From NCBI GenBank assembly GCA_007376485.1, contig VMGJ01000007.1:1-35644 (forward strand): a stretch of 35,644 nucleotides of DNA. The letters run 5' to 3'. Below, one piece after another: positions 1 through 35,644 of the stretch (the first letter of the stretch is position 1; every line of letters begins with the position of its first letter). The DNA comes from Parcubacteria group bacterium Licking1014_17. GTDB taxonomy: Bacteria; Patescibacteriota; Minisyncoccia; 2-02-FULL-40-12; IGHO2-01-FULL-4-A. The position numbers and the translations under genes are program-made. Under the pieces are notes generated by a model. It did no database searches. It had not been told where the DNA came from and was given only the letters and a program-made list of their open reading frames with translations.

Positions 1-493
1 GCTCAGCCGTTTTCTTGTATAAATTTTCCGCCCATTCCAAAGCGCCACTGGTATATAAAGAAGCGTTTTCGTAAATTAAAGCCATTGCTTCTAAATTATT
101 TACGCTATTCGGGGCTATTTCTAATGCTTTCTTCCCTTGTTCTATTGCTAAAGATAAGCTGTTTTCAATAACAGCCTGATCCTTGCTACCTTGAGCTTCC
201 TTATTTGCCAAGGACATATAATTATTAGCTATATTTATGTAATAAACATCCCGATAAGGCGCAAGCACAATAGCTTTTTTGATTTTTTCAATTCTTTGAT
301 TTATATCATTTGTATTTAATGATCGCATTATATACATATCAGCCAAATACATTTTAATGCCCATTGTAAATAATATAACTACAGCCGCGCTCAAGGTCAG
401 AAAAATCGCTGCCAATGCCAAAGCGTATTTTGGCGAAGCTCTAAAAGACAAATTTAATGTTTTAAACTTCTCCGGATAATTTACAATTGACAT
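1..493 (-). CDS. O-antigen ligase/TPR-type membrane protein, fragment
   Basis: Minus-strand reading frame that runs off the left edge. The translation has a hydrophobic stretch, a short charged loop containing NYPEKFK, a second membrane segment (ALALAAIFLTLSAAVVILF), then TPR-like helical repeats with segments such as IVLAPYRDVYYINIANNY and QGKKALEIAPNSVNN. This order (last membrane helices of a Wzy-type ligase, then TPR repeats) matches the protein at 21798-24158. The ATG at 493 gives M-S-I-V-N-Y-P, but the frame stays open and hydrophobic up to a TAG at 587-589, so this ATG may not be the true start and the N-terminal ligase domain is missing. The upstream part overlaps DNA that reads as FtsX on the other strand, so the gene is cut by a junction (see findings). 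Function in glycan ligation is inferred from the family. Confidence 0.6.
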   Translation of the reverse strand, partial: MSIVNYPEKFKTLNLSFRASPKYALALAAIFLTLSAAVVILFTMGIKMYLADMYIMRSLNTNDINQRIEKIKKAIVLAPYRDVYYINIANNYMSLANKEAQGSKDQAVIENSLSLAIEQGKKALEIAPNSVNNLEAMALIYENASLYTSGALEWAENLYKKTAE

Positions 494-1025
494 TGATAAT
501 GCCAAAATCAATATTAATACTGAAATCAAAACCATTGAACCGTTTATTGAAAACAGCAAATTCAAAGAGGCAGTAGATAAAATCAGCTACTATGAAAATA
601 AAGACGTGATTGAAAGGGTTGAAAGACTTTCGGTGACGTTCAGCAATTGGGGCATATTGGCAACGGTTCTTTTGGCGATTATCGGCATTATGGTTATGTT
701 CAACACCATTCGGCTGACGATTTACAATCAGAAACAGGAAATTGAAATTCAGCGCCTTGTCGGCGCGTCCAACTGGCATATCCGCAGTCCCTACATCGCC
801 GAAGGGGGATTTTACGGGCTATTCGGGGCGCTTGCCGCAATGGCAATATTTTATCCGGTTGCCTATCTGGCTTCCGGCAAAGTTGCATCGTTCGCGCCGG
901 ACGTCAATATATTCACTTATTTTATTTCCAATATTTATTTAATAATTCCGCTGGTAGTCGGCGTAGGCGTGATTCTCGGAATGATTTCAAGTTTTATAGC
1001 AATCAGGAAACATTTAAGGATATAA
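480..1025 (+). CDS. ftsX: Cell-division protein FtsX, C-terminal fragment
   Basis: FtsX is the membrane partner of the FtsE ATPase; the ABC-like complex activates peptidoglycan hydrolases at the division site. The frame is open from 480, just after an in-frame TAA at 477-479, to the stop at 1025. It shows the end of the extracellular loop (VERVERLS-like, DVIERVERLSVT), membrane helix LATVLLAIIGIMVMFNTIRL, the very typical cytosolic motif EIEIQRLVGAS, a second helix region, and a last helix followed by a basic tail IAIRKHLRI. Full FtsX proteins are about 300 aa with four helices; here about 180 aa remain and the N-terminal helix and most of the extracellular domain are absent. No clear start codon precedes the conserved part (the first in-frame ATG, at 606 or later, is internal), so this is a 5'-truncated gene. 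The left boundary is only the edge of the open frame. Confidence 0.8.
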   Translation, partial: FTIDIDNAKININTEIKTIEPFIENSKFKEAVDKISYYENKDVIERVERLSVTFSNWGILATVLLAIIGIMVMFNTIRLTIYNQKQEIEIQRLVGASNWHIRSPYIAEGGFYGLFGALAAMAIFYPVAYLASGKVASFAPDVNIFTYFISNIYLIIPLVVGVGVILGMISSFIAIRKHLRI

Positions 1026-1054
1026 TTTCTCCGGATTTATTTGCTTGTAAAGGT

Positions 1055-1090
1055 AAAGCCACCGGAAATCTGGTGGCTTTTGGTTTTCTT
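1055..1090 (+). terminator. Rho-independent terminator after ftsX
   Basis: Perfect 9-bp inverted repeat AAAGCCACC (1055-1063) / GGTGGCTTT (1072-1080) with an 8-nt loop, followed by TGGTTTTCTTA. It lies 30 nt after the ftsX stop. In the opposite direction it also follows the small minus-strand gene at 1099-1311, so it could serve both, although the T-rich side favours the plus strand. Confidence 0.7.
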
Positions 1091-1098
1091 ATTTGTTT

Positions 1099-1311
1099 CT
1101 ACTTGGAATCCTGTGTAGGATGTGAGTTGGCCCCCTTCTTGCAGAAATTCAATTTTTTTATTCGTCTTTTTTGCCTTTTTTCGTATTCCTCACGACATTT
1201 CATGCATAGGTCGTCAATTTCTGGTGCTACCGCCATGGTCCTTATAATCGGGATGCCCTCGTCACAACTGGTACAACTTCTTGGTCCCATAAAGGACGAC
1301 AAACAGCACAT
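1099..1311 (-). CDS. Small four-cysteine (zinc-ribbon-like) protein
   Basis: Hypothetical protein of about 70 aa. It carries CTSC followed 19 residues later by CMKC and then a highly basic helix (REEYEKRQKRRIKK). The paired CxxC spacing recalls the zinc finger of DksA/TraR-type proteins, but the acidic coiled-coil N-terminus of that family is missing, so only zinc binding is suggested. The start at 1311 is preferred over the ATG at 1317 because AGGAG lies 6 nt upstream of it. Two more cysteines occur at the N-terminus. It stands alone, convergent with ftsX and with the tRNA gene behind it. It could still be a chance frame. Confidence 0.45.
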   Translation of the reverse strand: MCCLSSFMGPRSCTSCDEGIPIIRTMAVAPEIDDLCMKCREEYEKRQKRRIKKLNFCKKGANSHPTQDSK

Positions 1312-1468
1312 ACCCATCTCCTCTTATCTGCGATACAAGTTTACTGCGCAACTCCTCAAAAAAGTGCTTTTATCAAAATAGCATTATTGCTGACTCAAAA
1401 TCAAGTCCCGAAAAATTAAAGCGATTACAATGACATTTACTACTATTTGTGCTAAATTTCTAATAAAT

Positions 1469-1539
1469 TGCCGGGTGGTGTAGTGGTAGCACGCCACGCT
1501 CTGGACGTGGAAACCGGGGTCCGAATCCCTGCCCGGCAG
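1469..1539 (+). tRNA. tRNA-Gln (anticodon CUG)
   Basis: Complete cloverleaf: acceptor TGCCGGG (1469-1475) pairs with CCCGGCA (1532-1538); D arm 1478-1492 with a GTGT/GCAC stem; anticodon stem CCACG/CGTGG (1494-1498, 1506-1510) around loop CTCTGGA, giving anticodon CTG at 1501-1503 region of the loop; 4-nt variable loop; T arm with loop TCCGAAT. The weak U1-A72 pair and G73 discriminator are known identity features of tRNA-Gln. The CCA end is not encoded. Confidence 0.9.
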
Positions 1540-1540
1540 C

Positions 1541-1619
1541 ACTTCGACTCGCTTCGCTCGCTCAGTGCAGGCCATTCTTGTATTGAGCGAGGAGAAGTGC
1601 CCCGAGCGCAGTCGAGGGG
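1541..1619. repeat. CTTCGAC/GCTCAG-type palindromic repeat pair
   Basis: Two related, oppositely oriented short repeats lie between the tRNA and the GIY-YIG gene: CTTCGACTCGCTTCGCTCG (from about 1542) and, on the other strand, CCTCGACTGCGCTCGGGG (about 1600-1618). A third relative, TTCGACAAGCTCAGGAC, occurs at about 33139. The pair could fold into an imperfect hairpin. Such sequences are typical of dispersed intergenic palindromes; no function is assigned. Confidence 0.6.
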
Positions 1620-1627
1620 CGTATTTT

Positions 1628-1870
1628 ATGTATTTTGTTTATCTAATCGAGTGCAGCGATAAAAGTATCTATACCGGTATCACGACGGATGTTCAACGCA
1701 GATTCGGCGAGCATAAAAATGGAATTGGTGGACATTATACCCGATCAAAGCAAGTTGTTAAGATTTTGTATACCGAAAAGTTCAAAACACGAAGCGAGGC
1801 TCTTAGACGCGAGGCACAAATCAAGGGCTGGAGACACGACAAGAAGTTAAATTTAATAAAAGCGACATGA
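1628..1870 (+). CDS. Stand-alone GIY-YIG nuclease-domain protein (YhbQ/UPF0213 type)
   Basis: An 80-aa protein that is essentially one GIY-YIG domain. It begins MYFVYLIECSDKSIYTGIT, where VYL and YTG correspond to the G/V-I-Y and Y-I/T-G elements, continues with the usual arginine (DVQRRFGEHKNG) and ends with EALRREAQIKGWRHDKK, containing the conserved helix with the catalytic glutamate. The family cleaves or nicks DNA; the role of these minimal solo proteins is poorly known. The ATG at 1628 was chosen because homology begins exactly there; the frame extends upstream to 1565 through repeat sequence. No Shine-Dalgarno is visible. It sits between a tRNA plus palindromic repeats and the peptidase gene, a setting that suggests a mobile or selfish element, but no terminal repeats were found around this copy. 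Confidence 0.85.
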   Translation: MYFVYLIECSDKSIYTGITTDVQRRFGEHKNGIGGHYTRSKQVVKILYTEKFKTRSEALRREAQIKGWRHDKKLNLIKAT

Positions 1871-1915
1871 AATTCCAAGCTCGGCAACCACGCACAATAC
1901 GGGATTCAAACCAAT

Positions 1916-3712
1916 ATGAACAAGACCAAAAATCAAAATAGACCGAAACCTGATATAGTCTGGAACTTAAAACCGCTTTTTAAGAGCGATAATGACTCGC
2001 GTATAGAAAAAGAGAGGAGAATAATTCTGCAAAAAAGTTGTGCTTTTATAAATAAGTGGAAAAAAAACACGGATTATCTTACCGATCCGAAAACTCTGCT
2101 AACTGCGTTGCGGGAATATGAAAAGTGGATAGGGGAGTATGCCGAGGGTGGCGACGGGGGTTACTATTTCTGGCTTCGCAACCGACAAAACCAAAATAAC
2201 CCGGACCTAAAGGCTAAACTTAAAAAAACCGAGGATTTTTTCCTTAAAATAGACAACAATATTCAATTTTTCACCCTCAATTTAGCTAAAATACCAGCTA
2301 AAACTCAAAAGCAGTTCCTCGCCTATCCGGAACTTGCCAAATACAAGCATTTCCTGAAGCGATTATTTGATCGCGGTAAATATTTTCTAAGTGATCCGGA
2401 AGAAAAAGTTTTGAATTTAACAACGCCCACGTCATATTCCAATTGGGTCCGTCTGACTTCTGATTTTTTAGCCAAGGAAGAAATTGATGGGGAACCCTTT
2501 TCAAAAATTTTAGGCTTAATTGACGATAAAGATAAAAAAACCAGAGATTCAGCTGTCCGGGAATTAAATAATATTTTTGCAAAATACGTCGATGTTGCCG
2601 AAGCGGAGATGAACTCGCTTTTGGCATACAAAAAGGTTACCGACGAATTGCGCAAGTTTCCCCGTCCCGACGCTTCCCGCCACATTTCTGATGATGTTGA
2701 AACTGAAGTTGTGGATTCATTGCTCAAATCCGTTTCGGGCAAATTTGAAATTGCAAAAAAATACTACAAACTCAAAGCCCAGCTTTTTGGCGTCAAAAAA
2801 CTGCAATATCACGAGCGCAATCTGGATTACGGCGACGTGGGCGGCAAATATTCTTATGGTGATTCAATTAATCTGGTGTCTAAAGTATTAGCAGGTCTTG
2901 ACCCGGAATTTTCTGAAATATTCAGGCGATTCAATGATAATGGCCAGATTGACGCGTTCCCAAGAAAAGGAAAAAGTAGCGGTGCGTTTTGCACCCATTC
3001 TCTTAAGAGCCAGCCAACCTATCTTTTTCTTAATCACACCGATAAATTGGTGGATGTTCTTACAATTGCCCATGAAATGGGCCACGCCATCAATAATGAA
3101 TTGACACGCAAAAGAAAAAGCCCTATATATTTTGGTGCCTTAACATCGACTACTGAAGTGGCCAGCACTTTTATGGAAGATTTCGTATTGGAAGAAATTC
3201 TCAAACAATCTGACGATGAGAAAAAACTGGCTATAATCATGCAAAAACTAAACAGTGATGTTTCCTCTATTTTTAGACAAATCGCGTTTTATAGATTCGA
3301 GCAGGAATTGCATAAAAATTACAGAGAAAAAGGATATTTGACCCACAAAGAAATTGGGGCTCTTTTCCAAAAGCACATGGTAAGCTACATGGGCGGTTAC
3401 ATTGAGCAGTCGCCTGGGTCGGAAAATTGGTGGGTTTACGTCGGTCATTTTCGCAGATATTTTTACGTCTATTCCTACGCCAGCGGATTATTGATTTCCA
3501 AGTCGTTGCAAAGCTCTGTTCGCAATGATCATAAGTTTATGGAGAAAGTCAAAGAGTTTTTATCAACCGGGACGTCGGATTCTCCAAAAAATATTTTTAA
3601 AAGCCTCGGAGTCGACATTGCCTCTGAAAAATTCTGGGGAAACGGCTTGAAAGAAGTAGAAACGTTACTTCAAAAAGCGATTCAGTTAGCCAAAAAACTC
3701 GGGAAGATCTGA
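1916..3712 (+). CDS. pepF: M3-family metallopeptidase, oligoendopeptidase F-like
   Basis: Cytoplasmic zinc peptidase that degrades short peptides. At 598 aa it has the normal length for oligoendopeptidase F. The zinc-binding motif HEMGH is at residues 386-390, and the third ligand is Glu414 in TEVAST, 24 residues after the motif glutamate region, as expected for M3 enzymes. Downstream conserved aromatic/glycine segments (YMGGYIEQSPGSENWW, YVYSYASGLLIS) fit the substrate-binding C-terminal half. There is no signal peptide. The start lacks a Shine-Dalgarno sequence, like most genes here. It follows the GIY-YIG gene by 45 nt and no terminator separates it from the slipin gene. Family assignment is firm; the gene symbol denotes the subfamily. 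Confidence 0.92.
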   Translation: MNKTKNQNRPKPDIVWNLKPLFKSDNDSRIEKERRIILQKSCAFINKWKKNTDYLTDPKTLLTALREYEKWIGEYAEGGDGGYYFWLRNRQNQNNPDLKAKLKKTEDFFLKIDNNIQFFTLNLAKIPAKTQKQFLAYPELAKYKHFLKRLFDRGKYFLSDPEEKVLNLTTPTSYSNWVRLTSDFLAKEEIDGEPFSKILGLIDDKDKKTRDSAVRELNNIFAKYVDVAEAEMNSLLAYKKVTDELRKFPRPDASRHISDDVETEVVDSLLKSVSGKFEIAKKYYKLKAQLFGVKKLQYHERNLDYGDVGGKYSYGDSINLVSKVLAGLDPEFSEIFRRFNDNGQIDAFPRKGKSSGAFCTHSLKSQPTYLFLNHTDKLVDVLTIAHEMGHAINNELTRKRKSPIYFGALTSTTEVASTFMEDFVLEEILKQSDDEKKLAIIMQKLNSDVSSIFRQIAFYRFEQELHKNYREKGYLTHKEIGALFQKHMVSYMGGYIEQSPGSENWWVYVGHFRRYFYVYSYASGLLISKSLQSSVRNDHKFMEKVKEFLSTGTSDSPKNIFKSLGVDIASEKFWGNGLKEVETLLQKAIQLAKKLGKI

Positions 3713-3777
3713 ATTTATGGTGGATCTTGACCTATATAGTTCCCCGGCGTATCGTTTAGGCATAACAATTTAACAAA

Positions 3778-4551
3778 ATGACCATGATTTACATAATTAT
3801 CGCAGCTGTTGTTTTTGTGTTCTTTGTGTTTATTCTGCCGGGCTTGTGGATAGTCCAGCAGTACCAGCAGGGGGTAATATTCAGATTCGGCAGAATTATG
3901 CGCATAAAGGGTCCGGGATTAAGCATGGCCATCCCTTATTTTGAGAGGATGAGAAAGGTTGATTTGAGAACCGTTACCCTGCCGGTGCCGGCCCAGAAAA
4001 TCATTACCAAGGATAATGTCTCGGTGGATGTTTCGGCGGTCGCGTATTACCGCATTACCGACGTGATTAAAAGCATTGTTGCCATCCAAAACGTCCAGGC
4101 GGCAATTGACCAGATTGCCCAGACCTCGCTCCGCAATATCGTCGGCAAATTCCAATTGGATGAAATCCTTTCCGAAAGGGAAACCATAAACAAGGAAATT
4201 ACCAAAATTTTGGACAGCTATACCGAGGCCTGGGGCGTGGTCGTGAGCACGGTGGAGATAAAAGACATCCAATTGCCGGATGATATGCAGAGAGCGATTG
4301 CCAAGCAAGCCGAAGCGGAACGCGAGAAAAGAGCCAAGATAATTTCAGCCGAGGGTGAATTCTTGTCGGCCCAGAAACTTGCCGATACCGCCGATATCAT
4401 GATGGCCCATCCCATAGCCCTTCAACTGCGTAATCTGCAAACCTTGGCTGAAATCGCCACCGAAAAAAATTCCACCATTATTTTCCCAGCCCAGCTTATG
4501 GGTACAATAGCAGACATTGCCAGATTTCTTAATGAAGAGAAAAAGAGGTAG
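3778..4551 (+). CDS. SPFH/band-7 (slipin-type) membrane protein
   Basis: A 257-aa protein with one N-terminal membrane helix (residues ~4-25) followed by an SPFH domain. Typical slipin segments are QQYQQGVIFRFGRI, GPGLSMAIPYFERMRKVDLR, the conserved DNVSVDVSAVAYYRI strand, LRNIVGKFQLDEILSER, and WGVVVSTVEIKDIQLP. The domain ends in an Ala/Glu-rich helix (AEAEREKRAKII) that drives oligomerisation. Slipins assemble into membrane microdomain scaffolds; in many bacteria they pair with an NfeD protein, but none is seen here. Two in-frame ATGs (3778 and 3784) are possible starts and neither has a clear ribosome-binding site. Confidence 0.9.
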   Translation: MTMIYIIIAAVVFVFFVFILPGLWIVQQYQQGVIFRFGRIMRIKGPGLSMAIPYFERMRKVDLRTVTLPVPAQKIITKDNVSVDVSAVAYYRITDVIKSIVAIQNVQAAIDQIAQTSLRNIVGKFQLDEILSERETINKEITKILDSYTEAWGVVVSTVEIKDIQLPDDMQRAIAKQAEAEREKRAKIISAEGEFLSAQKLADTADIMMAHPIALQLRNLQTLAEIATEKNSTIIFPAQLMGTIADIARFLNEEKKR

Positions 4552-4579
4552 ATAACAGTCATTCCTAAAATAAGGTAGT

Positions 4580-4606
4580 TTGACAGTAACACATATAAGA
4601 TATTAT
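4580..4606 (+). promoter_or_regulatory. Putative promoter of the CDP-alcohol transferase gene
   Basis: A perfect -35 hexamer TTGACA (4580-4585) is followed by TATTAT (4601-4606). The 15-nt spacer is short. Transcripts would have a leader of about 50 nt with a strong Shine-Dalgarno, unlike the near-leaderless pattern of many neighbours. Confidence 0.4.
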
Positions 4607-4664
4607 GGTTTTTGAGTTCAGATATTGCTATTAAACCTGTACATTTCCAAATAAGGAGGTCGGA

Positions 4665-5267
4665 ATGAAGTGGATTCCAAACGCTGTATCGATTTCTCGT
4701 TTTTTCCCTCTTGCAGTACTGATTTTTCTGTGTGCCCTGTGGAATCATTGGCTGGCGGCAGCAATCCTTTCGGTCATTGCTATTGTTACTGACTGTCTAG
4801 ATGGCTGGCTCGCGTTCAAACTGGACGCGGGAAGCGAGCTGGGCGGTCAGATTATTGACCCCTTATGCGACCTTGCCTTTTCGGTAGCGCAAGTTGCCGG
4901 AGCGTTTTTCGCGGGCGTAATCGGCTGGGGGGTGGTCGCGCCGCTGGTGGTGCTATTTCTATCGGTATGGTTGCCATTGGCGTGGATAGCATTGGGTCCC
5001 GTTCTTGGGGTCACTGGTGAATTTTTTGATCATGGCACACCATCACCGGTACCAGACTATAGCCGCCTTTACGAAACCAGTCGCAGGGTTCTCATGGCTG
5101 TTAGCCGGATCTACTACGCGGTGGTCGTAGCCGGATTCACAGCCCTGTATTTCTATAAAGCCATGGGAATCAACGCGGCATGGCTCATTTTGCCAGCTAT
5201 ACCGTTGGCGTGGCTAGGCGCGCGATCCAGTATCAGCCACCACCGGATGGCCTCGGATCTTTTGTAA
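4665..5267 (+). CDS. CDP-alcohol phosphatidyltransferase family protein (PgsA-like)
   Basis: A 200-aa polytopic membrane enzyme of the family that swaps CMP of a CDP-lipid for an alcohol such as glycerol phosphate or inositol phosphate. The signature is at residues 43-69: D43-x2-D46-G47-x2-A50 ... G61-x3-D65-x3-D69, with the two pairs of metal-binding aspartates intact. The Arg that usually follows Ala is Phe51 here. The N-terminal IPNAVSISRF also matches the family's PNxxSxxR start. The alcohol acceptor cannot be told. AAGGAGG (about 4652-4658) lies 6-7 nt before the ATG, the strongest ribosome-binding site in the window, and with its own promoter and terminator it forms a one-gene unit; this may reflect acquisition by transfer. 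Confidence 0.82.
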   Translation: MKWIPNAVSISRFFPLAVLIFLCALWNHWLAAAILSVIAIVTDCLDGWLAFKLDAGSELGGQIIDPLCDLAFSVAQVAGAFFAGVIGWGVVAPLVVLFLSVWLPLAWIALGPVLGVTGEFFDHGTPSPVPDYSRLYETSRRVLMAVSRIYYAVVVAGFTALYFYKAMGINAAWLILPAIPLAWLGARSSISHHRMASDLL

Positions 5268-5296
5268 CTTGTGACTTTGTGATTTTGGTGATTTTG

Positions 5297-5346
5297 CTCC
5301 CGCTTCGGCCGGTCTTCATTGACAGCCAGGCGGGAGTTTTGTTTTT
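5297..5346 (+). terminator. Rho-independent terminator after the CDP-alcohol transferase
   Basis: CTCCCGC (5297-5303) pairs with GCGGGAG (5330-5336); the loop can form further pairs, and the stem is followed directly by TTTTGTTTTT. It lies 30 nt after the stop codon. Confidence 0.75.
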
Positions 5347-5359
5347 GTGTGAATAAAAA

Positions 5360-5410
5360 TCCCCCAAACGGCGCGGCGGTTTTTTCAAAACCGCCGCGCT
5401 ATTTGGGGGA
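5360..5410. repeat. Long perfect hairpin repeat, copy 1
   Basis: Inner stem of 13 perfect pairs, GCGCGGCGGTTTT (5371-5383) / AAAACCGCCGCGC (5387-5399), with a 3-nt loop TTC; a CG/TA internal mismatch; and an outer 9-bp stem TCCCCCAAA (5360-5368) / TTTGGGGGA (5402-5410). A second copy at 16577-16630 keeps the inner stem exactly but changes the outer stem while keeping pairing. It lies just after a terminator and just before a promoter. It may be a dispersed palindromic element or a bidirectional terminator. Confidence 0.8.
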
Positions 5411-5420
5411 ATGGCTTTTG

Positions 5421-5429
5421 TGGTATAAT
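5421..5429 (+). promoter_or_regulatory. Extended -10 promoter giving a near-leaderless mRNA
   Basis: TGG followed by the consensus TATAAT (5424-5429) is an extended -10 box, placed 8 nt before the ATG at 5438. The start point would fall within about two bases of the start codon. No clear -35 is seen. Confidence 0.6.
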
Positions 5430-5437
5430 TCAAGCAA

Positions 5438-7084
5438 ATGGAAGAGACGAATGAGCATACCTCGATGGTAAGACGTTTGGTTTTAAAAGCCAAAGACATT
5501 GTTGATAGGTTTGGGTTTAAGAATAGTAAAAGGTTTTTGAAAATTACCGTTGCCATATTGGCGATTCCTTTATTGATTTTGGTAAACACGCGCTCGGCCA
5601 GCGCCGAAGTTGCCTACTATTATTCTCCTCTCTGTTTGGGTAATTGGAAGTATGTCAAGAATATAGAGGAGGAGCCGCAAGTTCCCCAGGGTTCCGATGC
5701 CTCAAACTTCAACAATGGGAATTCAGCCGTCCTTAAAAACGTTTCCGGTCAGGTGTATTGCGGAAAGTTCGCGACTCAAAATTCCCCGAGCAGCAATTTC
5801 AAGAAAATAAATTTAAAATTTTCAATGGCGGTTGCCGACAGCGAGACGAAAGAAATTAAATCAACCGATTTCGAAAAGGGAGTTAACATTCTGGACACGG
5901 ACCCGGATTCATCAGTTCTGTTCACGTTCCCGGAATCAAACGGCGAGGGAACAGCCAGTTCGGGAAGCGCTGCCCCCACACCCAGTCCTTCGTCGGAACC
6001 GATTCCTCAATCGGCGCAGACAGATACCGCCAATAAAACCGCAACGCCTTCTCCCGAATCCTCGCCCGCAGTAACAGAACAACAGGCGGAAGTGCCGTCT
6101 GAAGTAGAAGTGCTACCCGCCGAACCTTCAGCTCCAGCCGAACCCACTCCTGAACCGCCAGCCGAGCAGGCACAAGCCCCGGTGCCAGTGGGAGAGCCAA
6201 CGCCGCCCGCCGAGAACAATTTGGAAACACCCGTTTCATTCTTGGGCAAAATCACTTCTTTTCTTTTCGGCAATGTTTTGGAAATAAACTCGGTCATGTT
6301 GAATTTAGATGATATCATAGAGGTTTTTTACACAACCGACGGGGAGAACTGGACCCGGCTTGGGACGGTTAATAATCAAAACCGGCAAAATGTCTCGTTT
6401 GAAATAAACTTGGATTCTCTGGACAAAATAGCGGATTTGCAAATAATGGTTTCTTCCTTACCCACACTGGATTCCAATTCCGTGGTTTATCTGGACAGCA
6501 TGTGGCTGGAAGTGGAATACAGCTCCGGTGTCGTGGATTTCGTTAAGGATATGGGCGAGAACGTAATTGAAATTCTTACTAATAATGAACCGGTGCCAAC
6601 GCCTGCCGGTACTCCTTCGGAAACTCCAACCCCTGTTCCTCTTACGCCTACGCCGACACCCGCGCCTCAATTATTTATTGATTACAGTTTTGTGCTGGGA
6701 CCCGTTTCGGAGCCGAAGCTGATTTTGGACTGGTATCCCAGAGAAAAAGTTAGCGAGGTGCAAAAAAAGAAAGCCGTTTTTTCCAATAAAGTCAGCGCCG
6801 GCGTGCAGGGAAAGTCACTGGTAATTTCGGGTTCGTGCGTCAAGCCGTATTACGTAGTGATACTTTATAAAAAAGAAAGTGACTATACCAAAAATCCTTC
6901 AGCCGCCGTGTTAAATTCGGCTTATCCTTGCGAGAAAGGCAAATTTGAATATACGACTCAAAACCCTAACGACATCCCTTCGGGTTCTTATTACTTGCTG
7001 GTGGCGGAACAGGGCGAAGGACCTTGGGAGCCGATAAGCCAGATCCAACAGGTGGATATCACTAGGGAAGAAATTTGGAAATAA
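5438..7084 (+). CDS. Large exported surface protein with Pro/Thr linkers
   Basis: A 548-aa protein of unknown specific function. A basic N-terminus is followed by a membrane/signal segment (residues ~38-55, FLKITVAILAIPLLILV) and ASA-E, a possible cleavage site. Then come a beta-rich region with few cysteines, a long Pro/Ala/Thr/Glu linker (~165-270), a second beta region (SLDKIADLQIMVSSL), another Thr/Pro linker (~395-420) and a C-terminal module (~440-545). That module has two conserved cysteines with the pattern SGSC...YYVVILYK...SDY..NP...C.KG and recurs in the protein at 12916-13443, so it is a shared building block of this strain's surface proteins. The last segment is followed 7 nt later by the next gene. 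Expression appears to start from the near-leaderless promoter just upstream. Confidence 0.8.
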   Translation: MEETNEHTSMVRRLVLKAKDIVDRFGFKNSKRFLKITVAILAIPLLILVNTRSASAEVAYYYSPLCLGNWKYVKNIEEEPQVPQGSDASNFNNGNSAVLKNVSGQVYCGKFATQNSPSSNFKKINLKFSMAVADSETKEIKSTDFEKGVNILDTDPDSSVLFTFPESNGEGTASSGSAAPTPSPSSEPIPQSAQTDTANKTATPSPESSPAVTEQQAEVPSEVEVLPAEPSAPAEPTPEPPAEQAQAPVPVGEPTPPAENNLETPVSFLGKITSFLFGNVLEINSVMLNLDDIIEVFYTTDGENWTRLGTVNNQNRQNVSFEINLDSLDKIADLQIMVSSLPTLDSNSVVYLDSMWLEVEYSSGVVDFVKDMGENVIEILTNNEPVPTPAGTPSETPTPVPLTPTPTPAPQLFIDYSFVLGPVSEPKLILDWYPREKVSEVQKKKAVFSNKVSAGVQGKSLVISGSCVKPYYVVILYKKESDYTKNPSAAVLNSAYPCEKGKFEYTTQNPNDIPSGSYYLLVAEQGEGPWEPISQIQQVDITREEIWK

Positions 7085-7091
7085 CCAATAA

Positions 7092-7718
7092 ATGATAACC
7101 GGCAAGTCCCTCCATAACTCCAATACAGTGTTCGTCATGCAGCAGGGGAGCTTTGTTGTTCCCGAGAACGGAGAATTTTCCATAATATATACCGGCGCCG
7201 AAGCTGAAGGGATGCATTTTATCGATGACCCTGCGATGCAGGTAAAACTTTTAACCGTTCCTAAACTTGGCGTTACCGTTACTCTGGACGGCGGAAAGCT
7301 TAAAATTGATGACATAAAAAAGAGAGATTTTGGGGAAAATAACATTGTGAAGGAAAGTATTCGCGCGTTCAATTCTCTTTTTCCCGATAAAGACATTGTA
7401 GGTTTTGGTTTCAATATGGATATTTATTACCGTTTTGACAATGCCATACCGATTGAATTGCTTACCGATAACTTCGTTGATAAAAAACTGCCCGGGTCCC
7501 GCGAGATTACCGATTTTGGTTTTCAGTTCAGCGCCCGGAATGAAAAATCCGGGCGGTTTGAACGGTATTTCTTTAAAATCGCGGCGCCATTGGAGCTTAT
7601 CGCTCACGTCAACCACCATTATACCGAAAGGTCTGTACCTAAAGAGGAAAGATTAAAAGAACTGTTCGCCGCGTGTTACAATGAAACAGATGAGGTGATT
7701 GAAGCACTAAATTTTTAG
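7092..7718 (+). CDS. Hypothetical protein, soluble, 208 aa
   Basis: No family recognised. The protein has no signal peptide or membrane segment and a mixed alpha/beta composition. Notable segments are VPKLGVTVTLDGGKLKIDDI and DIVGFGFNMDIYYRFDNAIP, suggesting beta strands, followed by a helical C-terminus ending EALNF. The start codon lies 8 nt after the previous stop without a Shine-Dalgarno sequence, and the next gene follows after 13 nt, so it is probably co-transcribed with the flanking surface-protein genes. Unlike them it seems cytoplasmic, so it could be a chaperone or an unrelated passenger. It is a real gene judging from length, compact spacing and codon pattern. Confidence 0.75.
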   Translation: MITGKSLHNSNTVFVMQQGSFVVPENGEFSIIYTGAEAEGMHFIDDPAMQVKLLTVPKLGVTVTLDGGKLKIDDIKKRDFGENNIVKESIRAFNSLFPDKDIVGFGFNMDIYYRFDNAIPIELLTDNFVDKKLPGSREITDFGFQFSARNEKSGRFERYFFKIAAPLELIAHVNHHYTERSVPKEERLKELFAACYNETDEVIEALNF

Positions 7719-7731
7719 TTGCCCAAAACAA

Positions 7732-9471
7732 ATGTCAATAACGCTAAATGGAGTAAAATTAGCGAGAAACAGAAGGAGCAGGTTCTTTCTCATGGTTTTT
7801 GCCGTTACGGAATTATTCTTGTCTCTTCTTCTGGTGATTTCTTTGGGCGCGAACTTTATTTTTCCGCACCGAGCGGGCGCCACCGCCGGCATTTCCCAAA
7901 AACTTTCTTATCAGGGACGGCTGACGGATTTGAGCGGGAATCCTCTTGGAGGAGCCGGCACTAATTATTGCTTCAAGTTTTCAATATACGATTCGGCTGC
8001 GGCTGGCGCTAAGGTCTGGCCTGCCGGGGCTCCGACTTCGACGACGGTTTTAGTTAAAGACGGAGTTTTTAACACAGCTATAGGTGATGCCGACACTTTA
8101 ACTTACGACTTCACCCAGTACGACATTCTTTATCTTGATGTTCAGATAAACGATACAGCCACCGCTTGCAGCGGCAACTGGGAACCATTAAGTTCCCGCC
8201 AGAGGATTGATGCCGTCGGTTACGCGCAGGCGGCGAAGGATGTTTATTCTTCCATTCTAAGGGCGCAATCAAGCAGTTCGCCGGCTAAAGTCCAAATCGG
8301 CATTGGTTCCGGTACCAATCCGCCGGTGGTTTTGGGCCTTGACTGGAAGAACGCCAATGAAAATATAGGCGACAGTTGTATCAACGGCCAGATGTGGTAT
8401 AACTCAATTGATTCAAAAGCAAGAGTTTGTGAAGGAAACACCCTTAAGGACATAGTGGAGGGAGTATTGGTGAAAGATGAGGGCACCGATGTCGGCTACG
8501 CTTCTGCCGGGCTTAATTTTGTCGGTGCCGGAGTCAGCGCCTCTCTCAACGGCACAGCCGGAGTGATACAAATAAATGTGCCTTTTGGGGGTGTAGCCGT
8601 TAATGGCACAGCGGCGGGCACCGTGTCCGCCGGCTCGGTAGTCTTTTCCAACTCAAATAATGTTAGTTTTGGCATGAACGGCTCTACAATTACAGCCACA
8701 GCCGCCGGCGGATACACCAACTCCGACTTCACGCCCTATTCGCCTAATCTTTCAGGGCTGGCCATGTCCGCTTCCTCTCTAGGGCAAAACACACTTTTCT
8801 TTATGTCGTTTTTCCTGCCCCACGAATACTACGCCCTGCGTCTTAACTTGTACGGTTCGGTTACCGGCTCCATAGCCGGCGCCGCCAATACGGGAAGCGC
8901 CGGTTATACGCAATCAGTGGCTCTGTACGCAAGAAATCCGAGCGAACAAAGGGAAATAACCAAATTTTGGAGCGGAAGCGCGTTCATTTCCATCCAAAAC
9001 AGCAGTAACTCCAAAATAACCGCTGTTCATCCGGCGGGAATAGCCAACAGCACCTCGGTTTCAAGCAGTGTTTACACTTCCAACGCCACCAACGCTTCCA
9101 CCTATGTGCTTACCAGTATTTATGGCGTCAGGCAATTTGTTTTTCCTCTTTCATCAACATTGACAGTCGGGCAGTATTGGCTGGCTTTCGCGCACTCTTA
9201 CACATCGGTCAACGCCAGCGATAAGTTATCGCTGTCCGTTATGTACCAAAGCATGAGCAACAGCGTCATCGCTTTCCAGCCGTTCGGCACCAACTCCTCG
9301 GCCACCAACCTTGGAAAACGGGTGATGCAAGGCATCGGAACTTACAGCGCTACTTCCAACGCTTTCCCGGCTTCGGTGACATTATCCAAGGGCAGTTTTG
9401 CGTGGAACACGGCCGTGTCGTTTCCATTTTTCAATTTTAGCGGCTGGACCACAGGAACGGATAGATTATAA
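7732..9471 (+). CDS. Large exported surface/adhesin-like protein
   Basis: A 579-aa protein with an N-terminal membrane segment (residues ~18-42, FLMVFAVTELFLSLLLVISL) and a following domain that starts LSYQGRLTDLSGNPLGG and ends QRIDAVGYAQAAKD. This SYQGRL-type module is known from surface and fibre-like proteins of Patescibacteria and other bacteria. The remaining ~400 residues are rich in Gly, Ser, Thr, Ala and Asn and show beta-strand periodicity (for example SVYTSNATNASTYVLTSIYG), as in fibrous or adhesin proteins. No enzymatic motif is visible. The stop codon TAA (9469-9471) overlaps the first base of the direct repeat bordering the GIY-YIG element, so before that insertion it would have overlapped the start of the downstream glycosyltransferase gene as TAATG. 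Confidence 0.8.
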   Translation: MSITLNGVKLARNRRSRFFLMVFAVTELFLSLLLVISLGANFIFPHRAGATAGISQKLSYQGRLTDLSGNPLGGAGTNYCFKFSIYDSAAAGAKVWPAGAPTSTTVLVKDGVFNTAIGDADTLTYDFTQYDILYLDVQINDTATACSGNWEPLSSRQRIDAVGYAQAAKDVYSSILRAQSSSSPAKVQIGIGSGTNPPVVLGLDWKNANENIGDSCINGQMWYNSIDSKARVCEGNTLKDIVEGVLVKDEGTDVGYASAGLNFVGAGVSASLNGTAGVIQINVPFGGVAVNGTAAGTVSAGSVVFSNSNNVSFGMNGSTITATAAGGYTNSDFTPYSPNLSGLAMSASSLGQNTLFFMSFFLPHEYYALRLNLYGSVTGSIAGAANTGSAGYTQSVALYARNPSEQREITKFWSGSAFISIQNSSNSKITAVHPAGIANSTSVSSSVYTSNATNASTYVLTSIYGVRQFVFPLSSTLTVGQYWLAFAHSYTSVNASDKLSLSVMYQSMSNSVIAFQPFGTNSSATNLGKRVMQGIGTYSATSNAFPASVTLSKGSFAWNTAVSFPFFNFSGWTTGTDRL

Positions 9472-9756
9472 TGAATCCCGTTAGAGACAACCTATGTTTT
9501 ATGTGTATGTTTTACAAAGTGAAAAAAGCAAACATTGGTACACGGGATATACCGGTGATTTGCGGAAACGCTTTAACCAGCATAATCAAGGAAAATCAGA
9601 GTATACAAAGCATCGCGGGCGATATAAATTGATTCATTATGAAGCATGTATTAATGAGCATGATGCTCGGGTAAGAGAAAAATATTTAAAAACCGGAATG
9701 GGCAAACGCTATCTCAAGAATAGGCTAAAGCGTTTCCTGTCTCTAACGGGATGAAT
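9471..9756. mobile_element. Miniature GIY-YIG element with terminal inverted repeats and flanking direct repeat
   Basis: The GIY-YIG gene at 9494-9754 is bounded by perfect 12-bp inverted repeats: CCCGTTAGAGAC (9477-9488) and GTCTCTAACGGG (9739-9750). Immediately outside both ends is the same hexamer, ATGAAT (9471-9476 and 9751-9756). Removing one ATGAAT plus the 274-bp core rejoins the previous gene's TAA to the ATG of the glycosyltransferase as TAATG, a normal coupled-gene junction. This has the layout of an inserted unit with target-site duplication. There is no transposase; the only protein is the GIY-YIG domain, so mobility either depends on it or on a factor elsewhere. Confidence 0.7.
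9494..9754 (+). CDS. Stand-alone GIY-YIG protein carried by the miniature element
   Basis: An 86-aa single-domain GIY-YIG protein: MFYVYVLQSEKSKHWYTGYT holds the VYV and YTG elements, DLRKRFNQHNQG the conserved arginine region, and ARVREKYLKTGMGKRYLKNR the Glu-containing helix. It resembles solo GIY-YIG proteins common in Patescibacteria and is only a distant paralogue of the one at 1628-1870. The last codons (RFLSLTG) are encoded by the right inverted repeat, and the TGA stop lies inside the flanking direct repeat, where it overlaps the ATG of the next gene (ATGA). So the target sequence supplies the stop codon. DNA nicking or cleavage is the known family activity; a role in moving the element is inference. 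Confidence 0.88.
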   Translation: MFYVYVLQSEKSKHWYTGYTGDLRKRFNQHNQGKSEYTKHRGRYKLIHYEACINEHDARVREKYLKTGMGKRYLKNRLKRFLSLTG

Positions 9757-10470
9757 CCGCAAATAGTTATCGAAAATTATCAGGGGACGCATAATGCTAA
9801 CCTACAGCAGAGCGTCGCCCGGCTGGAAAAAGGCAGGGGCTATCGCGATTTGTCCACGATTTGCATCGTACCCACCCGCGGCATGATTCCGGCCAAAGTA
9901 ACGCAGGCCTGGATGGGCATGATTGCGCCGATGAACCAGAAATTTACCAGAATTTTCATGATTGGCATGGAGGTCGGCGAGGCCTATACCGCGGCCGTCG
10001 AGAATATTCTTAATCATCCCGAACTTTCAAAGTGGAAATATATTTTAACTCTTGAAGAAGACAATATCCCGCCGCCCGACGGACTATTGAAACTTTATGA
10101 AAATATTGATGACTTTGACGCCATCGGCGGTTTGTACTGGACTAAGGGCGAAGGCGGTCAGCCGATGATTTACGGCGACCCAAACGACCCGGAGCTTAAT
10201 TTCCGGCCTCAGCCGCCCGTAATGGATATTCAGCCCTGCAATGGGCTGGGTATGGGTTTTACTTTATTTAAGATGGACATTTTTAAAGATTCCCGGATAG
10301 AAAAACCCATGTTTAAAACATGGAATGAATGGGACCCGCAGAAGGGCGTTAAGATGTACACCCAAGACCTTTATTTTTTTGAGAAAATAAAGAAGCTGGG
10401 CTATCGCGTGGCTTGCGACACGCGGGTGAGAGTGGGGCATTACGATGTCGGCGCGGACGTGGTATGGTAG
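9751..10470 (+). CDS. GT-A-type glycosyltransferase-like protein
   Basis: A 239-aa soluble protein. A Rossmann-like start (STICIVPTRGMIPAKV) is followed by YTAAVENILNHPELSKWKYILTLEEDNIPP, in which EED occupies the place of the metal-binding DxD of GT-A enzymes, and a C-terminal part with GLGMGFTLFKMDIF and YTQDLYFFEKIKKLGYRV, typical of nucleotide-sugar-dependent transferases with a late acidic/aromatic motif (QDLYF) and a His near the end (VRVGHYDVG). Similar proteins occur in phages and Patescibacteria next to methyltransferases. The donor and acceptor are unknown. It is followed by three further accessory genes and may modify surface proteins or glycans encoded nearby. The start ATG is supplied by the right copy of the direct repeat bordering the GIY-YIG element. 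Confidence 0.7.
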   Translation: MNPQIVIENYQGTHNANLQQSVARLEKGRGYRDLSTICIVPTRGMIPAKVTQAWMGMIAPMNQKFTRIFMIGMEVGEAYTAAVENILNHPELSKWKYILTLEEDNIPPPDGLLKLYENIDDFDAIGGLYWTKGEGGQPMIYGDPNDPELNFRPQPPVMDIQPCNGLGMGFTLFKMDIFKDSRIEKPMFKTWNEWDPQKGVKMYTQDLYFFEKIKKLGYRVACDTRVRVGHYDVGADVVW

Positions 10471-10486
10471 TCACATTGTATAATCC

Positions 10487-11452
10487 ATGAAAAAAATCGC
10501 GATATTTTTCTTCTGCGCGGCCATGATTTTATCAGCGGTTTTTTGGGTTTTTGCGTATAAAAAGGACAAAAATAATTTTACAAGCAGCGGCAAGAAGGCA
10601 GATATCAGCCTGATAAATCCAACCATCAGCGCCAATCTGGGCAAGCACTACATCATTAATTTTAGCCCGTTAAAAAAAGAGTTGGAAATAATCAGGGGGA
10701 AATATGCTCAAAAAAATTACATTTATTTTCTATATCTGAATAATAGTTCATGGGTAGGGTTTGACGAGAAAGAATTATTTACCGCCGCCAGCACGGTCAA
10801 GGTTCCTGTTGCGATATCCGTGCTTAGATTTATTGAGAATGGTCGTTTGAAATTAAATGATGTTTATACTTTGGATGAGCTTGATATTGATAATGGTTTT
10901 GGTGAATTATACAAAGGCGGCGTGGGGAAAGAATTCAGCGTGGAAGAGCTGATAAAAATTATGGTGGAGCAGTCGGATAATACGGCATTGCTTGCTTTGC
11001 TGCATATTTTTGAGGACATTGGCATTATAAATCCCCTAGAAGATGTTTATCTGTCATTGGGCTGGGATATGGCGGGCTTTATGCCTTCGTTCGGTCAGGA
11101 TGCCCAGCCGAACTACGAAAATATCAATTTGAAAACGCTAAGCAATATGTTCACGGCTCTCTACAATGTCGCGTATCTTAATGAGGAACATTCGCAGAAA
11201 TTACTAAGTTTTTTGGCTGATACCCCTTTTGATGAAAAAATGGTTCGCGGTATTCCGAGCTCCGTGACCGTTAGCCACAAAATAGGCATTGCGGCGGGGG
11301 GGGGTAAGACATTTTCCGATTGCGGTATCGTTTATATCCCGAAACGCCACTATATTTTATGTCTGGGCTCCAGCGGGGGCGATGAATCCAGCGCCAACCA
11401 GTTTATGGCCGAAGTTTCCAAAGCGGTTTACCAATATGTGATAGATAATTAA
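10487..11452 (+). CDS. Exported serine hydrolase, class A beta-lactamase/transpeptidase fold
   Basis: A 321-aa protein with an N-terminal signal anchor (MKKIAIFFFCAAMILSAVFW). The penicillin-recognising fold motifs are all visible: SxxK at S102-T-V-K105, SDN at 163-165, and the KTG triad as K265-I-G267. The general-base glutamate of true class A beta-lactamases is not evident at its usual place, so a peptidoglycan DD-peptidase or another amide hydrolase is as likely as antibiotic resistance. The ninth-base run of G at 11296-11304 falls just after KIG, inside the essential C-terminal part; slippage there would truncate the enzyme. The gene follows the glycosyltransferase by 16 nt and precedes the methyltransferases by 7 nt. 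Confidence 0.8.
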   Translation: MKKIAIFFFCAAMILSAVFWVFAYKKDKNNFTSSGKKADISLINPTISANLGKHYIINFSPLKKELEIIRGKYAQKNYIYFLYLNNSSWVGFDEKELFTAASTVKVPVAISVLRFIENGRLKLNDVYTLDELDIDNGFGELYKGGVGKEFSVEELIKIMVEQSDNTALLALLHIFEDIGIINPLEDVYLSLGWDMAGFMPSFGQDAQPNYENINLKTLSNMFTALYNVAYLNEEHSQKLLSFLADTPFDEKMVRGIPSSVTVSHKIGIAAGGGKTFSDCGIVYIPKRHYILCLGSSGGDESSANQFMAEVSKAVYQYVIDN

Positions 11453-11459
11453 TTTTTTT

Positions 11460-12374
11460 ATGGAGGTTAATGATTTTGAGAGAAAAAAATCGGCGATAAT
11501 CGCCAAATACAACGGGTGGAGTTCTTATGATTTAAACTATAACGGCGGCGAGTTTTTTATGTCGAGCGTCGAAACCAAGGAAGTAACTTCTTTCGATGGG
11601 ATTTTTTTAAAGAATATTTTAGATGCAGTCGCCAATTTTACCGCCGGCAAGAAATGGGAAGAACTGGAAATTCTTGACTTGGGGTCGTATGAAGGGCAGG
11701 TTGGTATTGAGTTCGCGCGGCAGAACGCCAAAAGGGTTGTCTGCATTGAAGGGCGGGAAGGCAATGTTGTTAAGGCAAATTTTGCGAAAGAGGTTCTTAA
11801 TCTGAAAAATCTTGAATTATTTCAGGACGATGTTATGAATTTAAGCGTGGGAAAATATGGTTCTTTTGACGTAGTTTTGTGTTTGGGCATTCTTTACCAT
11901 CTGCCAGTTACCGACGTTTTCAGATTTATGAAAAATGTTTACGAGACTGCCAAGGACATAGCCATCGTAGATACGCACTTTGCCATGGCCGATGAAATGC
12001 AGGTTGAGCATAAAGGCAATATTTATCATGGCCGGCTGTTTGATGAAACGCCGGACAGTCATTCGCCGCAATCTTCTTTAGCCGGCGGAGACAGTTTTTG
12101 GCTGAATCGCGCGTCATTGCTAAACTTGATTAGGGATACCGGATTTGATTCGCTGTATGTAGTTCCTTATCCGGGTAAAACCTGGCGCGGCGCCGACGAC
12201 AGGATCACGGTTGTGGCCGTTAAACATGGAGGCGGCGGTAAAAAAATGGTCGCACCTGTTTTTTACCGCAAAGAAAACGACAGATTTATAGAAAAGGAGC
12301 CTTCTCTTATGGTGGTGCACAAGAAAAATATGGGCAGAAACTGGCAAAAGCAAAAGCCGGACGATTTTCTTTAA
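11460..12374 (+). CDS. SAM-dependent methyltransferase (class I)
   Basis: A 304-aa cytoplasmic protein. Motif I is ILDLGSYEGQVGIEFA (residues ~76-90), the acidic motif II is VVCIEGREGN, motif post-II is LFQDDVMNL, and motif IV is FDVVLCLGILYHLP, a typical arrangement for Rossmann-fold methyltransferases acting on small molecules or sugars. The substrate cannot be told. The C-terminal ~60 residues (KKMVAPVFYRKENDRFIEK) are an unassigned extension. Neighbouring glycosyltransferase and second methyltransferase genes suggest a glycan- or nucleotide-sugar-modification function. The ATG is preceded only by an A/T-rich leader; the codons MEVNDFERK follow. Confidence 0.82.
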   Translation: MEVNDFERKKSAIIAKYNGWSSYDLNYNGGEFFMSSVETKEVTSFDGIFLKNILDAVANFTAGKKWEELEILDLGSYEGQVGIEFARQNAKRVVCIEGREGNVVKANFAKEVLNLKNLELFQDDVMNLSVGKYGSFDVVLCLGILYHLPVTDVFRFMKNVYETAKDIAIVDTHFAMADEMQVEHKGNIYHGRLFDETPDSHSPQSSLAGGDSFWLNRASLLNLIRDTGFDSLYVVPYPGKTWRGADDRITVVAVKHGGGGKKMVAPVFYRKENDRFIEKEPSLMVVHKKNMGRNWQKQKPDDFL

Positions 12375-12401
12375 AGGCGCGATAAATAACTGTTCCAAAA
12401 T

Positions 12402-12911
12402 ATGAAATTAGATATCGCCTGCGGGCAAAATAAGCGGCAAGGTTTTAAAGGAGTGGATATTGTTCCCGGCGAGGGCGTGGATTTCGTTTGGGATTTGGAA
12501 AAATTTCCATGGGGACCATTTAAGAACAATTCAGTGGAGGAAGTGAACGTCAGCCATTACGCTGAACATACCAGAGATTTGATAAAATTTATGGACGAGG
12601 TCTGGAGAATCTGCCGGCATGACGTTAAGGTAACTATTGTTTCACCCTACTACACGTCAATCCGCGCGTGGATGGACCCGACGCATGTGAGGGCGATATC
12701 AGAAAACACTTGGCTTTATTTCAATAAAAGCTGGCGCGAGAGCGTGAAATTGGAACATTACCCGATAAAATCAAATTATAATATTGAGAAAATGTACACT
12801 TTCTTCAACCCGCCGTGGGACAAGAAAAGCGACGAAGCAAGGCAATTTGCCCAAACGCATTACTGGAACGTGATATCGGATATTGTCGTGGAATTAAGAA
12901 CTATTAAATAA
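12402..12911 (+). CDS. Small SAM-dependent methyltransferase
   Basis: A 169-aa protein that starts directly with motif I, MKLDIACGQNKRQGFKGVDI, followed by the acidic residue of motif II, then NSVEEVNVSHYAEH (a motif IV variant) and LIKFMDEVWRICRHDVKVTIVSP. This compact form is common in phage and Patescibacteria gene clusters concerned with glycan modification (UbiE/Methyltransf_11-like core with a shortened C-terminus). The substrate is unknown. It lies 27 nt after the larger methyltransferase and 4 nt before an exported protein gene, so the block 9751-12911 is probably one transcription unit. Confidence 0.8.
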   Translation: MKLDIACGQNKRQGFKGVDIVPGEGVDFVWDLEKFPWGPFKNNSVEEVNVSHYAEHTRDLIKFMDEVWRICRHDVKVTIVSPYYTSIRAWMDPTHVRAISENTWLYFNKSWRESVKLEHYPIKSNYNIEKMYTFFNPPWDKKSDEARQFAQTHYWNVISDIVVELRTIK

Positions 12912-12915
12912 AAAA

Positions 12916-13443
12916 ATGTTAGTTTGGAAAACAACTTTATTTAAAGTAGCCGCGCTGGGACTGGCGGTAGCCGGGGTTTTTCTGTATTTATTTTTCGCTT
13001 TCCGGAACGAAAATAGTCCCGTTTTGAAAAACAATTCCCAAGGGGCAGGCAATTTTAAGGTTTTGCCGCTTAGCCAGGGATTCAGCCTGCTGGGAGCCCA
13101 GATAGGCGATGCGTTAGAATCGGGCGGATTAAAATCACTGCCTCCACCCGAAGATTTCAGGCATTTTGATTATCCCAAAGATTCATTTTTTGACTATCCT
13201 AAAAATATTTTAAACGTTTCGGGAAAATGCAATGATTTTTATAAAACCGTTTTAATTTACGGCGCGGATTCCGATTATCGGCAGAATCCGGAGATGGCAA
13301 AATTCAATGAAGCTCTTAGGTGCAAGAAAGGAGAAATGTTTGAGGAAAAAATAGATTTAAGTTTGCTGAATATTACCGAGGGCGGATATTACGTTATCGT
13401 AGCCGACCAAGGGAAAGAGGGGAGTTGGTACAACCCAAAGTGA
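12916..13443 (+). CDS. Exported protein with a two-cysteine surface module
   Basis: A 175-aa protein with an N-terminal membrane anchor (LFKVAALGLAVAGVFLYLFF) and a C-terminal domain (residues ~90-170) related to the C-terminus of the protein at 5438-7084: both have SGxC near the start, a Y-rich strand, SDY..NP, then C.KG and GGYYVIVADQG (compare GSYYLLVAEQG). The fold is unknown but beta-rich. This is a minimal version of the module on a membrane stalk. The start codon follows an A-run without a Shine-Dalgarno sequence. Confidence 0.72.
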   Translation: MLVWKTTLFKVAALGLAVAGVFLYLFFAFRNENSPVLKNNSQGAGNFKVLPLSQGFSLLGAQIGDALESGGLKSLPPPEDFRHFDYPKDSFFDYPKNILNVSGKCNDFYKTVLIYGADSDYRQNPEMAKFNEALRCKKGEMFEEKIDLSLLNITEGGYYVIVADQGKEGSWYNPK

Positions 13444-13463
13444 TATTTTTTCAGAGCGGTTAT

Positions 13464-13473
13464 GTGTTAAAAT
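13464..13473 (+). promoter_or_regulatory. -10 element, near-leaderless promoter
   Basis: TAAAAT (13468-13473), preceded by GTGT, lies 6 nt before the ATG at 13480, so transcription would start at about the start codon. Confidence 0.45.
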
Positions 13474-13479
13474 TATTCT

Positions 13480-13941
13480 ATGGAAAATTTTTCGGATATA
13501 AATCCAAGAGTCGGTCTGGGTCGCGCGGCGGCTAAGATACTGGTTGTTTTAATTTTACTGGTTCTTATAACTGTCCTTTTCGGTCCGCGTCTTCTTATGT
13601 TCGGGCAAAACGCTCTTCTGCCCTTTATGTCTAAATGGCAGGTGGTTTATCTGGCTAACGGAGAAATATACGTGGGCAAAATCAGCGGTATGAGCGGGAG
13701 CCAGATTAAATTAAAAAACGCCCACAATCTTCAACTGGCAAATTCGGAACAAATAACCGGCCAGACAACCCGATTGAAACTGGAAAGCTCCGCGGCGAAA
13801 AATCTCTCTTTGATTAGGTGGGGATTTTACCAGCCCCTGAAATCCCAAGGCGAGATTTATATAAGTCGCCAGGTGGTGCTTTTTTGGGAAACATTGGATG
13901 ATGACTCACAGATTGTCCGGCAGATAAACGCGGCTAAATAA
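13480..13941 (+). CDS. Membrane-anchored protein of unknown function
   Basis: A 153-aa protein with one N-terminal membrane helix (residues ~20-40, ILVVLILLVLITVLFG) and an extracytoplasmic domain beginning WQVVYLANGEIYVGKISGM. This 'YLxNGxxYxGK' strand pair is a recurring feature of small Patescibacteria membrane proteins of unknown role. No enzymatic motif is seen. It has its own -10 box and lies between two surface-protein genes. Confidence 0.7.
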   Translation: MENFSDINPRVGLGRAAAKILVVLILLVLITVLFGPRLLMFGQNALLPFMSKWQVVYLANGEIYVGKISGMSGSQIKLKNAHNLQLANSEQITGQTTRLKLESSAAKNLSLIRWGFYQPLKSQGEIYISRQVVLFWETLDDDSQIVRQINAAK

Positions 13942-13967
13942 TAAGCGTGGCGGAGTTGAAATGAAAT

Positions 13968-13976
13968 TGATATAAT
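13968..13976 (+). promoter_or_regulatory. Extended -10 promoter giving a leaderless mRNA
   Basis: TGA followed by consensus TATAAT (13971-13976) is an extended -10 box. The ATG at 13983 follows after 6 nt, so the mRNA probably begins at the start codon. Confidence 0.6.
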
Positions 13977-13982
13977 TTATAT

Positions 13983-16514
13983 ATGGCTTTTGAGTCGCAC
14001 AGTTTTAATGCATGCGTGGTTTTTTGTGTCGCAATATTCATTATTGCGGCGTTCTCTTTCTCAATAGTCAATTTTGATAAGCCGGAAAATCAGTTTGGTT
14101 TTTTGGAATCGGCATCCGCCTATGAGGCAAGTTCGGCGACTAATTTCTTCATCCATGGCGGCGGGCTGACCAGTGTGGCAAGCTCCGGGCAGTCAACCTC
14201 CTATAAAGAATGGTCGGCTGGCGGGCAGGCAATTATAGGTCTCGCGTCGGCAGCGATTTCCAATCCGGCGCTGGATATCGGAGAAAACACAATAAGCACC
14301 ACAAGCTCTGCCGTATCCACCCAGGCCAGTTTTCAGCGCAAAACCTGGTATGACGGGTCAAGATATTGGGCGGCTTTTTATGACGGCGCGGATTCAATTG
14401 ATTTTTGGTATTCTAAGAATGGGAATTCGTGGTTGCAAAACAATTCGGCCACCATATCTGTTGCTACCCCCGATTTTTCGATCAAGGCGGATTCCAGCAA
14501 TGCTTACATTGTTTATACCGACGGGAATGACATAAAAATTAAAAAAGCCGCAAGTTACCCAGCGACAAATTTTTCATGGGGCGGCGCCACTACCGTTTTC
14601 ACGGGCGCGCCACACGATTATCCCGTAGTCGAAAAGGACACAAATAATAGAATAATGGTGAGTTCCAGAAGACCAAGCGCCGGTTTCTATTTAGTTTCAA
14701 ATTTATCAACCAACGCTGACGATGAGACAATATGGGACGGTGAAATCGTAATATCTGATACGGCGGAATCTAATTTCTATGGTGTTTTGGCCCCATTGTC
14801 AGGCGGCAATATGCTCTCGGTTTACGTCTTATATCAGAGTATGTACTACAGCGTGTGGGATGGCAGCAGTAAATGGTGGGGTCTGCCTGTCAGCATGAAT
14901 AATACTTCAGTGCTGGATGGATTGGAATACAATATGCAAGTCGTATCCGACCCTTCAGCTGGCAAGGCATACGCGTTTCATGGTGATTCATTCGGACTAT
15001 CTCTGGTTTTAGGAAAGTATTCCGAAAGCACCAATTCTTGGAGTAATGTTTTTTTAACCAATACCGCAGCTTCTTCTAAATATTTAACAATGAGCTTCAA
15101 TACTTCCAATAATAGTGATATTCACGTTTTTTGGGTGAATGACGCGGGTGGCGATTTATACACCATAAAGGTGAAAGCGCCCTACAATATTGCCGATTGG
15201 GAAAGTTCCCCAGTTGAACTTATCGCGTCAGCGTCGGATGTTAGATGGGTTTCCTCGGACTTTCATGAATCAACCCCAAAATATATACCCCTGATATGGA
15301 CGACCGGCGCCGGTAAGGTAAAATTCTATGGCAAATCAGTTGAAACTACCGATACTTTCTCGCTGGCAGGCATAGAAAATTTAATTTTCAGGATATTCAA
15401 GCCGGACTATGACCTTGTCCACTACCATTGGAGGAATGACGACGGGAGTGAAGCGGCGGCAACCTCCGCCACAAGTGGGGTGCAGGACACGGCTTTATCC
15501 GACCTGGGTTTGAACACCGTGGCCAGATTAAGGATTGAAGTTTCCAATGAGGGCGGTATAAATGGAATTTCAGCCCAGAAATTTAGGTTGGAGTATGGGA
15601 AGAAAGATACAACATGCGGGGCAATTTCTTCATGGACCGACATAGCCGACAACGGGGGAGACTGGGATATGTCAGCTTCCCAGCTGACTGAAGCCGGCGA
15701 TACCACCGATATCAGCAGCAGTTCCCTTGGGGGCATGGATGACGAAAATATTTCATTTCTTACCCCTAACGGCGGTCAGAGGGAATCCACAAGCCAGACG
15801 GGTGAGGTTACTCTTAACAGCAATCAGTTTGTTAATCTCGAGTATGCAATCAAGGCAATCGGCTCAGCGTCGGAGAATTATTGTTTCAGGGTGACTAATG
15901 CCGGTTCAAATACCAATTTTTCCTATTCCGAATATCCGGAAGCAAGTATAAAAATAACTACTATGACTCTGTCGGTTGACGCAGGAAGTTCCGTAGAGTT
16001 CGGCAGTTTGGCTTATGGAACTAGAAAGACCGACAACACAAGACTGAAAATAGATACCAACGAAACGAGCGGATACTTGGTTTCGGTTGGGCGCCAATGG
16101 GGGAAAGGACCGGCAAACGCGACATTAGCCTCAAACGCCAACTCAACCATTTATATAAATGACACGGAAAATGGCATTGATGTTTTTGACGGACTCGGCT
16201 CCAATTGCACTGACGCAAACGGGGCAAGAATATGGCCCGACAGTGCAGGTGTTTCTACGGGACTCGGGTTCACTGTCTGGAAGGCGGATATAAATAAAGA
16301 CACGGCTTGCTGGGGCACTGGCACGACAGTATCCAACTCGCTTAATAAATATGCCGCTTTTCCTGCATCTCCGGGCTTGAGCATAATTTCAACCACATCC
16401 AACAGCCCCAATCCATCTTTTGCTTCTATCGGCTACAGCTTAGAAATAAAACAAAATCAAAGGGCGACCAGTTATACCGGCAGTGTAATTTATACCGCTA
16501 CCGCCCCGCCATAA
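13983..16514 (+). CDS. Very large modular surface protein with a C-terminal WxL-like domain
   Basis: An 843-aa exported protein. A signal segment (residues ~10-33, ACVVFCVAIFIIAAFSFSIV) is followed by a region of repeated YxxNGNSW / AxxYIVYT-type strands (~100-460) resembling a beta-propeller or sialidase-like fold without visible catalytic residues. Next is a module starting HYHWRNDDGSE (~480-640) that includes ISSWTDI and ENYCFRVTN; a related module is in the dockerin protein at 25965. The C-terminal module (~655-843), with VEFGSLAYG, LGFTVWKADINKDTACWGTGT and QRATSYTGSV, is clearly related to the whole mature protein at 24216-24950. This domain's fold is reminiscent of WxL surface domains, but the assignment is tentative. 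The gene starts from a leaderless-type promoter and ends just before hairpin copy 2. Confidence 0.8.
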   Translation: MAFESHSFNACVVFCVAIFIIAAFSFSIVNFDKPENQFGFLESASAYEASSATNFFIHGGGLTSVASSGQSTSYKEWSAGGQAIIGLASAAISNPALDIGENTISTTSSAVSTQASFQRKTWYDGSRYWAAFYDGADSIDFWYSKNGNSWLQNNSATISVATPDFSIKADSSNAYIVYTDGNDIKIKKAASYPATNFSWGGATTVFTGAPHDYPVVEKDTNNRIMVSSRRPSAGFYLVSNLSTNADDETIWDGEIVISDTAESNFYGVLAPLSGGNMLSVYVLYQSMYYSVWDGSSKWWGLPVSMNNTSVLDGLEYNMQVVSDPSAGKAYAFHGDSFGLSLVLGKYSESTNSWSNVFLTNTAASSKYLTMSFNTSNNSDIHVFWVNDAGGDLYTIKVKAPYNIADWESSPVELIASASDVRWVSSDFHESTPKYIPLIWTTGAGKVKFYGKSVETTDTFSLAGIENLIFRIFKPDYDLVHYHWRNDDGSEAAATSATSGVQDTALSDLGLNTVARLRIEVSNEGGINGISAQKFRLEYGKKDTTCGAISSWTDIADNGGDWDMSASQLTEAGDTTDISSSSLGGMDDENISFLTPNGGQRESTSQTGEVTLNSNQFVNLEYAIKAIGSASENYCFRVTNAGSNTNFSYSEYPEASIKITTMTLSVDAGSSVEFGSLAYGTRKTDNTRLKIDTNETSGYLVSVGRQWGKGPANATLASNANSTIYINDTENGIDVFDGLGSNCTDANGARIWPDSAGVSTGLGFTVWKADINKDTACWGTGTTVSNSLNKYAAFPASPGLSIISTTSNSPNPSFASIGYSLEIKQNQRATSYTGSVIYTATAPP

Positions 16515-16576
16515 ACCTCGGTTTGCGGCAATTAAATTTTGCCGGCTTTAATTGGTGGTTTTTGGACAAATAAAAA

Positions 16577-16630
16577 ATTCCCCGGACGGCGCGGCGGTTT
16601 TGAAAAAACCGCCGCGCTATTTCGGGGAAT
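16577..16630. repeat. Long perfect hairpin repeat, copy 2
   Basis: Same inner stem as copy 1 at 5360-5410: GCGCGGCGGTTTT (16589-16601) / AAAACCGCCGCGC (16605-16617), loop GAA instead of TTC, same CG/TA mismatch, then an outer stem ATTCCCCGGA (16577-16586) with TTCGGGGAAT (16621-16630, one G-U pair, and one extra T bulged before it). The outer stem differs in sequence from copy 1 but still pairs. The right arm encodes the last codons and stop of the convergent DedA gene (16617-17255). Confidence 0.8.
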
Positions 16631-17255
16631 GGTTCCTGTTTGTAAGTCTTTTAACGATGAAACGGGAAACCAAAACCATTGCGAACGCCGCCGTCAGAAC
16701 AATCCAGAGATGTTTCACATCTCTAATTTTGTAGATGTCGCCGAAATAATATCCGGCGCTGAACAAAATAGAAGAGCGTGCTATTATCCCCCAGAAGTTG
16801 ACCCATACATATTTTCTGAAGGGCATTTTTGCGAATCCGGCGGCGGTTAGAATGATTCTGCCTATGGAATACGCGAATTTGCCGAACAATAATGTTTTGG
16901 CGGGACTCTCCCGGAAGTGGCGTTCAATTTTTTTTATCTTTGATTCTACTTGAGGCTGGCTTAGTCCGAGCCAGAAAATAAACCACCTTGAAAATCTGTG
17001 CTGGCTTAACCATGAAATTATTTTTGCCGTCCATCCGCGCTGGTTGAGCCATGCTAGCAAATACCGTCCTAATAGATAGTGGTATGTGTCATCAATCATA
17101 TTCCCAGCCACTACTATGGCGTAGGCAACGGGACCGCTCACATATCCGAGGGCAACTAAAAAACCAACCAGGAACACATTCAGTGTTCCCTCAATCATAA
17201 TAATCGGCAGAAGTATCAATGCCGAGTGCCCCGCCAAAAGATGGGCTATATCCAT
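16617..17255 (-). CDS. DedA/VTT-family membrane protein
   Basis: A 212-aa polytopic membrane protein of the DedA (SNARE-associated Golgi, VTT) family, which moves lipid carriers or phospholipids across the membrane. Typical features are the N-terminal E...GT re-entrant region (LILLPIIMIEGTLNVFLVGF), the G-x-x-x-D-x-x-x-Y segment (GNMIDDTYHYLLGRYLL), the FGKFAYSIGRIILTAAGFAKMPF motif with conserved Arg and Gly, and the final helix. The ATG has GGAGG 5-9 nt upstream. It is similar to the DedA protein at 20434-21024 and belongs to the same lipid-related group. Its stop lies within hairpin copy 2, so its mRNA end contains that hairpin. Confidence 0.88.
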   Translation of the reverse strand: MDIAHLLAGHSALILLPIIMIEGTLNVFLVGFLVALGYVSGPVAYAIVVAGNMIDDTYHYLLGRYLLAWLNQRGWTAKIISWLSQHRFSRWFIFWLGLSQPQVESKIKKIERHFRESPAKTLLFGKFAYSIGRIILTAAGFAKMPFRKYVWVNFWGIIARSSILFSAGYYFGDIYKIRDVKHLWIVLTAAFAMVLVSRFIVKRLTNRNHSPK

Positions 17256-17339
17256 ATTTCCTCCGTTTCGCGTTCATTATTGACAAAGAGCAGTGATTAG
17301 ACACATATTCTTATACCCCCTAATCAATATGATGTCAAA

Positions 17340-17411
17340 ATAAAAAAGAGCCCATTAATGAGCGACTATTACAATGACATTCTCACATTCTCAAGAATGT
17401 GAGAATGTCAT
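17340..17411 (-). repeat. 17-bp perfect palindrome plus weak terminator-like hairpin
   Basis: ATGACATTCTCACATTC (17374-17390) and its exact complement (17395-17411) are separated by only 4 nt. Read on the minus strand this lies right after the glycosyltransferase stop (17417), followed by a weaker GCTC...GGGC hairpin and CTTTTTTATTTT (complement of 17333-17350 region), so together they may end transcription of the glycolipid operon. The palindrome alone lacks a T-run, so it may instead be a dispersed repeat. Confidence 0.55.
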
Positions 17412-17416
17412 ACTGC

Positions 17417-18427
17417 TTAGGGCTTGAGCAATTTTTGGTAAATATCCATTGTCTTAGCCGCCATTACGGGCAGACTGTTTTCTTCGGCGAGCTTTTGGGC
17501 TTGTTCTCCGAGGCGTTTCCGCAAATCGGCGTCTTTGAGCAGGCGGTCAAGGCAAATTCTAAACTCATCATCATTTTTTGCCTTCAGGCAATTCTGTTCG
17601 TGAACCAGCCAGCCCCGATAAACCGGAATGTCGCGGACCAGTATCGGCAAACCGAGAGCGGCGGCTTCAAGAATCACCATGCCCTGATTTTCTTCATAGG
17701 AAGGAAAAATAAAAATATCCAGTGAGTTGAAAGCCGCCAAAACATCGTCCACGTAACCAGTGAAATTCACATTGGCAGGAATTGTTTTAGGCAGTGCTTT
17801 GACAAATAGGGGATTGTAAATCTTGCCGTACCACATAAACCGATTCCCGGGGAATTTTTCTGCGAGATACAGAAATGTATTTATGCCTTTTCTCGGTATT
17901 GCCAAACCAATATTGCCGATAACAACTCCCGAAAGAGAATATTGCCTACGCGCTAATTCTCCTCTCATTTCATCTTTATAAAACTTTTTCAAATCAACCC
18001 CGTTTGACTGGGCGCGGAGTTTTTCGGCGGGCAAACCGTACGCCACTAGCAGTGACTTTGTATACTCACTCGGGCAGAAAACCATATCAGCTTGGCCATA
18101 AGCGTATTTAAGATATATTTTCGCGAGCACTGACAAAAATCCGCTGAATCTGAAAACTCCGCGTATATCTTCGGCCGTCACATGCGCCCAAATTATTACT
18201 TTTTTCCCCTTGGATTTGGCTTTTTTAATCAGCCAGATAGATTTTAACCACGGCGTGTTAATCTGGAGAATGTCGCAGGAATCATCCCATTTGTCGGTGT
18301 ACTCAATACCCAAATGTTTGAGAATCACCATCTGATTTTTATAAGAAGACAAAAGCCCGGTGCCTATCTTTTTATAAAACTTGCCTCCGAGAAAGTGATA
18401 AAATTCCAAATAAAGACAGATTTTCAT
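17417..18427 (-). CDS. GT4 glycosyltransferase, diglucosyl-diacylglycerol synthase-like
   Basis: A 336-aa GT-B enzyme. It begins MKICLYLEFYHFLGGKFYK and has SSYKNQMVILKHLGIEY, the opening typical of the second enzyme of the glucolipid pathway (diglucosyldiacylglycerol synthase of Acholeplasma, CpoA of streptococci). The GT4 donor-binding motif E-x7-E is seen as EENQGMVILE, preceded by IFIFPSYEE. The predicted reaction adds a second hexose to monoglucosyl-diacylglycerol at the inner membrane face; the amphipathic basic N-terminal half fits membrane association. It overlaps the upstream GT4 gene by 4 nt (ATGA), so the two are translationally coupled. Specificity is inferred from resemblance and pairing. 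Confidence 0.72.
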   Translation of the reverse strand: MKICLYLEFYHFLGGKFYKKIGTGLLSSYKNQMVILKHLGIEYTDKWDDSCDILQINTPWLKSIWLIKKAKSKGKKVIIWAHVTAEDIRGVFRFSGFLSVLAKIYLKYAYGQADMVFCPSEYTKSLLVAYGLPAEKLRAQSNGVDLKKFYKDEMRGELARRQYSLSGVVIGNIGLAIPRKGINTFLYLAEKFPGNRFMWYGKIYNPLFVKALPKTIPANVNFTGYVDDVLAAFNSLDIFIFPSYEENQGMVILEAAALGLPILVRDIPVYRGWLVHEQNCLKAKNDDEFRICLDRLLKDADLRKRLGEQAQKLAEENSLPVMAAKTMDIYQKLLKP

Positions 18428-19614
18428 ATTAATTTCAAACCGCCGTTACCGTTAATGACTTCGCGGTAAATATCGGTTAAAGAATTCATTTTATTTTTAA
18501 GAGAATGTTCTGTTACGAACTCCAGCGAAGCCGCGCTCATTTTAACCAATAAATCGCTATTTGAGCAGAGCTCTAAAATGTTTTTTGCCATGTCGTTTAT
18601 ATCATCCGCCTTTGAGAGGAAACCGTTAATCCCATGTCTTACCAGTTCGGGAATCCCTTTTTCCGAGACCGAAATGAACGGCAAACCTACAGCCATGGCT
18701 TCGAGCATGGTAATGGGCATATTTTCGCTTTTACTGGCGGTGATGAATATGTCGCTTGCCTGAAAAGCCTCGCGCAAATCGTGGCCCCGCAGAAATCCGG
18801 TGAAAATCATCCTGTCTTTTATGCCCAAGTCGGTAGCAAGCTTCTCAATCTTTTTTCTTTCGGGTCCGTCGCCAACTATCATAAGTTTAATCTCCAGATT
18901 CTTTTCTGCCGCCGAGGTGAAAGCTCTTATTGCTTGGTCTATGCTTTTTTCGTAGCTGACACGCCCGACATACACTAGGGAACAGCGGGGGAGCCCGAAT
19001 TTCTTTTTCAATTGCTCTTTAATATCCGTTGTCGCGGGCTTGAAAAAATCTATATCAACCGAGTTGGCGAGCACTTTAACGGGTTTATACAAGCCGCGTT
19101 TTACCATTTCATCCGCCAGCGCCTTGCTGGGGCTTAGGACCAAATCGCAGGAATTGTAATATTTCAGAGTCAGTTTCCAATTCAGCCATCTTCCGAGTTT
19201 AAAATCCAGTTTTACGTGTTTTAAATAGTGGTCGTAAAAAGTGTGGTGGGTGCCGACGAGTTTTATATCAAAAATTTTTGAAGCCAAAATTGACCACCAG
19301 CCCATGGTGAAGGGAGTGTGAGTATGAATTATTTCCGGCTTGAACTTCCTGATTTTATAAAGAGCTCGGAAGTCAATGGGCAAAGCGAATCTCTCCCCGC
19401 GGTAAATTATTCCGATAGGCAACGACGGGCAGAAAACAATTTCATATTTGCCGTTATTTTTGAGTTTTTTCTTGTCGGCTCCGGGTACAGCCGTGAAAAC
19501 CATCACTTCGTGTCCGAGCTCCGACAGAGTTTCGGCGGATTTTGTCGCCACATTGGCAACACCGTTGATTTGAGAGGAAGAAAAAAATGTGTCGCTGAAA
19601 ATAGCGATTTTCAT
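18424..19614 (-). CDS. GT4 glycosyltransferase, monoglucosyl-diacylglycerol synthase-like
   Basis: A 396-aa GT-B glycosyltransferase. The N-terminus MKIAIFSDTFFSSSQINGVA and the HTHTPFTMGWW / THHTFYDHYLKHVK segments match the family of 1,2-diacylglycerol 3-glucosyltransferases. The C-terminal donor site shows VYVGRVSYEKS, GDGPERKKIE and E-x7-E in SENMPITMLE. It probably transfers a hexose from UDP-sugar to diacylglycerol. It overlaps the upstream alpha/beta hydrolase gene by 4 nt (ATGA) and the downstream GT4 gene by 4 nt, in an operon of hydrolase, first GT4 and second GT4. Other GT4 substrates such as phosphatidylinositol cannot be excluded. Confidence 0.78.
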   Translation of the reverse strand: MKIAIFSDTFFSSSQINGVANVATKSAETLSELGHEVMVFTAVPGADKKKLKNNGKYEIVFCPSLPIGIIYRGERFALPIDFRALYKIRKFKPEIIHTHTPFTMGWWSILASKIFDIKLVGTHHTFYDHYLKHVKLDFKLGRWLNWKLTLKYYNSCDLVLSPSKALADEMVKRGLYKPVKVLANSVDIDFFKPATTDIKEQLKKKFGLPRCSLVYVGRVSYEKSIDQAIRAFTSAAEKNLEIKLMIVGDGPERKKIEKLATDLGIKDRMIFTGFLRGHDLREAFQASDIFITASKSENMPITMLEAMAVGLPFISVSEKGIPELVRHGINGFLSKADDINDMAKNILELCSNSDLLVKMSAASLEFVTEHSLKNKMNSLTDIYREVINGNGGLKLI

Positions 19615-20441
19615 CGTAATTGATTAACAAATTGAAGTGTTTTCTCCGCGACTTCCTCCTGATAACGGGAAGCCAAAAAATGCCCCGATTCAAGATGGAC
19701 TACCCTGCAATTGCGAATTTTATCAGCCATATCCTTGATTTCTCTGTCGGAGATAAAAATATCACCTTTGCCGTGCAATATCAAAGTCGGGCACGCAATA
19801 TTTTTTAACGATTCCGCGTAATTTAAGCGGAAAACCTCGGACAACATCCAGAAATTAACCGGCAGAGGCATTGTCAAATATCCCTTAAAGGTAGAGTCCC
19901 AGTAGCCCCGAGATTTGTTCTGCTCAAAATAAAGGTATTTTTTCCGTTTCTGCCAGATAAGCAAATAAGCCAGAGTATTCAGGAAAACATAACTGGAACC
20001 CGACAAAAAAGACAGCCAGCTGTATTTCATCGGGCTAACATGATTCGTGCTGATTAACACAAGGCTTTTGACCAGAGGGGGATTAGCTATGGCCAAATCA
20101 ATGCCTATATAGCCGCCGTATGAATACCCGACCAGATGGGCACCCTTCAGCCCTTCGTTTTTCATAATTAGTTCGATGTCCTTTCTTAGCGCAGGTATTC
20201 TATATCGGCTTCTTTTTTTGGACATATCCGAATAGCCATGACCGCGCAAATCAGGGGCAATGCTGTTGATGTTATTTTTAGCCAGAACATCCATTAGATA
20301 CAGCCAAGTCGTGTGATTGGACGACAAACCGTGCAAAAGCAAAACGGTCGGGCGGTCTTTGGATACAAAATGAGAAAAGTAGTAAATATTTCCCGCATTA
20401 GTGGCAACAAATTTTTTCTCCGGGTCTATCATGCTAATCAA
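19611..20441 (-). CDS. Alpha/beta hydrolase
   Basis: A 276-aa enzyme with the full alpha/beta-hydrolase signature: oxyanion-hole H37-G38, GHGYSD, nucleophile elbow G-Y-S107-Y-G, acid residue in LILHGKGDIFI and catalytic His in ESGHFLASR. No signal peptide is seen. It may act on lipid esters (for example a monoacylglycerol or lysophospholipid lipase) given its position between a DedA gene (8-nt overlap) and the glycolipid glycosyltransferases, but the substrate is unknown. A second ATG (residue 4, MIDPEKK) is an alternative start. Confidence 0.85.
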   Translation of the reverse strand: MISMIDPEKKFVATNAGNIYYFSHFVSKDRPTVLLLHGLSSNHTTWLYLMDVLAKNNINSIAPDLRGHGYSDMSKKRSRYRIPALRKDIELIMKNEGLKGAHLVGYSYGGYIGIDLAIANPPLVKSLVLISTNHVSPMKYSWLSFLSGSSYVFLNTLAYLLIWQKRKKYLYFEQNKSRGYWDSTFKGYLTMPLPVNFWMLSEVFRLNYAESLKNIACPTLILHGKGDIFISDREIKDMADKIRNCRVVHLESGHFLASRYQEEVAEKTLQFVNQLR

Positions 20442-21024
20442 GCGAAGATTTTTTGGCTAATCTCACGGAGACAAAATATACAATCACCAAAATAATAGCG
20501 ATAGCCAGCATCACAAACGCGGTTGAGTCAAAATATTTATTGATGCGGTCTATATAATTGCCGAAAAAGTAACCGATCAGCAGTAATATCAATGATTTCG
20601 GCAAAGTGACCAGAATATTTATTTTTATGAACCGCCAAAAGGGCATTTTCGCGACGCCGGCGGCGACCAAGGGAATTCCACCAATTCCATGAGTGATTTT
20701 TCCGAGCAATAAAGTCTTAATGGGATGCCGTTCAAAGTGAAGCTCTACATGCTCCAATCTTTTTTGATTAATTCCCAAAAAGCCCATAATTTTCGAGGCA
20801 TACCTGTGCCGGCTTGTCCGTCCCAGAAGATAATGCAGCGCGTCACCCGTGGTATCCGCAACCACAATAACCAAGTAAGCCAAATAAGCGTTCAGGTGGC
20901 CGAGCGAAACAAAAAAACCGGTGATTACCGTGACAATCGGGCCTTCCACGACAACAATCGGAAACAGTATAAGATACCGGTAAGCCAATAACAACGAGAG
21001 GATTTCATCAACGGAAAAATTCAT
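20434..21024 (-). CDS. DedA/VTT-family membrane protein
   Basis: A 196-aa membrane protein related to the one at 16617-17255. It has the acidic re-entrant motif LFPIVVVEGPIVTVITGFF, the D-x-x-x-D-x-x-x-Y-like segment ADTTGDALHYLLGR, the conserved GKITHGIGGIPLVAAGVAKMPF and a final long helix. The family is implicated in translocating undecaprenyl phosphate or phospholipids across the membrane. It is the first gene of the minus-strand operon and overlaps the hydrolase gene by 8 nt. A -10 box with extended TG (21037-21045) lies 12 nt upstream of the ATG, so the leader is very short. Confidence 0.88.
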   Translation of the reverse strand: MNFSVDEILSLLLAYRYLILFPIVVVEGPIVTVITGFFVSLGHLNAYLAYLVIVVADTTGDALHYLLGRTSRHRYASKIMGFLGINQKRLEHVELHFERHPIKTLLLGKITHGIGGIPLVAAGVAKMPFWRFIKINILVTLPKSLILLLIGYFFGNYIDRINKYFDSTAFVMLAIAIILVIVYFVSVRLAKKSSLD

Positions 21025-21036
21025 AATAACTAGGTA

Positions 21037-21045
21037 ATTTTAGCA
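21037..21045 (-). promoter_or_regulatory. Extended -10 promoter of the minus-strand glycolipid operon
   Basis: On the minus strand TGC followed by TAAAAT (complement of 21037-21042) is an extended -10 box 12 nt before the DedA ATG, leaving a leader of about 5 nt. Confidence 0.5.
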
Positions 21046-21122
21046 TAAAAATCACACGCTGGCATCAGGGGGTGCGCCGCCACCGGCCGATACTGGCAAA
21101 AAAACAAAAAACCCCTACAATA

Positions 21123-21128
21123 TATAAA
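21123..21128 (+). promoter_or_regulatory. -10 element, near-leaderless promoter of the PAP2 gene
   Basis: TATAAA lies 7 nt before the ATG at 21136. Together with the minus-strand promoter at 21037 it makes a divergent promoter pair. Confidence 0.4.
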
Positions 21129-21135
21129 TACCCGT

Positions 21136-21780
21136 ATGAAAGCGTTTGCCCTAAAATACAAGCGATACTTTACGAATGAACGTTTCCTGTGGATGTTTTT
21201 TTCCGGCGCGGTGCTTTTTCTGGCGAGTCTGTTTATAAATTTTTACGCCGGGGTTTACGCGACCGAAAAAGCCAGCAATGCGGTAACCGATGTTATCCTA
21301 AACAACATCCGCCTTTACGATGTTGACCATATATTCGTAATAAGCACTTTCATTTTTGTTTCATTTGTCGGTTTATTATGCCTAAAAGAGCCCAAAAGAT
21401 TCCCCTTTATTTTAAAAAGCGCCGCCTTGTTTGCTTTGATAAGGTCAATTTTTATCAGTCTTACCCATTTAGGACCTTTTCCGACTCATGTAACCATTGA
21501 CCCCTCCAGTTTTATAAGCAATTTCACTTCCGGCTCGGATCTTTTCTTCTCGGGGCATACCGGTCTGCCTTTTTTGATGGGTTTGATTTTTTGGAATAAC
21601 CGCTATTTGCGTGTTTTATTTTTTACCACTTCTGTATTTTTCGGCGCGGTGGTGCCTCTGGGACATCTTCATTATTCCATAGACGTTGCTTCGGCGTTCT
21701 TCATCACTTATACGATTTATATTCTCGCTGAAAAATTTTTCAAGAAAGACAAGGAGATATTTTCAGAGGGGATTAACTGA
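21136..21780 (+). CDS. PAP2-superfamily membrane phosphatase (sphingomyelin-synthase-like type)
   Basis: A 214-aa protein with about six membrane segments. The PAP2 catalytic histidines are visible in FFSGHTG (H141) and in GHLHYSIDVASA (H179 with Asp183), the form seen in the PAP2_C/sphingomyelin-synthase-like branch. It should dephosphorylate or transfer a lipid-bound phosphate group, for example from phosphatidate or undecaprenyl diphosphate, on the outer membrane face. It is divergent from the DedA-glycolipid operon and 17 nt upstream of the ligase gene, so a role in recycling lipid carriers for glycan assembly is plausible but inferred. Confidence 0.82.
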   Translation: MKAFALKYKRYFTNERFLWMFFSGAVLFLASLFINFYAGVYATEKASNAVTDVILNNIRLYDVDHIFVISTFIFVSFVGLLCLKEPKRFPFILKSAALFALIRSIFISLTHLGPFPTHVTIDPSSFISNFTSGSDLFFSGHTGLPFLMGLIFWNNRYLRVLFFTTSVFFGAVVPLGHLHYSIDVASAFFITYTIYILAEKFFKKDKEIFSEGIN

Positions 21781-21797
21781 CACGGAATTACTGTTTC

Positions 21798-24158
21798 ATG
21801 AATAAAATAGATTTGGTTCTGTTAAAAATCCTTCGGTATGCGCTCTTATTTTCTCTTTTTTTCCCGCTGATAATTTTTAGAAACTCTTTCTCGCCCTTTA
21901 ATTTCGGCAAACTCATAGTTTTCCGGACTTATATAGAAATACTCCTACCCGTATTTTTGTATTTAATCATTAAATACCCCCAACTTAGACCATGGAAGTG
22001 GTCGAGTTCAGTGTGGGGTTTCTTTAAAAACAATCTGATTTTGTGCACGCTGGGGCTATTTCTGGTTTCTTATATCATCTCAACATTTGCTGGAGTTAAC
22101 TGGCGCTTAAGCTTTTGGGGTTCGTGGGAAAGAATGGGGGGATTGTTTTCTTTGCTTCATTATTTTATTTTTTTTCTCATGGTCGTGTCCGTAATCAGGA
22201 CGAAAGACGACTGGGTAGGATTTTTTTGGATTTTGGTTTCCGCGGCTTTTATATCTTCGGCTTATGGCTTCCTTCAAAAATTTACTTCGGGAGTGATTGT
22301 CGGGGCAACGGGAAGGTTCAGGATAGTGGGAACATCAGGCAACGCCGCCGCTTTTGCCGGCTATCTTGTCCTTAGTTTTTTTGTTGCGCTGTATCTATAC
22401 ACCCAAACTCGATCAAAAATAAAGAAGGGAATTTTGGCTGCTGTTTGCTGTATTTTTTCAGCGGCGGTTGTTATGACATTAACCAGGGGAACAATCTTGG
22501 CTTTGATTCTAGGTGCGGCATTTATTATAGGATGGTTTATCGCGAGATACTTGTTTAATGGTATCGCCGGTCTAAGAAAAAGAATTATTATTGCCGTCGC
22601 ACCGCTCATTTTGGTTGTCGTAGCCGCTTTGTCAATTTTCTTTTACACTCCCATTTCCCAAAATAATATTATCCGGAGGCTGACATTCACAACCTTTAGA
22701 AATACGGTGTCTTTTCGTTTGATTGTTTGGAACATGGCCCTGTCTGGCATTAAAGATAAACCTATTCTGGGCTGGGGTCCGGAAAATTTTGAAAGCGTAT
22801 TTTCGATGAATTACAATCCTAAAATTTTTGGAGGTATCGGCGATGTTTTTTACGACAGGGCCCATAATTTTGTATTGGATATTGCCTCTACCCAAGGCAT
22901 CCCGGGCATCATATTGTGGATGGCTTTTATTATTTCGCTTTTGATTTTCTTGATTCGTGAAAGAAATCCCGTGTTAATAGGTTTGCTTATCGCGTACTGC
23001 GTCCATAACTTTTTCTTTTTCGACCTTTTTTCCACTTACATGATAATTTTTGTGATTGCGGCTTACGTTCAGGGTGATTTTGCCCGTAGCGTCGCGGCGG
23101 CCGGAGCGGAAGAGCCCGGCGAGCCGGATAAAATTTACCGCTATCAAAAAATCTATATCCCCGGATTAATTGCACTCTTAATATTAATGGTATTTCTGGC
23201 GGTATTCACAAACATTAAACCGGCAATGGCTAATTATTATTCAACCCGGAGCGTTGTTTTGTTCTCCCAAAACATGGGCAGCGAAGCTTTGAGTTTTTTC
23301 GATAAAGCATACGCCGACGCGTATTGGTCAAAATGGGAAGTCAGAAGAAAACTGGCTGAAAGCTACATCAGCTATATTTTTAATGACGGCGCGTTTGTCA
23401 AGAAAGATTACAACAGAAAATATTTGAGCGAAATTATTTCCGGTTTTGAGGAGGAAATAAAAAATAACCCCGACGCGTATCCGAATTACATATATTTGAG
23501 CAAAGCCTACAGGGCGGACTCCATTCTGCTTAAAAATAATTCCGACGGCGGAGTGAATTGGGAAAACTTACTGCTTAATGCCCAAAAAAAGTTCCCGAAT
23601 TTGCTGCTTGTTTATAACGATCTATTCGATTTTTACATGGAAAAAGGGAAATTAGCTGAAGCCAGAACTATTATCACTGATGCTTCCGTGTTAAGAAATA
23701 AAAATTCTTCAAACATATCACCTGCGATAGAAGCAAGACTCGGCGCCGTATCGGTGTTTGAGGGCTTAAGTTTAAAAAATGAAGGCGAAATTAAGAACGG
23801 ACTGGAAATAATTTACAACACCATTGATTATCTCCATAGTCTTAGGGAAGTCGATTTTATCGATGATCATACAGTAATATTTTTGCGAGTCGGCGACAAG
23901 CTGAAATCATCAAGGAGGTATAAAAATATGGCTGAATTATATAGAAAAATGTCGGAGATTAACCAGAAATACTTTATTCTTGTCAGCTATTCTTATCTTT
24001 TGATGGGTGACAGACAAAATGCGTTGCTTTATGCCGATAAATCTTTGGAATTGAAATTTAATTTGGTCGGAAAAAACGGGTTTAAATTTTTATCCGACAT
24101 ATACAAGGCGCTCGGGGATAATAAAAAAAGAAGCGAGGCGTTGCTTAAAGACAAGTGA
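21798..24158 (+). CDS. O-antigen ligase (Wzy_C)-type membrane protein with TPR tail
   Basis: A 786-aa protein. Residues ~1-430 hold about 12 membrane segments with the Wzy_C signature region: TLTRGTILALILG, then a large extracytoplasmic loop with FRLIVWNMALSGIKDKPILGWGPENFE and YDRAHNFVLDIASTQG, in which the conserved R, GWG and H of the ligase active site are visible. After VFTNIKPAMANYYSTRS the C-terminal ~300 residues are TPR-like helical pairs (for example YPNYIYLSKAYRADS). Such proteins join glycan chains from a lipid carrier to an acceptor, which may be lipid or protein. The same architecture is seen in the cut gene at the left end of the window. It is followed by the WxL-like gene with its own promoter. 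Confidence 0.85.
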   Translation: MNKIDLVLLKILRYALLFSLFFPLIIFRNSFSPFNFGKLIVFRTYIEILLPVFLYLIIKYPQLRPWKWSSSVWGFFKNNLILCTLGLFLVSYIISTFAGVNWRLSFWGSWERMGGLFSLLHYFIFFLMVVSVIRTKDDWVGFFWILVSAAFISSAYGFLQKFTSGVIVGATGRFRIVGTSGNAAAFAGYLVLSFFVALYLYTQTRSKIKKGILAAVCCIFSAAVVMTLTRGTILALILGAAFIIGWFIARYLFNGIAGLRKRIIIAVAPLILVVVAALSIFFYTPISQNNIIRRLTFTTFRNTVSFRLIVWNMALSGIKDKPILGWGPENFESVFSMNYNPKIFGGIGDVFYDRAHNFVLDIASTQGIPGIILWMAFIISLLIFLIRERNPVLIGLLIAYCVHNFFFFDLFSTYMIIFVIAAYVQGDFARSVAAAGAEEPGEPDKIYRYQKIYIPGLIALLILMVFLAVFTNIKPAMANYYSTRSVVLFSQNMGSEALSFFDKAYADAYWSKWEVRRKLAESYISYIFNDGAFVKKDYNRKYLSEIISGFEEEIKNNPDAYPNYIYLSKAYRADSILLKNNSDGGVNWENLLLNAQKKFPNLLLVYNDLFDFYMEKGKLAEARTIITDASVLRNKNSSNISPAIEARLGAVSVFEGLSLKNEGEIKNGLEIIYNTIDYLHSLREVDFIDDHTVIFLRVGDKLKSSRRYKNMAELYRKMSEINQKYFILVSYSYLLMGDRQNALLYADKSLELKFNLVGKNGFKFLSDIYKALGDNKKRSEALLKDK

Positions 24159-24195
24159 TTTGTTTGATTTGTTGATAACTATTTCTTGGCGAGGT

Positions 24196-24203
24196 TGTAT
24201 AAT
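24196..24203 (+). promoter_or_regulatory. -10 promoter of the WxL-like gene
   Basis: TTG immediately followed by TATAAT (24198-24203) lies 12 nt before the ATG at 24216; the leader would be about 5 nt and no Shine-Dalgarno is present. Confidence 0.5.
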
Positions 24204-24215
24204 TTAGAGTAAACA

Positions 24216-24950
24216 ATGAAAGTTCACGCAGACAAAGGTCTCGTATTCATATTCATCATTGGTCTTCTTTCTTTTTTGGCATGGCTCGGTTTTGATAATG
24301 ACACCTACTATAATTTTATTAAGCCAGAATATGCGAAGGCGGCGACAAGCGCCGGTACTTCCACGCTGAATGTAACGGTTGCCGCTAATATTGCGCTGGC
24401 TATTGTCGGAACCTGCGACGGCGCGGCGGGTACCGTCTGTGATGCCGACAGCACCGTCAATCTTGGCACTCTTACTGCCGGCTCATCCAATAAGGGCAAC
24501 ATTCAGGTCAGGTCAACGAGCAACGATACAATAACTCTTGCTGTCGGGCGCGATAGGGCAAATCCCACTACCACGCTGGCTTCAACCGCGGATACTTCTG
24601 TTAATATTTCGGATTCTGCCGGTGGTATAGATGCGTTCGCCGGCTGCATTTCGCCGGATGCCACCAGACCATGGCAAGTCGCGTCAACCGGACTGGGGTT
24701 CGGCATTTGGAAAGCGTCAATTGACAAAGACACTACGTGTTGGGGAGCAGGAACCACAGTGAGTGATGCCCTGAACAGATACGCCGCACTGCAGGCATCT
24801 AATGGCGCTAACACAGCCTGGACGACAACCAGCGTTCCGACCGCCGGTATTGCGTTCGCGTCAGTAGGATTGCAGATTGACGTTTCCACCACCCAGAGAG
24901 CGACTACATACACAGGTGATGTTGTGCTAACGGAAACCACAACGCCATAA
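24216..24950 (+). CDS. Exported WxL-like surface protein
   Basis: A 244-aa secreted protein: basic start, hydrophobic segment (residues ~9-25, GLVFIFIIGLLSFLAWLGF), then a beta-rich mature part starting STLNVTVAANIALAI. It has VNLGTLTAGSSNKG, LGFGIWKASIDKDTTCWGAGT and TTQRATTYTGDVV, all matched in the C-terminal 190 residues of the 843-aa protein at 13983-16514. The strand order (an I/FGxLTxG turn, then TxxSGxxLxVxR-type strand) recalls WxL domains, which bind peptidoglycan non-covalently, but the literal W-x-L motif is not clear. The start of the DUF916-like gene 6 nt downstream supports this reading, because WxL proteins of Firmicutes are encoded next to DUF916 proteins. Assignment is therefore inference from context plus weak motif similarity. 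Confidence 0.65.
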   Translation: MKVHADKGLVFIFIIGLLSFLAWLGFDNDTYYNFIKPEYAKAATSAGTSTLNVTVAANIALAIVGTCDGAAGTVCDADSTVNLGTLTAGSSNKGNIQVRSTSNDTITLAVGRDRANPTTTLASTADTSVNISDSAGGIDAFAGCISPDATRPWQVASTGLGFGIWKASIDKDTTCWGAGTTVSDALNRYAALQASNGANTAWTTTSVPTAGIAFASVGLQIDVSTTQRATTYTGDVVLTETTTP

Positions 24951-24955
24951 ATTAA

Positions 24956-25882
24956 ATGATTATCAAATACAAAAAACAAATTGCCGGCAGATTGTTAATC
25001 AAATTGCTATTTGTCGTGGTTTTGTCACTTGCATTTCTTGTATTTCTAGCTAAGCACGCACTCGCAGAATATGGAGTTTCTGTTTCGCCGATCAGATACA
25101 GCTTTGAAGCAAAACCGGGCTCGGTGATTGAGGACACCCTGGTTATAATCAATCCCAATGATTTCGCGATAAAAGGAGAGACTGAATTTCAGGATTTCAA
25201 GATAATTGAGGGTAATGATATTCAGTGGATTCCCGGTGATGTTGAAAACCCCTATAAGATGAGTGACTGGTTTGATATAAACAGAAATGAAATAACATTA
25301 GGACCCAAAGAAGAAGTACGGCTTCCGTTTAAAGTCGAGATACCAGCCACGGCCACAGTCGGTGGTCATTATGCGGCTTTGTTTTTCAAGGGGATAATTG
25401 AAGGCGGGGTCGGGAGCGTTGGTGTTGTGCCTCGCGTCGGGTCTTTAGTCCTTCTGAATGTGCTTGGTGAAATGAAAAGAACCGGGCAATTAATCGGTTT
25501 ATCTGTCCCATCTTTTGTGAGTAACGGTCCCATAAAATTAACAGCGTCTTTTATAAATACCGGCACGACTCACTATGAAACCAAAGCCGATTTCTCCATC
25601 AAGAATTTCTTTTGGAAGAGCGCTGATATGTCGTCAAAATCGGTTTTCGTGTATCCGGAAGTTAAGAGAGAAGTAACCACCGAATGGAATAATAAGTTTC
25701 CTTTTGGCGTGTATACCGCGCAGGTGTCAATGAAAGACGGCGAGGGTAACACCTATCAGAAATCGAAAATATTTGTTGGCTTACCTTACAAATATCTGTT
25801 GATTTTCCTTGGAGTGGTGATTGTTTTGTGGGCAGGGGTTGTCTGGTTTAAGAAAAAATTTAAGCTTGTTGAAAGAAAATAA
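24956..25882 (+). CDS. DUF916-like exported protein with C-terminal membrane anchor
   Basis: A 308-aa protein with the architecture of WxL-interacting proteins: signal peptide (LLFVVVLSLAFLVFLAKHALA), first beta domain beginning YGVSVSPIRYSFEAKPGS and containing VIINPNDFAIKG, YKMSDWFDI, LGPKEEVRLPFKVEIP and VGGHYAALFFKG (DUF916-like), a second beta domain (residues ~150-265, LIGLSVPSFVSNGPIKL...TTHYETKAD, DUF3324-like), then a C-terminal membrane helix (LLIFLGVVIVLWAGVVW) and a basic tail. In Firmicutes these proteins bind WxL proteins and peptidoglycan. It is 6 nt downstream of the WxL-like gene, so the two form a pair. The mapping onto DUF916/DUF3324 was made by eye. Confidence 0.72.
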   Translation: MIIKYKKQIAGRLLIKLLFVVVLSLAFLVFLAKHALAEYGVSVSPIRYSFEAKPGSVIEDTLVIINPNDFAIKGETEFQDFKIIEGNDIQWIPGDVENPYKMSDWFDINRNEITLGPKEEVRLPFKVEIPATATVGGHYAALFFKGIIEGGVGSVGVVPRVGSLVLLNVLGEMKRTGQLIGLSVPSFVSNGPIKLTASFINTGTTHYETKADFSIKNFFWKSADMSSKSVFVYPEVKREVTTEWNNKFPFGVYTAQVSMKDGEGNTYQKSKIFVGLPYKYLLIFLGVVIVLWAGVVWFKKKFKLVERK

Positions 25883-25905
25883 GACCAGAACACAAATGAA
25901 AGTTC

Positions 25906-25935
25906 AACCACTCCGCTTCGGCGGAGTGGTTTTAT
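25906..25935 (+). terminator. Rho-independent terminator after the DUF916-like gene
   Basis: Perfect 11-bp stem AACCACTCCGC (25906-25916) / GCGGAGTGGTT (25921-25931) with a very stable TTCG tetraloop, followed by TTATATTC. It separates the WxL-like pair from the dockerin operon. Confidence 0.85.
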
Positions 25936-25949
25936 ATTCAGCTTAGTTT

Positions 25950-25955
25950 TATAAT
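25950..25955 (+). promoter_or_regulatory. -10 element of the dockerin-cohesin operon
   Basis: TATAAT (25950-25955) lies 9 nt before the GTG at 25965 and 18 nt before the ATG at 25974. It directly follows the terminator, so the next genes form a separate transcription unit. Confidence 0.45.
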
Positions 25956-25964
25956 TAAAAATAA

Positions 25965-27929
25965 GTGAGTAATATGAACCGTTGCAATCCCAAAAGCTGC
26001 ATTCTTTATTTGATAATCGCGTCTTTGTTTTGTAGTTTGCTGATTATCGGTACAGCCAATGCTTCGCTTATAAATGACGTGGCGAGGATAATATTGTCCG
26101 TCAGAACCGTGAGAGTGGAACAGAAACTTTTCAGATTTTATAGCCCCACGAGCAATTTGACGCCGTATGATATGTGGCCGCCGGCGAACTATGATATTGC
26201 CGAAAGTACCAATATTTCTGAAAGCAGTTTTCCGCCACTTTACGGGAGTACAGCCAGATTGAGGATCGGATTGAAAATATCTAATGTTGATTTGCCCGAG
26301 GGCAGCAGGCAATACAAAATACAGTTTGCTAAATTAAGTTCCGGGACCTGCTCGGATATTTCCAGCTGGACATATCTGGGCGACCCCGATTCAGCCGCCG
26401 CCTGGCGCGGATTTGATATTTCCCCGCTGGCTGACGGTGCAACTATTACTGATAATCTTTTGACCGGAGCCAGTGTTAAGGGAACCTATGAAGAAAGCAA
26501 TTCAACTGGCTTGAACCCCGCGGCATCGGTAGACGATATTATTGAATACGATTGGTCTATCCAAAATAATATTTCTTCGCCCGACGGCGCCACATATTGC
26601 TTTAGGATGGTAAATAACGACGGTACGGCATTAGACACTTATACAAAATATCCGCAAATTATTTCTCCTTTATTGGAAGAAGCGTCCGCGACAGGGGAAA
26701 TCGACGTAGCTACCGGGGGTAATCTTGTTCTGACAAACCCCGACAGCTCCAAATTAACAGCAACTATACCGGCTAATTATCTGGCAGCATCTCACTCTTT
26801 CGGTATTTATTCTTTTGATTACAATGATTACTTGGATCGCATCGGGAGCCAGCCGGTCGGAAAGTCGGGAGCGAATTCTCATATTTACAGGCTTGTAGCA
26901 GAGAAGGACAAGATAGCCAGCCATTCGTTTCAGCAGCCAATAGATTTGCAAATAAAATATCTGGATAGCGATGTTTCTTCTTTGGAAGAGGACAGCCTCC
27001 AAATTTATAAATATAACAACGGAAGCTGGTCGGCGCTTTCAACGGTTGTGGATATGGACGCCAACACCGCAACCGCGGAGACGTCTGATTTCAGTTCATT
27101 CGGTTTATTTGGCACCGTAAAAACGCCAACGCCGACTCCGACCGCGACTGCCACATCTACGCCAACGCCCACAGCAACTCTCGGCGGTGGAGGTGGAGGC
27201 GGCGGCGGGGGAGGAGCGAATCAGACAGCCACGGTAATTATCAGGGGTCGGGCTTATCCGGACGCAGAGGTAACTTTCGTGAGAGATGCCCAGTTTATTG
27301 CGAAGGTAAAAGCGGACTCACTCGGTTATTTTGAAGCCCGGGAAAGCAATCTGACGGGCGGCGGCTACAATTTCAGTTTGTGGGCGGTGGACAAGAGCGG
27401 CGTAAAATCCAACGCTTACACTTTCTATGCGGACATTCCCGCGGGGGCAATCATCCAGTTTATGAATGTTTTGATTCCGCCGACCATTTCCATCGGTTCG
27501 GAAACGATAAAGCCCGGTGAAAATTTGAAAGTATTCGGCTCGAGCGTTCCGGAATCATATGTCGTTATAGAATTAAGGTCCGAGCCGTCGATATTTACGA
27601 CCATTGCCGCGCTTACCGGTTCTTATTCTAAATATGTTTCATCGCAGGGCTTGAGCCAAGGCAGCCACTCCGTGAAATCAAAATCAAAAGTCTCTTCCGG
27701 CGATGAATCAAACTTCTCCAATATTTTGACTTTCGGAATCGGCACGCCGCCGGCCAAAAAATACTTGATAGGCGATTTAAATAAAGACGGACACGTAAAT
27801 ATCGTGGACTTTTCAATCTTGGCTTTTTGGTACAAAAGATTCGGCTTTCCGCTTGATTATGATTTAAACAGCGATGGTAAAATTGATTTGAAGGACTTTA
27901 GCATAATGGCATTCCATTGGACGGGATAA
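25965..27929 (+). CDS. Exported multidomain protein with C-terminal type I dockerin
   Basis: A 654-aa secreted protein. Order of parts: signal peptide (residues ~10-29, ILYLIIASLFCSLLIIG); a module related to HYHWRNDDGSE module of the 843-aa protein (~40-230, with SDISSWTYLG and ATYCFRMVNND); a second module ending TSDFSSFGLFG (~231-383); a Thr/Pro linker then an 11-glycine run; two Ig-like/beta modules (~425-590); and the dockerin (~602-654). The dockerin has both calcium-binding half-repeats, DLNKDGHVNIVDF and DLNSDGKIDLKDF, each with the D-x-N-x-D-G loop and terminal Asp, and the usual hydrophobic helix after each. Dockerins bind cohesins; two cohesin genes follow. Start may be GTG 25965 or ATG 25974 (MNRCNPKSC). 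Confidence 0.88.
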   Translation: MSNMNRCNPKSCILYLIIASLFCSLLIIGTANASLINDVARIILSVRTVRVEQKLFRFYSPTSNLTPYDMWPPANYDIAESTNISESSFPPLYGSTARLRIGLKISNVDLPEGSRQYKIQFAKLSSGTCSDISSWTYLGDPDSAAAWRGFDISPLADGATITDNLLTGASVKGTYEESNSTGLNPAASVDDIIEYDWSIQNNISSPDGATYCFRMVNNDGTALDTYTKYPQIISPLLEEASATGEIDVATGGNLVLTNPDSSKLTATIPANYLAASHSFGIYSFDYNDYLDRIGSQPVGKSGANSHIYRLVAEKDKIASHSFQQPIDLQIKYLDSDVSSLEEDSLQIYKYNNGSWSALSTVVDMDANTATAETSDFSSFGLFGTVKTPTPTPTATATSTPTPTATLGGGGGGGGGGGANQTATVIIRGRAYPDAEVTFVRDAQFIAKVKADSLGYFEARESNLTGGGYNFSLWAVDKSGVKSNAYTFYADIPAGAIIQFMNVLIPPTISIGSETIKPGENLKVFGSSVPESYVVIELRSEPSIFTTIAALTGSYSKYVSSQGLSQGSHSVKSKSKVSSGDESNFSNILTFGIGTPPAKKYLIGDLNKDGHVNIVDFSILAFWYKRFGFPLDYDLNSDGKIDLKDFSIMAFHWTG

Positions 27930-27933
27930 TTTT

Positions 27934-28848
27934 ATGAAAAAATATTTATTTAAACAAAATAATCTCTGGAGCATCTGTATAATAACTGTTTTAGCGGTTG
28001 CTGTTTACGTTTTTGGAGCACCGTCCGCGAGGGCAGCCCGATTTTATTTTGAAAAAACCGTCGAAAACATTGAGATCGGCAGTTATTTTCAATTGGACGT
28101 GAAAATGGATACGGAAGGGGAGAGCATCAATGCCATTGAGTCAAGAATCGTTTTTCCCAAAAATATTTTTAAGTTTGCCGGCGCCCAAGACGGAAATTCA
28201 GTCATCAATCTTTGGGTTGCCAAACCTACGGCGGGGGATGAAAATATCAAAGGAGATTTATCGTTCGCCGGCCTTACGCCGGGGGGCGTTAAAACATCCG
28301 CCGGTAAAATTATAAGCTTGCGTTTCTATGCCTCTTCCAACGGAGAAGCCAGAATTAGTTTCAGGGACACAAAGGCTTATTTAAATAGCCAAGACGCCGA
28401 AAGCGCGTCTGTAAAGGTATCAGACCTGGTATTGAATATAAGTTCGGCGAGAAAAAAATTGCCAGAAGAGCCGGCCATCCAAGATTCCGCACCGCCAGAA
28501 ACCTTCGGCATATATTTGTCAAAATCGCCCGGGATATATAATGGCAAGTGGTTTATCTCATTTGCCACGCAGGATAAAAACTCCGGCATCAATCGCTATG
28601 AAGTAAAAGAGTCGCTTTTCGGCATCTGGGGCGGTTGGATAGCCGGGGGCAGTCCCTACCAGCTGACACGCCAGAGTTTATTTAGTATAATAAGAGTAAG
28701 AGCCACGGATAATGCCGGAAATTCGGTAGTTGTATGGCTTGTCCCGGTGAGGCTGTACATCCTATGGGTGTTAGCGGCGGTGTTGATTATTTTGGTGACT
28801 ATTGTTTTTGTCAGAAGAATAATTTTAATAACATCAAAAGAAGTATAA
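27934..28848 (+). CDS. Membrane-anchored cohesin protein
   Basis: A 304-aa exported protein. A signal peptide (IITVLAVAVYVFGAPSARA) is followed by a cohesin-type beta domain (residues ~33-175: RFYFEKTVENIEIGSYFQL, MDTEGESINAIESRIVFP, GDLSFAGLTPGG, GKIISLRFYASSNGEARISF), an Ig-like segment (~190-270, SGINRYEVKE, VRATDNAGNSVV) and a C-terminal membrane helix (LYILWVLAAVLIILVTIVFV) with a basic tail. Cohesin domains receive dockerins and make calcium-dependent scaffolds. It starts 5 nt after the dockerin gene, so both are co-transcribed, and the membrane anchor would hold the dockerin protein on the cell surface. Confidence 0.85.
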   Translation: MKKYLFKQNNLWSICIITVLAVAVYVFGAPSARAARFYFEKTVENIEIGSYFQLDVKMDTEGESINAIESRIVFPKNIFKFAGAQDGNSVINLWVAKPTAGDENIKGDLSFAGLTPGGVKTSAGKIISLRFYASSNGEARISFRDTKAYLNSQDAESASVKVSDLVLNISSARKKLPEEPAIQDSAPPETFGIYLSKSPGIYNGKWFISFATQDKNSGINRYEVKESLFGIWGGWIAGGSPYQLTRQSLFSIIRVRATDNAGNSVVVWLVPVRLYILWVLAAVLIILVTIVFVRRIILITSKEV

Positions 28849-29648
28849 GCCAACGGAATAAATTAATTATCGGCGCAGCGCTTTTAGCTACGGCTTTCTT
28901 CGCCCCCAAAACGGTTTTCGCGGCAAAACTTTTCGTTTCGCCCGCGCAGGGCTCATTTTCGGTCGGCGGTACTTTTTCAATATCGGTTAAAGTAAACACA
29001 GAGGGCACGGCGATGAATGCCGCCGACGGCGTTTTAAATTTCAGTAAGGACCTTATGGAATTAACGGGTATTTCAAAAACCGGGAGCATCGTTACTTTGT
29101 GGGTGCAGGAACCGGCTTATTCCAATTCAAATGGTTCGCTTGATTATGGAGGCGTGGTTTTAAATCCCGGCTATAACGGCACGAGCGGCACAATTTTAAC
29201 CGCCACTTTCAGAGTCAAGGGTGCCGGCACGGGAGCCGTAAGTTTTTCGTCGGCTTCGGTTTTAGCTAATGACGGTCTCGGAACTAATATATTAAGTTCT
29301 TCCAGCGGCGGCTCGTACTCGTTTATTTCTAAAAAGGCAGCTACTCCCTCGCCGGTTGCAAAAACGCCCACACCCGCGCCCAAGCTCGCGCCGGCAGTAT
29401 TTTCCTCAACACATCCAGACCAGAACAAATGGTACCGGAACAACAACCCCGTCGTCGGATGGAGCGTGCCGGCGGACGTAAAAGAAGTAAGAATTGATTT
29501 GGATAAAACTTCAACCGTGCCCCAAGCCGGCTATCCGCCAACAACCGCCGAAAAATCTTTTGTCGGAGTGAATGACGGCGTTTGGTATGTAAATGTTCAA
29601 TTTATAATGCCGACCGGACCCGGTCCGGCAAGTTCATTTAAGCTGTAG
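28764..29648 (+). CDS. Second cohesin protein, N-terminal part (ends at in-frame TAG)
   Basis: Exported cohesin protein in the same layout as its neighbour. Signal peptide (LIIGAALLATAFFAPKTVFA), cohesin domain (AKLFVSPAQGSFSVGGTFSI, VNTEGTAMNAADGVLNFS, LDYGGVVLNPGYNG, GTILTATFRVKGAGTGAVSF), a Pro/Thr linker, then SSTHPDQNKWYRNNNPVVGW, the start of a beta domain. The frame stops at TAG 29646-29648, yet the same frame continues for 209 codons with the expected rest of the protein. The true start is uncertain: the only in-frame ATG near the signal peptide is 28764, which overlaps the previous gene by 85 nt; a non-ATG start near 28810-28840 is possible. Confidence 0.75.
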   Translation: MGVSGGVDYFGDYCFCQKNNFNNIKRSISQRNKLIIGAALLATAFFAPKTVFAAKLFVSPAQGSFSVGGTFSISVKVNTEGTAMNAADGVLNFSKDLMELTGISKTGSIVTLWVQEPAYSNSNGSLDYGGVVLNPGYNGTSGTILTATFRVKGAGTGAVSFSSASVLANDGLGTNILSSSSGGSYSFISKKAATPSPVAKTPTPAPKLAPAVFSSTHPDQNKWYRNNNPVVGWSVPADVKEVRIDLDKTSTVPQAGYPPTTAEKSFVGVNDGVWYVNVQFIMPTGPGPASSFKL

Positions 29649-30275
29649 ATAGATACCACAAAACCGCTTGATTTTACAATTAAAACCATTGCTCCTGAAA
29701 ATTCAGCCGACATCCAGCCCTGGATAGTATTTGAAACCAAAGATACAATTTCCGGCATTGATTATTATGAAGTAAAAATTGGCGATGGTGGCTGGGTGAG
29801 AGTGGAAAAAGAATCAGCAGGGAAGCCCTACAAACTGCCGATTGATAAAGCCGGCAAATATGACGTAACCGTAAAAGCCGTTGATAAAGCCGGAAATTAT
29901 TCCGCCGCGTCAACCGTTATTGAAGCCGGAGCCGCTGTTAAACCCGGAGCCGGTTTGCTGTATTCAATCGTGACTTCTCTGTGGTTTCTTATAATCGTGG
30001 CTCTGGTTTTGCTTTTGATAATACTTTATCTCTTGAGAAAAAGTATTCCGGGCGTGGATGATTTATTCGCTGATGTCAGCGGCGTGTGGAAAAGTTTTAT
30101 GGTGCGTGAACACATGGAAAAGGAGAGCGGAACAAGACCAGAAGTTCTGTCTTTGCAGGGGGATATAAAAGAAGAGCTTGGTTTCTTTGACGCGATTTCC
30201 CGCCAGCGCGAACTAAACCCCGACGAGAAACGCATAAAAGAAAAACTTGAAAAATGCCTGCGGATTTTAAGATAA
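29649..30275 (+). pseudogene. C-terminal remainder of the second cohesin protein
   Basis: Continuation, in the same frame, after the TAG at 29646-29648. It begins IDTTKPLDFTIKTIAPENS and continues through an Ig-like segment (SGIDYYEVKIGDGGW, YDVTVKAVDKAGNYSA), a membrane helix (VTSLWFLIIVALVLLLIILYLL) and a cytoplasmic helical tail ending KCLRILR, matching the Ig-like/membrane-anchor layout of the first cohesin protein. As it stands the anchor is not translated with the cohesin domain unless the stop is read through or is an error. A frame starting at the ATG at 29796 alone would begin in the middle of the Ig-like domain and lacks a signal peptide, so independent function is unlikely. It ends 9 bp inside the convergent murB gene. 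Confidence 0.7.
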
Positions 30276-31187
30276 ATATTGCACCTCTTCTTCAAGTTTG
30301 ATTCCGAATTTTTTATAAACTTTTTGTTTGAGGATTTTTATGAGTTTTTGCAGGTCGGAAAAAGTGCCTCCGTTGACGTTGTAAATCAGATTGCCGTGTT
30401 TTTCTGAAACAGCAATACCGCCGATTTTCATTCCCTTGGCGCCTACTAAGTCCAAAAGGTATCCCACCGGGACTTTTCCGCCAAATATCCTGTCCTTGTC
30501 TATTTTTGGAAGAAGTCTTTTTCTAACCGCCGGTTTTATATTTTTTAGGACTATATTTTTGAAAAAACTGCCGGGGCATTTCAATCCGGGCGGATATTTT
30601 TGATTACGCAGTTTTATGATTTCGCGGGAAATTTTTGTCAGTTTCTTAGAATCTGATTTTTGAAATTTAAACTCCGCGCCTAAAATGGTCCAGCCCGTTT
30701 TTTTCTTGAATATGCTATCGCGGTAGCTGAAACCGCATTGTTTTTTTGTCAGCCATTTTATCTTTCTGCCATCAAATACTCTAACCCGCGACAGGCAATC
30801 CCTGATTTCCTGCCCGTAAGCGCCGGCACAGCCGTAGATAGCGCCGCCCACGGTTCCGGGAATTCCCGACATTTTTTCCATTCCGGACAAACCTTTGTTT
30901 ATTATTTTCTTAATAAAGCCATTTAAATTATTTCCGGCGCCGGCATAAACGGTCCTGCCGACAATTTTCAGTTCTTTTATTTCATTTTTAATTATCAGGC
31001 CGCCAAAGCCCTTATTATCAAAAATAATATTTGAACCTTCGCCGATTACCCTCCAACGGGTGTTTTTGTTGCTCTTAATTAAACCAATCAGTTCATCTTC
31101 TGTTTTTACCGTCGCAAACCCCTGCGGAGAACCGCCTATACCCATGGTTGTAAACACGGTTTTCATCTTTTTAGAAGCGATAGACAT
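30267..31187 (-). CDS. murB: UDP-N-acetylenolpyruvoylglucosamine reductase
   Basis: Cytoplasmic FAD enzyme that reduces UDP-GlcNAc-enolpyruvate to UDP-MurNAc in peptidoglycan synthesis. The FAD-binding segments VIGEGSNIIF (residues 47-56) and MSGIPGTVGGAIYGCAGAYG are typical, the substrate-binding CGFSYRDSIFK has the conserved YRxS element, and GSFFKN (about residue 207) contains the catalytic Ser. The C-terminal region has GMKIGGIAVSEKHGNLIYN, as in type II MurB (about 300 aa). The start may be M1 or M8 (MKTVFTTMGIGG); with M8 it no longer overlaps the upstream methyltransferase gene. It is convergent with the cohesin operon. Confidence 0.92.
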   Translation of the reverse strand: MSIASKKMKTVFTTMGIGGSPQGFATVKTEDELIGLIKSNKNTRWRVIGEGSNIIFDNKGFGGLIIKNEIKELKIVGRTVYAGAGNNLNGFIKKIINKGLSGMEKMSGIPGTVGGAIYGCAGAYGQEIRDCLSRVRVFDGRKIKWLTKKQCGFSYRDSIFKKKTGWTILGAEFKFQKSDSKKLTKISREIIKLRNQKYPPGLKCPGSFFKNIVLKNIKPAVRKRLLPKIDKDRIFGGKVPVGYLLDLVGAKGMKIGGIAVSEKHGNLIYNVNGGTFSDLQKLIKILKQKVYKKFGIKLEEEVQYLS

Positions 31188-31707
31188 AAAGTTTTTTACC
31201 CAAAGATTTTCCCGGCCGCTTCAGGTCTATAATTTCGTTAAACTCTTTTTCTTTGAAAATGAAATCGCAACTGACCAGTTTCGCGCCGGGTTTCAATTCT
31301 TGTTTCAATTTAGGGAGGAGTTTATCCATAATATGGGGGTAGAGGTAGGCATAAACTATAGTTGCCTCGGATAGATTACAGTCAAACATATCTTTTTTTA
31401 GCAGGTCTACTGAATCTGGTTTTAATATTTTTCTTAAGCGCCACTTGGATAGCAGGAAGGGGATTGTATTTTTTTCTATGCCGATATATTTCGCCATAGG
31501 ATTCTGGTTATAAGCGGCGGCAAGCACGCGGCAGTCGCCGCAGCCGAGCTCATAAACCATGTCGTTGTCCTTGATATTCATAGCTTGGACAACACACCCC
31601 ACTATCTTTCTTGAAACGGATATGAAGGGGACTTCTCTTTTCTGCATAGGTTTTGCCAAATCCCGGAAAACAAAAACAATAACCGCGGCAACTGCGGCTA
31701 TTTGCAC
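31171..31707 (-). CDS. Membrane-anchored SAM-dependent methyltransferase
   Basis: A 178-aa protein beginning with a short hydrophobic segment (VQIAAVAAVIVFVFRD; GTG start at 31707) followed by a class I methyltransferase domain: motif I YELGCGDCRVLAAAY, motif II YIGIEKNTIPF, and ATIVYAYLYPHIMDKLLPKL. This small family of membrane-anchored methyltransferases is common in Patescibacteria. The substrate is not known. No ATG exists in frame upstream although the frame is open, so GTG or another non-ATG start is used. It overlaps murB by 17 nt (or none if murB starts at M8) and lies downstream of the cyclase gene. Confidence 0.75.
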   Translation of the reverse strand: MQIAAVAAVIVFVFRDLAKPMQKREVPFISVSRKIVGCVVQAMNIKDNDMVYELGCGDCRVLAAAYNQNPMAKYIGIEKNTIPFLLSKWRLRKILKPDSVDLLKKDMFDCNLSEATIVYAYLYPHIMDKLLPKLKQELKPGAKLVSCDFIFKEKEFNEIIDLKRPGKSLGKKLYVYRF

Positions 31708-31761
31708 AAACGCTTGGATTAAAGAGAAGTAAGTGGAAATAATAAATACGCACGCCCTAAA

Positions 31762-32391
31762 TTATAGTTTATAGATAATCTTATATGCTTTTTTCGCTCC
31801 CGGAGGAATTTCTTTTATTTCCTTGAAAGAAACTCCTTTCATGTCTTTGATTTTTGATTTCATTGAATCGGTAATCAGGATTTCCCACGCTTTCGCCGTA
31901 TCCTCGCCCAACTTGCTGGCAGCGTTGACCTCGGCGCCGAAAACATCCTCGTCGCCGATTCTAAGCATCCGCCCGTGGCCGATGCCTATGCAAAGAAGAA
32001 CCTTCTCCTCGTCCGTCTTTTTCGCGTCATATTCTTTTATGGCTTTTTGCATGGCAATCGCCGATTCAACCGCTTTTTTGGGATTTCTGAAAATCACCAG
32101 AAAACTGTCGCCCTCGGTTTTAAGCAAAACGCCGTCGTAGTTTTCGATTATCGGAATAAGCAGGCGGTGGGATTCAAATATCGTTTGGAGGAAATGGATT
32201 ATGCCGAACTTGGCGACATTTCTGGAAAATCCCGACAGGTCGGTGAACATAACGCACCATTCCTCGCCAAAAAGGTCCCAGATTCTCTGGTCAATTTTTT
32301 TCTTGTCCGCGCTCGGTTCCATCCGCTCCCGAATCAATTTTTCCAATCTATCCTCCGAAGCGCCTGTGAGAATTGTTTTTTTGTAAGGCAT
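31762..32391 (-). CDS. Class III adenylate/guanylate cyclase domain protein
   Basis: A 209-aa protein consisting of a short N-terminal region and one class III cyclase catalytic domain. The metal-binding aspartates are D51 (FTDLSGFS) and D95 (KTEGDSFLVIF); K91 of KTEGD and D149 of DVFG correspond to the adenine-selecting Lys/Asp pair of adenylyl cyclases, and N156 (EVNAAS) is present. The transition-state arginine that usually follows in ASRM is Lys160 here (ASKL). The product is therefore probably cAMP, possibly with reduced activity, or a non-cyclase role. No regulatory domain is fused. The gene lies 54 nt upstream of the methyltransferase gene. Confidence 0.85.
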   Translation of the reverse strand: MPYKKTILTGASEDRLEKLIRERMEPSADKKKIDQRIWDLFGEEWCVMFTDLSGFSRNVAKFGIIHFLQTIFESHRLLIPIIENYDGVLLKTEGDSFLVIFRNPKKAVESAIAMQKAIKEYDAKKTDEEKVLLCIGIGHGRMLRIGDEDVFGAEVNAASKLGEDTAKAWEILITDSMKSKIKDMKGVSFKEIKEIPPGAKKAYKIIYKL

Positions 32392-32454
32392 GTGAGATTT
32401 TTCATTCCCATTCTACCAATTAATATCACCAAAATCAATTAAATTAAGCAACCC

Positions 32455-32865
32455 TTATATCCATATTTTTTCCATTCTTATCTCATCTGATTTCAGAAAA
32501 CCTTTTCGTCTCAATTCTCCCAGTTCTTCGTTGTCTAGTATAGTAAATCCTATTTTTTCGTGGGCACGGATTGAGGCGGGATTGTCTTTTTTTATTGTGG
32601 CAAAAAGAATTTTTAGATTATGTTTTTGCATAAGCATATTTTCTGCAGTTCCGACGATTCCTTTACCTCTAAATTTAGGAGCAATAACAATCTGCACAAA
32701 ACCTGCATGTTCTGGAAATTTTGCCGGGATATAACCAACCACTCCCGCTTTTTCATTATCGTATAGAATGGTGTAATATGTTCCATCGGCAGAAATTGAG
32801 ACGCTCTCGTGTCCGTCAAGGGTTTCAAAAAAAACTTTATTAAACTCATCAAATTCAATCTCCAT
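32455..32865 (-). CDS. GNAT-family N-acetyltransferase
   Basis: A 136-aa cytoplasmic protein with the GNAT core: strand VGYIPAKFPEHAGFVQIVIAP, the acetyl-CoA pyrophosphate-binding loop R-G-K-G-I-V-G in KFRGKGIVGTAENML, and the late motif NPASIRAHEKIGFTIL (motif B). It transfers an acyl group from acyl-CoA to an amine; the substrate cannot be inferred. The 32866-33009 stretch upstream holds no visible gene. Confidence 0.85.
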   Translation of the reverse strand: MEIEFDEFNKVFFETLDGHESVSISADGTYYTILYDNEKAGVVGYIPAKFPEHAGFVQIVIAPKFRGKGIVGTAENMLMQKHNLKILFATIKKDNPASIRAHEKIGFTILDNEELGELRRKGFLKSDEIRMEKIWI

Positions 32866-33009
32866 ATTTTTTAAACCGGTTGTTTCTTATCTATCTTTTA
32901 AGTCATCGGTACAACCAATATAGTAACCGTTTTTGCATTTTAAGGAATAGACGTAATACATAAATGTTTCCCGCTTTCGCGTATCTCCGGCGGACTTTGT
33001 CACGCCGTA

Positions 33010-33027
33010 GCCACGCTTCAGCGTGGC
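33010..33027. repeat. Small perfect hairpin
   Basis: GCCACGC (33010-33016) / GCGTGGC (33021-33027) with a TTCA loop. No T-run follows on either strand. It lies in the 373-bp gap between the acetyltransferase and GT2 genes, which otherwise holds only repeats. Confidence 0.5.
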
Positions 33028-33094
33028 GGTGCCTTTTGGTCAAAATCCGAACTTTTTTTGATGAAAATCCGGATTGCGAATTCTGAAATCCAAT

Positions 33095-33231
33095 CGCTCG
33101 GGCGGGCAAAAAGGAAGGGGGTTGGGGGGAAGGAATCCTTCGACAAGCTCAGGACAAGTTTTTTGCCCGCCCTCGCTTTCCGATTCCAATTTTTTTCCGC
33201 CGCCGCCGAATTTCGTGCCAGTAAAACTGGC
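33095..33231. repeat. G/C-rich intergenic repeat, left copy of an inverted pair
   Basis: Starting CGCTCGGGCGGGCAAAAAGG, this copy has a G-rich run (GGAAGGGGGTTGGGGGGAAGG), the complementary arm TTTTTTGCCCGCCC, then CTCGCTTTCC and a GCC-repeat tract with CGAATTTCG. The reverse complement of 35202-35283 matches it closely. Relative to that copy it has two insertions, about 23 nt carrying TTCGACAAGCTCAGGAC (about 33137-33159) and about 17 nt near 33182-33198. A small hairpin GCCAGT-AAA-ACTGGC (33217-33231) follows. The arms can form a stem with a G-rich loop. Confidence 0.75.
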
Positions 33232-33238
33232 GCGCCAC

Positions 33239-34744
33239 TTAAGTTTTCTTCTCTACTATTTTATCAGTAACATCTCTTTCTGGGTAGTATGGGTATATTT
33301 TCTCTAAAATCAATTTTTCAATTTTTTTCAATTCTTGCTCTGATTTTGGTTTTTCCAATTCTGCATTAACTTCGCGCGCTAATTCATCATATTCCGATTC
33401 TGGAATATTATTTTGCTTAAATCCACAATATTTCATCAAATCCAAAATCAGATTTCCTTTTAAAGTTTTATTTTCATTTGCTCTTAGAACACCGTTGAAA
33501 AATTTATCAACCATTTCTCTATCTTCAACAACAATTTTGTCTGATTTTCCTGCCACAAAATCGTCAATCGATTCTTTTATTTTTTTAACAATACGCCCAT
33601 TTCCCTGCAAGCCAGTCCTTTCTGAAACTCGTATGAGTGAAGTTATTGTATAATCGTAATTCTTAGCCACTTGTCCGCGCAACTCCTCAACATTTTTTCC
33701 AAATCGTATATCTTCGCCTCCTGCTATTCTAGGCATACCATTAACCATTGCCCACGCTTTTGCTGTTACAGCCATATTCGCGCCCGCTTGCAACGCCCCT
33801 TCTTTTTGAAACTTGAAATTTGGTTCACCGGAATAATCTTCTTTGGGACCGTCTTTGCCCATGTAAATATCAAAAGCTTTTTTCATCAACTCCTGATTGG
33901 GCAATGAGGGATCAATTTCAAATTCTAAATTACCAGAAACCCCGTTGATTTTATGTTGTTCAAATGATTGAATTAACGACTTTATAAAATTGCGGGAAAA
34001 CGTGCAGTCGCAATCAGTAATTGCTATCGCACCTTCAGTATTACCAGAAGATGTCATAAATCTGTCAACAATTTCTGCGCCAGCTCTATCTCTTGCAACA
34101 CCAACATTATTTTCTTCCTCCGAGGTATTAGGCGAAGATTTATCAATTACATTTATTTTAATTTGTGATTTTTTTATTTTTTCTATTTGTTTAATCTTTT
34201 CTTCCGTTAAATTCTTTGGCGCATCTTCGGATTCACCATTTATAAATTTAATTAAATTTATTGACTCTTGATTTGTCAAAAAAGCAGCGGATTTTTGATC
34301 TGCGTCCGTTCTGCGATTATTAACAACTAAATCAATCTCAAATAAACTGGAATCTACCTCTTCTTGCTCTACCAATGAAGACAAAGAGCGCAATATATTT
34401 GAAGCACTTTCATTATAGGCAGGAATCATAACCGCGACTTTGCAATCTTGGTTCATTGGCCGTGAAATAAATGATTCTGGTTTTTCACCCGCCAAAGACC
34501 GATTAAGATATTCTAAAACATTTTTCTCCGCCACAAGGCGATCATAATTTTCGTTTTCTTTTTGTGCTTGTTCTATTGCCGAATCTACAAGATTTTGATG
34601 AATCTTAGTTCTTGATTCTTCGGATAATGGTTGACCAAGCCCAGATTCTAATTTACTAAGCTCTGTCTGATATTCTTCCTCTCTTGTCCGCTGGATTTCT
34701 GTGATTTCTTCTTCTGATTTAGGTGAATCGTTAAGGCTACCCAA
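33239..34744 (-). CDS. GT2-type glycosyltransferase with N-terminal coiled-coil-like extension
   Basis: A 501-aa cytoplasmic protein. Residues ~1-95 are charged and helical (EEEITEIQRTREEEY), then the GT2 fold begins at CKVAVMIPAYNESASNILRSL, with the DxD-like metal site in ITDCDCTFSRNF (about residue 245), acceptor-side QKEGALQAGANMAVTAKAW and GGEDIRFGK, in which ED is the likely catalytic acid pair. The donor sugar is unknown. The reading frame starts with TTG at 34744, directly after a TAA; the 41-aa ORF before it is in the same frame (see that entry). Compared with the envelope genes upstream it is AT-rich. The stop codon is the last base before the left G/C-rich repeat. Confidence 0.75.
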   Translation of the reverse strand: MGSLNDSPKSEEEITEIQRTREEEYQTELSKLESGLGQPLSEESRTKIHQNLVDSAIEQAQKENENYDRLVAEKNVLEYLNRSLAGEKPESFISRPMNQDCKVAVMIPAYNESASNILRSLSSLVEQEEVDSSLFEIDLVVNNRRTDADQKSAAFLTNQESINLIKFINGESEDAPKNLTEEKIKQIEKIKKSQIKINVIDKSSPNTSEEENNVGVARDRAGAEIVDRFMTSSGNTEGAIAITDCDCTFSRNFIKSLIQSFEQHKINGVSGNLEFEIDPSLPNQELMKKAFDIYMGKDGPKEDYSGEPNFKFQKEGALQAGANMAVTAKAWAMVNGMPRIAGGEDIRFGKNVEELRGQVAKNYDYTITSLIRVSERTGLQGNGRIVKKIKESIDDFVAGKSDKIVVEDREMVDKFFNGVLRANENKTLKGNLILDLMKYCGFKQNNIPESEYDELAREVNAELEKPKSEQELKKIEKLILEKIYPYYPERDVTDKIVEKKT

Positions 34745-34870
34745 TTAACGGTCAACTAATACAATACGACTTAATCTTTGTTGTTCGGGTGTTATCTTTT
34801 TTTCACCTTCATTAGCAGTGTTTTCCGTTTCGGTTTTTGGCTGATTTTGTTGTTTTTCTATGTTATTCAT
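34745..34870 (-). CDS. 41-aa ORF in frame with the GT2 gene (possible lost N-terminus)
   Basis: ATG at 34870 to TAA at 34745-34747. The peptide is MNNIEKQQNQPKTETENTAN followed by a glutamate/lysine-rich segment and QQRLSRIVLVDR. Its frame continues straight through the TAA into the GT2 gene, whose first usable codon, TTG, follows the stop with no gap. The acidic, helical composition matches the N-terminal extension of the GT2 protein. It is either a real short leader peptide, translationally coupled to the GT2 gene, or the original N-terminus interrupted by a nonsense change. It lies 6 nt after the XRE gene. Confidence 0.5.
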   Translation of the reverse strand: MNNIEKQQNQPKTETENTANEGEKKITPEQQRLSRIVLVDR

Positions 34871-34876
34871 AACTTA

Positions 34877-35083
34877 TTATCTCAATAAATCCTCAATTGA
34901 AACACCAAGAGCTTTGGCGATATTCGCCATAGTTTGGACGCTCGGCTTATTAACAGCGCCACTTTCGACTTTGGTAAGCGTTGTATATTTAATATCCGCT
35001 TTCTTTGCTAAATCATCTTGGGTTAAGCCAAGTTTAGCCCGTGCTTTTTTTATATTTTCACTGATTGTTTTTCCACTTGTCAT
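34877..35083 (-). CDS. XRE-family transcriptional regulator (HTH only)
   Basis: A 68-aa protein made almost solely of a Cro/C1-type helix-turn-helix: ISENIKKARAKLGLTQDDLA (helices 1-2), KKADIKYTTLTKVESG (recognition helix), VQTMANIAKALGVSIEDLL. It binds DNA as a dimer, probably at the 11-bp inverted repeat in its own upstream region (35095-35147). No sensor domain is present. It is the first gene of a minus-strand set with the 41-aa ORF and the GT2 gene, which it may control. Toxin-antitoxin partner genes were not found. Confidence 0.88.
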   Translation of the reverse strand: MTSGKTISENIKKARAKLGLTQDDLAKKADIKYTTLTKVESGAVNKPSVQTMANIAKALGVSIEDLLR

Positions 35084-35094
35084 ATTAGTAAAGT

Positions 35095-35147
35095 TTTGGT
35101 AGTATTGTAGTAAGTATGATTATTACCCTTATTGTTATACTACCAAA
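35095..35147 (-). promoter_or_regulatory. Inverted-repeat operator upstream of the XRE gene
   Basis: TTTGGTAGTAT (35095-35105) and its exact complement ATACTACCAAA (35137-35147) are separated by 31 nt. TACTAC/GTAGTA half-sites recur between them (for example about 35107-35113). On the minus strand a TACAAT -10-like box lies within this region about 20 nt before the ATG at 35083. This arrangement fits an autoregulated operator. Confidence 0.55.
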
Positions 35148-35201
35148 TAAAATGGACTTAATCAAACGAATTTACTGGCGGCACATTTCGAAAAGCGAAA
35201 T

Positions 35202-35283
35202 ACGAAATTCGGCGGCGGCGGAAAGCGAGGGCGGGCAAAAATTCCTTCCCCCCCAACCCCCTTCCTTTTTGCCCGCCTGAGCG
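35202..35283. repeat. G/C-rich intergenic repeat, right copy of an inverted pair
   Basis: Reverse complement of the 33095-33215 repeat without its two insertions: the GCC-repeat tract with CGAAATTCG, GAAAGCGAGGGCGGGCAAAAA, the C-rich run TTCCTTCCCCCCAACCCCC and the complementary arm TTTTTGCCCGCC. GGGCGGGCAAAAA and TTTTTGCCCGCC can pair, leaving the C-rich (opposite strand G-rich) run as loop. Confidence 0.75.
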
Positions 35284-35291
35284 TTCGGTTT

Positions 35292-35308
35292 GGCGCGCGA
35301 AGCGCGCC
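35292..35308. repeat. Small perfect hairpin
   Basis: GGCGCGC (35292-35298) / GCGCGCC (35302-35308) with loop GAA. It lies in the non-coding stretch 35148-35644, where I see no gene: only repeats and hairpins. Confidence 0.55.
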
Positions 35309-35420
35309 GTCAATTCCGTTTAAAATAGGTTCGGATTTCGTCAAACAATCGCACGAGCAGAGCGAGCGGTGATATTTTACACTTTGCGCGAACCTTTTTT
35401 GAACGAAACGGCAACTGATT

Positions 35421-35564
35421 CGCCCCGCCGCCGCTCGCTAACGCTCGCCAGCCAGCAAAAAAGTTTTCTCTGCTTTTCTTTTGCGCGCGACCAATTTTTT
35501 CTTCTAAAAGGAAAAGAAAACTTTTTTGCTGGCTTCTGCTCTTAACAGAGCAGGCGGCGGGGCG
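35421..35564. repeat. Long nested inverted repeat
   Basis: Outer arms CGCCCCGCCGCC (35421-35432) / GGCGGCGGGGCG (35553-35564), 12 perfect pairs; middle arms 19 perfect pairs, from GCCAGC at 35451 to 35469 with the complement at 35515-35533, containing the A6/T6 tract; and a small hairpin TGCTCT-TAAC-AGAGCA (35537-35552) in the right side. The central ~45 nt are partly T/A-rich. No ORF of interest lies inside. This could be a large cruciform-forming intergenic element. Confidence 0.75.
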
Positions 35565-35573
35565 GGAACGCTC

Positions 35574-35616
35574 GGGCGCGGCGGAATTCCCCCCACACCC
35601 CCCTTCCGCCGCGCCC
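35574..35616. repeat. Hairpin with C-rich loop, related to the G/C-rich repeat
   Basis: GGGCGCGGCGGAA (35574-35586) / TTCCGCCGCGCCC (35604-35616), 13 perfect pairs around a 17-nt loop TTCCCCCCACACCCCCC. The loop resembles that of the right copy at 35202-35283 although the stem differs, so these belong to one structural family. The window ends soon after. Confidence 0.7.
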
Positions 35617-35644
35617 TCGCTTCGGCGGCGAAAAATTTTTGCGG

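Follow-up and report, generated by a model that had tools for sequence, protein, structure and literature searches.

Cohesin-dockerin pairs that do not belong to cellulosomes are established in archaea and clostridia. How Patescibacteria attach to their partners and build their surfaces is largely unknown. For these modules in Patescibacteria there are single reports only: the dockerin protein SEML1_0315 of Southlakia (Saccharibacteria), which is essential in Tn-seq and has been speculated to act on host glycans (PMC10633639), and expressed cohesin and dockerin genes of Shapirobacterales of the CPR, which were read as a cellulosome (PMC9123182). Within the open-access literature (subscription papers were outside the scope), no description of a conserved dockerin-cohesin operon and no paper joining a cohesin domain with Parcubacteria was found, and the conserved operon described here appears to be unreported in that literature.

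The analyzed stretch of DNA (the window) is one entire contig of 35,644 bases (G000:C10) of a parcubacterial genome of 790 kb, which is 99.75% complete. It carries a triad composed of a dockerin gene (dockP) and two cohesin genes (coh1 and coh2), all located on the plus strand.

Modular structure of the dockerin protein

The first gene, dockP (25965..27929), encodes a protein of 654 aa with the following modules: (i) a signal peptide; (ii) a variable head of ~370 aa (about aa 35-405); (iii) a Pro/Thr stretch; (iv) a hinge of 11 glycine residues, evident from the sequence (aa 407-417; 27183..27215); (v) a conserved stalk of two Ig-like domains of the Big_6 type (27225..27764); and (vi) a C-terminal dockerin domain (27768..27926) whose two repeats each contain a calcium loop (F-hand). 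The earlier note on this DNA had claimed a dockerin with both calcium-binding half-repeats, and profile search and alignment bear this out: the domain scores 26.5 bits against PF00404 (cut-off 22.9), or 31.8 bits with both half repeats counted, and its two calcium loops, DLNKDGHVNIVD (27774-27809) and DLNSDGKIDLKD (27861-27896), are canonical. An alignment with about 35 other dockerins shows strong conservation of these loops and of the DFSI motif next to them. Genome-wide, this is the only canonical dockerin.

Comparison of 41 dockP proteins showed that nearly all of them keep both Ig domains and the dockerin in conserved form; the stalk is present in 97-99% of the proteins, as opposed to 6-78% for the N-terminal blocks, and matches Big_6 in 29 of them. 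Glycine runs of at least four residues occur in 28/41, and the region preceding the run varies in length from about 20 to 450 aa. None of the 41 proteins contains a recognized catalytic Pfam domain, which agrees with the earlier description of the dockerin protein as lacking one.

The cohesin genes coh1 and coh2

The coh1 gene (27934..28848) starts 4 nt past the dockP stop and encodes a protein with a signal peptide, a cohesin domain (aa 35-170; 28036..28443), a second Ig-like domain and a predicted C-terminal membrane helix (aa 273-303; 28750..28842). The window protein scores below the cut-off of the cohesin profile PF00963 (18.6 vs. 24.1 bits), which is matched by 8 of the 23 coh1 family members (best 4e-5). 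When a profile built from 23 coh1 orthologues was compared with the PDB, nine of the eleven matches were cohesins, each of them individually weak (best E 0.003). The AlphaFold model of the window protein (pLDDT 88.8, mostly >90 within the cohesin domain) matches only cohesins among the best 50 PDB folds listed (best E 2.3e-11); the fold matches 2xdh, 2vo8, 2w1n and 2jh2. Judging from the orthologue profile, the PF00963 matches of the family and this predicted fold, coh1 is a cohesin-fold protein, and structure prediction thus sustains the cohesin domain that had been proposed.

The second cohesin gene is interrupted. An in-frame TAG (29646..29648) parts the cohesin half of coh2 (28764..29648, start uncertain; a cohesin homologue followed by an Ig-like domain) from the membrane half, where the same frame runs on (29649..30275) through another Ig-like domain and a membrane helix (about 29979-30041) into a charged cytoplasmic tail. 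Most orthologues have Q, N or R at this position and read through without interruption; the intact proteins are typically about 480-670 aa long. Candidate starts of coh2 are two ATG codons (28764 and 28734) and a non-standard codon in the vicinity of 28845. At the coh1/coh2 junction there is no ATG, GTG or TTG start in the coh2 frame, the codon overlapping the coh1 stop being ATA (28845); the sole standard in-frame starts, the two ATG codons named, lie well within coh1, the nearest of them 81 nt upstream of the ATA. A reassignment of TAG was rejected, since TAG terminates five of the 29 window genes and is therefore an ordinary stop here. Decay or a contig error is a likelier cause of the interruption than expression by unusual means. 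The coh2 gene of this genome has probably degenerated or been truncated, which would leave coh1 as the working anchor.

The window coh2 does not match PF00963, which is matched by 13 of the 21 coh2 family members (best 1.4e-9). The coh2 profile gave Ig-like matches and no cohesin in the PDB, and the cohesin status of coh2 thus rests on its orthologues. Of the two cohesin-type proteins with C-terminal helices named in the earlier note, coh1 was confirmed, and coh2 did not hold as one open frame; the cohesin profile failed on the window proteins and succeeded on members of both families. That note mentioned neither the in-frame stop nor the terminator found upstream of the triad (see below).

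Genomic neighborhood and a second locus

Three plus-strand genes precede the triad. The first, wzyC (21798..24158), encodes a membrane protein of the O-antigen-ligase (Wzy_C) family with a TPR-like tail (PF04932, E 1.1e-19). The second (24216..24950) encodes a small secreted protein with the C-terminus TTYTGDVVLTETTTP and with homologues in loci L034, L035 and L044; searches of Pfam and NCBIfam gave no match, and its classification as a WxL protein was dropped for want of a profile match. Its C-terminal pattern is shared with a secreted protein of very unlike size (843 aa; 13983-16514; TSYTGSVIYTATAPP), which also has no Pfam match. The third gene (24956..25882) encodes a WxLIP-like membrane protein with a signal peptide and a C-terminal helix, which scores below the PF06030 threshold (20.0 bits, cut-off 27.3; E 7.5e-4); 8 of 13 members of its family match this profile at E 0.01 or better (best 5e-7).

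Of 89 loci, 47 have a WxLIP-like gene on the upstream side of their dockerin gene. The order wzyC, small secreted protein, WxLIP-like protein is common to L034, L035 and L044, and in the latter two the series is followed by the dockerin triad. In the window, a strong intrinsic terminator (25906..25931, plus strand), composed of an 11-bp stem, a tetraloop and a T-rich tail (-23.9 kcal/mol, z -6.5), separates the WxLIP-like gene from the triad, and a single larger operon running from this gene through the triad is therefore not supported here. An Rfam search of the region revealed no RNA element. A minus-strand block of glycosyltransferase, hydrolase and membrane genes (16617-21024) looks like an insertion into a conserved cluster, since the genes flanking it adjoin each other in L035 and L044.

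Locus L034 (7107-10602; G000:C11, about 78.1-81.6 kb) is a second dockerin-cohesin-like locus of the same genome. It encodes a protein of 214 aa with a weak, degenerate dockerin (16.6 bits to a local profile), a protein of 226 aa and a cohesin protein of 718 aa that lacks a C-terminal helix. These genes adjoin paralogues of the window wzyC and WxLIP-like genes, and the whole trio found upstream of the triad recurs there.

Conservation of the gene order

A dockerin-profile search of 143 related genomes, run independently of cohesins, yielded 70 sites that exceed the cut-off, distributed over 51 genomes. At 46 of these sites, in 40 of the 51 genomes, a cohesin homologue in the same orientation lies no more than 500 nt downstream. 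In about 35 loci that were fetched, between one and four cohesin genes come after the dockerin gene, usually overlapping slightly or separated by a short gap. The coh2 family was also used to scan named genomes separately, which gave 80 loci spanning Yanofsky-, Portnoy-, Wolfe-, Falkow-, Magasanik-, Niyogi-, Komeili- and Uhrbacteria, among others; the two genome sets overlap in part. Where at least 700 nt of upstream sequence was available, the dockerin gene directly precedes the cohesins in 66 of 69 coh2-selected loci (62 by a strict 60-nt overlap rule, plus L080, L092, L107 and L149, with longer overlaps). Among 380 genomes of the whole phylum, 148 carry a dockerin, 112 a cohesin and 75 both (Fisher p 6e-13, uncorrected for kinship). 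The succession of a dockerin gene, cohesin 1 and cohesin 2 is maintained across Parcubacteria beyond chance, and the triad suggested from one sequence recurs as a set of neighbors in dozens of genomes.

Several variants of the locus were observed. Cohesin and dockerin are apparently joined in single proteins in G038:C1 (46687-47274, 252 aa), G079:C64 (13201-13812, 237 aa), G454:C8 (2119-2916) and G477:C8 (27715-28536); such proteins could in principle chain into polymers. L066 (G142:C2) encodes an enlarged dockerin-like protein of 2053 aa, L055 (G134:C46) a coh1-coh2 fusion in one ORF of 865 aa, and L037 (G005:C4) a coh2 of 1231 aa with an extra cohesin-like domain at its end. Insertions into otherwise conserved operons include a PD-(D/E)XK-type domain fused ahead of coh1 (L045, 8643-9947) and a small GIY-YIG-like ORF between coh1 and coh2 (L035, 10314-10571). 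Multi-dockerin arrays, in neighboring genes or within one protein, occur in more distant members of the phylum (G208:C27, G233:C33, G233:C36 and G312:C48).

Topology and the proposed display system

By simple hydropathy, the dockerin proteins possess a signal peptide and almost never a membrane helix (a hydrophobic helix beyond residue 60 in 1 of 110), and a helix near the C-terminus was found in 76 of 93 coh1 and 127 of 139 coh2 proteins (203/232 cohesins together). In a relative (L039), a single stop codon is all that interrupts a shared frame of dockerin and coh1; it was read as a residue to give a joint model. The resulting chain (pLDDT 87, pTM 0.74) again contains the cohesin fold; the tether could force the contact, and the interface error is not reported for this model. 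Its scores are higher than would be expected for spatially unrelated domains and are compatible with docking, though weak as support for it.

The triad is best read as a non-cellulosomal, calcium-dependent surface display system, to which we assign a probability of roughly 0.7. The domain identities, the topology (by hydropathy and model) and the conserved gene order are established here; the pairing of this dockerin with these cohesins and the contacts of the head are inferred. DockP would be secreted without a membrane anchor of its own, and its C-terminal dockerin would bind the cohesin domain at the N-terminus of coh1 and also that of coh2 where this gene is intact; C-terminal helices would fix both cohesin proteins in the cytoplasmic membrane. 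Held in this manner, dockP would project from the cell as a stalk formed by the two Ig domains and the glycine hinge, and the species-variable head may perform adhesive or structural work.

Cohesin and dockerin occurring together are the signature of a cellulosome, in which cohesins gather dockerin-bearing enzymes for polymer degradation, and the Shapirobacterales genes were taken in this sense (PMC9123182). Such a complex is highly improbable here and was rejected, because the 99.75% complete genome holds a single canonical dockerin, in a protein without a recognized catalytic domain, and enzyme domains are absent from the dockerin proteins of such loci (0/41). Moreover, each window cohesin protein carries one cohesin and there is no scaffoldin array; a scaffoldin with several cohesins is absent from the window, fused or multi-cohesin forms being confined to a few relatives (L055 and L037). 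The cohesin assignment, the lack of recognized enzyme domains and the conserved neighborhood support the proposal of the earlier note that the assembly is structural or adhesive rather than degradative.

If the pair is adhesive, its partners could also sit on different cells: one cell may release or carry the dockP that binds the cohesins of a neighbor, whether kin or partner. The missing anchor of dockP would suit this arrangement, as would the relatives in which cohesin and dockerin share one protein (G038:C1 and G079:C64) and could chain; the tandem coding of receptor and ligand, however, favors binding in cis, and the variable head resembles an outward-facing part, which makes adhesion in trans unlikely. 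It is also rather improbable that the proteins with the cohesin fold are Ig-like surface adhesins of a general kind, merely adjoining a dockerin gene and forming no specific dockerin-cohesin bond. The window cohesins do fall under the Pfam cut-off in a cluster rich in Ig-like domains, but the order is fixed across dozens of genera, with a selective neighborhood, and conservation is strong in the calcium loops and in the DFSI motif beside them.

A display system of this kind matters in two respects. A conserved ligand-receptor pair whose interaction chemistry is very well studied offers a direct, testable handle on the patescibacterial surface, and the locus argues against taking cohesin and dockerin genes in Patescibacteria genomes as cellulosomes. 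More speculatively, the display system may serve the whole phylum as a self-contained substitute for sortase or S-layer anchoring, in which a conserved Ig stalk bearing interchangeable heads clicks into membrane cohesins by means of calcium; the essential dockerin protein of the epibiont Southlakia would belong to the same system, which would be core to host-cell attachment. This extension is possible, though doubtful.

Comparison with known systems

Like dockP, SEML1_0315 is a cell-envelope protein of Patescibacteria that has a dockerin domain, but the word cohesin is absent from the paper describing it (PMC10633639). An intact coh2 shares its architecture (a cohesin domain followed by Ig-like domains, a single membrane helix and a cytoplasmic tail) with the TMEM132 family of animals, for which no dockerin partner is known in vertebrates, the resemblance being one of architecture only (PMC6030884).

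With the clostridial cellulosomes (type I/II; PF00963 and PF00404) the triad has in common the interaction modules, the duplicated calcium loops and the cohesin fold. In contrast to them, the window proteins have membrane helices as anchors, and neither a catalytic domain nor a carbohydrate-binding module nor a scaffoldin with several cohesins was found among them. Cohesin and dockerin without cellulose degradation are likewise known from Archaeoglobus fulgidus (2xdh), from glycoside hydrolases of Clostridium perfringens (2vo8, 2w1n and 2jh2) and from ANME archaea (PMC9012536). However, the modules of C. perfringens are borne by enzymes and the domain combinations of ANME archaea are widely varied (PMC9012536), and what sets the parcubacterial locus apart from these non-cellulosomal pairs is the fixed dockerin-cohesin-cohesin order, which recurs across Parcubacteria.
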